Positions 1 through 64,000 of a DNA stretch of 64,000 nucleotides are shown here, in pieces. Source of the DNA: Roseivivax lentus (GTDB lineage Bacteria; Pseudomonadota; Alphaproteobacteria; Rhodobacterales; Rhodobacteraceae); the NCBI RefSeq assembly GCF_900156805.1, contig NZ_FTOQ01000005.1:124001-188000 (forward strand). The letters run 5' to 3'. Below the pieces are notes generated by a model. It worked only from the letters and a program-made list of their open reading frames with translations, ran no database searches and was not told the origin of the DNA. Numbering within the stretch: position 1 is the stretch's first letter; every line of letters starts with the position of its first letter. Both the position numbers and the translations under genes were made by a program.

Positions 1-1
1 G

Positions 2-700
2 CTGGCCTTCTCCTATCAGGGCGACGCGCTGAAAAAGCGCGTGGGGCCGCTGGCGGAAAGTCTCGGCTCGGATATCGTGCTGCCCTGCGACGTGGGCGAC
101 GAGGCCTCGATCGACGCGCTTTTCGACGGGCTCAAGGAAAAGTGGGACCGCCTCGATTTCGTCGTCCATGCGATCGGCTATTCCGACAAGACGCAATTGC
201 GCGGCCGTTACGTGGACACAACGCGCGACAATTTCACCATGACGATGGATATCTCGGTCTATTCCTTCACCAGCGTGATGCAGCGCGCCGAGAAGTTGAT
301 GACCGAGGGCGGATCCGCGGTGACGCTGACCTATTACGGAGCGGAACGGATCATGCCGCATTACAACGTGATGGGTGTCGCGAAAGCCGCGCTGGAGGCC
401 TCCGTGCGGTACCTCGCCGAGGATCTGGGCAAGGACGGCATCCGCGTGAACGCGATCTCGGCGGGTCCGATCAAGACGCTCGCGGCCTCGGGGATCGGCG
501 ATTTCCGCTACATCATGAAGTGGAACGAGTACAATTCGCCCCTGCGCCGCAATGTCACGATCCAGGACGTGGGCAATTCCGCGCTTTACCTCTTGTCCGA
601 TCTCGGCGCGGGCGTGACCGGCGAGACGCATCACGTCGATGCGGGCTACCATGTCGTCGGCATGAAGGCCGTCGACGCCCCCGATATCACCAAGGGCTGA
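2..700 (+). CDS. fabI: Enoyl-[acyl-carrier-protein] reductase (NADH), 5' end missing
   Basis: This is the C-terminal part of the enoyl-ACP reductase that does the last reduction of each fatty-acid elongation cycle. The frame is open from base 2, so the start and the N-terminal nucleotide-binding glycine motif lie outside the window. About 232 codons remain of a family of roughly 260-270 residues. The FabI-type active site is visible: a Tyr in 'YYGAERIMPHYN', then the Tyr-x6-Lys pair in 'YNVMGVAKAALE', followed by 'RVNAISAGPIKTLAASGI', which is typical of FabI rather than ordinary SDR enzymes. The closing 'GVTGETHHVDAGYHVVGM' is also FabI-like. The LysE-type gene begins 4 bp downstream, so the two are probably co-transcribed. 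Confidence 0.95.
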   Translation: MAFSYQGDALKKRVGPLAESLGSDIVLPCDVGDEASIDALFDGLKEKWDRLDFVVHAIGYSDKTQLRGRYVDTTRDNFTMTMDISVYSFTSVMQRAEKLMTEGGSAVTLTYYGAERIMPHYNVMGVAKAALEASVRYLAEDLGKDGIRVNAISAGPIKTLAASGIGDFRYIMKWNEYNSPLRRNVTIQDVGNSALYLLSDLGAGVTGETHHVDAGYHVVGMKAVDAPDITKG

Positions 701-704
701 GCCG

Positions 705-1307
705 ATGGAGGTCGCCCACCTCATCGCCTTCAACCTGACGCTTCTGGCGGCGATGGCCGCGCCGGGCCCGGCGCTTCTGTTCGCGCTGCGCCAGTCGATT
801 GCGGGCGGATTCCGGGCGGGATTTGCCACGGGGTTGGGCCTTGCGGTGGCGGCGGTGTTCTGGACGTCCCTCGCGCTAGCCGGTCTCGAGGCGGTCTTCG
901 TGGTGGTGCCCGCGGCCTATCTGGTCCTGAAGATCGGCGGCGCGCTCTACCTGCTTTACGTGGCCTACACGCTTTGGCGCGATGCGCAAAAGCCGCTTGC
1001 GGAGACGGCCCATCCGGGCCGGCGCGCGTTTCTGGGCGGCATGCTCGTGAACCTCTCCAATCCGAAATCGGTGCTGTTCGCCGCCTCGGTCCTCGTGGTG
1101 ATCTTTCCCGCGGGCCTCAGCGTCACCGAGAAAGCGCTGATCCTCGCCAACCATTTTGCCGTGGAGGTCGTGGTCTACGGCCTCTTCGCCGCCCTGCTCG
1201 CCACGCCGCCCGCCCGCGCGGGTTATCTGCGCCTGAAGGCCGCGATCGACCGCATCGCCGCGGCGGTGCTCGGTGCGCTCGGCCTGCGCCTTCTGCTCGA
1301 CCGATAG
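705..1307 (+). CDS. LysE/RhtB family amino-acid exporter
   Basis: A 200-residue inner-membrane protein of the LysE/RhtB family, which exports amino acids or their derivatives. It is almost wholly hydrophobic with about six membrane segments. It shows the family N-terminal pattern 'AAPGPALLFALRQSIAGGF' (a PGP loop followed by a Gly-rich stretch) and the cytoplasmic-loop signature 'NLSNPKSVLF', matching the family's N-PK motif. Length matches the usual 200-210 residues. It starts 4 bp after fabI and ends 12 bp before the phosphoribosyltransferase gene. The substrate cannot be told from sequence. Confidence 0.88.
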   Translation: MEVAHLIAFNLTLLAAMAAPGPALLFALRQSIAGGFRAGFATGLGLAVAAVFWTSLALAGLEAVFVVVPAAYLVLKIGGALYLLYVAYTLWRDAQKPLAETAHPGRRAFLGGMLVNLSNPKSVLFAASVLVVIFPAGLSVTEKALILANHFAVEVVVYGLFAALLATPPARAGYLRLKAAIDRIAAAVLGALGLRLLLDR

Positions 1308-1319
1308 GAATTCGCTGTC

Positions 1320-1823
1320 ATGACCGATCTTCTGCCGCATGAAAAAGGCTTCCATGTCAGCTGGGACCAGCTGCACCGCGACGCGCGCGCGCTGTCTTGG
1401 CGGCTGCAATCGAACGTGCCCGAAGGCGGCTGGCGCGCCGTCGTGGCGATCACCCGAGGCGGCATGGCCCCGGCGATGATCGTCGCGCGCGAGCTCGACA
1501 TCCGCACCGTCGACACGATCAGCGTGAAAAGCTACGACCACCAGACCCAGTCCGAACCGCGCATCATCAAGAGCCCGGACATGGACGTGGTGGGCGACGG
1601 CAGCGGCATCCTGATCGTCGACGACCTCGTGGATACCGGCCGCACGCTGGAAGTGGTGCGCCGCGCGATGCCGAAGGCGCATGTGGCCACGGTCTATGCC
1701 AAGCCCAAGGGCCGGCCCATGGTCGACACCTTCATCACCGAAGTGAGCCAGGACACCTGGATCTTCTTTCCCTGGGACATGGCGCTGCAATACGTCAAAC
1801 CGTTCCACGGCGCCGACGACTGA
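1320..1823 (+). CDS. gpt: Xanthine(-guanine) phosphoribosyltransferase
   Basis: A 167-residue purine-salvage enzyme that transfers phosphoribosyl from PRPP to xanthine or guanine. The PRPP-binding motif is clear in '[15 protein letters not shown]' (two acidic residues then D-TG-T). An earlier '[12 protein letters not shown]' supplies the pyrophosphate-binding loop, and '[11 protein letters not shown]' matches the flexible loop of the XGPRT family. The C-terminal '[12 protein letters not shown]' is characteristic of Gpt rather than hypoxanthine enzymes. E. coli Gpt is 152 residues, so this version is slightly long at both ends. It sits 12 bp after the LysE-type gene. Confidence 0.88.
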
Positions 1824-1913
1824 GGCTGCAACGCGGCCCTGCCCTTGCGGGGTCGGGGCCTCTCGCCTAGACGTGTGTCCGACCCTGTTTTCCGCATCCA
1901 TCGAGGAGCCCGC

Positions 1914-3761
1914 ATGGCACTCAAGGCTGGCCGTATTTCGAAGTTCTTCCTGTGGATCCTGATGGGCCTGCTGCTCGTCGGTCTTGCCGGGTTCGGCGCC
2001 GTGAATCTGTCGGGCACCGCCCGCAGTGTGGCCGCGGTGGGCGACAAGGAGGTCAGCGTCGACGCGTATGCCCGCGCCGTCCAGCAGGAGCTGCGCGCGC
2101 TGCAGGCGCAGCGCGGGGCGGCGGTCTCCTTCTCGGAGGCGCGGCAGGCCGGGCTCGACACGCAGGTGCTCTCGCAGCTCGTGCTGACCCGGGCGCTCGA
2201 TTACGAGGCGGCGCGGCTCGGCATCTCCGTCGAGGATTCGGCGGTCGCGGCGGAGCTTGCGCAGGTCGGCGCGTTCCAGGGACCGAACGGCCAGTTCAGC
2301 CGGGACGCCTATGCCTTCGCGCTCGACAATGCGGGCATGACCGAGGGCGAGTTCGAGGCCGATCTGCGCGACGAGACCGCGCGCACGGTCTTTCAGGGCG
2401 GCGTCTTCTCGGGCCTGACCATGCCCGCCGCCTACACCGACGCGATCATCGCCTATGCGGGCGAGACGCGCGACCTGACCTATGCGGTGCTGACCGCCGC
2501 CGATCTGGAGGCCGGCATCGACAGCCCCACCGAGGACGATCTGCGCGCCTTCTACGACGAGAATATCGACCGCTACACCATCCCCGAGACCAAGCGCGTG
2601 ACCTATGCCTGGGTCACGCCGGACATGATCCTCGACAGCCTCGAGGTGCCCGAAGAGACCCTGCGTGAGGCCTATGAGGAGCAATCCTCGCAGTTCAACA
2701 TGCCCGAGCGGCGGCTGGTCGAGCGGCTGGTCTTCTCGGGCGCGGCGGCGGCCGAGGAGGCCGCGGCGCGGATCGCCTCGGGCGAGATCAGCTTCGAGGC
2801 GCTGGTCGCCGAGCGCGGCCTCTCCCTGTCCGACACCGATCTGGGCGCGGTGTCGCGCGACGATCTGGGTGACGCGGCCGAGGCCGTCTTCGCCGCCGAG
2901 ACGGGCAGCGTGGCGGGCCCCGCCCCCACCGGCCTCGGCCCCGCGCTCTTCCGCGTCAATGCCGAGCTTTCGGCGGTGGAGACCTCCTTCGAAGAGGCGG
3001 TGCCGATGCTGCGCGACACGCTCGTCCTCGACCGCGCGCGCCGGGTGCTGGCGGCACAGGCGGAAAGCTTCGACAACGAGCTTGCGGGCGGAGCGACGCT
3101 CGAGGAACTGGCGCAGACAACCGACATGACGCTGGGCGAGATCGCCTGGACCCGCGACAGCGACAGCGGCATCGCCGCCTATCCCGCCTTCAACCGCGCC
3201 GTGCGCGCGGCCGAGGAAGGCGATTACCCGGAGGTCGTCGAGCTGGGCGATGGCGGCATGTTCGCCCTGCGCGTCGACGGCATCGACCCGCCCGCCCCGG
3301 CCCCGTTCGAGACGGTCGAGGCCGAGGTCGCCGCCGCCTGGGAAGAGGCGCGCATCACCGAGGCGCTGCTCGTACAGGCAGAAGCGCATGCCGAGGCGCT
3401 CAGCCAAGGTGCGAGCTTTGCGGATCGCAACCTGCCCGCCACCACCATCGCCGGTGTGGAGCGCACCACCCCGCAGGACCGCCTGCCCCGCGGCGCCATC
3501 GCCGACGCCTTCGACGCCGAGGCCGGCACGGCCATCGCCGTCGCGGGCAGCGACCGGGTCGCGGTGATCCGCGTCGATGCGGTAACCCCCGCCGATACCG
3601 AGAGCGAGGCCGCAAGGTCGCTTGCCGAGCAGCTGTCGCAACAGGCCGAGGCGGCCCTGGCCGACGATCTGTTCCGGGCGCTGGCCGCCGATATCCAGAC
3701 CCGCGCGGGCGTCACGGTGAACCAGGACGCGCTCAACGCCGTCAATTCCTCGCTCCAGTGA
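1914..3761 (+). CDS. PpiD-type periplasmic peptidyl-prolyl isomerase / SurA-N foldase
   Basis: A 615-residue membrane-anchored foldase of the PpiD/SurA-N type, which helps outer-membrane and secreted proteins fold. It has a short cytoplasmic head ('MALKAGRISK'), a single membrane anchor at about residues 11-33, then a long periplasmic region with the SurA_N-type chaperone segment ('SVDAYARAVQQELRAL') and a central parvulin-like domain around residues 240-360. The frame is open further upstream, but the ATG at 1914 has a GAGGA element 7-11 bp before it and gives the expected anchor at the N terminus. trpE starts 7 bp after the stop. The parvulin core is divergent, so isomerase activity is uncertain. 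Confidence 0.85.
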   Translation: MALKAGRISKFFLWILMGLLLVGLAGFGAVNLSGTARSVAAVGDKEVSVDAYARAVQQELRALQAQRGAAVSFSEARQAGLDTQVLSQLVLTRALDYEAARLGISVEDSAVAAELAQVGAFQGPNGQFSRDAYAFALDNAGMTEGEFEADLRDETARTVFQGGVFSGLTMPAAYTDAIIAYAGETRDLTYAVLTAADLEAGIDSPTEDDLRAFYDENIDRYTIPETKRVTYAWVTPDMILDSLEVPEETLREAYEEQSSQFNMPERRLVERLVFSGAAAAEEAAARIASGEISFEALVAERGLSLSDTDLGAVSRDDLGDAAEAVFAAETGSVAGPAPTGLGPALFRVNAELSAVETSFEEAVPMLRDTLVLDRARRVLAAQAESFDNELAGGATLEELAQTTDMTLGEIAWTRDSDSGIAAYPAFNRAVRAAEEGDYPEVVELGDGGMFALRVDGIDPPAPAPFETVEAEVAAAWEEARITEALLVQAEAHAEALSQGASFADRNLPATTIAGVERTTPQDRLPRGAIADAFDAEAGTAIAVAGSDRVAVIRVDAVTPADTESEAARSLAEQLSQQAEAALADDLFRALAADIQTRAGVTVNQDALNAVNSSLQ

Positions 3762-3768
3762 TCCGCGC

Positions 3769-5283
3769 ATGGCCGAACTGACCCCTTCCTTCGCGGATTT
3801 CGAGGCCGCCTACGATGCCGGCCGCAACCAGGTGGTCTTCGCCCGGCTCGCCGCCGATCTCGATACACCGGTCTCGCTGATGCTGAAGCTTACGGGCGCC
3901 GCGAGCGACGCCTTCATGCTGGAATCGGTCACCGGCGGCGAGGTGCGCGGGCGCTATTCCATCATCGGCATGAAGCCCGACGTGGTCTGGCAATGCCACG
4001 GCGACGCGGCGCGGGTGAACCGGCGGGCGCGCTTCGACGCGCAGGCCTTCGAGCCGATGGATGCCGACCCGCTGACCGCGCTTCGCGCCATCCTCGAGGA
4101 AAGCCGCATCGACCTGCCGGAGGGCCTGCCGCAGGCCTCGGCGGGGCTTTTCGGCTATCTCGGCTATGACATGATCCGCCTCGTGGAACATCTGCCGGAC
4201 GTCAATCCCGATCCGCTGGGCCTGCCCGACGCGACGCTGATCCGGCCCTCGGTGGTGGCGGTGCTCGACGGTGTGAAGGGCGAGGTGATCGTGGTCTCGC
4301 CCGCCTGGGTGTCGTCCGGGCAATCGGCGCGCGCGGCCTATGCGCAGGCCGCCGAACGGGTGATGGATGCGGTCCGCGATCTCGAACGCGCGCTGCCGCA
4401 GCAGGCCCGCATGCTGGGCGAGGCCGCGGAGCTGGGCGCGCCGGTGTCGAACTTCACCCATGAGGGCTACAAGGCCGCGGTCGAGCAGGCCAAGGAATAT
4501 ATCCGCGCGGGCGATATCTTCCAGGTGGTGCCGTCGCAGCGCTGGACGCAGGATTTCCCGCTGCCGCCCTTCGCGCTCTACCGCTCGCTCCGGCGCACGA
4601 ACCCCTCGCCCTTCATGTTCTATTTCAACTTCGGCGGCTTCCAGGTGATCGGCGCCAGCCCCGAGATCCTCGTGCGGGTCTTCGGGCGCGAAGTGACGAT
4701 CCGGCCCATCGCGGGCACGCGCCCGCGCGGCGCGACGCCCGCCGAGGACGACGCCAACGAAGCCGACCTGCTGGCCGATCCCAAGGAGCTGGCCGAGCAC
4801 CTGATGCTCCTGGATCTGGGGCGCAACGATACCGGGCGGGTGTCGAAGATCGGCACGGTGCACCCCACCGAGCAATTCGTGATCGAGCGCTACAGCCACG
4901 TCATGCATATCGTCTCGAACGTGGTGGGCGAGCTCAGCGAGGATCACGACGCGCTCTCGGCGCTTCTGGCGGGCCTGCCCGCGGGCACCGTGTCGGGCGC
5001 GCCCAAGGTCCGCGCGATGCAGATCATCGACGAGCTCGAGCCCGAAAAGCGCGGCATCTATGGCGGCGGCGTCGGCTATTTCTCGGCCGGTGGCGACATG
5101 GACATGTGCATCGCGCTGCGCACCGCGGTGGTGAAGGACGAGAAGCTCTATATCCAGGCGGGCGGCGGCGTCGTCTATGACAGCGACCCCGAAGCGGAGT
5201 ACCAGGAGACGGTGCACAAATCGAACGCGATCCGCCGGGCCGCGGCGGATGCGGCGCGCTTTACCGGCAAGGGCAACGGCTAG
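3769..5283 (+). CDS. trpE: Anthranilate synthase component I
   Basis: A 504-residue enzyme that converts chorismate to anthranilate with ammonia from TrpG, the first step of tryptophan synthesis. Diagnostic stretches include 'SNFTHEGYKAAVEQAKEYI', 'GDIFQVVPSQRW', 'GASPEILVRV', 'RPIAGTRPRGATP', 'LLDLGRNDTGRVSKIG', 'PAGTVSGAPKVRAMQII' and 'YGGGVGYF', all hallmarks of the chorismate-binding domain. The N-terminal lobe carries a 'LMLKL-----DAFMLESVTGGE' segment consistent with the tryptophan feedback site. Length is as expected for stand-alone TrpE. No trpG follows; the next gene on this strand is an unrelated cytochrome. Confidence 0.96.
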   Translation: MAELTPSFADFEAAYDAGRNQVVFARLAADLDTPVSLMLKLTGAASDAFMLESVTGGEVRGRYSIIGMKPDVVWQCHGDAARVNRRARFDAQAFEPMDADPLTALRAILEESRIDLPEGLPQASAGLFGYLGYDMIRLVEHLPDVNPDPLGLPDATLIRPSVVAVLDGVKGEVIVVSPAWVSSGQSARAAYAQAAERVMDAVRDLERALPQQARMLGEAAELGAPVSNFTHEGYKAAVEQAKEYIRAGDIFQVVPSQRWTQDFPLPPFALYRSLRRTNPSPFMFYFNFGGFQVIGASPEILVRVFGREVTIRPIAGTRPRGATPAEDDANEADLLADPKELAEHLMLLDLGRNDTGRVSKIGTVHPTEQFVIERYSHVMHIVSNVVGELSEDHDALSALLAGLPAGTVSGAPKVRAMQIIDELEPEKRGIYGGGVGYFSAGGDMDMCIALRTAVVKDEKLYIQAGGGVVYDSDPEAEYQETVHKSNAIRRAAADAARFTGKGNG

Positions 5284-5474
5284 GCCGCGGGGCGGACGCC
5301 CTCGGGTCGCAGCACTCCCCCCTTGGACCGCAGGCGATCGGCCGCGCGCCGCCGCACCGGCGTGCATCCGGGCAAGCGATTGATCTCGCTCAAGAGCGCA
5401 GCTGCCCTTGCATGCCAGACTTCCTTCCGGGTGCCCCGGATCGGGCCGCCCGTTCTCAACGAGGGAGGTTCATC

Positions 5475-5879
5475 GTGACGAGGAAGTTCACACGTGCCGC
5501 GCTTGCCGCAGCCGCATTCTGTCTGGCCACGCAAGCCATGGCGCAGGACAGCGACCACGGCGAGGCATTGTATACGCAGTTCTGCGCCACCTGCCACGGG
5601 GCGGAAGCCATGGGCGACGGTCCCCTGACCGATCTTCTGACCACCGAAGTGCCCGATCTGCACGGGCTGTCGGCGCGCAATGACGGCGTCTTCCCGATGC
5701 TCGAGGTGATCCACATCATCGACGGGCGGACCGGCGTGCGCGCCCATGGCGGGCCGATGCCGGTCTATGGCGATGTCTTCAGCCGGAACGGCCGCGGCGA
5801 CATGGATTACGGCAGCGTGCTGGAAACGCGCGGCAAGATCCTCTCGCTCGCCTATTATCTCGAGAGCATCCAGGACTGA
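5475..5879 (+). CDS. Small exported c-type cytochrome
   Basis: A 134-residue single-haem cytochrome c expected in the periplasm. It begins with a signal peptide (basic 'MTRKFTR', hydrophobic core, cleavage after 'ATQAMA'). The haem site is 'CATCH' at about residue 37, followed by 'GAEAMGDGPL'. A Met in 'GGPMPVYGDVF' is the probable distal haem ligand. I chose the GTG at 5475 because it has GAGGGAGG a few bases upstream and yields a clean signal peptide; the frame is open upstream but the extra residues spoil the signal. It is flanked by a 191-bp gap after trpE and a strong hairpin downstream. The electron-transfer partner is unknown. Confidence 0.85.
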   Translation: MTRKFTRAALAAAAFCLATQAMAQDSDHGEALYTQFCATCHGAEAMGDGPLTDLLTTEVPDLHGLSARNDGVFPMLEVIHIIDGRTGVRAHGGPMPVYGDVFSRNGRGDMDYGSVLETRGKILSLAYYLESIQD

Positions 5880-6016
5880 TCGGTTCGGGATGCCTCTCGG
5901 GATGCGCCGGGCGGTTAACCCCATTGCCGTCCGGCGTTCCCCCGGGATCGTGACCCCGCGGGAAAAACCGCGCGACGCCGCCCGATCTTCCTCTTTCGAG
6001 GAAAACGTGAAAAACC

Positions 6017-6050
6017 GACCGGGGCTTTTCCCCTAGGGAAAGCCCCGGTC
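6017..6050. terminator. Bidirectional transcription terminator hairpin
   Basis: An 11-bp arm (GACCGGGGCTT at 6017-6027) matches its inverted copy at 6040-6050, with further pairing inside around CCC-TA-GGG. It lies between convergent genes, the cytochrome on the plus strand and sufE on the minus strand, where a shared terminator is expected. The A/T-rich inner part of the stem rather than a long U tract makes the exact stop point unclear. Confidence 0.6.
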
Positions 6051-6108
6051 ATGACATGCCTGCGCGGGCCACCGCGCAGCCCGCCGGATCGCCGGTCCGG
6101 GCGCTCGA

Positions 6109-6519
6109 TCAGGCCGCTTCGACCGCCTGGGTGCGAATCCGCTCGATCATCGCGCGCAAGCCGTTCGACCGCTGCGCCGAGAGGTGATCGTTGAGCCCCA
6201 GCCGGCCAAGCTCGGCCCGCGCATCGACTTTGGCGACCTCGCCCAGGGGCAGCCCGTCATAGAGCTTGCGCAGCACCGCGATCAACCCGCGCACGATCAT
6301 CGCGTCGCTGTCGCCGCGGAAATGGAAGCGCCCCGCCTCGATGCGCGGATGCAGCCAGACCTGGCTCGCGCAGCCATCGACCTTGGTCGCGGGCACCTTC
6401 AGCGCCTCGTCCAGCGGCTCCATGTCCCGGCCCATCTCGATCACCAGTCGGTAGCGGTCTTCCCAATCGTCGAGGAAGGCGAAATCCTCGACCACCTCTT
6501 CGAATTCCGGCTGTGCCAT
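6109..6519 (-). CDS. sufE: SufE family cysteine-desulfurase sulfur acceptor
   Basis: A 136-residue SufE protein, which takes persulfide sulfur from a SufS-type cysteine desulfurase and passes it to the Fe-S scaffold. The active-site cysteine is in 'VDGCASQVWL' and is preceded by 'VPATKVDGC', the family signature. The N-terminal 'FLDDWEDRYRLVIEMGRDMEPLDEAL' is also standard, as is the C-terminal 'LGLNDHLSAQRSNGLRAMIERI'. Length is normal. The gene stands alone here, not in a suf operon, and converges with the cytochrome gene. Confidence 0.93.
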   Translation of the reverse strand: MAQPEFEEVVEDFAFLDDWEDRYRLVIEMGRDMEPLDEALKVPATKVDGCASQVWLHPRIEAGRFHFRGDSDAMIVRGLIAVLRKLYDGLPLGEVAKVDARAELGRLGLNDHLSAQRSNGLRAMIERIRTQAVEAA

Positions 6520-6666
6520 ACACGATCCCCGTCATTTGCTCAGTCCCTGAGGTAAGGACGCCCGGGCCCCGCGTCCAGTCCCCGAGGGCGGGCGGATGGG
6601 CTTTTCAGAGGCCGATCAATCGGCTAGTTGAAGGGAAACGCTTCGCGGGGAAGCGGGAGGGGCCGG

Positions 6667-7182
6667 ATGTCGATCAGAATACCGCTCGTGATCTGTCTTG
6701 CCGCGGGGCTGGCATTGCCGGGCTGCGCGACACGGCTCAATCCGTTCAACTGGTTCGGCAATTCGCAGCCCGCCCCGGTCGCCGCAGAGGCGGGCAGCGC
6801 GGCGGAGGTGAACCCGCTGATCCCCGAACGCCGGCGCGGCGTAAGCTTCCTGCGCAACAGCGACGAGGAGGTCTACCAGGGCCGTCCCATCGCCGAGATC
6901 GCCGAATTGGCCATCCTGCGCCGCCCCGGCGGGGCCATCGTGACCGCGGTGGGCCTCGCGCCCACGCCCGGACGCTTCGAGGCGCGGCTGACGCCGGTGG
7001 AAATCGACGACAATGCGCGGCTGGTCTACACGTTGGAGGCCCGGCTGGCCCCCGGCCCCGCGGGCACCGGCCCCGATGCGCGCAGCGTTTCGGTTGCGGT
7101 CTATCTCACCGATCAGGAACTGTCGGGCATCCGCGAGATCGAGGTGCGCGGCGCGGGCAATGCGCTGGTCTCCCGCCGCTGA
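6667..7182 (+). CDS. Putative lipoprotein, function unknown
   Basis: A 171-residue predicted lipoprotein. The N terminus 'MSIRIPLVICLAAGLALPGC' is a lipoprotein signal with the lipid-carrying cysteine at residue 20. The mature part has a Pro/Ala-rich linker and a compact C-terminal domain with alternating hydrophobic strands. I chose ATG 6667 because a GGGGAAGCGGGAGG tract lies just upstream and the lipobox then sits at the usual distance. It is divergent from sufE and converges with rnd. Similar unnamed lipoproteins are common in Rhodobacteraceae; I cannot give a function. Confidence 0.75.
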   Translation: MSIRIPLVICLAAGLALPGCATRLNPFNWFGNSQPAPVAAEAGSAAEVNPLIPERRRGVSFLRNSDEEVYQGRPIAEIAELAILRRPGGAIVTAVGLAPTPGRFEARLTPVEIDDNARLVYTLEARLAPGPAGTGPDARSVSVAVYLTDQELSGIREIEVRGAGNALVSRR

Positions 7183-7276
7183 GGCGCATTGCCTGCGCGG
7201 CGCTTGATCCTCGAGTCCCATGTCCGCAAGCCCCTTGTGGGGCGCCCGTCGAAAGTCAGACCGTCTGGCGCATCTC

Positions 7277-8440
7277 CTAGAGCTCGATCACCGCGACCTT
7301 GCTGCCATCGGCGGCCAGCGCGATCCGCCCCTCGCAGAGCCGCAGCGCATCCTCGCCGAAGACCTCGCGGCGCCAGCCCTTCAGCGCCGGCACGTCGCGG
7401 TCCCCGCTGGCCAGCGCGTCGAGGTCGGCACTGGGTGCGATGAGCTTCGGCGCCACGCCTGAGCTTTCGGTCCGCGCCTTCAACAGCACGCGCAGGAGAT
7501 CGGCCAGCGCCGGGTTCACCTGCCCCTTGTCGGGCCCGCCCTCGATCTTCGGCAGATCGTCCTTGTCCATGGCCTGCCCGCGCGCCACCGCATCGAGGAT
7601 GCCTTGCGCGATTTCGCCCTTGCGCGCCTCGCGCAGCAACAGGCGCGACCGGCCCAGATCCTCGGCGCTTGCGGGTTTGGTCGAGGCCAGTTCCACCAGC
7701 GCGTCGTCCTTGAACACCCGGTTGCGCGGCACGTTGCGCGCCTGGGCGTAGGTTTCGCGGAAGGCCGCGAGCTCGCGCAGGATGGCAAGGAAGCGCGGGC
7801 TGGCATTGCGGGTCTTCACCCGGCGCCAGGCATCTTCGGGATGGGTGACATAGGTGGCGGGATCGCCCAGCAGCGCCAATTCCTCGGCAACCCAGCGGTG
7901 CCGCCCGGTATCGCGCAGCTTCTTCTCGAGAAACTCATAGATCTTGCGCAGATGGGTCACATCCGCCAGCGCATAGACCTTCTGCGCCTCGGTGAGCGGG
8001 CGGCGCGACCAGTCGGTGAAGCGCGAGGACTTGTCGAGGCTCGCGCGCGCGATGCGCTTGACCAGCGTCTCGTAGCCCACCTGTTCGCCGAAGCCGCAGA
8101 CCATCGCCGCCACCTGCGTGTCGAAGAGGGGCTCGGGGATGACGCCGAACTCGATCGAGAAGATCTCCAGATCCTGCCGCGCGGCGTGGAACACCTTCAC
8201 GACCGAGGTGTCGCGAAAAAGCGCCACCAGCGGGTCGAGCGACAGATCGGGCGACAGCGGATCGACGAGTACCGCATCGCCATCGGCGTCATCCGCGGGC
8301 GGCAGGGCCAGCTGGACGAGGCAGAGTTTGGAATAATAGGTCCGCTCGCGGAGGAATTCGGTATCGACCGTCACATAGGGCGCCTCATGGGCGCGGGCGC
8401 AAAACGCGGCAAGCTCTTCGGTCCGGGTGATCGTCTGCAT
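7277..8440 (-). CDS. rnd: Ribonuclease D
   Basis: A 387-residue 3'-5' exoribonuclease that trims tRNA and other small RNA precursors. The DEDD exonuclease residues are visible: 'VTVDTEFLRERTYY' (Exo I), 'VKVFHAARQDLEIF' (Exo II) and 'QKVYALADVTHLRKIYEFL' (Exo III). A C-terminal HRDC-like region follows from about residue 210 ('RFLAILRELAAFRETYAQARNVPRNRVFKDDALVELA', shown here only as a location cue). Length is typical. It lies downstream of purN in the same orientation with a gap of about 110 bp. Confidence 0.93.
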   Translation of the reverse strand: MQTITRTEELAAFCARAHEAPYVTVDTEFLRERTYYSKLCLVQLALPPADDADGDAVLVDPLSPDLSLDPLVALFRDTSVVKVFHAARQDLEIFSIEFGVIPEPLFDTQVAAMVCGFGEQVGYETLVKRIARASLDKSSRFTDWSRRPLTEAQKVYALADVTHLRKIYEFLEKKLRDTGRHRWVAEELALLGDPATYVTHPEDAWRRVKTRNASPRFLAILRELAAFRETYAQARNVPRNRVFKDDALVELASTKPASAEDLGRSRLLLREARKGEIAQGILDAVARGQAMDKDDLPKIEGGPDKGQVNPALADLLRVLLKARTESSGVAPKLIAPSADLDALASGDRDVPALKGWRREVFGEDALRLCEGRIALAADGSKVAVIEL

Positions 8441-8549
8441 ACGGCTCTTTCAAGGGATATGTCGTCCGGGCACCCTACCCGATCGCGCGGGGCATGCAAT
8501 GGAGTGCGGCGGTGCGATCCGGGGCGTGCGACCGGGGGCGGTCGGGGCG

Positions 8550-9137
8550 TCAGAGATCGACGCGGCTGCGGTCGCCGGCGGCAAAGCGGCGCAGGCAGGC
8601 GGGATAGAGGCGGTGCTCCTGCTCCAGCACCTTCGCGGCCAGCGTCTCGGCGGTATCGCCGGGCTGGATGGGCACGCGGGCCTGTCCCAGGATCGGGCCG
8701 TCATCAAGCGCGGGTGTGACCTCGTGCACGGTGCAGCCATGCTCCCTGTCGCCCGCTTCGATGGCGCGGGCATGGGTGTGCAGCCCACGATATTTCGGCA
8801 GCAGCGAGGGATGGATATTGAGCATCCGGCCCTGCCAGCGCGACACGAAGCCCTCGGTGAGAACCCGCATGAATCCCGCGAGGCACAGGATGTCGGGGCG
8901 GGCCTGCATCAGCCGGTCGTGCAGCACGTCCTCGAAAGCCGCGCGGTCGCCCTTGAACGGACGGTGATCGACGTGATCCGCCTCGATCCCGAGGCCGCGC
9001 GCCTTGTCGAGCCCGCCCGCATCGGCGCTGTTGGCCAGCACCAGGACTGGCCGGGCCGGATGATCGCCTTTCATGCTTTCAGCCAGCGCCACCATGTTCG
9101 AGCCGCCGCCGGAGATCAGCACCGCGACACGCTTCAT
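8550..9137 (-). CDS. purN: Phosphoribosylglycinamide formyltransferase
   Basis: A 195-residue enzyme that transfers a formyl group from 10-formyltetrahydrofolate to GAR, the third step of purine synthesis. It shows '[13 protein letters not shown]' for the phosphate-binding loop and '[16 protein letters not shown]' with the catalytic Asn and His. '[17 protein letters not shown]' carries the catalytic Asp. The ATG at 9137 overlaps the purM stop by 4 bp (ATGA), showing translational coupling; longer upstream starts only run back into purM. Confidence 0.95.
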
Positions 9138-10180
9138 GCAAGATCGCCCGCATAGCGCACGCCCGGCGCGCCGCCGACGCGGCCGATCACGGTGACCCGT
9201 TCGCCCGCATCGCTGAGCCCGTCGACGATGGCGTCCGCGCGGTCGGCGGCCACGACGAGCACCATGCCGATGCCGCAATTGAAGGTCTTCAGCATCTCCG
9301 CCGCCTCGAGCGCGCCCTGCGCCTGCAGCCAGCCGAAGACCGGCGGCAGGTCCCAGGCCCCGAGGTCGATCTCGGCGCCGAGGCTCGGCGGCAGCACGCG
9401 CGGCAGGTTCTCGGTCAGCCCGCCGCCGGTGATATGGGCCAGCGCATGCACCCCGCCCGCGCGGATCGCGCCCAGGCAGGGCGTCACGTAGAGCCTTGTG
9501 GGCGACAAGAGCGCGCCGCCGAGCGTGCCCTCGCCCCAGGGGCAGCGTGCGTCCCAGCCGAGGCCCGAGCGTTCCACGAGCTTGCGCACGAGGCTGTAGC
9601 CGTTGGAATGCACGCCGTTCGAGGCGAGGCCCAGCAAGACATCGCCTTCGCCCACATCCGCGGGCAGCGCCGCGCCGCGTTCCATCGCACCCACGGCAAA
9701 TCCCGCGAGGTCGAAATCGCCCGGCGGATACATGCCCGGCATCTCGGCGGTCTCGCCGCCGATGAGCGCGGTATTGGCGGCCTCGCAGCCCTCGGCAATG
9801 CCTTCGATCACCGCCGCGGCGGCGTCGAGCTCGAGCTTACCGGTCGCGAAATAGTCGAGGAAGAACAAGGGTTCCGCCCCCTGGCAGACGAGGTCGTTCA
9901 CGCACATCGCGACCAGGTCGATGCCGACGCTGTCGTAATGGCCGGTATCGATGGCGATGCGCAGCTTGGTGCCCACCCCGTCGGTCGCGGCCACCAGCAC
10001 CGGATCGCTGTAGCCCGCCGCCTTGAGGTCGAAGAGCGCCCCGAAGCCGCCGAGCCCGGACATCGTGCCCGCGCGATCGGTGCGCTTCGCGGCGGGCTTG
10101 ATCCGCTCCACGAGCGCATTGCCCGCATCGATGTCAACGCCCGCATCGGCATAGGTGATCGGGGGTTTGCCTTGGCTCAT
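9134..10180 (-). CDS. purM: Phosphoribosylformylglycinamidine cyclo-ligase (AIR synthetase)
   Basis: A 348-residue ATP-dependent cyclase that makes aminoimidazole ribotide in purine synthesis. Recognisable family stretches are '[20 protein letters not shown]', '[19 protein letters not shown]', '[19 protein letters not shown]', '[20 protein letters not shown]', '[17 protein letters not shown]' and '[16 protein letters not shown]'. Length matches the family. It is the first gene of a purM-purN pair that overlaps by 4 bp, and the tRNA gene lies 111 bp upstream on the other strand. Confidence 0.97.
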
Positions 10181-10291
10181 GATGGCTCTCCGCTGGGCAT
10201 GACAGGTCCGGGGACGCGATAGCCCATCGTACCACGCCCTGCAACGACGCGCTTGACCCGGATGGACGGTCTGCTACTCCGGGGTCCGCTG

Positions 10292-10368
10292 GGGCCTGTA
10301 GCTCAATTGGTTAGAGCAGAGCGCTCATAACGCTTTGGTTGCGGGTTCGAGTCCTGCCGGGCCTACCA
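10292..10368 (+). tRNA. tRNA with CAU anticodon (Met or Ile2)
   Basis: A 77-nt cloverleaf with encoded CCA. The acceptor arms GGGCCTG and CGGGCCT pair, with two G-U pairs. The D arm is GCTC...GAGC, the anticodon stem is GAGCG/CGCTT with loop CTCATAA (anticodon CAT), and the T arm is GCGGG/CCTGC around TTCGAGT. The first pair is G-U, not the C-A mismatch of initiator tRNA, so it is elongator Met or the lysidine-modified Ile2. The variable region (TTGGTTG) looks more like Ile2 but I cannot settle it. Its 3' end is the integration site of the adjacent element. Confidence 0.93.
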
Positions 10369-10370
10369 GC
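10354..10370 (+). repeat. Left attachment repeat (attL) in the tRNA 3' end
   Basis: The 17 bases CTGCCGGGCCTACCAGC overlap the T-arm 3' strand, the acceptor 3' strand and the CCA of the tRNA. They recur exactly at 13422-13438 in the same orientation. The integrase gene begins 175 bp inside. This is the arrangement left when a tyrosine integrase inserts an element into a tRNA gene and rebuilds its 3' end. Confidence 0.9.
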
Positions 10371-10505
10371 TGTGCCACCAACTGCTCTACGATAATAATT
10401 TTTACTGTTATTTCAATTGCTTACAATTGCCGACTCCGCGGGGCATCTATAGAACTCTAAACCCATGCCACCATTTTGTGCCACCTATTGGCGCACTGTG
10501 CCACC
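10371..10505 (+). repeat. Four direct repeats TGTGCCACC between attL and integrase
   Basis: TGTGCCACC occurs at 10371-10379, 10477-10485 and 10497-10505, with a one-base variant CATGCCACC at 10464-10472. The last two are exactly 20 bp apart. They lie between the crossover repeat and the integrase start, where arm-type integrase or excisionase sites are found in P4- and lambda-type elements. The role is inferred from position only. Confidence 0.6.
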
Positions 10506-10544
10506 TGGGCTATAAAGGGAGATCACCATCAACGTGTGCGTCTC

Positions 10545-11759
10545 ATGCCCCTTACCCAGCTCGAATGCGTAAACGCTAAGCCTACAAAGAAACGATATGA
10601 ACGGGCCGACCGAAACGGCTTGTCTTTCGTGGTATGGCCCAACGGTAAGAGAAGGTGGTGTTATCGCTATCGGCTGCAGGGCCAGCAGAAGAGATTTTGG
10701 CTGGGTGACTTCCCGACAGTCGGACTAACGGAAGCGCGCGCGCTGGCAGACGCAGCTGCACTAGCCGTTAAGGGGAACCACAACCCCGCAAGTGTAGATC
10801 TCACTGAACTCGGACCAGACAACTTCCAGACTGTAGCGAAGGCATGGTTTGACAATCAAAAGCACGGGTGGAGCCAAGCTTACGCTACGCGGGTCTGGTC
10901 TCGCATAGACGCTGATTTAAACAGCCAATTCGGCACACGGCCAATAGTTGGGATAACTCGCAAAGATGTTCTTGAGGCACTGCGCGCCATAGAAGAACGC
11001 GGAGCAGTCGACATGGCAAAGCGCGTCAAACAATATGCAGAGAATATTTTTATGTATGCGATGAATGAAGAAATAATCGACGGGAATCCCGCATCTGGAC
11101 TAGAAAAGAGTTTAAAAAAGAATCCTCCAGTAAAACATCATGCCAAGCTCAAAGCCGACGAGCTGCCCACGTTCTTTTCTAGGCTCCACGAATACGAAGG
11201 AGAGTGCGATACCCGAATTGCTTTGAAACTCATCATGCACACTATACTGAGGACTAGTGAACTTTTAGGCATAAAAAAAGAGGATATAGACCTAGAAAAT
11301 CGCTTGCTGAGGTTACCAGCTGCTCGGATGAAGATGGCGCGCGACCATTTGGTTCCACTTACAAACAGTACCGCATCACAGTTTCAGATTCTAATAGATA
11401 GAAGCGATGGTGGGCGGCTTTTCTCGATGAGCTCAAACACCATGATTTATAGCCTTTACAGAATGGGTTACCACTCAAGAGCTACGGTACATGGTTTCCG
11501 CGGGACAGCCTCAACAATTCTTAATGAGTCAGGCCTATGGCGCCCTAACGCAATCGAACGACAGTTGGCTCATGTTAGTCAAAATACAGTGCGAAATGCG
11601 TATAATCACGCTGAGTATCTTCCGGAACGCCGAAAAATGATGAGTTGGTATTCAAACTTCTTGGATCGGTGCGAATATCAAGGCAAGTTACTCTTAGAGA
11701 GCAACCATCAAACTTTGGATTCTGATTTTGAGGACCTAACGGGCGGACTTCTTGACTAA
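10545..11759 (+). CDS. P4-type tyrosine integrase
   Basis: A 404-residue site-specific recombinase. The N-terminal arm-binding domain has the DUF4102-like pattern 'PTKKRYERADRNGLSFVV...GKRRWCYRYRLQGQQKRFWLG'. A central SAM-like core-binding domain follows, then the catalytic domain. Visible catalytic residues are Arg in 'HTILRTSELLGI', His-x-x-Arg in 'VHGFRGTAST', His in 'QLAHVSQNTV' and the Tyr nucleophile in 'VRNAYNHAEYLPERRKMM'. The ATG at 10545 is the best start although the Shine-Dalgarno element is weak; a GTG at 10536 is an alternative. Length and order match integrases that insert into tRNA genes, and the neighbouring attL supports this. All catalytic residues look intact. Confidence 0.93.
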   Translation: MPLTQLECVNAKPTKKRYERADRNGLSFVVWPNGKRRWCYRYRLQGQQKRFWLGDFPTVGLTEARALADAAALAVKGNHNPASVDLTELGPDNFQTVAKAWFDNQKHGWSQAYATRVWSRIDADLNSQFGTRPIVGITRKDVLEALRAIEERGAVDMAKRVKQYAENIFMYAMNEEIIDGNPASGLEKSLKKNPPVKHHAKLKADELPTFFSRLHEYEGECDTRIALKLIMHTILRTSELLGIKKEDIDLENRLLRLPAARMKMARDHLVPLTNSTASQFQILIDRSDGGRLFSMSSNTMIYSLYRMGYHSRATVHGFRGTASTILNESGLWRPNAIERQLAHVSQNTVRNAYNHAEYLPERRKMMSWYSNFLDRCEYQGKLLLESNHQTLDSDFEDLTGGLLD

Positions 11760-11828
11760 CGACTTATTGGAAGCCAACAGAAAAAACCTCAGCAAAGCGT
11801 AAATCTTAAAATTGAAGGAATAATGTTG

Positions 11829-12125
11829 CTAAGCCGCCAGCCTCATACGTTTGCTTTCCTTCAACATCCGATCACGAAGCATACTAGCTACCTGCCGATT
11901 TGCATTGATAACACTCATTCGAGCTTTGACCTCCGAAAAGGAAAACTCAGTCAGCAAAGGCACGAAAGCTGTGTTTACAAAAGATGAAGTTACATTTGGG
12001 ATGTCGATAAAGTCGACCGTAAAGGCTACATTCATACGTAAGCTATCGCGAAGCTTCGAGTAAACCTCGGCTCCCTGTGAGGACGTGTCACAGCTCGAAA
12101 CAATTTGTTTGACGACAATCACCAT
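11829..12125 (-). CDS. STAS-like (DUF4325-type) small protein
   Basis: A 98-residue protein resembling the STAS-like DUF4325 family: a beta strand around 'AFTVDFIDIPNVTSSFVNTAF' followed by a helix with 'FSFSEVKARMSVINANRQVASML'. In this family 'DF-----SSFVN-AF-P' is the core pattern. Such folds act as phosphorylatable or docking partners in partner-switch signalling. The start overlaps the upstream ATPase gene by 7 bp (ATGGTGA) and has a strong GGGAGGAG element, so the two are translated together and probably form a functional pair. The predicted fold is a family-level judgement; the exact role is unknown. Confidence 0.72.
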   Translation of the reverse strand: MVIVVKQIVSSCDTSSQGAEVYSKLRDSLRMNVAFTVDFIDIPNVTSSFVNTAFVPLLTEFSFSEVKARMSVINANRQVASMLRDRMLKESKRMRLAA

Positions 12126-12997
12126 TCGAACTCTCCTCCCTCGTCCTCAAACTCGCTAAATTTGTCCGTGTTGAAGCTCATCTGGATCAGCGTCCCAGGA
12201 CAGTACCCTGAGTATCTGTATGGCACTTTCGTGACGGAATTTCCATTTTTTTCGATCCGAACACCCCCGCCAGACGACTGGCATGACAGTACGCCCCCGA
12301 GATTTTGAACCACATGCACCTGCAGGTAGTACAACCCAACCCCTTGATTTGTTTCTAAACTTTTTGAGGTAAAGCCATCTTCAAATGCGAGTGATATCGC
12401 TTCCTCGTCAGTCAAGTTTTCCCTGACGCGGCCTACCGTCGCTGGTATACCAGAGCCGAAGTCTGCTAAGCACATTTCGAGCCTATGCTCCTGCGGGTAC
12501 CATTGAGCAAAAATACTCCCGACATCGAGTTCAGTATGGTCGGAGATGTTGTTAAAAAGTTCTGAAATGCATGTCCGAAACTCAGCCATCTGCTCCACTG
12601 GCACCCCAGAGCAGGCGGACAGCCATGGTACTAGGGTAAACCCGATCCATCCGTGCGAATCTTGATGGCGAACCTCCATGAGGGGCTGCGTAGTCTGCCG
12701 TGTCGCGCAGTCATCTCTCAGTGTCCGCCCAAGATGTTGCTGAAAGAACTGTGAGTCATCCAAGAACCTGATCGCATCACTGCGTTTGTTCATTCCGATG
12801 TAGCGAACCGTACATCCATGTCTAACCAAGAACCGTGTGAGATTGCTCAAAAACACAATTCCAGACGGGCGCGCAAACCTCAGCCCGGAAAAGTCGAACT
12901 CGACTTCGTCTGGAATTGACTCAAAGCGTCCGAAACTAACTTCAACTTGTTGAAACAGTTCTTCTGCACGGAACTGCCTAGGCAAAATCACACGCAA
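12119..12997 (-). CDS. Fusion of a STAS-like domain with a GHKL (RsbW/histidine-kinase-type) ATPase
   Basis: A 292-residue protein. Residues 1-100 look like a STAS-like domain ('EVEFDFSGLRFARPSGIVFL'). From about residue 130 there is a GHKL ATPase domain: N box 'ELFNNISDHTE' at 146-156, G1 box 'DFGSGIP' at 179-185 and G2 box 'NQGVGLYYL' at 217-225. There is no receiver, transmembrane or phospho-accepting His region, so it is more like an anti-sigma kinase than a sensor kinase. The start is TTG with AAGGAG about 8 bp upstream. It is followed by the DUF4325-like gene with a 7-bp overlap. This is the only cargo of the tRNA-integrated element besides the integrase. Confidence 0.75.
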   Translation of the reverse strand: MRVILPRQFRAEELFQQVEVSFGRFESIPDEVEFDFSGLRFARPSGIVFLSNLTRFLVRHGCTVRYIGMNKRSDAIRFLDDSQFFQQHLGRTLRDDCATRQTTQPLMEVRHQDSHGWIGFTLVPWLSACSGVPVEQMAEFRTCISELFNNISDHTELDVGSIFAQWYPQEHRLEMCLADFGSGIPATVGRVRENLTDEEAISLAFEDGFTSKSLETNQGVGLYYLQVHVVQNLGGVLSCQSSGGGVRIEKNGNSVTKVPYRYSGYCPGTLIQMSFNTDKFSEFEDEGGEFEW

Positions 12998-13000
12998 AGC

Positions 13001-13421
13001 GCTACTCCTTTGACTTTTTTACAAATTATCGGTCGACCGCTTCAAAACACCGCTCGAAAGAACTGTCTACCACCTCAAATCCGCAGGAAATACTGCCTTG
13101 TCCGGCCCCGAACATCCTAGTGCAGCACAGAATTTCGCTTGCCGATATCTGCCATAAGTTATTGTTTTTAAATTTATTTTCCTCTTTACCTCGGAAGAAG
13201 CTTTCTGATCGCAGCAGTCATCGCGACCGGTCACTGCACTTTTTATTTAAGCGCACAAAGAGCGATTCAACCCAGGCTCCCAGAAGACTGCGTTCCAAAC
13301 TTGGACGTTTGGGTAGACTTTGCAGTTTGTCCCATACTGTAACATTCTGACCCAGCTTGCGTGCCCAAAAATCGTTGCCTAAGGACACCTAAGTCATTGA
13401 TTTTTATATGGGTTGTTGCTG
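13001..13421. other. AT-rich non-coding right end of the integrated element
   Basis: About 420 bp upstream of the minus-strand cargo genes. I see no convincing gene; a short plus-strand open frame at 13120-13350 has no recognisable domain and no good ribosome site. The promoter of the two-gene module must lie here. Near the right repeat is CCTAAGGACACCTAAG (13378-13393), a 6-bp direct repeat that could be a protein site. Confidence 0.5.
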
Positions 13422-13438
13422 CTGCCGGGCCTACCAGC
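13422..13438 (+). repeat. Right attachment repeat (attR)
   Basis: An exact 17-bp copy of the tRNA 3' end (CTGCCGGGCCTACCAGC), in the same orientation as the copy at 10354-10370. It carries only the acceptor/T-arm tail with CCA, not a tRNA. Base composition changes back to GC-rich chromosomal DNA just beyond it. Confidence 0.9.
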
Positions 13439-13454
13439 ATTCATTGGCTTTTGC

Positions 13455-13473
13455 GGGCCTAGGCGGCCCTTTT
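13455..13473 (+). terminator. Original tRNA terminator stranded by the insertion
   Basis: GGGCC (13455-13459) and GGCCC (13465-13469) pair around TAGGC and are followed by TTTT. The hairpin begins 17 bp after attR. If the element is removed in thought, it falls just after the tRNA CCA, where a tRNA terminator belongs. Confidence 0.65.
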
Positions 13474-13497
13474 ACGGCTCGCTGTCAGTTGGACCTG

Positions 13498-13647
13498 TCA
13501 CGCTTTCGTGCCGTTCCAGTTTCTCAGTTCAGCGCCCTGCCGGGCGCAGGCCCGCATGATCGCGGCTCCGATGCCGTGCCCTGCCCCGGCCATAATGCAG
13601 GTCTTGGTGTTCAGTCGGAGCAAGATGTTTCTTTCCGTAAAGGGCAT
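13498..13647 (-). pseudogene. N-terminal stub of a short-chain dehydrogenase/reductase
   Basis: A 49-codon open frame reading 'MPFTERNILLRLNTKTCIMA' then 'GAGHGIGAAIMRACARQGAE' and soon a stop. The GxxxGIG pattern with the following helix is the cofactor-binding start of an SDR enzyme (family length about 250). The catalytic Tyr-Lys region is absent, so this is a truncated remnant. It lies at the downstream end of a decaying minus-strand operon next to the element's right end. Confidence 0.65.
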
Positions 13648-13965
13648 GGTCAGCCGGCGGCACCATCAAATTGGCGATGTCAGCAGGCAGCCCATTCAAG
13701 GGCAAGCAATGCAGGGATGTTGCAAGGCAACGCGATATTTTAAGCGACGTTGATCCGGCAACGTAACGCCTTGCCTTGGAGACAAGTCATTGAGCTTGGC
13801 GAAGGCGGACTTAGGTTGACCCCTTCTGTTCGAATCAAAGCCTGCGGCGTGTGGAGCCCCGCGCCGATCTGCAGGCCGACCGCCTGCGTCAAGCGCCCCG
13901 TACCCGCCCTTGCCGCGTCCAACCTGAGAGCAGGACAAGGCAGAACGCGACTTCGGCGAGGATGG
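13648..13965. other. No gene recognised
   Basis: About 320 bp between the SDR stub and the DUF4386-like gene. Several frames are open for short stretches, but none has a family pattern or a ribosome site. Given the broken genes on both sides it is probably degenerate coding sequence. Confidence 0.4.
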
Positions 13966-14579
13966 TCACACCATAGGCGGGGTGAAGGCGTCGAACAGGA
14001 GAGGCGCGAAGAACCGCAGCGAACTGCCAACGAGGTAGACGATCCCCGTCGCAGCGATCCCGGCCCCAATAATGCGTGGGAACAGGCCCGAGACCCAGAT
14101 CAGGACGCCGGTCAGCAGGCTGTTGATCGCGAAGAATAAGAGTCCAAGGTCGTAGCCATGGGCATGCAGGTTCAACGCGTGAAGGGCCATCGCATTTGCC
14201 CCCGGGGTGGCAAGGCCGGGCGCGCCCGTGATCAGGAGAAGCGCGGATTGCATGTGCATTAGGTTCATGGCGATCATCACGGACTGGATCAGCCTGAACA
14301 CCATCGCAGCGAGCGCCAGGACTGGCGCGACCGGGCGGAAGATGACGTAAAGCAGGATGGCCAGCGCCGCATCCGCTGCCGCCATCACGATATCCGCCGC
14401 GATGGCCATTCGGAACGTGCCAAGTTCATTCCGAATGGCGCTCGCGGTGGCGGTTGGATCGCCCATTCGACAAGTGGGCCGCGGAGCAGGATTTCAGCAC
14501 TGATGCCGCAGGCGATAATCACCAGGTAGAGCAGTCCGGCGAGGCGGAGGGTGGCGGGGGATCCTGTGGAATACGTCAT
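13966..14579 (-). pseudogene. DUF4386 membrane protein, frameshifted
   Basis: Two overlapping frames together make a full DUF4386-type membrane protein of about 204 residues. The N-terminal part starts at 14579 with 'MTYSTGSPATLRLAGLLYLV' and runs to 'ILLRGPLVEW'. The rest continues in another frame as 'DPTATASAIRNELGTFRMAI' with several membrane helices. The break lies at about 14455-14470; one missing base (for example TGGGCGGAT reduced to TGGGCGAT) explains it. The ATG has AAAGGA upstream. It follows the DUF2798 gene in the same operon. It may be a real loss of function or a sequencing error. Confidence 0.7.
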
Positions 14580-14679
14580 GTTCGGGTTTCCTTTTTGGGC
14601 CATTGACAGGCCGATTGGGCCGGCGGCTTGCACCGCATCAAGTCCGGAAAGGCTGTGCCTCCTTTCCGAACTTGAACGA

Positions 14680-14925
14680 TCATGGCCAGGCGCTTGCTGC
14701 CTTGTCGGCCAGCTTGCCTGAGAAGGCGCGGAGCTTGCCCCCAAGTAGCATGTCCAGAGAGAACGCGATCGGCAGGGCGACCAGGATGCTCTGTCCCCAG
14801 ACGTCTAGCCACGTCCATGAGATCCCGAACTCGAGGAAGCTGAACACGTCTGACAATGCCATCGACATGAATGACGACATAACCAAAGAGCTTGAAAGCC
14901 GCTGCACATGCTTGCGATTTATCAT
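14680..14925 (-). CDS. DUF2798 small membrane protein
   Basis: An 81-residue protein with two membrane helices. The sequence pattern 'LSSSLVMSSFMSMALSDV' followed by 'WGQSILVALPIAFSLDMLLG' matches the DUF2798 family: a short basic head, helix, polar linker, then a helix with the 'W---ILVA-PIAF' motif. Function is unknown. The start lies 1 bp after the stop of the FMN reductase gene, so the genes are one transcription unit. Confidence 0.72.
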   Translation of the reverse strand: MINRKHVQRLSSSLVMSSFMSMALSDVFSFLEFGISWTWLDVWGQSILVALPIAFSLDMLLGGKLRAFSGKLADKAASAWP

Positions 14926-14926
14926 G

Positions 14927-15465
14927 TCAGGCCACCTCTCGAACGGTCAGGGCCTTGGCGGCGGCGGTCAGGTCTGCCAGCGCGCTCGCTTCCGTTATGC
15001 GCCCGGTCTCGGCATCGAACACGTCGTAGAAGTTGGCAACGGAAACGGCCGCCTTCAGGTCCACCCCGAAGAAGCGAGCCGAGCCTTTCGCGGATGCCAG
15101 CACGCTGCCCGCGCCCCCGGGACCCGGCGAGGTCGCGAGGAAGACAGTCGGCTTGTCCTGGAACACCTTCTGATTGATCCGGCTCGCCCAGTCGAAGAGG
15201 TTCTTGTAGGCGGCGGAATAGGATCCGTTGTGTTCCGCGAAGGAAACAATCACCGCGTCGGCGGCACCGATCTTCTTGAAGAACGCCTTGGCCGCAGCCG
15301 GTTGGCCAATCTCCTTCTCGAGATCTTCGCTGAAGATCGACAAATCGTAGTCGCCCAGGTCCAGGACCTCGATCTCGGCCCTGGGGACCAGTGTCGCGGT
15401 AAACCGCGCCAGGGCTTTGTTGATGGATGTCCTGCTGTTGCTTGCTCCAAATTTAGGATTTTCAT
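14927..15465 (-). pseudogene. NAD(P)H-dependent FMN reductase, frameshifted near its start
   Basis: A flavodoxin-like NADPH-dependent FMN reductase. After the break the frame reads 'FGASNSRTSINKALARFTAT', then 'SFAEHNGSYSAAYKNLFDWA' and 'FLATSPGPGGAGSVLASAKG', all standard for the family. The natural start ATG at 15465 reads 'MKIL' in a different frame. One missing A in a short A run (near 15450) restores 'MKILKFGASNSRTS', exactly the family start. An alternative in-frame start would need 24 foreign residues. It belongs to the operon running from pirin to DUF4386. Error or true mutation cannot be told here. Confidence 0.75.
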
Positions 15466-15564
15466 GGGGTTTCTCCCGTCTGTTTGAAATGGCTTTCGAG
15501 GGTTGGATCTGATCGAGGCGGAGGCCCCTGCGTTCCACATGAGGAGACGCCGCCTTGACCGTGA

Positions 15565-16197
15565 TCAGGCCGCCTTGTCGGCGGGCACCGCGCTGGCCCG
15601 GACCTGTCCGACCAGCATCGCCCAGTTCATGTCGAGGGCGCCGTAGACCTCGCCGGCGACCGCGCGGGCATTGTCGGCCAGGATCTCGACCATCAGACTT
15701 GCACCGTCGGCGACAACCACGCCGGCCTGCGACAGGCGCAGCAGCCCGGTTTCGCGCTTGGTCTGGTTGAACGTGCCCGATGCGTCCATGGCCACATAGG
15801 CGTTGTAGCCCTTGCGTTGCGCGGTCATCGCCGGGAAGGCGGTGCAGACCTCGAGCGAGACGCCGGCGAAGATCAGGTTCTGCTTGCCCGTCGCCTCGAT
15901 CGCCGCGGCCACGCGCGGGTCATCCCACGCGTTGACCGAGGTGCGGTCGATAAACGCGTTGTCGGGAAGCGCTTCGACCAGCTCGGGAAAGGCGGGCCCC
16001 AAGAGCGTCTCGGCCGAGGTGGTGGTGGTGACGATCGGCAGACCCAATGCCTTGGCGGCCTTGGCCAACCCGACGACGTTGTGCTTGAGCTCAGCGACCG
16101 GATAGTCTCGCACGCCGGTCATCAGGCCGACCTGGTGGTCGACCAGGACGAGCGCGGTGTTGTCCTGGGTCATGAATTCGGGATTGATATAGGTCAT
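15565..16197 (-). CDS. Isochorismatase-like (YcaC-type) cysteine hydrolase
   Basis: A 210-residue cysteine hydrolase of the isochorismatase superfamily. The triad is visible: Asp in 'LVLVDHQVGLM', Lys in the following 'ELKHNVV' or nearby, and Cys in 'GVSLEVCTAFPAMTAQRKGY'. The sequence and length are closest to YcaC-like hydrolases of unknown substrate. It is the one clearly intact enzyme of the operon between the pirin remnant and the FMN reductase. The gene order pirin, hydrolase, FMN reductase, DUF2798 suggests a stress or detoxification operon under the LysR regulator at 17245. Confidence 0.85.
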   Translation of the reverse strand: MTYINPEFMTQDNTALVLVDHQVGLMTGVRDYPVAELKHNVVGLAKAAKALGLPIVTTTTSAETLLGPAFPELVEALPDNAFIDRTSVNAWDDPRVAAAIEATGKQNLIFAGVSLEVCTAFPAMTAQRKGYNAYVAMDASGTFNQTKRETGLLRLSQAGVVVADGASLMVEILADNARAVAGEVYGALDMNWAMLVGQVRASAVPADKAA

Positions 16198-16259
16198 CTT
16201 GATTTCCTGATTCTCTTGAGTGGGTTGGTTGGAGTTTCGGTTCAGGGTGAAAGGGGCGC

Positions 16260-17126
16260 TCAGTCGATGCTGCCCAATTTGCCGGCAGCGTGGGCGGCGA
16301 TGACGGCCTCCAATTGATCCGCGTCATGCATCTCGAACGGGCCCTTCTGCACGAAGGGTTCGCGAAAGGGCGTGCCGCCCAAGAGGACGGCCTGACCGAA
16401 TGTGTCGCTCATCAGGCGGATCTCCTCGGCACCGTGCGTGGCCAGCGCTGCTTCGCGGCTCAGCCGGTGGCGAGTTCCGTCGAGCTCGACCTCGACCTCA
16501 CCGCGGATGAGATGCAGCCAGGTTGCGTCTCAGGGCACAGCACGATGGGTGAACTGGCCTCCCGCCTGCAGCGCAATATCGAGAATGGTGAAGGACATGG
16601 CGGGCGGGGTGGCACCGACGACGCCGTTGCTTCGGCCGGTCATCACCCGCACCCGATGGCCCGGGCCTTGGATAACCGGCGTCTCGGTGGCGGCGACATG
16701 GCGCGCACTGGGTGCGTCCAGCTACTGGGCCGCCGGCAGGTTCACGAAGATCTGCAGGGCGTGGGTTTGTGATCCGGGGGTCGGCGCCTCGTCATGCACC
16801 GCGCCGCGGGCGGTCGTCAGCCAGTAGAGATCGCCTGGGGCGAGTTCGATGTCGTTCCCCAGCGAGTCCCTGTTCCGAAAGCTACCGGTGCTGTCCGCGA
16901 AGAGTACGCTGACCGCCGAGATCCCGGCATGCGCGTGGGGTGAAAAGGTCGGCTCGGTCATGGTGAAGTGATCGACCATGATCAGCGGGTCCATCAGACC
17001 GTCGAGCTGGCGGTGGACGAAGCTGAGTGCCTCGAAGCCCGTGCCGCGGGTCATTGTCTCCCCGTGTTGGACCGCAGCGATCGCGGCGCGGGGCGCGTGG
17101 GTTCGAGGTCTGTGTTGCATAGTCAT
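16260..17126 (-). pseudogene. Pirin family protein with two in-frame stops
   Basis: A full-length pirin (bicupin quercetinase/redox-sensor family, about 288 residues) broken by two nonsense codons in one frame. Before the first stop: 'HFTMTEPTFSPHAHAGISAV' with the cupin metal ligands His, then 'DSLGNDIELAPGDLYWLTTA'. A TAG at 16722-16724 follows 'FVNLPAAQ'. The frame continues 'LDAPSARHVAATETPV' to a TGA at 16530-16532, then 'DATWLHLIRGEVEVELDGT' to a normal end. Both stops fit single C-to-T changes (CAG to TAG, CGA to TGA). The ATG at 17126 has GGAGG upstream. It is divergent from the LysR gene. Confidence 0.82.
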
Positions 17127-17199
17127 ATTCGCCTCCTGTGCTGAATATGAACCTACGGATGGGACGAGGTGCGGAGAACACGTTGATTTCAGAACCCTT

Positions 17200-17217
17200 C
17201 GTTCTGTATTTAGAACG
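17200..17217. promoter_or_regulatory. Palindromic LysR-type operator between pirin and lysR
   Basis: CGTTCT-N6-AGAACG is a perfect 6-bp inverted repeat with an AT-rich centre, 28 bp before the LysR start codon and in the divergent promoter region. LysR regulators normally bind such sites next to their own gene. Confidence 0.6.
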
Positions 17218-17244
17218 ACAGAAGCAAGCGAGATCGGCGGTACC

Positions 17245-18159
17245 ATGGACCTCAATCACGCCTACTACCTCGTGCATGTCGTTGAGAAGCAGGGGTTCTC
17301 GGCGGCAGCTCGGACGCTGGGCATTCCCAAATCGCGCATCAGTCGGCAGGTGAAGACCCTCGAAGAGACCCTTGGCACCCGCCTCCTGAACCGGGATTCA
17401 CGACACATGTCGCTGACGGAGGCGGGCGAGGCCTATTATCGTCACGCCAAGATGGCTCTGGAATGTATGGTGGCCGCCGAGAAGGCCGTGCGCAAAGACA
17501 AGCACGCGCTGGAGGGCACCGTTACCCTGTCCTGTTCGGTCGGAGTTGCGCAATTCGCGCTCAGCCGGATCCTGCCGCGATTCCTGGCCGGGAACCCGCG
17601 CGTCGTCCTGCGCCTTCATGCCTCGAACGACTATTCCGACATGATCGGCGATGGCATCGACCTGGCCATCCGGGGCCATGCCAAGTTGCTGCCCGACTCC
17701 GGCCTGATCCAGCGGCGCATCACGGATGTCCCGCGGCACCTGTTTGGTTCACCCGGCCTCGCGAAACACCTCGGGGCCTCTGCATCACCGAGCGACCTCG
17801 ATGGCCAGCCCGGTCTTGCGCTTGGCTGGCGCCCCGGAAGCAGCACCTGGTCGTTGCAGGGAGCTGGTGGAAGCACCGCCTCGGTTCAATACGCCGTACG
17901 CATGCGCTGCGATGATATGGTTTCCTTGAAGGAGGCGGCCGCGGCGGGGCTCGGCGTGGTGGCCCTGCCCGCCTATGTCTGCGCCGCGGATGTCGCGGCA
18001 GGGCGGCTGAGCCGCCTGCTTCCGGACTGGACCGCTGGGTTTCCGGAAATCAGCCTTTTGATGCACGAGCGACGAGGAAACCCGCCTCAAGTCGACGCAT
18101 TCGCCGCCTTTCTGCGCCGCGAATTGCCGGATGTCATGAACTGTGGCGGCAGCGGGTAG
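17245..18159 (+). CDS. LysR family transcriptional regulator
   Basis: A 304-residue LysR regulator. The N-terminal winged helix-turn-helix reads 'AYYLVHVVEKQGFSAAARTL' then 'IPKSRISRQVKTLEETLGTR'; the effector domain follows from about residue 90. ATG 17245 gives the classic LysR start; the frame is open far upstream but only over the pirin gene. It is divergent from the pirin operon, its probable target, which seems to be decaying while the regulator is intact. The C-terminal co-inducer pocket gives no clue to the ligand. Confidence 0.9.
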   Translation: MDLNHAYYLVHVVEKQGFSAAARTLGIPKSRISRQVKTLEETLGTRLLNRDSRHMSLTEAGEAYYRHAKMALECMVAAEKAVRKDKHALEGTVTLSCSVGVAQFALSRILPRFLAGNPRVVLRLHASNDYSDMIGDGIDLAIRGHAKLLPDSGLIQRRITDVPRHLFGSPGLAKHLGASASPSDLDGQPGLALGWRPGSSTWSLQGAGGSTASVQYAVRMRCDDMVSLKEAAAAGLGVVALPAYVCAADVAAGRLSRLLPDWTAGFPEISLLMHERRGNPPQVDAFAAFLRRELPDVMNCGGSG

Positions 18160-18364
18160 AGAACCGGCCTTTCAAACCAAGGTCGGTTAGTGTCACCGAC
18201 TTCTCGCTGGTCAGTGCGCTGTGTCAGGGCGGTGGACTTGCACGTCGCACCCATCCTCCGGGCGCGGTGGGACAAAGTGGCGCGATATCTGCTGGAAATG
18301 CGCCTCGGTGACGGCGAACCGCCATTCGCGGGCCTCACCATGCCGTCCATCCACGGTGACATTC

Positions 18365-18703
18365 TCAGCAAGCGGCGGTCACAATGATCTCGACCTTCAA
18401 TTCGGGGCGGGCGAGAGCCGCTTCGCCGCAGGCCCGCGCCGGCGCGTGGCCCTCGGGCACCCAGGCGTCCCAGACAGCGTTCATCTCAGCGAAATCAGCC
18501 ATGTCGGCGAGCCAGATCACCGCTTGAAGCATCTGTTTCCGCGATGAGCCGGCCTTGGTCAGAAGTGCATCCATCCGCGACAAGCAATCGCGGGTCTGGT
18601 CGGCCACATTGGCCCCCTCCCCGACCTGGCCGCAGAGATACGCCACGCCGTTATGCTTGACGATCTTGCTCATCCGCTGGCCGGTATCGATCCGTTCAAT
18701 CAT
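18365..18703 (-). CDS. RidA family enamine/imine deaminase
   Basis: A 112-residue RidA/YjgF protein, a family that hydrolyses reactive enamine and imine intermediates of amino-acid metabolism. It has 'VAYLCGQVG', the C-terminal '[17 protein letters not shown]' and an Arg ('[19 protein letters not shown]') in the usual place, marking a member of the YjgH/archaeal-like subgroups rather than canonical YjgF. It is the last gene of the operon, 9 bp after the FAD/2Fe-2S subunit. Here it would quench the imine released when the neighbouring dehydrogenase oxidises an amine. Confidence 0.88.
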
Positions 18704-18712
18704 GTTCCTCTC

Positions 18713-20110
18713 CTATTCCGCGGCGTCCTGCGCGATTTCGTCCATGGCGGCAAGCTCGCCCAGCGTCACCGGTTTGAGCGGCGCTCGAATGCGGAAATAT
18801 CCTGTCGCATCGGGGCTCTGTCCATTCGCCTCCGCGAGAAGTGCCGTCACCGTCAGACCGCAATACCGGCCCTGGCACGGCCCCATGCCGGAGCGACCGA
18901 AGGCCTTGGCCTGATTGGGGCCGCGGCATCCCAGACGGGCATATCCGCGGATATCGCCCGCCGTCACCTCTTCGCAGCGGCAAATGACCGTCGCATCGGC
19001 CGGCGCGAGGGCCTCGGCGAAGGGCGGATAGGCTCGGTCGAGGAACGGGCGCGCGGCCATCTCGCGCGCGGCCGCTGCGCGCAGCCGTGCCGCCTGACGG
19101 TCCCGCGCCTCGATCGCGATGCGGCCCGCATCCTGCGCCACTTTCAGCGCCGCGATTTCCCCGGCGATCTCGGCGGCTTTGGCTCCGCCGATCCCGGTCC
19201 CGTCCCCCGCGATGAAGACACCCGGGACATCGCTTTCGCCCCAGCTGTTCACCTTCGGGACGAAACAGGCCTGCGCCGCGTCCCATCCATGGCTGACGCC
19301 GATGGAGCGGGCCGCCTGCGTGTTGGGCACCACGCCGTGATGCAGAAAGACCGTCCGGCAGGAGAGCCGATGTGCGCGCCCTTTCAGGGTGAAGGTAACA
19401 GCATCGGCCCGGTCGGTGCCCTCGATGGCGATGTCCGTCGCGCCGGTATAGCGCGGCACGCGCGCACGGGTGATCTCGGCCAGCATGCGCAAGCCCTTGG
19501 CGAAGTAGGGCCAGCCGCGCATCGCCCCGCCAATATGACGGGCGGCGCGCATCAGGTCATGCGCGCTTTGAGTCTCGACCATCGCGCGGGGCGGCGTACC
19601 GGCCCGCACCATCTGGGCCGCGATCAGGTAAAGAAGCGGACCGGAGCCCACGAGAACCGCATCGCGGGCCAGAACCCCCGACTGCTTGAGCAGGATCTGC
19701 CCGGCTCCGGCGGTCATGACGCCCGGCAGGGTCCAGCCGGGTACCGGCATGGGTCGCTCCAACGCGCCCGTGGCCAGCAGGATGCGATCCGCGGCGATCT
19801 GGGCGCCGCGTCCCTCCTTGGTGTAGGAGATGCGAAATCCGTCCTCGATCGCCCAGACGACGGCGCCGGGGATGTGATCGACCCCCGCGTCGCGCAGCCC
19901 TTCCGTCAGCGTCGTGCCATGGGCGTAGTCCGCGCCGAGGATATCCCCGCGCAAAGGCGCGACACGGTCCACATCGCGGTAGATCTGCCCGCCGGGCTGC
20001 GGTTGTTCATCGAGGATCGCGACGCCGAGGCCCAACTTCGCGGCCTTGGCCGCGGCCGCCATACCGGCAGGGCCCGCGCCGATGACGACAAGATCACGCG
20101 GGCTCATCAT
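18713..20110 (-). CDS. FAD-dependent dehydrogenase alpha subunit (opine oxidase / D-hydroxyproline dehydrogenase type)
   Basis: A protein of about 465 residues with an N-terminal FAD site 'VVIGAGPAGMAAAAKAAKL', a second dinucleotide site near residue 150 ('VLVGSGPLLYLIAAQ') and a C-terminal BFD-like [2Fe-2S] region with 'CRCEEVTAGDIRGYARLGC' and 'GMGPCQGRYC'. This is the architecture of OoxA, NoxA, HcnB and the alpha subunit of D-hydroxyproline dehydrogenase. The start is one of two adjacent ATGs (20110 or 20107) just after GGAGG, inside the tail of the ferredoxin-like gene. With the next two genes it forms a three-part dehydrogenase that delivers electrons to the membrane. Confidence 0.88.
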   Translation of the reverse strand: MMSPRDLVVIGAGPAGMAAAAKAAKLGLGVAILDEQPQPGGQIYRDVDRVAPLRGDILGADYAHGTTLTEGLRDAGVDHIPGAVVWAIEDGFRISYTKEGRGAQIAADRILLATGALERPMPVPGWTLPGVMTAGAGQILLKQSGVLARDAVLVGSGPLLYLIAAQMVRAGTPPRAMVETQSAHDLMRAARHIGGAMRGWPYFAKGLRMLAEITRARVPRYTGATDIAIEGTDRADAVTFTLKGRAHRLSCRTVFLHHGVVPNTQAARSIGVSHGWDAAQACFVPKVNSWGESDVPGVFIAGDGTGIGGAKAAEIAGEIAALKVAQDAGRIAIEARDRQAARLRAAAAREMAARPFLDRAYPPFAEALAPADATVICRCEEVTAGDIRGYARLGCRGPNQAKAFGRSGMGPCQGRYCGLTVTALLAEANGQSPDATGYFRIRAPLKPVTLGELAAMDEIAQDAAE

Positions 20111-20414
20111 CGCCTCCATATGCGGCGGTGCGGCCTTGGGGGCGGGTGATCTGCAAGCCATGGGCGACCTGCATCATGCAGGCTTGCCGCGCGACCCCGT
20201 CGATCTCCACGAGACAATCGAAACAGGCACCCATCATGCAAAACGGGCCACGCGGCGCGCCGGACACGGGCGTCTGGCGGAACACATCCACGCCCGCCGC
20301 CAGCAGGGCCGCGGCGAGGTTGGCGCCATCGGGCAGGTCAATGGGCGTGCCATCAAGGACGACCGGGACGCGCGGCGTGCCTTCCATCTCAAGAAACGGC
20401 AAATCTTGCTTCAC
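20094..20414 (-). CDS. Small (2Fe-2S)-binding subunit of the dehydrogenase
   Basis: A 106-residue ferredoxin-like protein of the Fer2_4 type. The cluster cysteines are in 'PFCMMGACFDCLVEIDG' (C-x4-C-x2-C) and 'RQACMMQVAHG'. The GTG at 20414 has GGAGG 6 bp upstream and gives the usual length; longer starts run into the oxidase gene. The gene overlaps the oxidase stop by 26 bp and the alpha-subunit start by about 17 bp, so all three are translationally coupled. Proteins of this kind are the gamma (HcnA-like) part of opine and hydroxyproline dehydrogenases. Confidence 0.88.
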   Translation of the reverse strand: MKQDLPFLEMEGTPRVPVVLDGTPIDLPDGANLAAALLAAGVDVFRQTPVSGAPRGPFCMMGACFDCLVEIDGVARQACMMQVAHGLQITRPQGRTAAYGGDDEPA

Positions 20415-21489
20415 TGAACACCTCCAAATCGGGCGCGGCGTCGGTGCCTTCGAGCCAGTCAGGCAAGAGGCGTGCATGGGCGGCGGCAAGGGTGATGCCG
20501 CTGTGACAGGTGACGAGATAGGCACCCGGCATCTCCGGGCTTTCCTGGTAGATCGGCAGCCCGTCCGGCGAGAGCACCCGCAGCGCGCCCCAGGAGCGCA
20601 CGAGCTGCGCCTTGGCCAACGCGGGATAGGCGGCGATCGCTTCGGCGGCGAGTCCGGACAGGCCCGGCTGCGTCACGCGGTCGTCGAGGCCGACCTCTTC
20701 GTTCGTCGCCCCGATCTGAATGCCGCCCTCGTCGACCTGACGGGCGATCAGGGAGGGACGGTTGATGAGCTTGGGCAGCTTCTCGGTGATCAGAACCTGC
20801 CCACGCTGCGGGCGGATGGGCGCCTTGAAGCCCAGCTTCGGACCAAGCTCCGTCGCGCCGAGGCCCGCGGACAGGATGACCTTGCCCGCACGGGTTTCGG
20901 TGCCGTCGGCGCAAGCAATAAGAAACGCGTCCGGTTTGGTGACATCGGTGACGGTCTTGCCTGTCAATACGCGCCCACCCATCCGGCGCACATCGGCCGC
21001 GAGCGCCCGCAGCAGCTGTAGGGGATTCGCGTGGCCATCCTGATGGTGCAGAATAGCCCCGACGACCTTGGGGCCGATATGCGGCTCTTCCTTGCGCAGG
21101 GCGTTGTGGCCGAGCACCTCGAAGGGGTAGTCGCCGTCCAGCTTCGCTTTCAGATCTTCATATTTCTCGACCGTGGCCTGCAGCGTCTCTTCGGAGAAGT
21201 GCAGATCGTACCCGCCCTTCTGTTCGAGCGGGACGGCTTGCCCGGTATTGTGCCCCAGCTCCTCGGCGAACTCGGCCCAGATCGCGGCGGATTGCTGGGA
21301 CCACCGAGCGTAGCGCGGCTGTTCCATTCCCTTGGACTGGACCCAGACCAGTCCGAAATTGCCCCGGCTTGCACGGAACGCGCCATCGTCACCGTCGAGA
21401 ACCGTCACCGTGCGACCGCGCTTCAGCAGGCCCCAGGCGACCGAGAGGCCGACAACTCCGCCCCCGATGATGGCATAATCGGTTTCCAT
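20389..21489 (-). CDS. FAD-dependent oxidoreductase (DadA/glycine-oxidase type), beta subunit
   Basis: A 366-residue member of the D-amino-acid oxidase superfamily. The N-terminal 'DYAIIGGGVVGLSVAWGL' binds FAD, and 'DDGAFRASRGNFGLVWVQSK' with its Arg matches the OoxB/HcnC group rather than DadA itself. ATG 21489 puts the FAD motif right at the N terminus. It sits between the TRAP binding protein and the ferredoxin-like gene. In the three-subunit enzymes this is the substrate-oxidising subunit. The substrate is probably a secondary amine or D-imino acid, but sequence cannot tell which. Confidence 0.85.
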   Translation of the reverse strand: METDYAIIGGGVVGLSVAWGLLKRGRTVTVLDGDDGAFRASRGNFGLVWVQSKGMEQPRYARWSQQSAAIWAEFAEELGHNTGQAVPLEQKGGYDLHFSEETLQATVEKYEDLKAKLDGDYPFEVLGHNALRKEEPHIGPKVVGAILHHQDGHANPLQLLRALAADVRRMGGRVLTGKTVTDVTKPDAFLIACADGTETRAGKVILSAGLGATELGPKLGFKAPIRPQRGQVLITEKLPKLINRPSLIARQVDEGGIQIGATNEEVGLDDRVTQPGLSGLAAEAIAAYPALAKAQLVRSWGALRVLSPDGLPIYQESPEMPGAYLVTCHSGITLAAAHARLLPDWLEGTDAAPDLEVFSEARFAVS

Positions 21490-21553
21490 TGCGTCTTTCC
21501 GTGGCTGAAGGGTCAAGGCAGGGCGGCCAGGCCGCCCTGCCCCGTGATGCGGA

Positions 21554-22552
21554 TCAGCTGCCTCCGGCGGCCACCCTGTCGAGGATCGACTGGCCCCACT
21601 CAGCGCCGACATCTTCCAGCACCGCAGGCCAGACATCCGCGCGCACCTTGGCGGCCATCGCGGACAGATCTTCCTCGCTCAGCTCGACCAGTGTCGCGCC
21701 AAGCTCGTCCACGAGACGCTGCTCGTTTCGGCCCTGATCGGCTTCGGCAACCTCCCAGCGGGTGGCTTCGAAATCCGCGGCTTGCTCGACCAGTGCCGCT
21801 TGCTGCTCATCCGACAGACCCGCGAGGCTTTCGTTCGAGATGATCATGTACCAGACTTCGAAATGGGTATTGGCCGGGATGTAGGTGCGCGTCACGTCAC
21901 GGAAGGAGGCATAGTAGCCCTCCGCGCCGGACCCGATGACCCCATCGACCACGCCGGTCTGCACGGCCGTGAAGGCCTCGGAGAAGGGGATGGGCGACGG
22001 GATGTATCCCAAGGCCTCGCCGGTCAGCTGGAAGCTCTTGATGCCGGGCACCCGCACCTTGATGCCGCTCGGCTCGACCGAGCCCGGATTCGGGTGCTCA
22101 ACGTTCAGGGAGATGCCGCCGAAATAGACCGGATAGGCCGCGAGCATGGTGATGTCCTGCTCGGCGTAGAGCTCGGCCATCACCTCGCGCACGACACCGC
22201 CAGGGCCGTAGACCGCGCGGGCCTGGTCCCAGTTGCCCGCAAGATAGGGGAAGGAGGAGATCTGCATCCGCCGGTCGGCGGCGGTTGCGGCAGGCTGGGT
22301 CGCCATGTCGATGGCGCCCACGCTGATACGCTCCTGCACGGTGGTATAATCGCCAAGCGCGGAGGCCGGGAACAGGTTGATGGTCACTTCGCCGCCGGTT
22401 GCCTCGGACACGGCCTCGGAAAAGGCGCGCAGTTCCACGTCGATGGTGGCGTCCTGCGGGCGCACGTGGCTCATCTTGAGGTCTTGCGCCTCGGCGTAGC
22501 TGCCAAGCGCCATCAGCGCTGCCGCAGCCGTCGTCAGGAATACATGTTTCAT
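21554..22552 (-). CDS. TRAP transporter substrate-binding protein (DctP type)
   Basis: A 332-residue periplasmic binding protein. The signal peptide runs to 'SYAEA' at about residue 22. The mature part has the DctP pattern including 'AFSEAVSEATGGEVTINLFP', 'YTTVQERISVGAIDMA' and the binding-pocket Arg region 'SGIKVRVPGIKSFQLTGEAL'. Length is normal. It is 37 bp downstream of dctM and 65 bp upstream of the oxidase. As it shares an operon with an amine/opine-type dehydrogenase, its ligand is likely that enzyme's substrate. Confidence 0.9.
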   Translation of the reverse strand: MKHVFLTTAAAALMALGSYAEAQDLKMSHVRPQDATIDVELRAFSEAVSEATGGEVTINLFPASALGDYTTVQERISVGAIDMATQPAATAADRRMQISSFPYLAGNWDQARAVYGPGGVVREVMAELYAEQDITMLAAYPVYFGGISLNVEHPNPGSVEPSGIKVRVPGIKSFQLTGEALGYIPSPIPFSEAFTAVQTGVVDGVIGSGAEGYYASFRDVTRTYIPANTHFEVWYMIISNESLAGLSDEQQAALVEQAADFEATRWEVAEADQGRNEQRLVDELGATLVELSEEDLSAMAAKVRADVWPAVLEDVGAEWGQSILDRVAAGGS

Positions 22553-22589
22553 GGTAAGTCCTCCTTGTTGAATGAAGTTGGTCAGGGGG

Positions 22590-23900
22590 TCAGGGCGCCA
22601 CGTCGTAGCCAAAGAAACGCGGCAGGAAGAGAGACAGGTCGGGCCAGAGCGAGGTCAGGAAGACCACCGGCACGTAGCCGAACAGGATGAGCTTCATCGC
22701 GGGCGGGATGACCTTGGTCACCTTCACCTTGCCAATCCGCGCGCCCAGATAGAGGATCGAGGCATAGGGCGGCGTCACGCCGCCCATCGCGGTGTTCACG
22801 CCCATGATGGCCGCGAACTGGACCGGGCTGACCCCGATCGCGTTCATTAGCGGCAGAAGCAGCGGGGCGATCAGGATGATCGCGGTCACGTCGTTGACGA
22901 CCATCCCCACGAGAAACAGCAGGATGTTGATCATGATCAGCAGCAGGACCTTGTTCTCGGTAATCGAGAAGATGCCCTGTACCAGCTGCTGCGGGATGCT
23001 TTCATAGACGAACATCTGGCTGAGGATCATGGAGAACAGTATCATCATCATGATCGCGCCGACCGCGGTGGCCGCCTCGCGGCCGGCGGACAGGAAATTC
23101 TCGAGCCGGAGGCCCTTGTAGATGAGAAAGCCCACCGGCACGGCGTAGATGACCGCGACGGCCGCGGCCTCGGTCGGGGTCATTACGCCGCCATAGATCC
23201 CGCCCAGGATGATCACCGGCATCAGAAGCGCGGGAAAGGCGTGGATGCCGCGGCGCGCGACTTCGCCGCTCAGCTCGGAAAAGGTCGGCTTGTCGTCCAG
23301 CACGAGGTTGAACTTGCGGGACATCACGAGGTTGATCACCGAGAAGGCGACCATGATCAAGAGGCCTGGCCCGAGCGTTGCGAGGAAGCAGGCCAGGATC
23401 GAGGTATCGGTCACCCAGCCATAGACGATCATCGTGACCGATGGCGGAATGAGCAGTCCCAGGATCGACGAATTGGCGATCAGCGCGGTGGCGTATTCCC
23501 GCGGATAGCCGCGCTTCTCCATCTCGGGGATCAGCAGCGGGCCGATGGCGGCAATGCCGGTCAGGCCCGAGCCGGAAATCGCCCCGATCACCGCGCAGGA
23601 CACCGCGGCCACGACGCCGAGACCGCCACGAACATGCCCGATGAACGCATTGACGAAGCGCAGCAGAGATGCCGCGATCCCCGATTCCGACATGATCGTC
23701 CCGGCCAGAACGAAGAGCGGAATGGCCAGCAGAACCGGATTTCCAAGCTGCTGGAAACCCCAGAGCATCATGCCCTTCATCGTCACGTCGCCGATGAAAT
23801 ACATCACCATGAGCGCGGCGCCGAAGCAGTAGGGAAGCGGCACGCCCAGGGTCAGCGTGATGACCAGAAGGGCGATGGCGATGAGCGCGATCTCGATCAT
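22590..23900 (-). CDS. TRAP transporter large permease (DctM type)
   Basis: A 436-residue inner-membrane protein with about 11-12 helices, the ion-coupled translocator of a TRAP uptake system. Family stretches include 'AIPLFVLAGTIMSESGIA', 'GAISGSGLTGIAAIGPLLIP', 'SILGLLIPPSVTMIVYG' and 'MGGVTPPYASILYLGARIG'. The start at 23900 overlaps the dctQ stop by 4 bp. A longer frame is open upstream but only reads through dctQ. Confidence 0.93.
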   Translation of the reverse strand: MIEIALIAIALLVITLTLGVPLPYCFGAALMVMYFIGDVTMKGMMLWGFQQLGNPVLLAIPLFVLAGTIMSESGIAASLLRFVNAFIGHVRGGLGVVAAVSCAVIGAISGSGLTGIAAIGPLLIPEMEKRGYPREYATALIANSSILGLLIPPSVTMIVYGWVTDTSILACFLATLGPGLLIMVAFSVINLVMSRKFNLVLDDKPTFSELSGEVARRGIHAFPALLMPVIILGGIYGGVMTPTEAAAVAVIYAVPVGFLIYKGLRLENFLSAGREAATAVGAIMMMILFSMILSQMFVYESIPQQLVQGIFSITENKVLLLIMINILLFLVGMVVNDVTAIILIAPLLLPLMNAIGVSPVQFAAIMGVNTAMGGVTPPYASILYLGARIGKVKVTKVIPPAMKLILFGYVPVVFLTSLWPDLSLFLPRFFGYDVAP

Positions 23901-24367
23901 GCCAGCTCTCCTTTGCCGAGAGCGCGGATGTGTCGCCAAAGATGCCATGCGGTATAGACCATCATCAGCCCAAGCCCGATGACCAGCGCCACGTCCGAAT
24001 AGAAGGTCGGGATGTAGAGCGTCGGGCTTTCGCGCCAGACGCGCCAGGCATAGCGGGTGTAGTCCCATGCCCATGTCAGCAGCCACAATCCGACGATCAG
24101 GCTGATGATCTCGCCGATGATGGCGAGGATCGTGTGCCCGCGATTGGTCTTGATGAAGATTTCCAGAACGTTGGCGCGGATATGAGTGTTCTCGCGCGAC
24201 GCGTTGACCGAGCCCAGGATATACAGCCAGAGCGTCGGGTAGAGCATCGTCTCTTCAAGGCCCATCACGGGCACCTGAAGCACGTAGCGCGTGATGACTT
24301 GGACGAACTGGCCCAACGCCACGATGCAGATCAACGCCGTCAGCAGGTATTTCGCGAAATGATCCAT
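23897..24367 (-). CDS. TRAP transporter small permease (DctQ type)
   Basis: A 156-residue membrane protein with four helices, the small subunit that holds the TRAP translocator together. The pattern 'FVQVITRYVLQVPVMGLEETMLYPTLWLY' with its conserved Arg, and the later 'REN-HIRANVLE' segment, are typical of DctQ. It overlaps dctM by 4 bp and is the first gene of the operon. The divergent promoter with a palindrome and a LysR gene lies upstream. Confidence 0.9.
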   Translation of the reverse strand: MDHFAKYLLTALICIVALGQFVQVITRYVLQVPVMGLEETMLYPTLWLYILGSVNASRENTHIRANVLEIFIKTNRGHTILAIIGEIISLIVGLWLLTWAWDYTRYAWRVWRESPTLYIPTFYSDVALVIGLGLMMVYTAWHLWRHIRALGKGELA

Positions 24368-24431
24368 CGCCCCTCCGGTCCGACCCGTCGAAATGCCGGG
24401 ATAGCGTCATGAAACTGGACAGGCCTCATAA

Positions 24432-24444
24432 AATCAATTTGATT
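24432..24444. promoter_or_regulatory. LysR-type operator upstream of the TRAP operon
   Basis: AATCAA-T-TTGATT, a perfect 6-bp inverted repeat in the AT-rich gap between dctQ and the divergent LysR gene. Its position suggests control of both. Confidence 0.55.
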
Positions 24445-24478
24445 ATATCTTTAACTCCATCAGTTGAGTTTATACCCC

Positions 24479-25414
24479 ATGCACCTCACCCTTCGGCAAT
24501 TGGCGACGTTTCGAGAAGTGATGCGGTCCGGCTCCGTGAGCAGTGCCGCGCGCGCGGTCGGGCGGACCCAACCGGCCGTTTCCACGATGGTTCAGACCCT
24601 TGAGGAACAGCTTGGTTTCGCGCTTTTCCTGCGCTCCCAGGGCAAGCTCACTCCGACGCCCGAGGCTCGGTTCTTTCTGGAAGAATGCGAAGAGATCCTG
24701 ACCAGGGTCGAACGCACCGAGCGCACCTTGCAAAGCATCAGCACGCTTCAATCCGGCAAGTTACAGATCGCCTGTCACCCGGCGGCCTCCAGCGTGTTCC
24801 TGCCGCGTCTGCTGACGCGGTTTCTCGAAGGCCGGGACGATCTGGACGTGTCCCTGATCATGCGATCCTCGGACGTGATCGAGGATCAGATCGCCTCGCA
24901 GCAATTCGACGTCGGGTTCTCGGAAACGCCCGAACCGCGCGCCTCCATCCGGCAGATCGACTACAACCTGGAATGCGTCTGTGTGTTGTCGCCTGATGAT
25001 CCGCTCGCCAAGGCCCGGACCATCACGCCGCACGATCTTGACGGTCGACCGATGGCCGTGCTGTTCGACGAACACCAAACTGCGGTGCAGACCGAAGCCG
25101 CCTTCCGGGCCGCGGGCTGCCGCTTCAACAGACGGCTGGAACTCCGAACTTTTCTGCCTGGTCTTCAATTCGTGGCGTCCGGCGTCTGCACCATGGTCTG
25201 CGACATGATCACGGCCTACAGCCACCTTCTTCAGTCGCAAGGCGAACCACGATTGGCCATCCGACGGTTCTGTCCGACGATCACCAACAGCGTCTCCATC
25301 CTGACACCCGGCTACGCCCCGCAATCCATCGTGGCGCGCGCTTTCATCGAGGACCTGAAGGTCGCTGTGGAACGCATGAAGAAAGACGTGGAAGAGGTCG
25401 TGGCCCGGTCTTAG
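24479..25414 (+). CDS. LysR family transcriptional regulator of the TRAP/dehydrogenase operon
   Basis: A 311-residue LysR protein. The DNA-binding domain reads 'LTLRQLATFREVMRSGSVSS' then 'RTQPAVSTMVQTLEEQLGFA'. Effector-domain strands follow from residue 90 ('GKLQIACHPAASSVFLP'). The overall sequence resembles regulators of opine and octopine catabolism (OccR/NocR-like subgroup), which fits the adjacent genes. ATG 24479 is chosen; a TTG five codons upstream is possible. It is divergent from the TRAP operon. Confidence 0.9.
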   Translation: MHLTLRQLATFREVMRSGSVSSAARAVGRTQPAVSTMVQTLEEQLGFALFLRSQGKLTPTPEARFFLEECEEILTRVERTERTLQSISTLQSGKLQIACHPAASSVFLPRLLTRFLEGRDDLDVSLIMRSSDVIEDQIASQQFDVGFSETPEPRASIRQIDYNLECVCVLSPDDPLAKARTITPHDLDGRPMAVLFDEHQTAVQTEAAFRAAGCRFNRRLELRTFLPGLQFVASGVCTMVCDMITAYSHLLQSQGEPRLAIRRFCPTITNSVSILTPGYAPQSIVARAFIEDLKVAVERMKKDVEEVVARS

Positions 25415-25991
25415 GTCGATCAGGCATGGCCGCAAAGCGGGGTAAGCTTAAGCAGATTGGAGCCACGCGAGAAGCTGCACCACAAGGGTTAAGATCGGCT
25501 TGAACCGGCAGTTGCTTGCATGTGATGCGGGCTTCGTTCGTGACTGCCCTCGGTCGAATGTGAGCATCAGTAAGTGCCGGGGACGGCAGCTCAGATAGCG
25601 TTCAAACCGAGAACGAAAAAAGCGGCTGCCGACCAAATCTGCGGTGGTTTGTATTTATTGGGAATCAACGGTCTACCAAGTCATCTAAAGAGGTCCGCTT
25701 GCGCGACGGATCGCACTGCGGTTCGAACATGCTGCGTACTCACACGTTCCACCCATTAGAAGGCCGGTGGTCTGCTACATTTCAAAACACGGCCCGTCGA
25801 ACCTTGCTTCGTGCCGCGCTCAAACAACCGCCGGCACGCAGCATGGCGGAGGCCAAAATAGACACGCTGGTGACATCTCGTGCACAAGTGTTGTTCAATG
25901 AATGGTCGAGCATTGCCGGCGCCGCTCTTTGACTTGCAGCTTCGTTCGATACCACCATAAGTTGAAGCATGATTTTATTGAGGATTTTGAG
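25415..25991. other. Long intergenic region, no gene recognised
   Basis: 577 bp between the LysR gene and the AGCS symporter, less GC-rich than its neighbours. Short open frames on both strands show no family pattern. The last 100 bp must hold the symporter promoter; a GAGGATTTTGAG ribosome site precedes its ATG. Confidence 0.4.
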
Positions 25992-27449
25992 ATGGGTTTT
26001 CTGGACACGATATTCGGGGCGATCAACGATCTGACCTGGGGCTGGGCTCTTATCCCGTTTCTGGTCGTTCTTGGCGTTTTCTTCACGGCGGCCAGTGGGT
26101 TCGTACAATTTCGCTTCTTCAAACGGATGTTCAACGTTCTGTGGGGCAGCGACGAGGACAATGATCCGACCAAGATCAGTGCCCGCGAAGCGCTTTTCGT
26201 GTCCGTGGGCGGACGCGTTGGTGGAGGGAACATCGCTGGGGTTGCCGTGGCAATCACTGCCGGTGGCCCGGGCGCGGTGTTCTGGATGTGGGTCATTGCA
26301 CTCATCGGGATGTGCACCGCGCTGGTCGAGGCGACGCTGGCGCAGCTATACAAGAGAACCGATGAAAACGGTGACTATCGGGGGGGACCCGCGCGGTCGA
26401 TCATCCATGGGCTTGGCGAGAACTATCGCTGGCTGGCCACGATCTACGCGGTGTGTCTGATCGCGTCCTTCGCGATCGGGTTCAATGCTTTCCAGGGCAA
26501 CACCGTGGCGGGTGCAGCGCTTGACTCGATGCAGATCCCCCGGCTTTGGACCGGGATCGCGCTGGCTGCCGTGACGGGACTGATCGTCTTTGGAGGTATC
26601 CACCGGATCGCGAAGACCGCGGACGTCATCATCCCCATCATGGCCATCGGGTATATCGGCATGGCGCTGCTCGTGATCGTGCTGAATATCTTCGAGCTGC
26701 CGCGTGTGCTTTGGGATATTGTCGCCAACGCATTCGGCTGGCGCGAGGCGGTCGGCGGCGGCATGGGCGCAGCCATCGCACAGGGTCTGCGCCGCGGGCT
26801 CTTTTCCAACGAGGCGGGGCTCGGATCCGCACCGAATGTCGCGGCCACGGCATACGTCAAGCACCCGGTAAGCCAAGGAATAACACAGAGCTTTTCCGTC
26901 TTCATCGATACGATCTTGATCTGCTCCTGCACGGCCTTCGTGATCCTTCTGGCGGATGTTTATACACCCGGCGCCGAAGGCATCGATGGTGTGGCTTTGA
27001 CCCAGCAGAGCATGGTCGAACACGTGGGCAGCTGGGCGCAATACTTCCTGACTTTTGCAATCCTGCTCTTTGCGTTCTCTTCGATCATGTACAATTACTA
27101 TCTGGGCGAGAATGCGCTCACCTTCATGACGCAAAACCCGTCAGCCGTATTGGTGTTGAGATTGGCGATCATGGGCATCGTCTTTCTCGGCGCCGTTGCA
27201 CCCGGCGCAACGGCAGTCTTCTCCTTCTCCGATCCGATGATGGGTATTCTTGCTGTGGTGAACCTGCTCGCCCTGATGATGCTTTTCCCGATCGCGATGC
27301 GCGTCATTAACGATTTTCGAGCGCAATTGGCGGCGGGTGTGGCAAGGCCCGTCTTCGACCCGGCGCAGTTTCCGGACTTGGACACGGATCCCTCCGCATG
27401 GCCCGATGCACCCGGCAAACGCGCGCCATCGGAGGCGGCGGGCGCGTAG
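25992..27449 (+). CDS. Sodium:alanine symporter family (AGCS) transporter
   Basis: A 485-residue Na+-coupled amino-acid importer with about ten or eleven helices. Strong AGCS stretches are 'SVGGRVGGGNIAGVAVAITA', 'ALVEATLAQLYK', 'GGPARSIIHGLG', 'RRGLFSNEAGLGSAPNVAAT' and 'GENALTFMT'. Note 'VGGRVGGGNIAGV' where the family consensus is G-x-VGTGNI-GV; the central Thr is replaced by Gly. The start is supported by GAGGATTTTGAG. It is monocistronic and followed by an inverted repeat. Confidence 0.92.
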   Translation: MGFLDTIFGAINDLTWGWALIPFLVVLGVFFTAASGFVQFRFFKRMFNVLWGSDEDNDPTKISAREALFVSVGGRVGGGNIAGVAVAITAGGPGAVFWMWVIALIGMCTALVEATLAQLYKRTDENGDYRGGPARSIIHGLGENYRWLATIYAVCLIASFAIGFNAFQGNTVAGAALDSMQIPRLWTGIALAAVTGLIVFGGIHRIAKTADVIIPIMAIGYIGMALLVIVLNIFELPRVLWDIVANAFGWREAVGGGMGAAIAQGLRRGLFSNEAGLGSAPNVAATAYVKHPVSQGITQSFSVFIDTILICSCTAFVILLADVYTPGAEGIDGVALTQQSMVEHVGSWAQYFLTFAILLFAFSSIMYNYYLGENALTFMTQNPSAVLVLRLAIMGIVFLGAVAPGATAVFSFSDPMMGILAVVNLLALMMLFPIAMRVINDFRAQLAAGVARPVFDPAQFPDLDTDPSAWPDAPGKRAPSEAAGA

Positions 27450-27501
27450 CCTTCAGGACGATCTGAACCCGCGGCCAAGCGATCGCGAAGTATCTCGGGA
27501 A

Positions 27502-27524
27502 GCCAAGGTGCATTTGACCTTGGC
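27502..27524. terminator. Possible terminator after the symporter gene
   Basis: GCCAAGGT (27502-27509) and ACCTTGGC (27517-27524) form a perfect 8-bp stem with a 7-nt loop, 52 bp after the symporter stop. No U tract follows at once, so it might instead be a protein-binding palindrome. Confidence 0.4.
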
Positions 27525-28002
27525 GTCTGGCGGGGTTTGTCATCATCCAGATCTGGCGTTGCGGCCCGCAACACCTTTCTTGAGCCGGATCGTACGCAGT
27601 AAGATGTGTCGGTACATGGTTGTTGGCCGGCGATGTCGAAGAAAGTTCACTGTCGCTCGGCCTTCCTCTTGGCCGCGATGTCGCCCGGTCCTGCCGTTCA
27701 CCGCTTTTGACGCCGCCGCTCCGCCGCATCACGGAAGCGGCCATTCACGCAAAGCGCGGTGTGATCGGCCAGTTAGAGGTCGGGAACGTCTACTTTGATG
27801 GCCTCCGCTTCAGATCGACGAATGTCGTGTCCCAGTACTTTTCCGGCTTTTCGTACAGTAGGCCGCACGATGGTGATGGTCCGAAAAGCTTTTTGAACAA
27901 GCCAGCCTGCGCGGCCTTTCAGTGAAATCGGACTTGCTGCCATATGACCTTGCTAACTTGTCCAACCTTGCGGCACGGTGGGATGAAAAAGAGGTATTTG
28001 CC
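27525..28002. other. Intergenic region, no gene recognised
   Basis: About 480 bp with short, unconvincing open frames on both strands. A GAGGT element at about 27991 serves the next gene. Confidence 0.4.
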
Positions 28003-28716
28003 ATGTGCTGGAGCGCAACGGCATCCGTCGGAATGGTTGCACTGGGCGGCGCTGCGCTTGCGGTGACAGCGATGCGTGGCGAGCCGAAAGCAATTTGGGT
28101 CACTCTGGGTTTTTTTACCGCAATGGAGGATTTGCAAGCCGTTGGATATTCAGTCGTGGATGAATGTTCGAATCCAGCAAACCAATCAATTACATTGCTG
28201 TCCTACTTGCACATTGCCTTTCAGCCGCTGTTCATCAACGCATTTGCGATGGCAATTGCGCCATCCCCGGTGCCGAAATGGCAGTCACGCTGGGTATATG
28301 GCCTTGCCGCACTCGCCACAGGGGTCATGCTGCTCAAACTGGTTCCGCTACAGGCGCTCGGCACTTGCACACCAGGGTCGCCACTTTGCGGACCGCGGAT
28401 TTGCCTGATCTCAGGCGACTGGCACATTGGCTGGATTTTACCGCTCAACGGTTTTCTGGAAGGTATCAGCTCGACCTTTGGTATCGACATCTGGTTCCCG
28501 GCGTATTTTGTTGCCGTCTTTGCCTTACCGCTCTGGTACGGCGCATGGCGCTTCGTGTTGTTCCATTTGCTGATTGGACCATTCCTTGCTTTTACGCTGA
28601 CGACCAATCCGAATGAACAACCCGCAATATGGTGTCTGTTCTCGGTCGGAATCATCTTGGTTTCGCTTAGTCCGTTTATCAGGGTTCGGGTGATGGGTGC
28701 ACATCAGCCAGCGTGA
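28003..28716 (+). CDS. DUF5765-type membrane protein
   Basis: A 237-residue membrane protein with about seven helices. It starts 'MCWSATASVGMVALGGAALA' and continues 'GEPKAIWVTLGFFTAMEDLQ', 'NQSITLLSYLHIAFQPLFIN', the pattern I associate with DUF5765. Several Cys residues occur in a non-membrane loop ('LGTCTPGSPLCGPRICL'), which could form disulfides. ATG 28003 gives the family's exact 'MCWSATAS' start and has GAGGT upstream. Base composition is lower in GC than the core genes. Function unknown; there are no operon partners. Confidence 0.75.
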   Translation: MCWSATASVGMVALGGAALAVTAMRGEPKAIWVTLGFFTAMEDLQAVGYSVVDECSNPANQSITLLSYLHIAFQPLFINAFAMAIAPSPVPKWQSRWVYGLAALATGVMLLKLVPLQALGTCTPGSPLCGPRICLISGDWHIGWILPLNGFLEGISSTFGIDIWFPAYFVAVFALPLWYGAWRFVLFHLLIGPFLAFTLTTNPNEQPAIWCLFSVGIILVSLSPFIRVRVMGAHQPA

Positions 28717-28996
28717 AATTCATCAAAAAACCAGTTTCCATCAAATCTGCCCGGGATGATCATAACGCTCAAGGAACACCTGCTGCCAAGAGCTGCGACA
28801 GACGTCTCCTGTGCTCAGCCAGCCTTACTATTCCAAGGCCGCTTTCAGCTGCCTGACTGACTTCGGAGCCATGCTCAGCATCTGCGACTTCGGGCTCCTT
28901 CCAGACCTTCTCTTCGGGCGCACCTTTCGGTGTTATGCTCTTTTGCCAACGTCGGGTTGGCGTTGAGGCAGGGAGTGGCGGATCGGAGTAGCCGCC

Positions 28997-29347
28997 ATGA
29001 CAATTGTGCCCTTACCTGCCATTTGAGCCTGCAGACCCGCTTGGAACAAAGGCCGTTCATCGGCCAGAAGCGACCCTTGATGCCCAAGCACGTCTGGGCC
29101 ATTCGCGTTCGTCTTGAGATCGACGAGAACCACCGGGAATCTGGCTCTCTTCAACGTCACCATCGACAGCAAACTGCGAGGGTGTGATCCGGCAAAGTTC
29201 AAGCTGGCCGACGTCTTCGCGTCCAGGCAAATCAAGCAGCGCATTTCGGTCATCCAAAGCAAGACACAGAGGCCAGTGCGTTTCGAGATCACGAAGCACT
29301 TCCGAAAGCTGATAAAGCTCCTTCCCGTCCCGGAAGCCGCCTGCTGA
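28997..29347 (+). pseudogene. Degenerate small tyrosine recombinase (integrase)
   Basis: A broken copy of a small tyrosine-type recombinase. In frame pieces: 'IGQKRPLMPKHVWAIRVRLE', then after a shift 'LALFNVTIDSKLRGCDPAKF' and 'VIQSKTQRPVRFEIT'. These match the N-terminal half of recombinases of about 200 residues found in many proteobacterial mobile elements. The copy has a TGA near the tenth codon and two frameshifts (about 29055 and 29135), and the C-terminal catalytic half is missing. A second fragment of the same gene lies at 31673, with similar upstream DNA. Confidence 0.72.
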
Positions 29348-29850
29348 AGAAGATCAGGCACACGTGCGGCAAATCTTGGACGAAAGGCAACTCGTCTGCC
29401 GAGCGGAGTTTTTCAACGGAATAGGTCAATACCGGACATTCACGCTCCTTGCCGGCACTGCGATGCAGCGTCCCGAAAGCGGCGATTGGCGACATCGTGG
29501 AACACCGGTAACCTTGCGAAGTTCGGCAAAGCGGAACGGAACTGCATCTGGCGAATTCCGCGACTGGCAAGGAAGCATTGCTGAAACTCGAAGATGAGAG
29601 CTACCCTGTTGCCGGCAGATCGCAAAGAGGCGGCGTAGGTAGCGCGTCTCCAAGTCGGTGTCTCGACGCGAGGCCGCGCAGATCAGATTGCTCGTGGTCC
29701 GAGTTTAACTCTGCGACGTGCGTCTCAAGCAGCAGCATTTCCGCGGTGCGGTGCGGCGCAAAAGCCTTGGTGGCGTGGCATTGTCGAGAAAAGCCGATGA
29801 GGTGAATGCTCATGGATCAATTCCAGTTCTGTCTTTAGGAAATAAGAGGA
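29348..29850. other. No gene recognised; probably degenerate mobile DNA
   Basis: About 500 bp after the recombinase remnant. Short open frames on both strands have no recognisable family, and their reading is interrupted by stops. It is likely the eroded rest of the same mobile element. Confidence 0.4.
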
Positions 29851-29854
29851 CGGT

Positions 29855-29874
29855 CCCGGCGCCCAGGCGCCGGG
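29855..29874 (-). terminator. Terminator-like hairpin downstream of the small minus-strand gene
   Basis: CCCGGCGCC (29855-29863) and GGCGCCGGG (29866-29874) form a perfect 9-bp stem. Read leftward it follows the stop of the 45-residue gene by 27 bp and is followed by a pyrimidine-rich stretch. Confidence 0.5.
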
Positions 29875-29901
29875 CCTTTGGCTTCGCGCAGGCAAACGTG
29901 T

Positions 29902-30039
29902 TCAGGCGCGGGGTGATCTGCCCCACAGGCGGCGCAGCCACGCGCGCAGGTCGATTGCCATCTGTGCGGACCCGGCATTCCGGAGTGCGGTCAGGCCGGT
30001 CGGATGCAGGGGCGCTGCGGGATTGCGGAGTTCGGACAT
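29902..30039 (-). CDS. Small protein of 45 residues, function unknown
   Basis: A short open frame 'MSELRNPAAPLHPTGLTALR...' ending in 'LRAWLRRLWGRSPRA'. It has a strong GGAGGG ribosome site 6 bp before the ATG, starts 32 bp after the stop of the monooxygenase gene, and is followed by a terminator hairpin. Those three signs support a real gene. The C-terminal Arg/Trp-rich amphipathic stretch resembles the short basic tails of DUF1127-like small proteins, but that is only a resemblance. Confidence 0.5.
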   Translation of the reverse strand: MSELRNPAAPLHPTGLTALRNAGSAQMAIDLRAWLRRLWGRSPRA

Positions 30040-30071
30040 GTTGCGCCCTCCTGTAGGCGATATTGCCCGGA

Positions 30072-30362
30072 TCATTCGATCTGGGTCATTTCGTTGAGGG
30101 TGAATTCCGCGACCGCGCCATCGGTCGCCGCAATATAGGCCGCGAGGTGCGGGGCGCTCATGTGCTCCTGCCACAATTCGCGGCTTTCCCAGTTTTCATA
30201 GAAGGTGGAATGGGCCGGGTTCTCGTTGTCCTGGTGCAGATCGTAGTTGATGCAGCCCTTTTCGGCGCGGGTGATCGGGATCAGCTTCAACAGCTCGGAT
30301 TTCACGAGGTCGATCTTGTCTGCATTCGCATGGATGTTTGCGACGATGGTCAGCTTGGTCAT
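30072..30362 (-). CDS. YgiN/ABM-type putative quinol monooxygenase
   Basis: A 96-residue protein of the antibiotic-biosynthesis-monooxygenase (ABM) dimeric barrel family. The pattern 'ELLKLIPITRAEKGCINYDLHQDNENP' then 'FYENWESRELWQEHMSAPHL' is that of YgiN-like quinol monooxygenases, including the paired 'W-S---EHM--PHL' region. Such proteins cycle quinols or remove reactive species. It is divergent from a LysR gene with two matching palindromes in between. Confidence 0.9.
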   Translation of the reverse strand: MTKLTIVANIHANADKIDLVKSELLKLIPITRAEKGCINYDLHQDNENPAHSTFYENWESRELWQEHMSAPHLAAYIAATDGAVAEFTLNEMTQIE

Positions 30363-30420
30363 GGTGTCACCTCTCGGGGTTTGAACTTTGTGAACTGGAA
30401 GTTAGCTGTTTGCCATGACC

Positions 30421-30452
30421 GGATAAACGATCCATTATCGGATAAATAATCC
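30421..30452. promoter_or_regulatory. Two copies of a 13-bp LysR-type palindrome
   Basis: GGATAAACGATCC (30421-30433) and GGATAAATAATCC (30440-30452) each carry GGAT-N5-ATCC and start 19 bp apart, about two helical turns. They fill the gap between the monooxygenase and the LysR gene, so they are the probable recognition and activation sites of that regulator. Confidence 0.65.
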
Positions 30453-30466
30453 GGAAAAACCGCTTA

Positions 30467-31363
30467 ATGCTCATAGACAACATTCGCCTGTTCCAGGTCA
30501 TCGCCGAGAAGGGCACCCTTGTTGCCGCTGCCCGCGAAACCGGGCTGTCGGCCACCACCGTTTCGGAGCGCCTTGCAGCGCTGGAGGCGCATTACGGCGT
30601 TGTGCTGTTCAATCGGACCACACGCTCGCTCAGCCTGACCGAAGAAGGGCGGACCCTCCTCGATGGGGCAAAGTCGGTGCTGGCCGAGATCGAAGATCTC
30701 GATACGCGCATCAGGCATGGCGCGGATACGCTTTCGGGGCCGATCCGCATCAGTGCTCCCGTCGATCTTGGACGCAGTATTGTGTCCGACATCGTCGAGC
30801 GATTTAAACAAGACCATCCCGCGATTTCGGTCGAGCTGTCCTTGTCAGACGGCTATGTCAATGTCGTGGGTCAGGGCTTTGATCTTGCCCTGCGGTTCGG
30901 AGCAATCACCGACAGCTCTCTGCGTACCCGCAGTATCGGTCTTTATCGCCGGATCGTTTGCGCCGCGCGATCCTATCTGGAGCAGCACGGCACCCCGCAA
31001 ACGCCGCAAGAGCTGGCGCAGCACAACTGCCTGATCATGAGATTCGGCGCAAACCTGGACAATGTCTGGCGCTTCGGAAACGGCGCATCGGCGCAGGAGG
31101 TCACGATCCGCGGGGACAAGGTGGTCAATGATGGCTATCTGGTGCGCCGCTGGGCTTTGGCCGGCCACGGCATCATTCTGAAGTCCGAGCTTGATGTACG
31201 GCAGGACTTGGCAACTGGCCGGTTGGTGGCCCTTCTGGAAGACTTCGCCGCGGCGCCAAACCCTTTACAGATCATGTTTCCTCCGGGACGCGCCCAACCT
31301 CGTCGGGTCGGCGCATTGGCGGACGCGATCAGGGCTGGCATTCGCTCGGCCGCTGGCGATTGA
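30467..31363 (+). CDS. LysR family transcriptional regulator (DmlR/AaeR subgroup)
   Basis: A 298-residue LysR regulator: HTH 'MLIDNIRLFQVIAEKGTLVA' then 'LSATTVSERLAALEAHYGVV', and effector domain from 'GPIRISAPVDLGRSIVSDIV'. The 'FNRTTRSLSLTEEG' segment is typical of the large subgroup that includes DmlR-like regulators. It most likely controls the divergent quinol-monooxygenase operon through the paired palindromes. Confidence 0.92.
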   Translation: MLIDNIRLFQVIAEKGTLVAAARETGLSATTVSERLAALEAHYGVVLFNRTTRSLSLTEEGRTLLDGAKSVLAEIEDLDTRIRHGADTLSGPIRISAPVDLGRSIVSDIVERFKQDHPAISVELSLSDGYVNVVGQGFDLALRFGAITDSSLRTRSIGLYRRIVCAARSYLEQHGTPQTPQELAQHNCLIMRFGANLDNVWRFGNGASAQEVTIRGDKVVNDGYLVRRWALAGHGIILKSELDVRQDLATGRLVALLEDFAAAPNPLQIMFPPGRAQPRRVGALADAIRAGIRSAAGD

Positions 31364-31672
31364 ACGAAGCAGTCCCGGTCATGCGGATATCAGACCAGGA
31401 GCGCAGCATCGGCGGTTATTTGCTACGTGCCCCGAGGAGACCGGGCGCGTTTCTGAATACGAGAGTGGTGACTCCGCGCCTTCACCATGGTCGGCCGGAA
31501 TGGCCGGATCGCGCATCACCATCTTTTCGCGAACTTGCTGCGCCGGCGAGAGGCAGCGACGGCGGTATCGAAAACGGGACTGAAGATTACCAGCGGCACG
31601 GCCGCATGGAGTGTTCCTATGCCGACACCGGGTCGGCGATAGCGTGGCGTTCGGCAGAACGGAGGAAGCGCC

Positions 31673-31786
31673 ATGGCTTCCTCAAACCTTCCTGCCACTC
31701 GAGCCTGCCGTGCGGCTTGGAAAAAGGGCGGAATCGTCGGCCAAAAACGACCGCTCATGCCATAGCGCGTCCGGGTGAAGCTGAGC
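31673..31786 (+). pseudogene. Fragment of a small tyrosine recombinase (second copy)
   Basis: About 30 codons reading 'MASSNLPATRACRAAWKKGG' then 'IVGQKRPLMP' followed by a TAG, with 'RVRVKL' just after in the same frame. This is the N terminus of the same recombinase family as the remnant at 28997, and about 55 bp of upstream sequence (a CCGACACCGGGTCGGC-type stem and GGAGGAAGCGCC) is also shared. Nothing of the catalytic part remains. It lies downstream of lacI, in a 500-bp stretch with no other gene. Confidence 0.6.
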
Positions 31787-31870
31787 CGAAGAAGCAATCG
31801 TGTGCTTACTCGCTGGCACACGTCCGCCGAAGACTTCCGGTGCCGCAGTCGAAGGGCGCGATCTCCGCCT

Positions 31871-32878
31871 CTAGCGGGCGGGCGCGCCAGTCGTTCCTCG
31901 GACTGTGAGCGTCGCGGAAACCTCGGTGATGCTGGCAGGTGCATTGGGATCGCGGATGCGCTCCAGAAGCACGCTGGCCAGCTTCATGCCCAGACGCTTG
32001 GGACAGACGGCCATGGTCGTGAGCGGGGGAATTGCGAGAGCCGCGTCGTCGATATCGTCGAAACCCACGACCGAGACGTCCCGTCCAGGGGTCTGCCCCG
32101 CCTTCATCAGCGCGATGCAAGCTCCGAGCGCAACCATGTCGCCGTTGCAGACCACCGCGGTGACGTCCGGGTGGGCATGACATAACGACTGCATCGCCTC
32201 CATACCTTCGCGCCGGCCATCCGGTGAGGGCCAGACGAGCGGCGGGCCGAGGCCGAGCTGCGCCATGGTGGATCTGTAACCCTCGATCCGTCGCTCGCGG
32301 ACAAAGGACATGTCCGTGCCGCCGAGATACGCGATACGGGTATGACCGAGTTCGGCGAGGTGGCGCGTCGCCTCGGTCGTCGCCTCGGCGTTGCGGATGC
32401 CGACATAGTCGAAGCGGTTCGACGCCGGGCGCAGGAAGGCGACGGTCGGAATGCCATGCGCCGCCAGCAGGTCGGAGGTTTCCGGCGGCGTACCGAAGGC
32501 CGGCACCCACATGAGCCCGCCGCGGCCATGCCGGATGAACACCTCGATATGGCGGAATTGCCGCTCCGGGTCGTCCCGGCCATCGAGCAGCGAGACCAGG
32601 TATCCCTCGTTCTCCAGAAGATCGACGGCACCGCTCACGACCTCTGCGTTGAACGGGTTGGCAAAATTGTTCAGCACGAAACCGATCTCGCGGCGCTCGC
32701 CCGAGCGCATCGACGCGGCGCGTGAGTCGGGCACATAATGCAGCTTCTTCGCCGCGCGCATGACCCGTTCGCGGGTTTCATCCGAGATCCGTCCGGTGCC
32801 GCGCATGACCTGGCTGACAGTCGGGATCGAGACACCGGCCTCTTTCGCCACGGTTCCGAGGGTCGGTTTGGTTTTCAT
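31871..32878 (-). CDS. LacI family transcriptional repressor
   Basis: A 335-residue repressor. The DNA-binding head reads 'TLGTVAKEAGVSIPTVSQVM' followed by the hinge 'AAKKLHYVPDSRAASMRSGE'. The rest is a periplasmic-binding-protein-like sugar sensor ('IGFVLNNFANPFNAEVV', 'VVCNGDMVALGACIALMKAG', 'VSVVGFDDIDDAALAIPPLT'). The gene is divergent from the binding-protein fusion gene, and an AT-rich palindrome occurs in front of each. The ligand is probably a sugar or sugar acid. Confidence 0.93.
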   Translation of the reverse strand: MKTKPTLGTVAKEAGVSIPTVSQVMRGTGRISDETRERVMRAAKKLHYVPDSRAASMRSGERREIGFVLNNFANPFNAEVVSGAVDLLENEGYLVSLLDGRDDPERQFRHIEVFIRHGRGGLMWVPAFGTPPETSDLLAAHGIPTVAFLRPASNRFDYVGIRNAEATTEATRHLAELGHTRIAYLGGTDMSFVRERRIEGYRSTMAQLGLGPPLVWPSPDGRREGMEAMQSLCHAHPDVTAVVCNGDMVALGACIALMKAGQTPGRDVSVVGFDDIDDAALAIPPLTTMAVCPKRLGMKLASVLLERIRDPNAPASITEVSATLTVRGTTGAPAR

Positions 32879-32888
32879 GGAGCATATC

Positions 32889-32902
32889 CGATATATCGTT
32901 AT
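32889..32902. promoter_or_regulatory. LacI operator in front of the repressor gene
   Basis: CGATATATCG is a 10-bp perfect palindrome, 11 bp before the lacI start; the extended minus-strand reading ATAACGATATATC is repeated exactly at 33012-33024. Autoregulation is inferred. Confidence 0.65.
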
Positions 32903-33011
32903 CTCAATTTAGCCCCTCATCCCTTGGGGAATTCAAGGGAAAATCAGCCTTCCTGAACAAATACTGCCGTTGCGATGCGTTTTCAGAACAAAAATACTCT
33001 TGACGCAAGGT

Positions 33012-33024
33012 ATAACGATATATC
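33012..33024. promoter_or_regulatory. LacI operator in front of the fusion gene
   Basis: ATAACGATATATC, identical over 13 bp to the reverse-strand site at 32890-32902. It lies 135 bp before the binding-protein start and marks the divergent operon as a LacI target. Confidence 0.65.
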
Positions 33025-33158
33025 AATGCTGCGTATCACTCGAGCGCGTCGCTTCGCACCTGCCCGAGTGCCGGGAGATCGCGGCTGCTCAACACGGCAA
33101 CGCGGATACCGTTTTTCGGGCGCCGGAACGCGCCGGCCAATATCTCTGGGAGGAGATC

Positions 33159-34262
33159 ATGAACTTGAAATCAAAACTCGCTTTCGCAGCATCCGGCATC
33201 GCCCTTCTGTGCAGCGTCACCGCCGCCCAGGCAGAGGTGCTGTTCTGGTCGACGCAGGCGCGCCCCGCGGAAGAGGCGCAGGCCATGCGCCAGCAGGTGC
33301 TGAGCGGCTTCGGCCCCGGCGTCGACTACCAGCCGAACGAGGACGGCCCCTGGCTTACGCGCCTGCAAGCGGAGGATCAGGCCGGCACCGGTTCCATCGG
33401 TGTGCTGGGCGCGCTGCACGGCAACTTTTCGGCCATCGATCCCGACACGCTTGTCGACCTTGACGGCATCGACGCCTCGATCTCGAGCGAGACCTTCGCC
33501 TCGCTGGCCAAGCTCGGCACGGATTCCCTGCAATACATGCCGTGGATGCAGGCCAGCTACATCATGGCCGCCAACAAAGAGGCGCTCGCATACCTGCCGG
33601 ACGGGGCCGATATCGATGCGCTGACCTATGACCAGCTGATCGCTTGGGCGGCCAACGTCCATGAGGCCGAAGGCACCCCGAAATTCGGCTTCCCGGCCGG
33701 GCCGAAGGGTCTGAAGCACCGTTTCTTCCAAGGCTATCTCTATCCCTCCTACACCAATGGCGTGGTGCGCACCTTCGCTTCGGCAGAGGCCGTGACCGCA
33801 TGGGAGAAGTTCCGCGAGCTTTGGCAGCACACCAACCCGGCCTCGACCAACTTCGCCTTCATGCAAGAGCAGCTCTTGTCCGGCGACGCCTGGATCGTCT
33901 TCGACCACACTTCGCGCCTGGCGCAGGCATTCAACGAGCGGCCCGACGACTTCGTGGCCTTCCCGGCGCCCGCCGGACCCGCCGGACGCGGCTTCATGCC
34001 GGTGCTTGCAGGCATGGCGATCCCCGAGACGGCACCTGACAAGGACGAGGCCCGCGCGTTGATCGAATACATGCTGATGCCCGGCGATTGGCATGCGTTC
34101 TGGGGTGAAGGCGGCGATGTGCTGGTGGGCGAGGTCTCTACCGTCAACGACGATGAGACCGACAACATCTTTCGCGAACCCATCGGCCGGTTCGCGACGA
34201 TCGAGGAGGACAAAGACCCTGTGCACCTTCTGGTCAGCGACTACGCGACCTGGCTTGCCTGA
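33159..34262 (+). CDS. Chimeric gene: sugar-binding protein N-terminal part fused to a D-lyxose-type isomerase tail
   Basis: A 367-residue open frame. Residues 1-306 are an ABC sugar-binding protein: signal peptide to 'VTAAQA', then 'FWSTQARPAEEAQAMRQQVL', 'LHGNFSAIDPD', 'PKFGFPAGPKGLKHRFFQGY' and 'GRGFMPVLAGMAIPETAPD'. The family normally continues for another 100 residues. From about residue 308 the text changes to 'GDWHAFWGEGGDVLVGEVST' and 'NDDETDNIFREPIGRF', which I recognise as the C-terminal cupin part of D-lyxose/D-mannose-type sugar isomerases. The switch is near 34077-34086. The expected permease and ATPase genes are missing. The ATG is preceded by AGGAG. The product is unlikely to work as either parent. 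Confidence 0.72.
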   Translation: MNLKSKLAFAASGIALLCSVTAAQAEVLFWSTQARPAEEAQAMRQQVLSGFGPGVDYQPNEDGPWLTRLQAEDQAGTGSIGVLGALHGNFSAIDPDTLVDLDGIDASISSETFASLAKLGTDSLQYMPWMQASYIMAANKEALAYLPDGADIDALTYDQLIAWAANVHEAEGTPKFGFPAGPKGLKHRFFQGYLYPSYTNGVVRTFASAEAVTAWEKFRELWQHTNPASTNFAFMQEQLLSGDAWIVFDHTSRLAQAFNERPDDFVAFPAPAGPAGRGFMPVLAGMAIPETAPDKDEARALIEYMLMPGDWHAFWGEGGDVLVGEVSTVNDDETDNIFREPIGRFATIEEDKDPVHLLVSDYATWLA

Positions 34263-34265
34263 GCC

Positions 34266-35557
34266 ATGTCCGACCGGCCTTTCGATCCGCGCGATCTGCT
34301 GACGCGCCTTTTCCGGCGCGCCGTCGCCGTCGCGGACCCGATGCAGGTGGTGCCGGCGCATCTGCCCGACCGGCCCGCCGGGCGCCTTGTGGTGATCGGC
34401 GCGGGCAAGGCGAGCGCGCGTATGGCCGAGGCCGTCGAGTCCGCGCTCGGTCCCTGCGAGGGTCTTGTAATCACGCGCTACGGCTATGGTCGGCCCACGC
34501 GCGGCATCGAGATCGTCGAGGCCGCCCATCCGGTGCCCGATCAGGCGGGGGTTGCGGCCACCGCGCGGATGCTCGATCTCGTGGCGGGACTTGAGGCGGA
34601 CGACACGGTGCTCGCGCTGATCTTGGGTGGCGGCTCGGCGCTTCTGTGTGCGCCGGCGGACGGCCTGTCGCTTGAGGACAAGCGCGCGGTCAACGCGGCA
34701 CTTCTGGCATCGGGCGCACCGATCGGTGCCATGAACGTGGTTCGCAAGCACCTGAGCCGCGTGAAAGGCGGGCAGCTTGCCGCTGCGTGTTATCCCGCGC
34801 GGCTGGTCTCGCTGCTGATTTCTGACGTGCCCGGCGACGATCCGGCCGAAATCGCCTCGGGCCCCACAATGGGCGACCGCTCCACACCTCGGGACGCGCT
34901 CGAGATCCTCGCGCGCCATGACGTCGACTTGCCCGAGGCGGTTTGCCGGGTGCTCGGCGCGGGGTCAGGCTTTGTGGCACCAGAGGATCCTAGGCTCGCC
35001 CGGGCGGAGACCCGGATCGTCGCGGCGCCCTCGCAATCGCTCGGCGCGGCGGTGGATGAGGCCCGGCGCCACGGGATCGATGTGCGCATCCTCGGTGACG
35101 CGATCGAGGGTGAGGCGCGCGCGGTGGCCGCAGAGCAGGCGCAGATGGCGATGGCGCTGCGCGCGGAGGCCCGCGACCGAGGAACGCCGATCCTGCTTTT
35201 GTCGGGCGGCGAATGCACCGTCACCCGACGCGGCGACGGCGTCGGTGGGCCGAACGCCAAGTTCGTGCTGGCGGCGGCGCTGGCGCTCAATGGCGCGCCG
35301 GACATCGACGTGTTGGCCTGCGACACCGACGGCGTCGACGGCGCTGCCGAGGTCGCGGGCGCCTATGCCGGTCCCGACTCCCTGGCCGTGGCCCGGGCAT
35401 CGTTGTTGTCGATCCCCAAATGGCGCTCGACAACAACGATGCCCACGGGTTTTTCGCGGCCATCGACGGCCAGATCGTGACGGGACCAACCCTGACCAAC
35501 GTCAACGACTTCCGCGCGATGCTGGTCTTGCCTCCGGAATGGGCGGGTTGGTCGTAG
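34266..35557 (+). pseudogene. Glycerate 2-kinase (MOFRL family), frameshifted near the C terminus
   Basis: A GckA/TtuD-type glycerate kinase of about 430 codons. The N-terminal 'GRLVVIGAGKASARMAEAVE' and 'LALILGGGSALLCAPADGLS', and the MOFRL domain 'ILLLSGGECTVTRRGDGVGG', 'KFVLAAALAL', 'CDTDGVDG' are intact. Near 35395-35412 the frame changes: the natural ending 'DNNDAHGFFAAIDGQIVTGP' and 'TLTNVNDFRAMLVLP' is in the neighbouring frame, while the original frame ends at 35480 with unrelated residues. One missing base explains it. It starts 4 bp after the fusion gene and would have made 2-phosphoglycerate. Confidence 0.78.
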
Positions 35558-36043
35558 CTCTCGGCGGGCCGCAGATCGACGCGCACGGCACTGAGCGAGT
35601 TGCTGCGAAGGCAGGAACGCGTCTCGAAAACGCGGCATGATTGCTGATAGAGCTGCGAATGTCGGGAAGCTGCAATGCAGCCGGGGGTCCGCCAAGCGAT
35701 CAAACTCACAGAGGCCGAGCGCATGGGCTCGGCAATACCGACACTGCCACGTTGAACGACCGACCTCCGGGAAGAACCTCCGCGCTAAGCGGCAAGCGCA
35801 GTCCATAGCTAGCAGTGATGCGCTAGCCCGCATGCTGCATGGTCGCCCTTCAGACCGTCCATCGGCGCTTTTCTCGGGACAATCATCCCGAGAACGGTGC
35901 GACGGGATTCACGGTTTTCCGAAAGCTTTTTCCATAAAGTCCCTTCCAAAAGCCATTTCCAGCGGATCATTGGTTGCGCTGAAGAAGGCTGACGCTCACC
36001 AGTCACATCAATGACTGGAATGACGGAGAAGGCAGGATACACC
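35558..36043. other. Intergenic region, no gene recognised
   Basis: About 490 bp between the glycerate kinase remnant and the amidohydrolase. Short frames on both strands have no family pattern. As the genes before it are damaged, part may be decayed coding sequence. Confidence 0.35.
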
Positions 36044-37195
36044 ATGCTTACAAACCTGGACCTGACGGAACTCGTCGACTTCCGTCGCGAGCTTCACCGC
36101 CATCCGGAATTATCCGGGGAAGAGGTGGAAACAGCCAGAAGAATCGCTGACGCGCTGCAAGGCTTGTCTCCATCCCGCATAGTGACGGGTTTGGGCGGCC
36201 ATGGTGTGGCGGCTGTCTTCGAGAGCGGCATGGACGGCCCGACGGTCCTCTTTCGTGCTGAACTCGACGCATTGCCGATCGAGGAGCGCAATGACATCTC
36301 CTGGTGTTCTCTGAACCCCGGGAAGAGCCATGTCTGTGGCCATGACGGCCACATGACGATGTTGCTGGCCCTGGGGCGCTTGATATCTCGTCAGCCGGTC
36401 GCGCGCGGCCGTGTCGTTCTCATGTTCCAACCCGCCGAGGAAGACGGAAGCGGCGCCCGGGCGGTGGTTTCCGATCCTGCGTTTCAGGGCATTCAGCCGG
36501 ATTGGGCATTCGCCATTCACGTCGAGCCGGGCCGTCCGTTTGGATATGTCGCGACCCGCCCCGGGCTGATCAACTGCGCCTCGATGGGGTTGAGGATCGG
36601 CCTCTCCGGCAAGACCGCCCATGCCGCAGATCCTGGCGATGGCCTCTCTCCGGCGCGGGCTGTTGCCGAGTTGATCCCCGCCTTGGAGGCGCTTGGGCAG
36701 GACGGACCGCTGGATGACGACTTCCGGTTGGTCACGATCACCCATGCGAGAATTGGCGAGCCCACCTTCGGCGTGTCGCCCGGCGAGGCCGAGATCTACG
36801 CGACGCTCCGGACCGCGAGCGATGCGCAAATGCAGGGACTGGAGGCCTCGGCCCGGCAGCTTGCGATTTCGGTGGCGCAGGATGCCGGGCTCGGCGTGGC
36901 ATTCGACGTCCGCGACAACTTCGCCGCTTCCGTCAACGATCCCGACGCCTACGACGTGGCGAAAACCGCCATGGAGGCACTCGGTGTTCCCTTTGGCGAT
37001 GTAGGGGTCCCGATGCGCGCCTCCGAAGACTTCGGAGTGTTCGGCAGGAACGCCAAGGCAGCCATGCTCTGTCTGGGGCCTGGCGAGGACCATGCCGCAC
37101 TCCACAACCCGGATTACGACTTTCCCGATGACCTGATCCCCATCGGCAGCGCGATCTTCGAGCGCATCGCGCGCGACTTGTTGGGGAGCGCTTAG
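36044..37195 (+). CDS. M20 family amidohydrolase (hippurate hydrolase type)
   Basis: A 383-residue metal-dependent amidohydrolase of the M20D group (N-acyl amino acid or IAA-conjugate type). Motifs: 'DFRRELHRHPELSGEEVETA', metal site 'CGHDGHMTM', catalytic glutamates in 'MFQPAEEDGSGARAV', 'AFAIHVEPGRP', and 'SGKTAHAADP' in the dimerisation domain; the last metal His is in 'HAALHNPDYDFPDDLI'. The ATG at 36044 has AGGA 8 bp upstream; starts at 36011 and 36020 are open alternatives. It is monocistronic. Substrate unknown. Confidence 0.88.
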   Translation: MLTNLDLTELVDFRRELHRHPELSGEEVETARRIADALQGLSPSRIVTGLGGHGVAAVFESGMDGPTVLFRAELDALPIEERNDISWCSLNPGKSHVCGHDGHMTMLLALGRLISRQPVARGRVVLMFQPAEEDGSGARAVVSDPAFQGIQPDWAFAIHVEPGRPFGYVATRPGLINCASMGLRIGLSGKTAHAADPGDGLSPARAVAELIPALEALGQDGPLDDDFRLVTITHARIGEPTFGVSPGEAEIYATLRTASDAQMQGLEASARQLAISVAQDAGLGVAFDVRDNFAASVNDPDAYDVAKTAMEALGVPFGDVGVPMRASEDFGVFGRNAKAAMLCLGPGEDHAALHNPDYDFPDDLIPIGSAIFERIARDLLGSA

Positions 37196-37299
37196 ATACC
37201 GAAGGATATGCACGTTCTCTTTGGCGGGAGGGTTTGGACATTTGCCCGTCACCGTGGCGACCATTCCCGATCTGTGCCAAAGCCGCGGGCCATCGGTAC

Positions 37300-39222
37300 C
37301 TAGTCCCGCGCTTCCCGCGTCACAGAAAGCGGCGGCAGGGTCCTGCCCTCGACGTCATGAGCCTCTGTTCCATAATTGAACCAGAACCGATGAGCGCCTG
37401 CGTCGCGGCAACGCACGCTTTCGTGCAGGTCGAGACATGCAAGACCCGCGCGGTCGGACGCCACATGGATGAGCCGCCGCATCGCGTCGGGATCGAGCCA
37501 GCCTGCGACGTAGATCAGGTGGCCTTGGGCGACCACGACCGCCTCGCCCTCTGTCGTGGTCTCCAGCACCTCGGCGTCGGTTTCCAGGATCTCGCGGTAG
37601 CTGCGGATCGTGCCGCCGCTTTCCAGCGCGACGGGCGTGTCGGGGCGCAGGCTTTCCACGTGGGAGACGGTGGCATCGAGCCCCGGCAAGGCCGGCGGCA
37701 AGGGCACCGGGATGCGCATGCTGCCATCGCGCGCGGCGCTGCGCGGGCCGAGCAGCAGCACCGCGCCGCTGGCCGCCAGCGCGGTTTTCAGCGCCTCCGG
37801 CATATGCATCAGCCCGGGCGCGGCGATCAGTTTGTACTCGCTCAGCGCGTCGGAATCCGGCGGCAGGATATCCACCGAATGCCCCGCCCGGCGCAGTGCG
37901 CGGTAGGTGTCGAAGACCAGCTCGAAATAGCTGAGCCCCGCGCCATGCGGCTGGATCGCCCAGGCCCATTCGGCGTCATAGTCGAAGATCAGCGCAACGG
38001 GCGCGCGCGTATGGCTCACCTCCGGTGCCTCGGCCAGTTCCGCCGCGACCTGCCGCGCCTCCACCAGGCCCTGCGCCTCAACGCTGTCGGGGCGCAACAA
38101 CCCGGCATGCATCTGCTCCTGCGCCATGGGCGCCTGCCGCCAGCGGAAGTAGCACACGGCCTCCGCCCCGTGGGCGAAGGCCTCCCAGGACCAGAGCCGC
38201 ACCATGCCCGGCAGGGGCGCGGGATTGTAGGGCGCCCAGTTCACCGGTCCGGGCTGCTGCTCCATCACCCAGAGGCGGCCGCGCCCAACGGCGCGGTAGA
38301 GGTCGTGATGGAAGGCCTGGAAATCCGGATCGCCCTGGCGGGCATAGAGACGCTGCTGCGCGACAGTCGCGGGCACCCGGTCTTCGAGAAAGCCCAGCGG
38401 ATAGCTGTCCCAGGACGCGATATCGAGGTCGGCACCCACCTTGTAATGATCGAAGTCGGTGACCCGCCCCATGTAATTATGCGCGATGGGCGTGCTGGAA
38501 TGGGCGCGGATGATCTCGGTCTGCAGGCGGTTGAACGCGACGACCTGATCCGACGCGAAGCGCCGGAAATCGAGAACATGGCTCGGGTTCGGTTCGGTCA
38601 CGGTCAGGTTGGGCAAGTCGATATCGTCGAAATCCCCGTATTCCATCGACCAGAAGACATTGCCCCAGGCGTCGTTCAACGCGCGGATATCGCCGTCATT
38701 GGAGGGCCCGGGATAGCGCGCCCGGAGCCAGCCGCGAAACGCGCGCCGCGCGGCATCGCTGTAGGAGATCGTGGTATCGTGGCAGCCATATTCGTTGTCG
38801 GTCTGCCAGGCGGCGACATGCGGGTTCTGTCCGTATCGCGCGGCCAGCTGCGTGACGATCTTGGCGCATTCGGCCTTGTAGCCTTCATGGCTGAAGCAAT
38901 AGTGCCGGCGCGAGCCGAACTTGCGCGGCCGCCCGTCGGAATCCACCGCCAGCATGTCGGGATGCCGGTCGATCATCCAGCGCGGCGGCGTGGCGGTGGG
39001 CGTGCCCAGCACCACGCGCAGCCCCGCCGCCCCCAGGACCGCGATGGCCTCGTCGAGCCAGTCGAAAGCGTAGCGGCCGGGCTCGGGTTCGAGCCGCGAC
39101 CACGCGAACTCCCCGATCCGGACCCAGGTGAGGCCGGCCCCGGCCATGCGGCGCGCGTCGTCCTCCCAGATGGCACGCGGCCAGTGCTCGGGGTAGTAGC
39201 ATGTGCCGAGGGTGCGCTTCAT
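37300..39222 (-). CDS. Beta-galactosidase, glycoside hydrolase family 42
   Basis: A 640-residue GH42 beta-galactosidase. The N-terminal barrel begins 'GTCYYPEHWPRAIWEDDARR' and has 'ATPPRWMIDRHPDMLAVD'. The acid/base Glu is in 'AAWQTDNEYGCHDT' and the nucleophile Glu in 'LWVMEQQPGPVNWAPYNPA'. A middle trimerisation domain and a C-terminal beta domain follow. There is no signal peptide, so it acts in the cytoplasm on imported galactosides. It lies 36 bp after galK as the last gene of the leftward arm of the galactoside locus. Confidence 0.95.
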   Translation of the reverse strand: MKRTLGTCYYPEHWPRAIWEDDARRMAGAGLTWVRIGEFAWSRLEPEPGRYAFDWLDEAIAVLGAAGLRVVLGTPTATPPRWMIDRHPDMLAVDSDGRPRKFGSRRHYCFSHEGYKAECAKIVTQLAARYGQNPHVAAWQTDNEYGCHDTTISYSDAARRAFRGWLRARYPGPSNDGDIRALNDAWGNVFWSMEYGDFDDIDLPNLTVTEPNPSHVLDFRRFASDQVVAFNRLQTEIIRAHSSTPIAHNYMGRVTDFDHYKVGADLDIASWDSYPLGFLEDRVPATVAQQRLYARQGDPDFQAFHHDLYRAVGRGRLWVMEQQPGPVNWAPYNPAPLPGMVRLWSWEAFAHGAEAVCYFRWRQAPMAQEQMHAGLLRPDSVEAQGLVEARQVAAELAEAPEVSHTRAPVALIFDYDAEWAWAIQPHGAGLSYFELVFDTYRALRRAGHSVDILPPDSDALSEYKLIAAPGLMHMPEALKTALAASGAVLLLGPRSAARDGSMRIPVPLPPALPGLDATVSHVESLRPDTPVALESGGTIRSYREILETDAEVLETTTEGEAVVVAQGHLIYVAGWLDPDAMRRLIHVASDRAGLACLDLHESVRCRDAGAHRFWFNYGTEAHDVEGRTLPPLSVTREARD

Positions 39223-39258
39223 GTGGTGTGCTCCCGGTCCTGCATGTCTCGTCCCGCC

Positions 39259-40362
39259 TCAGGTCGCGGCCAGGACCCGCGCCCTGGGGAATTCCGCGGT
39301 CAGAACGTCGGCCACCTCGGTCACCTTGTCATCGGCGATGAGGGCCACGATGGAGCCGCCGAAACCGCCGCCGGTCAGCCGCGCGCCGATCGCGCCGCCC
39401 GTCAGCGCACCCTCGACCAATTGGTCGATCTCGGTCAAGGAGACGGCGTAGTCGGCGCTTTGCGAGCGGTGGCTGGAAACCATCAGATCGGCAAATGCCG
39501 CGGCGTCGCCGGCCTGCAGCGCTGCCGCACCCCGCTGCACGCGGTCATTCTCGGTCACGATGTGCCGGGCGCGACGGTCGAGCGGATCGGGCAGCGCCGC
39601 GATCCGGTCCAGGTCGTTCAGCGACAGATCGCTCAGCACCGCGACCCCCAGCGCCGCGCAGGCCGCCTGGCATTCGGCGACGCGGGTCGCGTAGCCGCCA
39701 TCGGTGAGCTTGTGCGTCGCGCCGGAATGCACGACGAGGAAGCTGTGCCCGTGGGGCAGCGGCACCGGTTCGTGCCGCAAGGTCCGGGTGTCGAGAAACA
39801 GCGCCTCGCCGACCGCGCCCACCGACACGGCGAACTGGTCCATGATGCCGCAGGGCATGCCGACGAATTCGTTTTCGACCCTGCGCGCCAGCCGGGCCAT
39901 CTCCACCGGGTCGGTGTCGGTGCCGAACAGGATGTCGGCGATGCGCAGGGTGCAGACCTCGATCGCGGCGGAACTCGACAGCCCCGCCCCCATCGGCAGG
40001 TTGCTGGCCACCATCGCGGTCAGGCCGTCGCCTGCCCCGAGACCCGGCGCGTTGCGGAAACTGCCGAGCACGTAATCCGACCAGGTGTCGTTTGCGCGCT
40101 CGCTCAGGTCGCGCAGCGCCTCGCTGTCGAAATTGGCGCTCGCCACGCGCAAGCTGCCCGACGGGCCGCCCCGTCCCGCCGCCATCGCCGTGCCGAGGCG
40201 GAGCGGCATGGGCAGGACGAAGCCCCCGTTATAGTCGGTATGTTCGCCCAGAAGATTGACGCGGCCCGGCGCGAAGGCCGTGGCGTCGGCAGGCATGCCG
40301 AAATGCGCCACATAGGCCGCGCTCACTTGGCTCAGCAGGTCGCCCGCCGGGTCGTCGCTCAT
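39259..40362 (-). CDS. galK: Galactokinase
   Basis: A 367-residue GHMP kinase that phosphorylates galactose at C1. Motifs: '[20 protein letters not shown]' (galactose binding), '[16 protein letters not shown]' (ATP loop) and '[16 protein letters not shown]' (third GHMP motif). ATG 40362 overlaps the galT stop by 4 bp. Longer upstream frames run inside galT. Length is slightly below that of E. coli GalK (382). Confidence 0.96.
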
Positions 40363-41408
40363 TCTTCCGGCCCCATCTTGTAATGCACTTCCGATTGCGC
40401 GCGCAGCCGCTCCGCCGCGGTTTCGGCGGTCAGGTCGCGCTGCGCCTCCGACAGCATCTCGTAGCCCACCATGAACTTGCGCACCGTCGCCGAGCGCAGA
40501 AGCGGCGGGTAGAAATGCGCGTGCAATTGCCAGTGGCCGTGATCGCCCGCGTTCATCGGCGCGCCGTGCCAGCCCATCGTGTAGGGAAATTCCGTCTTGA
40601 AGAGATTGTCGTAGCGGGTGCAGAGGCGCTTGAGCAGATCGCCCAGCGCGTCCCGCTCCGCGCCGGTCAGATCGGTCAGCCGCAGGACGTGACGCTTGGG
40701 CAGCACCATCGTCTCGAAGGGCCAGATCGCCCAATAGGGCACGACGGCGATCCAGTGATCGTTCTCGACCACCGTCCTCGCGCCATCGGCGCTTTCGCGC
40801 GCCGCATAGGTGACCAGCAGGTTGGCGTTGTTTTCTTGCAGGTAAGCGCGCTGGCAATGATCTTCGCGCGCCACCTCGTTGGGGATGAAATCGCTGGCCC
40901 AGATCTGGCCGTGGGGATGCGGGTTGGAACAGCCCATCACGGCGCCCTTGTTCTCGAAGATCGCGACCCAGTCGTGGTTTTTGCCGAGCTCCTCCAACTG
41001 TTCGGCCCAGAGGTCGATCACCCGGCGGATGCTCTCGCGCGGCAATTCCGGCAGCGTGAGGTCGTGGCGTTCGGAAAAGCAGATCACCCGCGCCGTGCCG
41101 CGCGCCGTCTCGGCCCGGAACAGCGGGTCGTCACCGGTCTTGCCCTTGGTGGTGTCGCTCAGCAGCGCGGGGAAATCGTTGGGAAAGACGAAGGGGCCTT
41201 CGTAAGTCGGGTTGACGACGCCGTTGACCCGCGTGTTGCCGGAGCACAGGAAGCAGTCGGGGTCATGCGCGGGCTTTTCGTCCGAGGCCGTCTCTTCGGT
41301 CTGCCCCTGCCACGGCCGCTTGTTGCGGTGCGGAGAGACCAGCACCCACTCGTCCTTCAGCGGATTGTAGCGGCGGTGCGGATCTTCGGTGAAATCGGGC
41401 TCTGCCAT
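40359..41408 (-). CDS. galT: Galactose-1-phosphate uridylyltransferase
   Basis: A 349-residue enzyme of the Leloir pathway exchanging UMP between UDP-glucose and galactose-1-phosphate. It carries the nucleophile motif '[14 protein letters not shown]', the zinc cysteines in '[13 protein letters not shown]', and the terminal '[17 protein letters not shown]'. '[25 protein letters not shown]' at the N terminus is also diagnostic. ATG 41408 has an AGAGAGG-like site upstream. It is 17 bp after galE and overlaps galK by 4 bp. Confidence 0.97.
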
Positions 41409-41425
41409 TGCATCCTCTCTGCAGG

Positions 41426-42427
41426 CTATTTCGCGAACGGGCCGTATTTTGGGGCGCGATGCCAGTTCCAGGCGGTCTCGATGATGTCCTCGATATCCGG
41501 GGTAGCCGGTGCCCAGCCCAGCGCCTCCCGCGCATGGCTGCTGTCGGCCACAAGAACCGCCGCGTCGCCCGCGCGGCGCGGACCGATCCGGTAGGGGATC
41601 TCGCGATTCTTGCCAATCACCCGGGCGGCGGCGTCCAGCACCTCCTTGTTGGAAAAGCCGTTGCCGTTGCCGAGGTTGAAGACATGCGCGCCGGGATGGG
41701 CGTCCATGTAGCCCAACGCCTTCAGATGCGCCGAGGCGATGTCGTCGATATGGATGTAGTCGCGGATGCATGTGCCGTCGCGGGTGTCGTAATCGTCCCC
41801 GAAGATCTCGAGCCCGTCGCGTTCGCCCAGCGCTGCGAGAAGCACGTTGGGCACAAGGTGGGTTTCGGGGTCGTGCGCCTCGCCGATGTCGCCCGACGGG
41901 TGTGCGCCTGCGGCGTTGAAGTACCGAAAACAGACGGAGCGGATGCCGAAGGCGTGCCCGTAATCCTCGAGCACCTGCTCGATCATCAGCTTGGACCGGC
42001 CATAGGGATTGAGCGGCGCCTTGGGATGATCCTCGGAGATCAGCTCGGTCTGCGGATTGCCGAAGATCGCGGCGGTCGAGGAAAAGACGAACCGGTCCAC
42101 GCCGGCCACGCGCATGGCATCGAGCAGGTTGAGCGTGCCGGTCACGTTGTTGCGGTAGTAGAGGTCGGGCGCCGTGACCGATTCCCCCACCGCGATCAGC
42201 GCGGCGAAATGGTAGACCGCGTCGAATTCGTGCCCGGCAAAGAGCGCCGCCAGCGCCTCCCGGTCGAGCAGGTCGCCCCGGATCAACGGCACGTCGCCGA
42301 CGGCTTCGGCATTGCCCTGCGAGAGGTTGTCGTAGACCACCACGTCGTAATCGTTCGCCAAAAGCTGACGCACCATGTGGGAGCCGATGTAACCGGCGCC
42401 GCCACAGACCAAAATCCTGGCTTTCAA
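41426..42427 (-). CDS. galE: UDP-glucose 4-epimerase
   Basis: A 333-residue SDR-type epimerase interconverting UDP-galactose and UDP-glucose. Motifs: '[19 protein letters not shown]' for NAD, '[11 protein letters not shown]' with the catalytic Ser/Thr, '[16 protein letters not shown]' with Tyr-x3-Lys, and '[15 protein letters not shown]'. I prefer the TTG at 42427, 6 bp after GGGAGG; an ATG eight codons upstream (42451) is open but lacks a good ribosome site. It is the third gene of the leftward arm. Confidence 0.95.
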
Positions 42428-42479
42428 AGGACTGCCTCCCTGGCTTTGCATCCGCCCCCGGTGCGGGCGCGGGATATCG

Positions 42480-43525
<1,046 letters not shown>

Positions 43526-43538
<13 letters not shown>

Positions 43539-44413
43539 GAGCTGTCCCCCCTTGCATCCCAGTTTGCATTCCGATCCGGAAATCGCCATTCCGCCGCGTC
43601 GCGGGCAATGATCGCGGCGGTGTTCTGCATATCCGGGATATGGCTCTTGAGTGTGTCGAGGTCGGTCCGCCGGTCGCCCGCATGAACGCCGATGCCGCCG
43701 AGCAGCGCACCGCCCGGCGACAGGATGGGCACCGCCACCCCGATGATCCCGCGCACATGCTCCCCGTCCTCGATGGCGTAGCCGCGTTCGCGGATTTTCG
43801 CCAGTTCGGCCCGCAGCCGGTCCGGATCGGTGATCGTGGCGTCGGTCAGGGGATGAAAGCTCTGCATCGTCAGCGCGTTCTCGCGCGCATCGTCCGGCAG
43901 GCTGGCGAGCATCGCCTTGCCGACGGCGGTGCAATAGGCGGGATAGACCCGGTCGACATCGTGAAAGACCCCGGCGATGACATCCGGCGTGCCGCGTTCG
44001 AGCGAGACGCATTGCCCGCCGTCGAGCTTGGACAGGTAGGTGGCCAGTTCGATCTTCCGGGCCAGCGCATCGAGATGCGGCCGCGCCACCGGCGCGATCT
44101 GGAAGTTGCGCCACGCCACCTGCGCCAGCCGCACCAGCCGCACACCGAGGAAGTAGACCCGCCGGTCGGGGTCGTAGCTGAGCATGTTCTGGTCTGTCAG
44201 GGTCTGCAGGAAGCGGTAGAGCGTCCCCTTCGGCAGGTCGCTGGCCGCCTGTATCTCGGAGGCGCGCACCGGCCGGCCGAGACGGGCGATCACGTCGAGA
44301 ACGCCAAGCGCCTTGCCGACGGTGCCGGAGCCGTCGTTTTCGCGCTGCGAATTCTTCTTGTCAGCCAAATTCCCGGCCTTCATCGTGATTTTGCCATCCG
44401 AAATTTGCGTCAT
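43526..44413 (-). CDS. IclR family transcriptional regulator of the galactoside locus
   Basis: A 295-residue IclR regulator with a long N-terminal tail. The HTH is 'KALGVLDVIARLGRPVRASE' with 'LPKGTLYRFLQTLTDQNMLS'; the effector domain follows with 'GTPDVIAGVFHDVDRVYPAY', 'TAVGKAMLASLPDDA' and 'GIIGVAVPILSPGGALLGGI'. ATG 44413 is used; a second ATG ten codons on (44383) would remove a tail of unclear value. It is the first gene of the leftward arm and overlaps the ATPase gene, so it is made with its own operon. A palindrome lies in the divergent promoter. Confidence 0.92.
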
Positions 44414-44448
44414 CGATGAGATTGACTCGTTTCGCCGTCTGGCATACG

Positions 44449-44463
44449 TCTCAAATATTGAGA
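44449..44463. promoter_or_regulatory. IclR-type operator in the divergent promoter
   Basis: TCTCAA-ATA-TTGAGA is a perfect 6-bp inverted repeat with 3-bp centre, 36 bp before iclR and 50 bp before the binding-protein gene. A second AT-rich half site (TCAATAT) follows. Its place suits control of both arms. Confidence 0.6.
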
Positions 44464-44512
44464 TGTCAAATTCAATATGCGGACCAATTCGCAATCTGAC
44501 TGGGAGGAAACC

Positions 44513-45778
44513 ATGACACTTCAGAAAAAACCTGCCTGGGTGGCGCTCGGCGTCTCCAGCCTGCTTGCCGGAGCGGCATTCGCCGGCTCGCACGGGGCGG
44601 CGCTGTCGGGAGATCTCAAGATCATCTCGGACATGTCGAACCCGGCGCCGCGCGCGGTCATGGAGGGCATGGTCGCCGACTTCCAGGAGATGCACCCCGA
44701 TCTCGACATCGAGCTGACGATCGTCGACCGCGAGGCCTGGAAGACCCAGATCCGCAACGCGCTCGGCGCGAACCCGCCGGACGTGGTGAACTGGTACGCC
44801 GCCAACCGGATGCTGCCTTACGTCAATGCCGGTCTTTTCGCCGATGTCTCCGACCTCTGGGCGGAGCCCGAATTCGAGGCGCTGGCCTCCACCAAGGGCG
44901 CGATGACCATCGACGGGGCCCAGTGGGGCGTGCCCTACACCTATTACCAGTGGGGCGTTTACTACCGGAAGGACATCTTCGACGAGCTCGGCCTGAGCGA
45001 GCCCACCACCTGGGACGAAGAGAAGGCCAATTGCGAGGCGATCCTCGCTTCGGGCCGCAAGTGCTACACCATCGGCACCAAGTTCCTGTGGACCGCCGGC
45101 GGCTGGTTCGACTACCTCAACAGCCGCACCCACGGATACGACTTCCACATGGCGCTGGCCCGGGGCGAGGTCCCCTGGACGGACGACCGTGTCCGCCAGA
45201 CCTTCGCCAATTGGCGCGAGCTGATCGACATGGGCGCCTTCATCGACGACCACCAGACCTATTCCTGGCAGGAGGCGCTGCCCTTCATGATCAACGGCGA
45301 GGCCGCCGCCTACCTCATGGGCAACTTCGCGGTCGCGGCCTTCCGCGACGGCGGCCTCACGGACGATCAGCTGGACTTCTACCAGTTCCCGAAGATCGCG
45401 GATGTCGATTATGCCGAGGACGCGCCGACGGACACGTTCCACATCGCGTCGGGCGCGCAGAACATGGACGCGGCCAAGGAATTCCTGCGCTTCGTCGTGT
45501 CGGTCGACAACCAGACCAAGATCAATGGCGGCGACGCTCTGGGCCAGCTGCCCGTGAACGCCAATGCCGAGATCGGTGACGACAAGTTCCTGCAGGAAGG
45601 TTTCGACATGCTGTCGAACAACGCCTCCGGCGGGATCATGCAGTTCTTCGATCGCGACTTCCCGGCCGAGATGGCCAGCGTCGGCATGGAAGGCCTGCAG
45701 GAATTCATGGTCTTCCCGGACAACCTCGACGACATCCTCGCGCGGCTCGAAGACGCCCGCGCGCGCATCTACGAGTGA
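44513..45778 (+). CDS. ABC transporter sugar-binding protein (galactoside)
   Basis: A 421-residue family-1 extracellular binding protein. The signal peptide 'PAWVALGVSSLLAGAAFAGS' ends near residue 25. The mature protein has 'LKIISDMSNPAPRAVMEGMV', 'PPDVVNWYAANRMLPYVNAG', 'VPYTYYQWGVYYRKDIFDEL' and 'LPFMINGEAAAYLMGNF', typical of sugar ABC receptors. The ATG has GGGAGGAAACC upstream. The neighbouring GH36 and GH42 enzymes suggest alpha- and beta-galactosides as ligands. A strong hairpin separates it from the first permease. Confidence 0.93.
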   Translation: MTLQKKPAWVALGVSSLLAGAAFAGSHGAALSGDLKIISDMSNPAPRAVMEGMVADFQEMHPDLDIELTIVDREAWKTQIRNALGANPPDVVNWYAANRMLPYVNAGLFADVSDLWAEPEFEALASTKGAMTIDGAQWGVPYTYYQWGVYYRKDIFDELGLSEPTTWDEEKANCEAILASGRKCYTIGTKFLWTAGGWFDYLNSRTHGYDFHMALARGEVPWTDDRVRQTFANWRELIDMGAFIDDHQTYSWQEALPFMINGEAAAYLMGNFAVAAFRDGGLTDDQLDFYQFPKIADVDYAEDAPTDTFHIASGAQNMDAAKEFLRFVVSVDNQTKINGGDALGQLPVNANAEIGDDKFLQEGFDMLSNNASGGIMQFFDRDFPAEMASVGMEGLQEFMVFPDNLDDILARLEDARARIYE

Positions 45779-45787
45779 TCTGAGCAA

Positions 45788-45819
45788 GGCCCGGGGGCGG
45801 CGGCGACCGCCCCCGGGCC
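45788..45819 (+). terminator. Intercistronic hairpin after the binding-protein gene
   Basis: A perfect 13-bp GC-only stem (45788-45800 with 45807-45819) and a 6-nt loop, 9 bp after the binding-protein stop and 77 bp before the permease. With no U tract, it more likely protects the upstream mRNA or causes partial termination, so that the binding protein is made in excess over the permeases. Confidence 0.65.
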
Positions 45820-45896
45820 CGCCCTTCTGACAGCCGCCCCACCCTGCCCTGTCCGGCGGCTGTCACGAGGGTTGCATCTGCCAAGAGGGAGAGCCG

Positions 45897-46844
45897 ATGA
45901 CCTACGCCACCGTCCCAGACACCCATCCGCCCGCGCCGCGCGGCTGGTACAAACGCAATCAGATCGCGGTCACGCCGTTTCTGTTCCTGGCACCCGCGAT
46001 CCTGTTCTTCGCGGTCTACGTCATCATCCCGATCGGCCAGAGCTTCTGGATCAGCCTGCACGAATGGGACGGTCTGGGCGAGGCGACATGGGTCGGCACC
46101 GCCAATTACGAGCGCCTTCTGGGCATCGGCGAGCAGAACATGGATCGCAAGTTCGAGACCTCGTTCTGGAACAACATCAAGTGGCTGATCCTCTACCTGT
46201 TGGCGATCCCCGCCGGGTTGTTCATCGCGCTCTTCCTCAATCAGACGGTACGCGGCATCCGCGTTTACAAGTCGCTGTTCTTCTTTCCCTTCGTCATCAG
46301 CCAGGTGGTCGTGGGCCTTGTCTTTTCGTGGTTCTACCTGCCGCGCGAAGGGCTTCTGAACGCCTTGATCGGCCTTTTCGGCTTCGGGCCGGTGAACATC
46401 CTCGGCGATCCGTCGCTGGCCACCTACGGCATCATCGCGGCGGGTCTGTGGCCGCAGACGGCCTATTGCATGATCCTCTACCTGACCGGCCTGAACGCCG
46501 TCGATCCCGAGCAGGTCGAGGCCGCGCGCCTCGACGGCGCCAAGGGCTGGCGGATGCTGTGGTACGTGATCTTGCCGCAGCTCAAGCCCGCGACCTTCAT
46601 CGCCTTCGTCGTGACGATCATCGGCGCGCTCAGGTCCTTCGACCTCATCTCGGTCATGACCAATGGCGGCCCCTTCGGATCGACCCGCGTACTGAGCTTC
46701 TACATGTTCGAGGAATCGCTGTCGGAATTCGGCTTCCGCATGGGCTATGGCGCGGCCATCGCGGTGATCCTGTTCTTCATCATGCTGGCCTTCATCATCT
46801 ACTTCCTCTGGTCGATGTACCAGGACGAAAGAGGAGGGCGCTGA
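45897..46844 (+). CDS. ABC sugar transporter permease 1 (MalF type)
   Basis: A 315-residue inner-membrane permease with six helices. The EAA loop that contacts the ATPase is 'EAARLDGAKGWRMLWYVILP'. The N-terminal 'AVTPFLFLAPAILFFAVYVI' helix and 'SLHEWDGLGEATWVGTANYE' periplasmic segment are standard for family-1 sugar importers. A GAGGGAGAG ribosome site precedes the ATG. It is separated from permease 2 by 1 bp. Confidence 0.94.
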   Translation: MTYATVPDTHPPAPRGWYKRNQIAVTPFLFLAPAILFFAVYVIIPIGQSFWISLHEWDGLGEATWVGTANYERLLGIGEQNMDRKFETSFWNNIKWLILYLLAIPAGLFIALFLNQTVRGIRVYKSLFFFPFVISQVVVGLVFSWFYLPREGLLNALIGLFGFGPVNILGDPSLATYGIIAAGLWPQTAYCMILYLTGLNAVDPEQVEAARLDGAKGWRMLWYVILPQLKPATFIAFVVTIIGALRSFDLISVMTNGGPFGSTRVLSFYMFEESLSEFGFRMGYGAAIAVILFFIMLAFIIYFLWSMYQDERGGR

Positions 46845-46845
46845 G

Positions 46846-47694
46846 ATGTTCCCGACTCCGATCGAAAAGCGTCCCCGCTCCGCGCAGCTCAGCTACCAGG
46901 CGTTCCTGCCGCTGGCTCTTATCCTCTGGCTTCTGCCGCTGATCGCGGTCGCGAATTTCTCGATCAAGCCCGAGGCGGATTTCGTGAACGGCAATTACTG
47001 GGGCATGCCGTCCTCCTTCGAGATGTTCTCGAATTACGGCCGGGTGTTCTTCGAATCGAACATGCCGCGCTATCTGCTCAATTCGCTGTTCATCACCGTG
47101 CCCACCGTGATCGGCGCGGTGGCCCTGTCGGCGATGGCGGGCTTTGCGCTGGGGGTCTACCGGTTCAAGGGGAACCTGTTCATCTTCTTCATGTTCATCG
47201 CGGGCAACTTCGTACCGTTCCAGATCCTGATGGTGCCGGTGCGCGATCTGACCATCGACCTCAACCTCTATGACACCAAGACCGGGCTGATTCTGTTTCA
47301 CATCGCCTTCCAGACCGGGTTCTGCACGCTTTTCATGCGCAATTTCATCCGCGCCCTGCCCTTCCCGCTAATCGAAGCGGCACGAGTCGAGGGCGTCGCG
47401 GAGTGGAGGATCTTCTGGTACGTGGTGTTGCCCTTGATGAAGCCCGCGCTGGCCGCCCTGGCTGTGCTGATCTTCACCTTCATCTGGAACGATTACTTCT
47501 GGGCCGTGGTGCTGACCCAGGGACCGGGCGCACAACCCGTCACGGCGGGCATCACCGAGTTCAACAGCCAGTTCCGCGCCGCCTACCACCTGATGAGCGC
47601 AGGCTCCATCGTGGCCGCCCTGCCGCCGGTGGCGATGTTCTTCCTGATGCAGAAGCACTTCATTGCCGGTCTGACCCTCGGGGCCGTCAAATGA
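46846..47694 (+). CDS. ABC sugar transporter permease 2 (MalG type)
   Basis: A 282-residue permease with six helices and EAA loop 'EAARVEGVAEWRIFWYVVLP'. The C-terminal 'FFLMQKHFIAGLTLGAVK' is the classical MalG-type ending. It starts 1 bp after permease 1 and its stop overlaps the alpha-galactosidase start by 4 bp. Confidence 0.95.
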   Translation: MFPTPIEKRPRSAQLSYQAFLPLALILWLLPLIAVANFSIKPEADFVNGNYWGMPSSFEMFSNYGRVFFESNMPRYLLNSLFITVPTVIGAVALSAMAGFALGVYRFKGNLFIFFMFIAGNFVPFQILMVPVRDLTIDLNLYDTKTGLILFHIAFQTGFCTLFMRNFIRALPFPLIEAARVEGVAEWRIFWYVVLPLMKPALAALAVLIFTFIWNDYFWAVVLTQGPGAQPVTAGITEFNSQFRAAYHLMSAGSIVAALPPVAMFFLMQKHFIAGLTLGAVK

Positions 47695-49775
47695 TCCGAT
47701 GCTGGCGTCTCGATGACAGCCGGCAGTCGCTTGTCCTCGGCTCCCGAAACAGCCACCTCGCCGAGGTGGTCTATTGGGGCCCACGGCTGCCCGACGGCGA
47801 AGACCTCGAGACGATCTACCGTGCGCATGAGATCGACGTCACCGGCGGCATGCTCGATGCCAACCCCGCTTTGTCGGTCTGCCCCGAAGCCACGCGCACC
47901 TTCCCGGGCCAGCCCGGGCTGATCCTGCGAGACGGATCGGGCAAGCCGCTCCTGCCCGACTTTCGCTTCGATGCCGCCGATCGGGACGGCACCGCGCTGG
48001 CATTAACGTTTCGCGATACGGCGCACGGGCTGAGCTACACCGCCGCCTTCACGATCAACCCCGTCACCCACGTGATCGAAGCCAGGGCCACGCTGGACTG
48101 CGACAGCCCCGTCCATCTGCACTGGCTCGCCGCGCCGGTCTTTCCCGGGCCGCAACTGGCGGACGAGATGATCGACTTCTCGGGGCGCTGGTGCGGCGAG
48201 TTCCAGATGAACCGCATCCCCTGGTCGCCCGGCATGCGGTATCGCGAGAACCGCACCGGGCGCACCGGGCACGAGCATTTCCCGGGCCTGCTGCTGCCGT
48301 GCCGGGGCGCGACCAACGCGGCGGGCGACGTCTTCGCCTTCCACTACGGATGGTCGGGCGGTCACCGCATGATCGCCGAGGAATTGCCCGACGGCCGGCG
48401 TCAAATTCAGTTCGGCCATGCCGCGCGGGTCGAGAACAACGCGAGGCAACGCTTCGAGACCGGCATTCTCTACGCCGTCTATTCCGATGACGGGATCAAT
48501 GGCTGCGCCGTGGCCTTCCAGCGTCATCTGCGCGACGAGGTCGTCAATTTTCCCTTCCCCGGCAGGCCGCGCCCGGTGCACTACAATTGTTGGGAAGCGG
48601 TCTATTTCGATCACAACCTGCCGGAACTCAAGGAAATCGCTGGGATCGCCGCCGAACTTGGCGCAGAGCGCTTCGTGCTCGATGACGGCTGGTTCGGCAA
48701 CCGCGACGACGACACCCGGGCGCTGTCGGACTGGGAGGTCGATCCGCGCAAATATCCCGACGGGCTGGGGCCGCTGATCGACCACGTGCACGGGCTGGGC
48801 ATGAGTTTCGGCCTCTGGTTCGAGCCGGAAATGATCAACCCCGACAGCGGCATTCACCGCAAGCACCCCGAATGGGCCTTCGGCAGCGAGGACCAGATCC
48901 TCGGCCGCCAGCAGAAGGCGCTCAACATGGCGCTGCCGGAGGTGCGGGATTTCCTGTTCGACCGGGTGGGCCGGATCCTCGGCGAATACGAGATCGACTA
49001 CGTCAAGTGGGACCACAACCGCGTGCTGCCCGTGCCCGACGCGGCCCAGACCCGCGGTTCCTACGAATTGATCGACCGGCTGCGCGCGGCCTTCCCCGCG
49101 ACCGAGATCGAAAGCTGCGCCTCGGGCGGCGCGCGGATCGATTTCGGCATCCTGAAACGGACCCACCGGGTCTGGCTGTCCGACAGCAACGACGCCATCG
49201 AACGGCTCCGGATGCAGCACAATGCCGCGATCTTCCTGCCGATGGCGGTCACCGGGTCCCATGTGGGCCCGCGCGTCTGTCACACCTCGGGTCGCACCAT
49301 CGATATCCGCTTCCGCGCCTGGGTCGCGGCGCAGCGGCATATGGGCTTCGAGATGGATCCGCGCGAATTGACGGCGGATGAGGCGCGCATCCTGAAGGAG
49401 GTCACCCGATGGTGGAAGGACAACCGCGACTGGATGGTCAAGGCCGATATCCTGCGCCTCGACAGCCCGGACCCGGCAGTGCTCGCCGAGCAGCATCTGG
49501 CGCAAGGCGGCGGGCGCTTCGTCGTCTTCGCGGGCAAGCAGGACACCTCGCGGCAGATCGCCCCCCGGCCCCTGTGTCTCACCCGTCTGAGCCGGGACGC
49601 CATGTACCGCGTCACGTTGAAGAACCGCGATGACGCGCCTGCCCTCTCGCGCGGCGATCCGCTTCTGAAATCCGCGAGCATGACCGTCAGCGGCGGCTAC
49701 CTGATGCGCCACGGCCTGACTCTGCCCTGGGGCTTTCCCGAAACCATGTGGGTGGTCGAAGGCGAACTGGTCTGA
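47691..49775 (+). CDS. Alpha-galactosidase, glycoside hydrolase family 36
   Basis: A 694-residue GH36 enzyme that removes terminal alpha-galactose from sugars such as melibiose and raffinose. The N-terminal beta supersandwich is followed by the barrel: 'NCWEAVYFDHNLPELKEIAG', 'FVLDDGWFGNRDDDTRALSD', 'GLWFEPEMINPDS', nucleophile Asp in 'IDYVKWDHNRVL', 'ESCASGGARIDFGI' and acid/base Asp in 'WLSDSNDAIERL'. Length is typical for tetrameric bacterial GH36. There is no signal peptide. ATG 47691 overlaps the permease stop, showing translational coupling. Confidence 0.95.
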   Translation: MIRCWRLDDSRQSLVLGSRNSHLAEVVYWGPRLPDGEDLETIYRAHEIDVTGGMLDANPALSVCPEATRTFPGQPGLILRDGSGKPLLPDFRFDAADRDGTALALTFRDTAHGLSYTAAFTINPVTHVIEARATLDCDSPVHLHWLAAPVFPGPQLADEMIDFSGRWCGEFQMNRIPWSPGMRYRENRTGRTGHEHFPGLLLPCRGATNAAGDVFAFHYGWSGGHRMIAEELPDGRRQIQFGHAARVENNARQRFETGILYAVYSDDGINGCAVAFQRHLRDEVVNFPFPGRPRPVHYNCWEAVYFDHNLPELKEIAGIAAELGAERFVLDDGWFGNRDDDTRALSDWEVDPRKYPDGLGPLIDHVHGLGMSFGLWFEPEMINPDSGIHRKHPEWAFGSEDQILGRQQKALNMALPEVRDFLFDRVGRILGEYEIDYVKWDHNRVLPVPDAAQTRGSYELIDRLRAAFPATEIESCASGGARIDFGILKRTHRVWLSDSNDAIERLRMQHNAAIFLPMAVTGSHVGPRVCHTSGRTIDIRFRAWVAAQRHMGFEMDPRELTADEARILKEVTRWWKDNRDWMVKADILRLDSPDPAVLAEQHLAQGGGRFVVFAGKQDTSRQIAPRPLCLTRLSRDAMYRVTLKNRDDAPALSRGDPLLKSASMTVSGGYLMRHGLTLPWGFPETMWVVEGELV

Positions 49776-49992
49776 GCGGGAGGTGTGGCGCAGGCCTGGC
49801 GGTCTGGTCCGGTCGCAGGTGGCGCGAACGGCCCTTGCGGGGCGATGCCGCAACCGGCGACATGCCATGGAATCGTTATCGGCAAGGGGGCGTGTGAGGC
49901 GACCGGGCCGCACCTTTTCGGGCTGAGCTTTATCCATGCCGAGGACAGAGCCATCGAGGACCTGAGACCCGCGCGATGAAGGAGCATGCACG

Positions 49993-50658
49993 ATGACCGA
50001 TTCCGCACCGGCGGACCCGCTGGCCGACCCTGCCGCCACGGCCTCGGCCTATCCCGGTCTCAGGCACGCGCCCGCGACGGCGCGCAACCGCGAACCGATC
50101 CGGCACGCGCTCGCGGACGTCTTGCCGGACCGGCCCCAGACGGTTCTGGAGATCGCTTCGGGGTCGGGAGAGCATGGGCTCTGGATGGCGCGGGCCCTGC
50201 CCCATGTGACATGGATGACCAGCGAGGCGACGGAGGACGGCCTTGCCGCCATCGAGGCCTGGCGCGCGCTTCTGCCAGAGCTCGCGGCCCGCGTCCCGCC
50301 CCCCGTTCTGATCGACGCCGCGCGTCCGCCCTGGCCGGGCCCCGAGGTGGATGCGATCTTCGTGGCGAACATGACGCATATTTCCCCCTGGGATACGACA
50401 TTGGGCCTGCTCGAAGGTGCGCGGGCGCGGCTCAAGACCGGCGGGCAACTGCTGATCTACGGGCCCTTCAACGAGGACGGCGCCTTCACCGGGCCCGGCA
50501 ATGCCGCCTTCGACGCCGATCTGCGCCTGCGAAATGCACAATGGGGATTGCGGGACCGCGAGGCGGTGGATGCCGCGGCGGCGGCACAGGGATTTGCCGG
50601 AGAGCCGTGCCGCGTGATGCCCTCCGATAACCGCCTGCTGGTCTATCGCCGCCTCTGA
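49993..50658 (+). CDS. DUF938 protein (SAM-dependent methyltransferase fold)
   Basis: A 221-residue protein of the DUF938 family, a methyltransferase-like fold of unknown substrate. The family motifs are 'ATARNREPIRHALADVL' and 'VLEIASGSGEHGLWMARALP' (SAM loop), 'NMTHISPWDTTLGLLEGA' and 'LLIYGPFNEDGAFTGPGNAAFDADLR' (only the region at about residues 155-180 is meant). The last, with the 'YGPF---G--T--SN--FD--LR' pattern, is specific to DUF938. It begins 217 bp after the alpha-galactosidase and is probably independent. Confidence 0.92.
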   Translation: MTDSAPADPLADPAATASAYPGLRHAPATARNREPIRHALADVLPDRPQTVLEIASGSGEHGLWMARALPHVTWMTSEATEDGLAAIEAWRALLPELAARVPPPVLIDAARPPWPGPEVDAIFVANMTHISPWDTTLGLLEGARARLKTGGQLLIYGPFNEDGAFTGPGNAAFDADLRLRNAQWGLRDREAVDAAAAAQGFAGEPCRVMPSDNRLLVYRRL

Positions 50659-51397
50659 CGGGTCGGTGCGCGTTTCGGTGGCATCGGGTTTCGGTTGGGA
50701 CGTTTTGAGCGGAGAGATGCGCTTTTGCCCGGTGCCGGACTGGGTTTGAGCCATCTCGACGGTGTTTTCCGGCGCTGGCCGCCCGGTGGCCATATGTTCG
50801 TTCTGACATGCGGAGCCGCGTCACGAGGCCACGCATTCGGGCCTCATGCGGCACATGCGTAGGCACAAGGGTCGGAGAATTGGGCGAAGTGACCTGCCGC
50901 GGCGCGCCCCGCGTCATGGCCGCGCGACCGCAGACGATCTGGTCCCCGCGCAGGGGCTGACCAAGAATAGGCGGCACCTCTCCGGAAAGCGCTGAATGCC
51001 TGCCCATTTCGCCGAAGCCGAATGGCGCTTGTTCAAGGCAATTCCGCGTTTCGGTTGGTTTCGGGCAATGGCGTCCGAAAGCGGCATTCATGCTCCAATA
51101 GGTTTGAGGTCAGGGTGAACTGATTGCGGGCGCTATTCGTGGGACTGCCCTGCGTAGCGCTTTCATCGACCGACTTTCACCCCATCTGCCATGGCAACTT
51201 TTTCCGCTTTATCGGGGAACAAATTGAATCCTGACCGGTTTTCCAATCCTTGACGCGCGGATTCCGCGCGCCCGGGCGGTTCTGCGTCGAACGACGCAAA
51301 AGGACTGCTCCCGGGAAAAAGCGGCCGTTTCGCGTGGCAATACCCATGGGGACCGGCAAAGAAGGACGAACGAAAATTAACAGGAGGGTTCTACGGT
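50659..51397. other. Long leader region of the BCCT gene, no gene recognised
   Basis: About 740 bp without a credible gene. Two inverted repeats stand out near the transporter: CGCGCGGA-T-TCCGCGCG (51254-51270) and TGCGTCG-AA-CGACGCA (51283-51298). They lie about 100-150 bp before the start codon and could be regulator sites or leader hairpins for osmotic control. A strong AGGAGGG site sits at about 51381. Confidence 0.45.
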
Positions 51398-53041
51398 ATG
51401 ACGGATGCATCATCCGCCGATCTTGATATCCCAGCGCCTTCTGGGGACGTGAATACCATCGAAACCGACTACCAGGTCGGTCAGGACAATGTCGAAAGGC
51501 GGTTTGGGCCGCTGACCTTCGACATCCACAACCCGGTCTTCATGATCAGTTCGCTGACCATACTGGGCTTTATTTTTCTGACGCTGATCTTCCAGGAACA
51601 GGCTTCGGCGGCCTTCAACTGGCTCTTTACATTCGTGACGACCACGTTCGACTGGTTCTTCCTCATCGCGGCGAATATCTTCGTGATCTTCTGCCTCGCG
51701 CTGATCGTCAGCCCTCTGGGCAAGGTGCGCCTCGGCGGGACGGATGCGACGCCGGATTTCGGCTACCTGTCGTGGTTCTCGATGCTGTTCGGGGCTGGCA
51801 TGGGAATCGGCCTGATGTTCTTCGGCGTGCTCGAGCCCGTCTATCACATGCAGGCGTCGAACCCGCTGGGCCTTCAGGGGCCGTTCAGCGAGGACGGCAC
51901 GCTCAACGCGGCACAGGTGGATGCGGCCCGCTCCGGCGGTCTGGCGGCCACGATCTTCCACTGGGCATTGCACCCCTGGGCCATCTACGCGGTCGTCGCG
52001 CTGAGCCTTGCGCTGTTCACCTATAACAAGGGTCTGCCGCTCTCGATCCGCTCGGCCTTCTATCCGCTGATGGGGGACCGCGTCTGGGGCTGGCCCGGCC
52101 ATGTCATCGACATCATCGCCGTCTTCGCGACGCTCTTCGGCCTTGCGACCTCGCTCGGGCTCGGCGCGCAGCAAGCGGCGGCGGGCATGTCCTTCGTCTA
52201 TGGCGTGCCGGACACGATCAATACGCAGGTCATCATCATCCTCGGCGTGACCGCCGTCGCGCTCGTCTCGGTCGTGCGGGGCATCGATGGCGGCGTGAAG
52301 CTGCTGTCGAACGTCAACATGGCGCTCGCCGCACTGTTGCTGGTCTTCGTGTTCTTCGCCGGTCCGACACTCCAGATCATCTCGGATGTCTTCACCGGCA
52401 TGGGCGCTTACGCCACCGATGTCTGGGGCCTGTCGAACCCGTTCAACCGCGACGACGACAGCTTCCGCGAGGGCTGGACCTCGTTCTACTGGGCCTGGTG
52501 GATCTCCTGGTCGCCCTTCGTGGGCATGTTCATCGCCCGGGTGAGCCGGGGCCGCACAGTGCGCGAGTTCATCACCTGCGTGATCCTCGTCCCGTCGCTG
52601 GTCTCGGTCCTCTGGATGGCGACCTTCGGCGGCACGGCGATCAGCCAGGCGGTGGCGATGGGCACCGAGTCCGGCGTCTATCAGAACGTGATCGCGAGCT
52701 ATAACGACTCCATCGCGATGTTCGCGATGTTCGGGGACATGCCGCTGACGTCCATCACCTCGACATTGGCGATCATCCTGGTGCTCGTGTTCTTCGTCAC
52801 CTCGTCCGACTCGGGCAGCCTCGTGATCGACACGATCACCGCGGGCGGCAAGACCGAGGCCCCGACGGGTCAGCGCATCTTCTGGGCGACGACGGAAGGC
52901 CTGGTGGCCATCACGCTCCTCGTCGGGGGTGGCCTGACGGCGCTGCAGGCGATGGTGAACGCGACGGGCGTGTTCTTCACGGTGATCCTGCTGTTCCTGT
53001 GCTGGGCCATCGTGAGGGGCCTGCGGAGCGAACCGCGCTGA
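51398..53041 (+). CDS. BCCT family transporter (betaine/carnitine/choline)
   Basis: A 547-residue secondary transporter for quaternary ammonium compounds with 12 helices. It has 'LFGAGMGIGLMFFGVLEPVY', where the glycine-rich helix reads GMGIGLMF, and the tryptophan box 'SFYWAWWISWSPFVGMFIAR' followed by 'VSRGRTVREF'. The N-terminal cytosolic tail is about 50 residues, long enough for osmosensing. The glycine motif GMGIG, rather than GMGIA or GIGIT, is that of Na+-coupled betaine-type carriers. It is monocistronic with a clear terminator. Confidence 0.94.
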   Translation: MTDASSADLDIPAPSGDVNTIETDYQVGQDNVERRFGPLTFDIHNPVFMISSLTILGFIFLTLIFQEQASAAFNWLFTFVTTTFDWFFLIAANIFVIFCLALIVSPLGKVRLGGTDATPDFGYLSWFSMLFGAGMGIGLMFFGVLEPVYHMQASNPLGLQGPFSEDGTLNAAQVDAARSGGLAATIFHWALHPWAIYAVVALSLALFTYNKGLPLSIRSAFYPLMGDRVWGWPGHVIDIIAVFATLFGLATSLGLGAQQAAAGMSFVYGVPDTINTQVIIILGVTAVALVSVVRGIDGGVKLLSNVNMALAALLLVFVFFAGPTLQIISDVFTGMGAYATDVWGLSNPFNRDDDSFREGWTSFYWAWWISWSPFVGMFIARVSRGRTVREFITCVILVPSLVSVLWMATFGGTAISQAVAMGTESGVYQNVIASYNDSIAMFAMFGDMPLTSITSTLAIILVLVFFVTSSDSGSLVIDTITAGGKTEAPTGQRIFWATTEGLVAITLLVGGGLTALQAMVNATGVFFTVILLFLCWAIVRGLRSEPR

Positions 53042-53070
53042 CTTGAACCACGCGCCATAAGCCATCCCTT

Positions 53071-53105
53071 GCGCCCCCTGTCCGAAACCGGATGGGGGGC
53101 GTTTT
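53071..53105 (+). terminator. Rho-independent terminator of the BCCT gene
   Basis: GCGCCCCCTGTCCG and the inverted CGGATGGGGGGC(G) pair around GAAAC and are followed by TTTT. It begins 30 bp after the transporter stop. Confidence 0.8.
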
Positions 53106-53431
53106 CGTATGCTATCAGCGTGATGCGGTCCTTCATCGCGCGTGGCGTGCCGGGTCTTATTCCCTGCCGAGGCTTCACGACCATCGGACTGCAATTCGGC
53201 CGGGCCAAGTGGTCCGCCCCGGGCCGAGTGACGCTGCAAGACGGTCTCGGGACATCGCGGCCAACCGATTGATCAAGAGGGTGTCCACATTTCGTGTTGG
53301 CCAACAAGAACGAACTCTTCACCCAAGCGTCCAGAGGTGCCCAACTCCGATTGAGCGGTCGACCAACGCTCTGGGCAAACAAGCAGAGCACGTTCATCAT
53401 CTGGATCGGCATGGACAGGGAGGGGACTTAG

Positions 53432-53857
53432 ATGGCGGATGTCGAAGCGTTGATCGGTTCTTGGCGCATGGACGCATGGACGCGCACATCGGTGGAGACA
53501 GGCGAAACCACTGATGCTTTGGGAGCCTCTCCCGTTGGCTACATCGCGTATCATCGCTGCGGACGGATGATGGCATCTGTCTTCCGCCGTGATCGGTTTC
53601 CGCCGAAAGGCCAAGCATGGAGTGTGGAAGAGAAAGCGGAGCTATTCGACGAAATGCTCGCCTATGTCGCCTCCTACCGCATCGAGGGTAATCGAGTGAT
53701 CCACGAGGTTGATGGTTCGTGGAACCCGAACTGGCAGGGTGCTCTCGAACGTCCATTCACGCTGGAAAACAACCGCCTGGTCATCAGCGGGGCTCCCGGC
53801 ATCGACCCCACCACAGGCGAGGAAGTGATCTACCGGATGGAGTTCACCCGGGACTGA
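53432..53857 (+). CDS. Lipocalin-like domain protein
   Basis: A 141-residue soluble protein of the lipocalin-like group (Lipocalin_5 type). The opening 'LIGSWRMDAWTRTS', 'GYIAYHRCGRMMASVF' and 'GNRVIHEVDGSWNPNWQGAL' followed by 'RPFTLENNRLVIS' show the calycin barrel pattern. There is no signal peptide. Upstream lies a 325-bp gap with no gene; no partners are visible. Ligand unknown. Confidence 0.82.
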   Translation: MADVEALIGSWRMDAWTRTSVETGETTDALGASPVGYIAYHRCGRMMASVFRRDRFPPKGQAWSVEEKAELFDEMLAYVASYRIEGNRVIHEVDGSWNPNWQGALERPFTLENNRLVISGAPGIDPTTGEEVIYRMEFTRD

Positions 53858-54034
53858 TCCATGGAAGCGCGTCGACGTCATCCCTGTCCAAAGTGGTGTG
53901 AACCGACAGGGTTTGCGGCCACCTCATTGAGCAATCCGTCTGCCCGGTCGCAGGCGCACTCAATCGCTAATTGAACGGATTGGGCGATGCGGTATCCTTC
54001 CCGCCAGGATGGCCGCACTCTCATGGGGATACCG

Positions 54035-55681
54035 ATGCGCAGACGGGACTTTCTTCGGCAAGCCGGCGCTGCGGTCGGGCTGGCGCCCGCGCTGCAGGCC
54101 CTCGGCGTCTCGCAAGCCCTCGCCCAAGCCGGGCAGCTGCTTCGGGACCTTCCGGAGCTGCGCTCCGAAAACGGCTACCTGAAGACGGAACTCATCATCG
54201 AGATGGGCCGGTTCCAGGTGGGAGGCAGGATGCTCCACCTTCCGGCCTACCGGTTCCAGCACATGGATGCCGGGTCGCTGCCGGGGCCGACGCTGCGGAT
54301 CAAACCCGGTGACAAGTTCGAATGGGACCTGATCAACCGGATGGTCCCGACCGGCATCCCGGACGGCGCCACCCAAAAGCAGATCGATGATCTGAGCCAG
54401 CTGGAATATACCAACGTGCACACCCACGGGCTGCAGGTCTCGCCCGAACCCGGGGGCGACAACGTCTACCAGGAGCTCAAGCCCGGCGATCCGCCGCAGC
54501 CCTATTCCTACCAGGTCCCCGGCCCGGAGACCGGACGTCCGCAACCGGCGGGTCTTTACTGGTATCACCCGCACAAGCACGGCAGCACGTCGCGGCAAGC
54601 CTGGCAGGGCCTCTCGGGCGCCATCGTCGTCGAGGGCGATATCGACGCCGTTCCGGAAATCGCGGCCGCCCGCGAACGCGTGATTGTGCTGAACGCCCTT
54701 CTGGTGAACCCGGCCGGAGAGGTGCCCCGGGCGGGGATCGCACCCAATGCCGGGTTCTCGCCCTTCACCTCGATCCCGGCGATGCCGACCGATATCCTCC
54801 TGACGATGAATGGCCAGTTGCAGCCCGTGGTCGAGCTGCAGCCCGGCGAGGTCCAGCGCTGGCGCATACTGGCCGCCGCGCCGCACCGCTTCTACTGGCT
54901 GGAGGTGGAGGGGCACACGCTTTTCCAGATCGGCCAGGACGGCGTGCCGTTCGCAGAACCTCGGCCGGTCGACCGCATTCTGATGGCCCCGGGGAACCGC
55001 GCCGAGTTCCTGATCAAGGGCGGCAGGGCCGGAACCTACGCCATTCGGGCGGTGGAATACGAGCAAGGCCATCCCGGCGGCGCGCGCCCCGGCTGGATCA
55101 TCGGCACGCTCGAGGTCGCGGGAGAGGCGCGCGACGACGCGCTTCCGACCCGGCTCGTGACCCCGCCGCGAATGCCCGATCAACCGGTGGCCCGCGCGCG
55201 CACGATCACCTTCAAGGGCGAAATCTCGGGGGGCGTGCCGAAGGGCGAATTTATCGGGGCCACGGAACATGCGGGTCATGACGACACCACCCTGCCCGCC
55301 GTGCAATTCTACCTCGACGGGAAGGTGTTCAATGCGGACCGCATCGACCAGCATGTCGTGGCGGGAACCGTCGAAGACTGGACGCTGGTGAACGAGGACG
55401 TCTTCCAGCACCCGTTCCACATCCACGTCAATCCGTTCCAGGTCGTGGCGATCAACGGCCAGCCAGTGGACGACGACACCTGGTGGGACGTGATCCCCCT
55501 GCCCTCGAAGGGGCAGATCACGGTGCGCATGTTCTTCCGGCCCGATGTCACCGGCAAGACCGTCTATCACTGTCATATCCTCCCGCATGAGGACAACGGC
55601 ATGATGGCGAACCTGCGGATTTGTCCGCCGGGCAGCGATCCTTACAATCTGTCCGAGGAGGTCGATCAGTGCGAGATATGA
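54035..55681 (+). CDS. Tat-exported multicopper oxidase
   Basis: A 548-residue three-domain multicopper oxidase. It starts with a twin-arginine signal 'MRRRDFLRQAGAAVGLAPAL' and cleavage near 'SQALA'. Copper motifs: 'NVHTHGLQVSP', 'YWYHPHKHGS', 'HPFHIHVNPFQVV' and 'VYHCHILPHEDNGMM', which give the full T1/T2/T3 ligand set including the axial Met. No Met-rich CueO-type insert is obvious. I chose ATG 54035 with GGGGA upstream; ATGs at 54023 and 53987 are open. The stop overlaps the next gene by 4 bp. Confidence 0.9.
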   Translation: MRRRDFLRQAGAAVGLAPALQALGVSQALAQAGQLLRDLPELRSENGYLKTELIIEMGRFQVGGRMLHLPAYRFQHMDAGSLPGPTLRIKPGDKFEWDLINRMVPTGIPDGATQKQIDDLSQLEYTNVHTHGLQVSPEPGGDNVYQELKPGDPPQPYSYQVPGPETGRPQPAGLYWYHPHKHGSTSRQAWQGLSGAIVVEGDIDAVPEIAAARERVIVLNALLVNPAGEVPRAGIAPNAGFSPFTSIPAMPTDILLTMNGQLQPVVELQPGEVQRWRILAAAPHRFYWLEVEGHTLFQIGQDGVPFAEPRPVDRILMAPGNRAEFLIKGGRAGTYAIRAVEYEQGHPGGARPGWIIGTLEVAGEARDDALPTRLVTPPRMPDQPVARARTITFKGEISGGVPKGEFIGATEHAGHDDTTLPAVQFYLDGKVFNADRIDQHVVAGTVEDWTLVNEDVFQHPFHIHVNPFQVVAINGQPVDDDTWWDVIPLPSKGQITVRMFFRPDVTGKTVYHCHILPHEDNGMMANLRICPPGSDPYNLSEEVDQCEI

Positions 55682-56166
55682 GCCTTTCCGCCTTCCGTGT
55701 CGTCTTCAACGCGGTGTCGCTGGCGGGCCTTGCCGTATTGGCGCTCGGCAGCCCCGGCTCGGCGGGGTCGGAGACCTTGCCATGGCCGGACGATGCGGTG
55801 AAGCGGCCCTACATCTTCACCCAGCAGCACAATGTGGACGGTCGCCCGGATGCCGAGAGCCGTATCCAGAAGATCCGCCTGGACTGGCCGCTGCAGGTCC
55901 AGCTTCCGGGAAACCCGGCGGTCTGGACCTTCGTGGAAGATCAAAGCGTCCTTGTGGAGCCGCGCGGACGCACGATGGTCTACTCGCCCAACCGGATCGA
56001 CGGGACGGAGTCGATTTTCGTGTTCGATTTCGCGCTCGCGGCGGATGCGAAGGACGGGGATGCGGGCGTCATCACCCTCGCCACCGAAGAGCTTCCGGCG
56101 TCGCTGGCGCCCGTCATGCCGAACGGCGTCTTCGTCGTGAAGTTTCATGTGATCGACCCCGACTGA
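55678..56166 (+). CDS. Exported partner protein of the multicopper oxidase, function unknown
   Basis: A 162-residue secreted protein: signal peptide to about 'SPGSAG', then a beta-rich domain with 'DDAVKRPYIFTQQHNVDGRP' and 'TMVYSPNRIDGTESIFVFDF'. No cysteines or copper motif are evident. The start overlaps the oxidase stop (ATGA), so the two are co-translated and probably act together in the periplasm. I do not recognise a named family. Confidence 0.72.
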   Translation: MSLSAFRVVFNAVSLAGLAVLALGSPGSAGSETLPWPDDAVKRPYIFTQQHNVDGRPDAESRIQKIRLDWPLQVQLPGNPAVWTFVEDQSVLVEPRGRTMVYSPNRIDGTESIFVFDFALAADAKDGDAGVITLATEELPASLAPVMPNGVFVVKFHVIDPD

Positions 56167-56339
56167 GATCGGGATCGGCTGGTATCGCAAGGGCCTCGGG
56201 TTGCGCTGCGGGCGGATGGCGAAAACCGCTCCGCTTCGGTGCGGTCCCGGCTCCTGCAGGACTTCGACGCCCGGCATAACGCCCTCCGCGCCGTGCCGTG
56301 CACGCCATCCACCGCCACCGTATTTCGATCTTGGCTGCC

Positions 56340-56693
56340 TCAGACCGGCGCGCGCGCGACGACGATCATCTCCACCCGCATGCCCGGGCGGGCCAGCGCG
56401 ACGCCGCAGGTCGCACGGGCCGGCGGGTTGGCAGGGTCGACCCATGCGTCCCAGACCGCGTTCATGCCCGGGAAATCGGCCATGTCGCTGAGCCAGACCT
56501 GTACCGACGCGATATCGGCCTTGCCGCCGCCGAGCTCGGCCATCACCGCATCGACCTTGTCGAGCACCTCCCGGGTCTGCGCGGTGATGTCGCCGGTCAG
56601 GTCCGAGGGCACCTGGCCTGCGAGGAAGGCGATGTCGCCGATGCGAACGGCCTGGCTCATGCGTGGTCCGGGGTTCAGTCTCTCAAGGGTCAT
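56340..56693 (-). CDS. RidA family enamine/imine deaminase (second copy)
   Basis: A 117-residue RidA protein: 'IAFLAGQVPSDLTGDITAQTREVLDKVDAV', '[22 protein letters not shown]' and the ending 'PARATCGVALARPGMRVEMIV' with its substrate-binding Arg. It resembles the copy at 18365 in the 'NAVWDAW' and C-terminal parts, so both belong to one subgroup. It is the last gene of the operon read from 63267, suggesting an imine intermediate in that pathway. Confidence 0.9.
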   Translation of the reverse strand: MTLERLNPGPRMSQAVRIGDIAFLAGQVPSDLTGDITAQTREVLDKVDAVMAELGGGKADIASVQVWLSDMADFPGMNAVWDAWVDPANPPARATCGVALARPGMRVEMIVVARAPV

Positions 56694-56711
56694 CGGAGGT
56701 CTTTCCTTTCT

Positions 56712-57446
56712 TCAATCATTGTCGCCGGCGGCGGCACCGGCACCGGCGCGCGAGGCTTCGGAGGCCGGTACCGTGGTGCGCAGCGCGAAGGCGTCGAGAC
56801 CGCTCAGGGTCTCCGCCGGCACGTAAAGCGGCGCGCAGGTCAGCGGCGTCTCCTCGGGGGCTGCGGCCGCGACGGAGAGCTCCGCGTCCAGCCGGGTCTC
56901 GCGCGCAAGGGCCTCCGCATCGCCGCAGATCGCGCCGTCGGCGGTCAGGAGCACCGTGCCGCGGGGCCAGACCAGCCGCACGGCAGCGCCGCGCGTCCGG
57001 GCGAAATCCGACAGGAAGGCCAGCAACAGCACCGGGTGATCGACCGGGCCCACGCGCAGCGCGGTTTCGTCCATGGCGGTTTCGGGCAGCCGGGCATGGT
57101 CGCAAAGCGCCGCGCCAAGCGCGATGGGGCAGAGACCGCCGCCGCCTTCCGCCCGAAAGGCCCCCGGCGCGACGACGGGGCAAATCTCGTGCCAGGGGCG
57201 GCCCATCGCATCGCGGAGCTGCGCCAGAAGCGCGCCGGGCCCGTCCAGCCCGCGCCCGGCCATCCAGGCCGCGGCAAAGCCCGCCTTCTCGGCGAGGCCC
57301 CAGCTCATGCCGGCGCCGCGGGCGGCCTTGAGGCAAAGCTGCGCGATCTCGTTCTGCGACAGGCGCGCGCCCGTGCCCGCTTGCACCGGCGGGCCGGACC
57401 GCGTCGGGTCGTTGGGTTCGATATCGGTCTGATGGGCCACGGTCAT
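56712..57446 (-). CDS. DUF3726 protein
   Basis: A 244-residue protein of the DUF3726 family, recognisable by 'LSQNEIAQLCLKAARGAGMSWGLAEKAGFAAAWMAGRGLDG' (residues 30-70) and 'AEGGGGLCPIALGAALCDHA'. Function unknown. The N-terminal start, with a helix carrying 'KAARGAG', is like the opening of malate/ureidoglycolate-type (LDH2) oxidoreductases, which I note only as a resemblance. ATG 57446 overlaps the upstream 559-residue protein by 4 bp, so these two unknowns are coupled. Confidence 0.75.
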   Translation of the reverse strand: MTVAHQTDIEPNDPTRSGPPVQAGTGARLSQNEIAQLCLKAARGAGMSWGLAEKAGFAAAWMAGRGLDGPGALLAQLRDAMGRPWHEICPVVAPGAFRAEGGGGLCPIALGAALCDHARLPETAMDETALRVGPVDHPVLLLAFLSDFARTRGAAVRLVWPRGTVLLTADGAICGDAEALARETRLDAELSVAAAAPEETPLTCAPLYVPAETLSGLDAFALRTTVPASEASRAGAGAAAGDND

Positions 57447-59122
57447 GTCCAGCCTCCCGGGGTCATGTCGGAGGGATAGGGCAACCCCTGAAAGAGGCTG
57501 ATGCGCACCCATTTGTCGGAGCGGGGATCGAAGCGGCTGGCACCGAAGAAGGCCAACTTGCAGCGCATCAGGTCGATGGGCAGCATGGTTTCGGCGATCA
57601 GGTTGTCCTGCACCTCGGCATAGGGATGCCGGCGGACGATCTGCGCGCGCCGCGCCATGAAGCGATGCTCGGGATGGGCGAGCAGGAAGGCGGCCAGCGG
57701 CGTCTCCTCCGGCCACTCGGCCAGCGCCGCATGCAGATCCCGCGCCAGACGCGCGATGCACAGGGGCTGCTCCAGCGCCGCGCCCTCTTCCTCGAAGCGG
57801 TTTCCCAGCCGCGGCTCCAGCTTTTCCTCGGAGACATACCAGAAGCGCGCGGCGTTTTCCGGCCGGTCGAAATCCGTGGCCAGCGCCCAGTCATAATGAA
57901 TCGCGAGGCTGGCAGACAGCGTCCCGACACTCATCGCGCCATCGAGACGGAACGCGGTCTCTTCATCCGCCGTCATGCAATCGGCGAGCCCGTCGACAAG
58001 CGCGCCATGCGGCTCGAGCAGCAGCGCCAGCAGCGCCTCCTGCCCTTCCAGCGACAGCGCCGCCTCGCCCCAGCGCCAAAGCGCGTCCCAGGGATGGCCG
58101 AGCTCCGGCGCGGGCCAATCGGCGACATGCTCGGCAAGGCGGGACAGGTCGCGGCGCAGCGCGTCGAGTTTGGCGATCTGGATCGGATAGGTGGACTGCC
58201 AGAGCGCGGCATTCTCCCGCGCCTCCACGAGGGCCGTGCGGAACCCCGCCACGGCGTCGGGCTCCGCCGCCTGTTGCGCCCGGACACGGGCCAGCGCCTC
58301 TTCGCGGGCCATCATCCAGTTGTTCAGCAGGACCGGGTGGCGGACGAGGAACGGCGCCATGCCGAGCCCGGTGGAATTGCCGACCCCCAGCCCCTGCCGG
58401 ATGGCGGGATCGAGCCGCACGGCTGTCGCACCGCCGCGCGTGGCCGCCAGGTGTTCGGCGATGTCCACGGTGAATTGCCGGGTCAGCCAGACCGAGAGCA
58501 TTTCGGCCTGGAACGGCGCGCTGAGTTCCGGCCTTTCCGCGATGTCCGCGCGGTCGGCCGCCCCGAACTTGCCCGAGCCGTAGACGGCGGTGGTCCGCAT
58601 CAGGTATCCGACCGCGTCGACCTCGGCGGGATCGGGCTGCCGGCCCTGGGCCAGCCGGTCGATGACATGGGCGAAGAGCCGCACCGAGCGGTTGGCGCGG
58701 CTGAGCGACAGCTCGCGCGGGCTGACGCGGCCCGCTTCCTGCAAGGGCACATTGGCCTGCAGCCGGTCGAGATCGGCGGCGGTGGGGTCGCCGTCGAAGA
58801 GCGTGAAGGTCGCGTCCCAGGCCGTGGCGATCACCCGGTCCGAGCGCATCTCGTCGGGCAGGTCATGAGCGAAGGCCACCAGCGAATAGGTGCGATCGGG
58901 CCCCGCCGCGCGATAGACGGCGCGTCCGACGCCGGTCTCGTCGATCTCCCAGACCGGCCGGTCGAAGGTCCAGCCGTCGCGGCGCACCCGGCGCAGAAGG
59001 TTGCGGAGGAACGACAGGCGTGTCGGATGCGCGCTGCCCATCCGCGCCAGGCGCATCACCTGCGACGGCGGACGGCGGAAGGCGGCGGCCTCGGGCATCG
59101 GGTTCAGGGAAGCGCAATCCAT
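57443..59122 (-). CDS. Uncharacterised 559-residue protein
   Basis: No family that I can name. It is a soluble, mostly helical, Arg- and Ala-rich protein without signal peptide or membrane segments. Noticeable stretches are 'HPTRLSFLRNLLRRVRRDGW', 'YLMRTTAVYGSGKFGAADRA', 'GNSTGLGMAPFLVRHPVLLN' and 'NLIAETMLPIDLMRCKLAFF'. The last two are Gly/His rich or acidic enough to be active-site loops. The start at 59122 fits the gap after the BCCT gene. It overlaps the DUF3726 gene by 4 bp and sits between a BCCT transporter and RidA, which implies an enzyme of the same solute pathway. Homologues should be sought with profile searches. Confidence 0.7.
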   Translation of the reverse strand: MDCASLNPMPEAAAFRRPPSQVMRLARMGSAHPTRLSFLRNLLRRVRRDGWTFDRPVWEIDETGVGRAVYRAAGPDRTYSLVAFAHDLPDEMRSDRVIATAWDATFTLFDGDPTAADLDRLQANVPLQEAGRVSPRELSLSRANRSVRLFAHVIDRLAQGRQPDPAEVDAVGYLMRTTAVYGSGKFGAADRADIAERPELSAPFQAEMLSVWLTRQFTVDIAEHLAATRGGATAVRLDPAIRQGLGVGNSTGLGMAPFLVRHPVLLNNWMMAREEALARVRAQQAAEPDAVAGFRTALVEARENAALWQSTYPIQIAKLDALRRDLSRLAEHVADWPAPELGHPWDALWRWGEAALSLEGQEALLALLLEPHGALVDGLADCMTADEETAFRLDGAMSVGTLSASLAIHYDWALATDFDRPENAARFWYVSEEKLEPRLGNRFEEEGAALEQPLCIARLARDLHAALAEWPEETPLAAFLLAHPEHRFMARRAQIVRRHPYAEVQDNLIAETMLPIDLMRCKLAFFGASRFDPRSDKWVRISLFQGLPYPSDMTPGGWT

Positions 59123-59190
59123 GGTATCCTCGCGAATGGTCGGTCCATGGCGCGGGCGGGTTCGGCCCGCCCGCGCCCCAAGCGGTCGGC

Positions 59191-60741
59191 TCAGGCTTTC
59201 CTGCCCAGCATCAGGGTGATGCGCAGCGCGTCCCAGAGCGAGGGCAGCAGCACCAGCGACACGGGCACCGCGGTGACCACGATGAAGCTTTGCAGTTTGC
59301 CGATGCCGCCCGATCCTGTCGAGATCAGGATCAGCGCCATCACCCCCATGGCCAGCCCCCAGAAGGCGCGCAGCATGGGCGACGGGTTGTCGTCGGACAT
59401 CGACGTGGCGATCACGTAGCTCATCGAGTCGCTGGTCGTGGCGACGAAGATCATCGTCAGCACGAGGAACAGAAGCGACAGCAGGAAGCCCATCGGCAGC
59501 GCCTGCGTGGTGGCCAGAAGTCCCGCGGGCAGGTTGAAGCCCTCGAACGGCCCCGAGATCACGCCGGGGGTCATCTGCTCCAGCGCGATGCCGGTGCCGC
59601 CGATGATGGTGAACCAGAAATTCGTGACGACGGGTGCGAGGATCGACAGCATCAGGATGATCGAGCGGATCGATCGGCCACGGCTGACGCGGGCGATGAA
59701 GATCGCCATCAGCGGCCCGTAGCCCAGGAACCAGCCCCAGAAGAACACCGTCCACCAGCCCAGCCAGCCTGGCGCGCCGAACAGGCCCGCCTCGCCGCGA
59801 TACATCGCCATGTCGAAGAAGTTCGACAGGTAGACGCCCATGCCGCCGGCAAAGCCGTCGAAGATGAAGAAGGTCGGCCCGGCGACGAGCATGAAGGCCA
59901 GCAGCACGAAAGCGAGGATCACGTTGACCTTGGAGAGAAGCTGGATGCCCCTCGAGAGGCCCGAGATCGCCGAGACGGTATAGACGCTGGCCAGCGCGAG
60001 GATCACCACGGTCTGGGTGGCGAAGGTGTCGGGGATGCCGAAAAGCGCGTTCAGGCCATAGGACATCTGCAGGCCGAGAAAGCCGATCGGTCCGACGGTG
60101 CCCGCGACGACGGCGATGATGCAGGAGGCATCGGCGATCAGGCCGATGGGCCCGTTGATCGCCCGGTCGCCGAACAGCGGATAGAGCAGCGTGCGCGGTG
60201 CCAGCGGCAGGCCCTTGTCGTAATGGTAATGCATCAGCATGACGGTGGTCAGCGAGCCGAGGATCGCCCAGGCCAGAAAGCCCCAATGCAGGAAGCTTTG
60301 CGCCAGCGCGGCATGGGCCTGGGCCCGCGGATCGGCGCTCAGATCACCGAAGAGCGGCGGGGTCGAGAGGTAATGCGCGATGGGCTCGCCCGCCGCCCAA
60401 AACACGCCGCCGCCCGCCAGCAGCGTGCACATGATCATCGAGCCCCACTGGAAGATCGTGAATTCCGGCTTGGCGAGGTTGCCCATGCGCGTCTTGCTGC
60501 CGGGCAGGATGCAGAGCACCAGCCCGATCAGGAAGGTGGCCAGCAGCAGCACCTGCCAGTAAAGGCCGAAATAGGTGGCGGCGAAGTTGAAGCCCCAGTC
60601 GACCATGCCGGACAGCAGGTCGATGTCGAAGAGCGCCAGCGCGCAGAAGAGCGCGATGAAGCCCCCGGTGATGGCGAACAGGGGTTTGTCCACCCGTCCC
60701 AGTCCCGCGGCAAGGCCGCCCGTGTCAGTCGTATCGGTCAT
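59191..60741 (-). CDS. BCCT family transporter with a divergent tryptophan box
   Basis: A 516-residue BCCT carrier with 12 helices. It has 'LLAGGGVFWAAGEPIAHYLS' in place of the usual GMGIG-type helix, and the box reads 'TVFFWGWFLGYGPLMAIFIA' followed by 'RVSRGRSIRS'. The missing first tryptophans and the glycine motif variant separate it from the betaine carrier at 51398. It may therefore import a different compound. It lies 43 bp after the M19 gene in the operon. Confidence 0.92.
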   Translation of the reverse strand: MTDTTDTGGLAAGLGRVDKPLFAITGGFIALFCALALFDIDLLSGMVDWGFNFAATYFGLYWQVLLLATFLIGLVLCILPGSKTRMGNLAKPEFTIFQWGSMIMCTLLAGGGVFWAAGEPIAHYLSTPPLFGDLSADPRAQAHAALAQSFLHWGFLAWAILGSLTTVMLMHYHYDKGLPLAPRTLLYPLFGDRAINGPIGLIADASCIIAVVAGTVGPIGFLGLQMSYGLNALFGIPDTFATQTVVILALASVYTVSAISGLSRGIQLLSKVNVILAFVLLAFMLVAGPTFFIFDGFAGGMGVYLSNFFDMAMYRGEAGLFGAPGWLGWWTVFFWGWFLGYGPLMAIFIARVSRGRSIRSIILMLSILAPVVTNFWFTIIGGTGIALEQMTPGVISGPFEGFNLPAGLLATTQALPMGFLLSLLFLVLTMIFVATTSDSMSYVIATSMSDDNPSPMLRAFWGLAMGVMALILISTGSGGIGKLQSFIVVTAVPVSLVLLPSLWDALRITLMLGRKA

Positions 60742-60784
60742 TGGTTTTCCTCCCCAAAAGTAAGTCCCGCCTCCCGTGCGGGGG

Positions 60785-61798
60785 TTATTCCGCGGCGCGC
60801 GCGACGGTGTCGTCCGACCCTTGCGCCGCGCCGAAGCTCTTCGCGAAAAAGCGCAGCCAGTTTCCTCCCATGACCGCGCCCGCCTCCGCATCGCTCATCC
60901 CGGCGGCGCAGAGACCCGCGCGGATGGTTCCGAAGTCGCGATTGTCGGCGAACCAGCCGGGCATCTCCGGAAAGCCGGGGGCCGCGGCACTGCCTTCGCC
61001 GTAATCGATCCGCTTGGTCCAGCGGCCCGTCCGCATCCATTCCACGATGCTGTCGGGGTGGTCCTGGCAGAGATCGGTGCCGATCCCCACATGGCCGCTG
61101 CCCATCAGATCGGCGGTGCGCGCGACCATGTCGCAGAAATCCTGCAGGTTGCAGGCGCTGCCGCCCTTCAGGTGATGCGGATAGACCGAGAAGCCCAGCA
61201 TCCCGCCGGTCTCGCCCAGGGCCTTCAGCACGGTGTCGGATTTGTTGCGCAGCGCGGGGTGCCAGCGCGCGGGATTGGCGTGGGTGATCGCGATGGGGCG
61301 GGTCGAATGCTCGATCGCCTCCAGTGTCGAGCGTTCGCCGGAATGGCTCATGTCGACCACGAGGCCCACGCGGTTCATCTCGGTCACGACCTCGCGGCCC
61401 ATGCGGGTCAGCCCGGTATCGTCGTCCTCGTAGCAGCCCGTCGCCAGCAGCGATTGGTTGTTGTAGGTCAGCTGCATGAAGCGCAGGCCCAGCGTGTGCA
61501 GGATCTCGATAAGCCCGATATCGTCCTCCATGCAGGAGGGGTTCTGCGCTCCGAAGAAGATCGCGGTGCGGCCGGTCTCCTGCGCCCGCGTCACGTCGGC
61601 GGCGGTGCGGCCCTGGAAGATCAGGTCGGGATATTGCTCGAACCAGCGGTTCCAGCGTTCGATCTGCAGCACGGTCTCGCGGAAGGTCTCGTGATAGGTG
61701 ATGGTGACATGCACCGCGTCCACGCCGCCCGCGCGCATCTGGCGGAAGATCTTCTCGGACCAGTTGGCATATTGCAGCCCGTCGATCAGCACGCTCAT
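60785..61798 (-). CDS. M19 (renal dipeptidase) fold protein lacking some metal ligands
   Basis: A 337-residue member of the M19 membrane-dipeptidase family. The later metal ligands are present: His in 'VVDMSHSGERSTLEAI' and His in 'PIAITHANPARWHPALRNKS', plus 'GHVGIGTDLCQDHPDS'. The normal N-terminal H-x-D pair is absent (it opens 'MSVLIDGLQYANWS'). The bridging Glu position reads 'IFFGAQNPSCM' instead of G-x-E-G. It overlaps the aldehyde dehydrogenase gene by 4 bp. It is either a diverged hydrolase acting on a non-peptide or a mono-metal or inactive form. Confidence 0.85.
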   Translation of the reverse strand: MSVLIDGLQYANWSEKIFRQMRAGGVDAVHVTITYHETFRETVLQIERWNRWFEQYPDLIFQGRTAADVTRAQETGRTAIFFGAQNPSCMEDDIGLIEILHTLGLRFMQLTYNNQSLLATGCYEDDDTGLTRMGREVVTEMNRVGLVVDMSHSGERSTLEAIEHSTRPIAITHANPARWHPALRNKSDTVLKALGETGGMLGFSVYPHHLKGGSACNLQDFCDMVARTADLMGSGHVGIGTDLCQDHPDSIVEWMRTGRWTKRIDYGEGSAAAPGFPEMPGWFADNRDFGTIRAGLCAAGMSDAEAGAVMGGNWLRFFAKSFGAAQGSDDTVARAAE

Positions 61799-63267
61799 GC
61801 CGGCGCGCCCGCCGCGACATAGGCGGTCTTCACGGTGGTGTAGAACTCGGCGGCGTAGCTACCCTGCTCGCGCGGGCCGTAGGACGAGGCGCCACGGCCG
61901 CCAAAGGGCACGTGGTAATCGGTGCCCGCCGTGGGCAGGTTCACCATGACGCAGCCCGCGCGCATATTGGCGCGGAAATGGCTGGCGCGGGCGAGGCTGC
62001 GGGTCATGATCCCGGCGGTCAGGCCGAAATCGGTGTCATCGGCGATGGCGAGCGCCTCGTCGTAGCTGCCCGCCTTCATCACGCAGGTGATCGGCGCGAA
62101 CATCTCCTCGCGGTTGATGCGCATGTCGTTGAGGGTGCTCGCGAAGACCGCCGGGGCCATGTAATAACCCTCGGTCGGGCGGTCGAGCCGGCCGCCGCCG
62201 CACAAAAGCTCCGCGCCCTCTTCCTTGCCGATCCGCACATAGTCGAGGTTCTGCGCGAGCTGGCTTGCGCTGACCACGGGGCCGAGCTGCGTGCCCTCTT
62301 CCAGCGCGTGACCGACCTTGAACGCCTCTGCCGCCGCGACCAGCTTCTCGACGAAGGCGTCATGCACGGCCTCGTGCACGATCAGCCGCGAGGCGGCGGT
62401 GCATTTCTGCCCCGTCGCGCCGAAAGCCGCACCGGAGGCGCAGGCCACGGCGAGATCGAGATCGGCATCCTCCATGATGACCATGGGGTTCTTTGACCCC
62501 ATCTCCATCTGCACCTTGGTCATGTTCGCGATGGCCGAGGCGGCGATGCCGCGGCCCACGGGGACGGAGCCGGTAAAGCTGATCGCCGCCACGTCGCGGC
62601 TTTCCACCAGGCGCTGCCCGACAGCGCGGCCCGGCCCCGCGACGAGGTTGAACAGGCCCGCCGGGATGTCCTGCCGGGCGATGATCTCGGTCAGGGCGAC
62701 CGCGCTGGCTGGTGTCAGGTTCGCCGGTTTCCACACCACCGCATTGCCGAAGGCGAGCGCCGGGGCGATCTTCCAGGCGGGCGTCGCCACGGGGAAGTTC
62801 CAGGGCGAGATGATCGCCACCACGCCCACCGGCTCGCGGCGCACGTCGATCTCGACCCCGGGACGCACGCTTTCGGCCAGATCGCCCTGATTGCGCAGGC
62901 ATTCACCGGCGTAATAGGTGAAGAACTGCCCCGCGCGATAGACCTCGCCCCTGCCCTCGGCCAGCGGCTTGCCTTCCTCGCGCGCCACGATCCGCCCGAT
63001 CTCCTCGGCGCGGGCCATGAGCTCGGTGCCGATCGCCATCAGCACGTCGTGGCGCTTCTGGATGCCCGCGGCCCACCAGGCCTTCTGCGCGCGCCTGGCC
63101 GCGTCGAGCGCCGCATCCAGCTGCTCCGCGCTGGCCTGTGCGTAATGGCCGATCAGGTCCGACACATCCGACGGGTTGCGGTTTTCGATCTCGCTCTCGC
63201 CGGTTTCCCAGCGGCCGTCGATATAGAGTCCGGTTTGCATCGCGCTCATCCTCGTTTTGCTTGACAT
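61795..63267 (-). CDS. NAD(P)-dependent aldehyde dehydrogenase
   Basis: A 490-residue aldehyde dehydrogenase. 'SPWNFPVATPAWKIAPALA', 'AISFTGSVPVGRGIA', general-base Glu in 'QMEMGSKNPMVIMEDADLDL' and nucleophile Cys in 'FGATGQKCTAASRLIV' are intact. The 'EEGKPLAEGRGEVYRA' and 'PFGGRGASSYGPREQG' segments place it near the alpha-ketoglutaric-semialdehyde dehydrogenase group. The ATG at 63267 follows AAGGACTG; inner ATGs at 63249 and 63240 are possible. It is the first gene of the operon and overlaps the M19 gene by 4 bp. Confidence 0.93.
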   Translation of the reverse strand: MSSKTRMSAMQTGLYIDGRWETGESEIENRNPSDVSDLIGHYAQASAEQLDAALDAARRAQKAWWAAGIQKRHDVLMAIGTELMARAEEIGRIVAREEGKPLAEGRGEVYRAGQFFTYYAGECLRNQGDLAESVRPGVEIDVRREPVGVVAIISPWNFPVATPAWKIAPALAFGNAVVWKPANLTPASAVALTEIIARQDIPAGLFNLVAGPGRAVGQRLVESRDVAAISFTGSVPVGRGIAASAIANMTKVQMEMGSKNPMVIMEDADLDLAVACASGAAFGATGQKCTAASRLIVHEAVHDAFVEKLVAAAEAFKVGHALEEGTQLGPVVSASQLAQNLDYVRIGKEEGAELLCGGGRLDRPTEGYYMAPAVFASTLNDMRINREEMFAPITCVMKAGSYDEALAIADDTDFGLTAGIMTRSLARASHFRANMRAGCVMVNLPTAGTDYHVPFGGRGASSYGPREQGSYAAEFYTTVKTAYVAAGAPA

Positions 63268-63289
63268 CAGTCCTTAACGGGGAGAGGAA

Positions 63290-63315
63290 ATTCAGGCTAT
63301 CTTGAATATCTGAAT
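63290..63315. promoter_or_regulatory. LysR-type operator of the aldehyde-dehydrogenase operon
   Basis: ATTCAG-N14-CTGAAT, with an inner TTCAG-GCTATC-TTGAA, 22 bp before the divergent aldehyde dehydrogenase and 20 bp before the LysR start. A further TTCAGG follows at 63321. Confidence 0.6.
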
Positions 63316-63335
63316 GTAATTTCAGGAAATCTGTA

Positions 63336-64000
63336 ATGGCCATCAAGCTCGAGATGCTGCGCACCTTCCGGATCGTCGCCGAGCAGGGATCGCTCACCGC
63401 GGCGGCGGGGCTCCTTGCCCGGACGCCCTCGGCGGTGTCCATGACCCTTGCGCAACTGGAGGCGCATATCGGTGCCCCGCTCTTCGAGACCGACCGCAAG
63501 AACCGGCTGACGCCGCTCGGCCAGCGCGTGCTCGAGGAAAGCAGCCGCGCCACGGACGCCTTCACGCGCAGCGTCGAGGCCATCGGACGGCACGCGATCT
63601 CGACCGCGGGCACGGTGCGCATCGCCGCGGTGCCGTCAGCGGCCATCACCGTCCTGCCCGGGGTCATCGCCGCGTTCCGCCGCATCCGCCCGGACGTGCG
63701 GCTCGAAATCAGCGACGTGGACAGCGCGGCGGTGCGCCGGCGGGTCAAGCTCGACGCGGCCGATATCGGCATCCTGTCGGCGTCTTCGGACGATCCGGCG
63801 GACGGCAACGTGATCCTCGAGGACGATCTTGGCATCGTCTGCCGGAAGGACGGCGCGATCTCGCGGGCGGCGGCGGACAGTGCCGCGCTGTCCTGGGCCC
63901 TGCTCGAACGCGAACCGATCATCGCGAACCCGCTCTGCCACCTCGTCGCGCATGATTGCGTGCCGCGCCTGCTGGCGGCATGCAATCTGGAAGCCCGCAA
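63336..64000 (+). CDS. LysR family transcriptional regulator, cut by the window end
   Basis: The first 221 codons of a LysR regulator; the frame is still open at base 64000. The HTH is 'IKLEMLRTFRIVAEQGSLTA' with 'RTPSAVSMTLAQLEAHIGAP', and the effector domain starts at 'TVRIAAVPSAAITVLPG'. AGGA lies 8 bp before the ATG. It is divergent from the aldehyde-dehydrogenase operon and is its likely regulator. A family member would be about 300 residues, so some 80 residues are missing. Confidence 0.9.
   Translation, partial: MAIKLEMLRTFRIVAEQGSLTAAAGLLARTPSAVSMTLAQLEAHIGAPLFETDRKNRLTPLGQRVLEESSRATDAFTRSVEAIGRHAISTAGTVRIAAVPSAAITVLPGVIAAFRRIRPDVRLEISDVDSAAVRRRVKLDAADIGILSASSDDPADGNVILEDDLGIVCRKDGAISRAAADSAALSWALLEREPIIANPLCHLVAHDCVPRLLAACNLEAR

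What the first reader, a model, noticed from the sequence alone, without database searches (positions are those of the whole stretch)
10354..13438. Minimal tRNA-integrated element whose only cargo is a STAS/GHKL two-gene module
Exact 17-bp direct repeats of a tRNA 3' end bound 3.07 kb of AT-richer DNA with one intact P4-type integrase and two coupled genes. One encodes a STAS-like domain fused to a GHKL ATPase, the other a DUF4325-like STAS protein. Elements of this type usually carry cargo that pays for itself, such as defence or stress switches. A complete element reduced to integrase plus a partner-switch pair suggests that the pair has a function of its own, for example sensing phage or controlling host transcription. 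The boundaries and genes are seen directly; the role is inference.
Basis: partly seen in the sequence, partly recalled or inferred. Interest (0 to 1): 0.85.

Follow-up and report, generated by a model that had tools for sequence, protein, structure and literature searches.

The report
Tiny tRNA element with kinase-substrate switch
A complete 3-kb mobile element sits in a tRNA gene and carries only its integrase plus a two-gene kinase/substrate switch, one of a wide family without known function that often lies at prophage edges and whose published cousins sense DNA damage and fight phages.

Summary
Exact 17-nt repeats (10354-10370, 13422-13438), the only two copies in the assembly, bound a 3,068-bp insert of 48% GC in a 65% GC window. 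The two same-genus genomes closest at this locus appear to have the uninterrupted site. Cargo: one P4-type integrase and two genes overlapping by 7 nt, K (292 aa, STAS-GHKL) and S (98 aa, bare STAS, DUF4325).

K and S are homologues of the DNA-damage switch pairs CapK/CapS and VapK/VapS (published 2026). A profile of 56 S proteins matches solved VapS at E 2.9e-11; the phospho-serine is S47 (Ser/Thr in 110 of 111). The pair belongs to neither system: no HTH, winged helix, VapC toxin or VapC-blocking tail. Its K's form a separate group (93 rows, support 97).

K lies within 3 kb of a predicted provirus end in 27 of 40 contigs (6.4 expected); no neighbouring gene is constant; the pair is lower in GC than its flanks in 55 of 55 loci. 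Two close relatives sit bare beside housekeeping genes.

Most likely an ssDNA-triggered phage or stress switch acting on a host protein. Kinase pairing is well supported by homology; signal, target and anti-phage role are inferred. New variant of a known kind.

The parts
10292..10368 (+). tRNA gene (CAT anticodon; called tRNA-Met by ARAGORN; the CTCATAA anticodon loop suggests tRNA-Ile2, recalled) used as attachment site
   Evidence: ARAGORN, Rfam tRNA 67.4 bits
10354..10370 (+). left attachment repeat, tRNA 3' end plus GC
   Evidence: exact 17-nt direct repeat, only two copies in the assembly
10371..10505 (+). three copies of TGTGCCACC (10371, 10477, 10497) between the core and the integrase gene; candidate arm-type integrase sites (inference)
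10545..11759 (+). P4-type tyrosine integrase, 404 aa, open; R236, H316, R319, Y353 present (assignment to the catalytic motif is recalled)
   Evidence: Pfam and PHROG, motif positions
11829..12125 (-). S: bare STAS protein (DUF4325, phrog_9989), 98 aa; predicted phospho-acceptor S47; lacks the VapS C-terminal region and the CapS winged helix
12119..12997 (-). K: STAS-GHKL kinase (phrog_3364), 292 aa, TTG start 7 nt after AAAGGAG; predicted active-site E146, N150, D179 and glycines; aromatic F41; disordered acidic tail ending FEW
12119..12125 (-). 7-nt overlap of K end and S start; in the two-gene clade 89 of 94 relatives overlap, 51 by exactly 7 nt (my start calls)
12998..13421 (.). 424-bp region between K start and right repeat, no convincing gene; presumably holds the K-S promoter (inference)
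   Evidence: ORF list; no promoter-like site found there
13422..13438 (+). right attachment repeat; chromosome resumes at 13439
   Evidence: empty-site match in two same-genus genomes

Best explanation
This is a complete, minimal integrative element: integrase-mediated insertion at a tRNA 3' end regenerated the tRNA and left a 17-nt repeat at the far end (supported by anatomy and empty sites; excision not tested). Its only cargo is a co-translated kinase/substrate pair of the CapKS/VapKSC superfamily, in a version stripped of the known output parts. Proposed working, by analogy: in quiet cells K and S are made together, and unphosphorylated S either holds K or binds a host protein. When ssDNA appears (phage replication, DNA damage) it binds the STAS/GHKL groove of K near F41, K phosphorylates S on S47, S changes partner, and a host target is freed or blocked, slowing growth or phage. 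The kinase-substrate pairing is well supported by homology. The ssDNA signal is inferred from CapK (assayed) and VapK (mutant only). The host target and the benefit (phage exclusion, hence carriage at prophage edges) are inference.
For: Element: repeats, tRNA, integrase, empty site. Homology: a profile of 56 S proteins matches PDB VapS 9z7o at E 2.9e-11 (window S alone only E 0.21); a profile of K matches CheA (best E 4e-6) and SpoIIAB (E 0.009) sequences, and the K model's best fold match is SpoIIAB. S47 aligns with VapS S48, which PMC13373217 showed to be needed. Conservation over 111 pairs: S47 Ser/Thr 110, F49 111, N51 110; K E146, N150, H154, D179 110 each; K41 F or Y in 94. S is next to K in 61 of 70 viral loci, and in the other 9 the contig ends at or within about 110 nt of K. 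Carriage: 27 of 40 contigs of at least 20 kb have K within 3 kb of an end (6.4 expected; 22 of 34, 5.3 expected, after dropping 7 closely similar or off-clade ones); 9 of 79 genomic loci have a tRNA 3' end facing the pair within 1.5 kb (2.0 expected), 0 facing the wrong way. No constant third gene and 0 PIN toxins in 129 orphan-class loci.
Against: No direct evidence of ssDNA sensing, phosphorylation, phage protection or any host target for this clade. The basic residues expected in the ssDNA groove are only partly conserved (positions 169-172; choice of positions is mine). PADLOC shows no consistent linkage to defence genes: no model matches more than 2 of 115 neighbours. Two relatives sit bare beside pncB without a mobile gene, and ordinary cellular genes flank the closest loci. 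Some copies have K split and S open (L197, L214, L218, L236, L237), or S shortened and K open (L164, L168), so the pair is dispensable in places. IMG/VR provirus ends are predictions. Low GC is not specific to this clade: the 17 VapKSC, Bacteroidota and other loci tested are also all lower than their flanks.
Confidence: 0.5

Rival explanations
1. Addiction module: one of K or S is a toxin and the other its antidote, so the pair only stabilises the element, as toxin-antitoxin pairs do.
For: Two overlapping small genes, the only cargo of a 3-kb element; the VapKSC cousin is a toxin-antitoxin system (PMC13373217).
Against: No toxin domain in K or S; no PIN gene in the orphan clade. Loci exist with K split and S open and with S shortened and K open, so neither partner alone looks lethal, although drafts can carry errors and the genes may be silent.
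Confidence: 0.15
2. The pair controls the mobile element itself: S (or phosphorylated S) acts on the integrase or the prophage switch, so the element excises when DNA is damaged.
For: The integrase is the only other protein of this element; an integrase lies within 500 bp in the window, L171, L213 and viral L111, L119, L144 (weak profile scores in L095, L102), and abuts K in L237; CapK answers to DNA damage (PMC13373217).
Against: Integrase within 500 bp in only 2 of 61 orphan genomic loci and anywhere in 10 of 61 (profile for tyrosine integrases, 37 of the 61 loci have over 20 kb); orientation to the integrase varies; bare pairs exist with no integrase found.
Confidence: 0.12
3. Counter-defence or host takeover: S is a decoy substrate, or S feeds into host partner-switch proteins (for example a predicted partner-switch system of Rhodobacter capsulatus that affects gene transfer agent production), to the element's advantage.
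For: Bare S resembles SpoIIAA/RsbV-type antagonists; a partner-switch system affecting RcGTA is reported (PMC3999984, title and start of abstract seen in the listing); the nearest relatives of K are in Rhodobacteraceae and relatives.
Against: K keeps its active-site residues in 110 of 111, so it is not a mere decoy system; the clade spans Bacillota, Pseudomonadota, Bacteroidota and Thermodesulfobacteriota, so a lineage-specific target cannot be the general one.
Confidence: 0.13
4. Eroded VapKSC or CapKS: a decayed copy that lost its output gene and has no function.
For: Toxin, winged helix and VapS tail are all absent; decayed copies occur in some loci.
Against: The two-gene form is one supported group (93 rows, 97) across phyla with near-invariant active sites and a conserved gene junction; decay would not be conserved.
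Confidence: 0.07

Closest known systems
VapKSC (VapK STAS-GHKL kinase, VapS STAS antitoxin, VapC PIN toxin; PMC13373217)
   Same: K architecture without HTH, S homologous over about 85 profile positions with the phospho-serine aligned to VapS S48, gene order K then S
   Different: no VapC; S ends at 98 aa (114-117 in 7 of 8 PIN loci) and lacks the C-terminal region needed to inhibit VapC; K lies outside the PIN-linked group
CapK/CapS (HTH-STAS-GHKL kinase activated by ssDNA; STAS-winged-helix repressor; PMC13373217)
   Same: kinase-substrate logic, conserved Ser, ssDNA sensing proposed
   Different: no HTH on K, no winged helix on S, no adjacent immune operon
SpoIIAB/SpoIIAA and RsbW/RsbV partner switches
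   Same: GHKL kinase plus bare STAS substrate with phospho-Ser; SpoIIAB is the best fold match of K; RsbV and RsbS are among weak fold matches of S
   Different: K carries an extra N-terminal STAS domain; no sigma factor in the element; sits on mobile DNA
P4-type integrases and tRNA-inserted integrative elements
   Same: integrase domains, tRNA 3' end as attB, direct repeat, AT-rich cargo
   Different: only 3.07 kb and two cargo genes; no helper and no excisionase gene recognised
PHROG families 3364 and 9989 (function unknown)
   Same: K and S match them over nearly full length (E 5e-35 and 5e-15)
   Different: no function assigned there; phrog_3364 also recruits fused STAS-GHKL-STAS and longer proteins

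Membership tests
VapKSC | K is STAS-GHKL without N-terminal HTH | tested here: met
   292 aa, STAS-like part from the N-terminus in the AlphaFold2 model, homologue starts aligned
VapKSC | S has conserved Ser/Thr at VapS position 48 | tested here: met
   S47 aligns with VapS S48; Ser/Thr in 110 of 111
VapKSC | S carries the C-terminal region (94-116) that blocks VapC | tested here: not met
   S is 98 aa; 90 of 95 orphan S are 89-103 aa (range 73-122) against 114-117 in 7 of 8 PIN loci, the eighth 99; the extension seen in PIN loci is absent
VapKSC | adjacent PIN-domain VapC gene | tested here: not met
   none in the element; a PIN profile hits 8 of 149 loci and none of the 129 orphan-class loci, nine of which end at or near K
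VapKSC | K falls in the PIN-linked group | tested here: not met
   orphan 93 rows support 97, PIN 9 rows support 98 (quick method, long branches flagged)
CapK/CapS | HTH on K and winged helix on S | tested here: not met
   domain scans and models
CapK/CapS | adjacent immune operon | tested here: not met
   element holds only integrase, S and K
GHKL-STAS partner switch (superfamily) | GHKL active-site residues and phospho-Ser in STAS partner | tested here: met
GHKL-STAS partner switch (superfamily) | phosphorylation of S by K changes its binding partner | not testable with these tools
   needs biochemistry
tRNA-inserted P4-type integrative element | integrase with arm, core and catalytic domains | tested here: met
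tRNA-inserted P4-type integrative element | direct repeat of tRNA 3' end and empty site in relatives | tested here: met
   (empty site in 2 of 15 rows)
tRNA-inserted P4-type integrative element | excises and transfers | not testable with these tools
   needs a strain; no close copy of the integrase was found

The most novel reading that the evidence does not exclude
A cross-phylum family of effector-less sensor switches: a prophage- and element-carried ssDNA-activated kinase with a bare STAS substrate acts on a broadly conserved host protein, giving two-gene phage exclusion without any dedicated toxin, nuclease or DNA-binding part. The acidic, aromatic-ended K tail (EE-hydrophobic-x-W), disordered in the model, would be an ssDNA mimic or SSB-tip-like peptide that keeps K off until real ssDNA displaces it.
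Probability: 0.27. Interest if true: 0.82.

Novelty: new variant of a known kind. Interest (0 to 1): 0.6.

Why it matters
CapKS and VapKSC each have a visible output: a DNA-binding domain or a toxin. This clade keeps the sensor-kinase and its substrate and drops those outputs, yet its active sites are near-invariant; it often lies at prophage edges, occurs in four phyla, and here is the only cargo of a 3-kb element. That element is a natural subtraction experiment: whatever the pair does, it needs at most itself, an integrase and the host. Finding the host protein that S binds would show how a mobile element plugs a damage sensor into the cell, and would give a compact anti-phage or stress module to test. 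The published VapKSC survey kept only loci that contain vapK, vapS and vapC (PMC13373217, Bioinformatics section), so this family would have been filtered out there.

Tried and rejected
Larger island: rejected, only two copies of the repeat exist in the assembly and the right flank resumes as in two same-genus genomes. Old resident gene of this lineage: rejected, K is in 1 of 101 relatives and 2 of 394 family genomes, own genome counted in both. PADLOC DrmA match of K: only the shared GHKL fold, residues 142-253 against a 1,750-position profile. GrwAB/VcSduA (PMC12137116, passages): DUF262 and Shedu systems, unrelated. DefensePredictor (PMC13092281, one passage): an HATPase domain only in a figure legend. 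Sister mini-elements with an adjacent integrase (L171, L213, L144, L237): no flanking repeat of 14 nt or more except a 14-nt match in L144 that begins inside its integrase gene, so element limits there stay open. L221 (18-nt repeat at a tRNA-Asn, 2.54 kb) is a second small insert, with a piece that looks by eye like the end of a serine recombinase (recalled) and no intact integrase seen. L227 (25-nt repeat), L189 (47 nt) and L181 (18 nt) are larger repeat-bounded elements with an integrase. Integrase as obligate partner of S: judged unlikely. Close kin of the integrase: none (best 40-42%; no pattern hit). Promoter and terminator scan: fewer sites than shuffles give. S fold search: only weak matches, none at E 0.001; solved VapS did not appear in it. 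First viral scan with K alone: no relative. Equivalence of K F41 with VapK F54: same column holds F in 7 of 8 PIN loci, but the index in those proteins varies and the Escherichia VapK sequence was not at hand, so not proven.

Earlier sightings in print: PMC7924643 (one passage) lists in Francisella phage KIRK a 293-aa hypothetical protein followed by a 112-aa DUF4325 protein, a few genes from an integrase; PMC9341999 (passages) lists a histidine kinase-like and a STAS-like protein in Paenibacillus larvae prophages. Neither gives a tested function; I did not compare those sequences. That I found no study of the two-gene form rests (open-licence PMC only, no preprints). PMC13373217 was read in its abstract, sections 7, 11, 13, 14, 17 and found passages, not its supplements.


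Full report
OBSERVATION. The 17-nt repeat has exactly two copies in the assembly at up to one mismatch. The tRNA at 10292-10368 is intact. The insert is 48% GC against 65% for the rest of the window. Right of 13438 the sequence resembles what follows the same tRNA in two same-genus genomes, the two most similar at this locus (87% and 83%): scores 44 and 47, shuffle means 20 and 21 with sd about 4, 0 of 200 reach either; the left-flank control scores 29 and 16. Of 17 loci given, 15 gave a row and the other 13 do not match. In six same-genus genomes the DNA beyond the tRNA (about 20 kb in five, 4.8 kb in one) shares no other blastn match with the window at E 1e-10, so the far side varies widely. 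Three TGTGCCACC copies lie between the core and the integrase gene and none elsewhere in 10201-13600, even at one mismatch; they are plausible arm sites, untested.

THE GENES. The integrase is open and full length. K and S overlap by 7 nt and run towards the integrase; the ends of the integrase and S genes are 69 bp apart. K: HATPase_c E 1.5e-5 but just under the Pfam cut-off, STAS_2 only E 0.05, phrog_3364 E 5e-35. AlphaFold2 with 56 sequences gives pLDDT 90 and pTM 0.88, with a STAS-like N-terminal part and a GHKL part; residues 288-292 are disordered (domain reading by eye from the secondary structure). Best PDB fold match: SpoIIAB, E 5e-5. S: DUF4325, model pLDDT 97. The window S alone finds solved VapS only at E 0.21; a profile of 56 S proteins finds it at E 2.9e-11. 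The fold search gave only weak matches, some to STAS domains.

RELATIVES. A viral-contig scan with a mixed alignment gave 70 loci and a genome scan 79, the list being cut at the best 80 of 84; a first viral scan with K alone gave none. Annotated records add Streptococcus prophages such as LYGO9, where the pair lies between lysin and integrase, and a Hymenobacter plasmid where it lies near an integrase. S is next to K in 61 of 70 viral loci; in the other 9 the contig ends at or within about 110 nt of K. Of 111 non-redundant pairs, S position 47 is Ser in 98, Thr in 12 and Pro in 1; F49 is invariant; N51 110; K E146, N150, H154, D179 110 each; K41 is F in 90 and Y in 4. A quick tree of 125 K proteins puts 93 two-gene K's on one side of a branch (97), the 9 PIN-linked K's on another (98) and 8 K's, 7 from Bacteroidota and one viral, on another (99) (long branches are flagged there). 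A PIN profile finds toxins in 8 of 149 loci (L162, L224, L225, L227, L231, L235, L238, L240), none among the 129 loci I class as orphan (L093-L160, L163-L223). S is 89-103 aa in 90 of 95 orphan pairs (range 73-122) and 114-117 in 7 of 8 PIN loci, the eighth being 99. So this clade lacks the VapS tail that PMC13373217 showed to be needed against VapC.

WHERE IT LIVES. I tabulated 50 of the 70 viral contigs, leaving out 19 that I judged near-duplicates and the PIN locus L162. Of the 40 that are at least 20 kb, 27 have K within 3 kb of an end; 6.4 are expected if placement were uniform. Dropping seven more that are closely similar or off-clade leaves 22 of 34 against 5.3. Ends are database predictions. 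In the genomic loci a tRNA 3' end faces the pair within 1.5 kb in 9 of 79 (8 of them orphan; 2.0 expected) and none faces the wrong way. Repeat-bounded inserts were found at L221 (2.54 kb), L227 (VapKSC, 8.3 kb), L189 (14.7 kb) and L181 (17 kb). In 55 of 55 orphan loci with enough flank (6 of 61 dropped) the pair is lower in GC than its flanks, median -0.11, and in 46 it is in the lowest 5% of same-length windows; the 17 other loci tested are also all lower, median -0.07. I scanned 115 immediate neighbours from 60 of the 61 orphan genomic loci, genes called by a simple script. They share no common family: best PHROG count 4 of 115, an endolysin, with several other endolysin PHROGs at 2-3; Pfam at most 3; PADLOC at most 2. 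Against a strict link to mobile DNA: an integrase by my profile anywhere in the locus in 10 of 61; ten neighbours in six of the closest loci gave 7 matches to ordinary cellular families and 3 without a match; and in L163 and L166 the pair is a bare insert directly after pncB, with arfB next (L166) or next but one (L163). L164 also has arfB beside the pair but its contig starts at K. In 29 other pncB loci no K was found; in four of them arfB lies near pncB, 13 bp away in one and about 0.9 kb in three. In the window's class phrog_3364 rings in 25 of 385 genomes; three (own, G340, G425) have K and S close to the window's by my first profiles, the others are fused or more distant forms.

HOW IT PROBABLY WORKS. 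PMC13373217 (parts read are named in Tried and rejected) reports that CapK is activated by ssDNA and phosphorylates CapS on a conserved Ser, and that VapKSC gives about 2-log protection of E. coli against phage Bas42, lost on mutating VapC D28, VapS S48 or VapK F54. By homology K should phosphorylate S on S47 and change its partner. Shown here: homology, residue conservation, gene overlap, no output gene. Inferred: ssDNA as signal, host protein as target, phage or stress benefit. The lack of a constant third gene, and a 3-kb element with only an integrase, point to a host partner; the many loci with no integrase found argue against the integrase.

JUNCTION AND TAIL. K ends in an acidic run, a hydrophobic residue, one residue and Trp (W in 92 of 95 orphan rows), with the S start codon overlapping the Trp codon. 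S overlaps K in 89 of 94 orphan pairs and in 0 of 8 PIN and 0 of 7 Bacteroidota pairs by my start calls. The purine-rich run probably also serves as the ribosome site for S (by eye), so part of this is forced by the overlap. But K's without overlap end in aromatic residues too: FF, LF or YF in 7 of 8 PIN loci, with few acidic residues, and acidic-plus-F ends in most Bacteroidota ones. So a peptide function is possible.

KNOWN OR NEW. It works like CapKS/VapKSC by homology but is a member of neither by the tests above. The published survey kept only loci containing vapC. Such pairs have been listed in print as unnamed phage proteins (PMC7924643, and perhaps PMC9341999). My searches of the open-licence library found no study of the two-gene form. 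I rate it a new variant of a known kind.

Noticed in passing
L006:3584-4930 (+), GenBank MT837999: A single protein with GHKL and a STAS-like end (by eye) lies between genes that look like type I R-M subunits (HsdR-like upstream, HsdM-like downstream; by eye, no search). Fused STAS-GHKL-STAS proteins occur in alphaproteobacterial loci L047-L049, L052, L053, L063, L064.
   Followed up: partly
L227:9642-17957: A VapKSC operon with PIN gene lies at the edge of an 8.3-kb tRNA-Ser element (25-nt repeat) with its own integrase in Pseudomonas boanensis.
   Followed up: partly
L194:10864-11709: Paenibacillus ferrarius has two S genes in tandem after one K, then a tRNA-Arg whose 3' end faces them.
   Followed up: no
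L197, L214, L218, L236, L237; L164, L168: K split into two frames with S open, or S shortened with K open: the pair seems to decay in some hosts.
   Followed up: partly
L163:9941-11154 and L166:9986-11142: In two Rhodobacteraceae genera the pair sits directly after pncB; none of 29 other pncB loci has K, and in four of them arfB lies within 1 kb of pncB.
   Followed up: partly
window 10371-10505: Three direct TGTGCCACC copies between attachment core and integrase gene, candidate arm sites on one side only.
   Followed up: no
L003:5001-7424, L004:4001-4177: Bradyrhizobium plasmids carry K fragments 44-47% identical to the window K, one with an open S, amid transposase genes: likely relics.
   Followed up: partly
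Francisella phage KIRK, as listed in PMC7924643: A 293-aa hypothetical protein followed by a 112-aa DUF4325 protein a few genes from the integrase looks like another K-S pair (one passage; sequences not compared).
   Followed up: no
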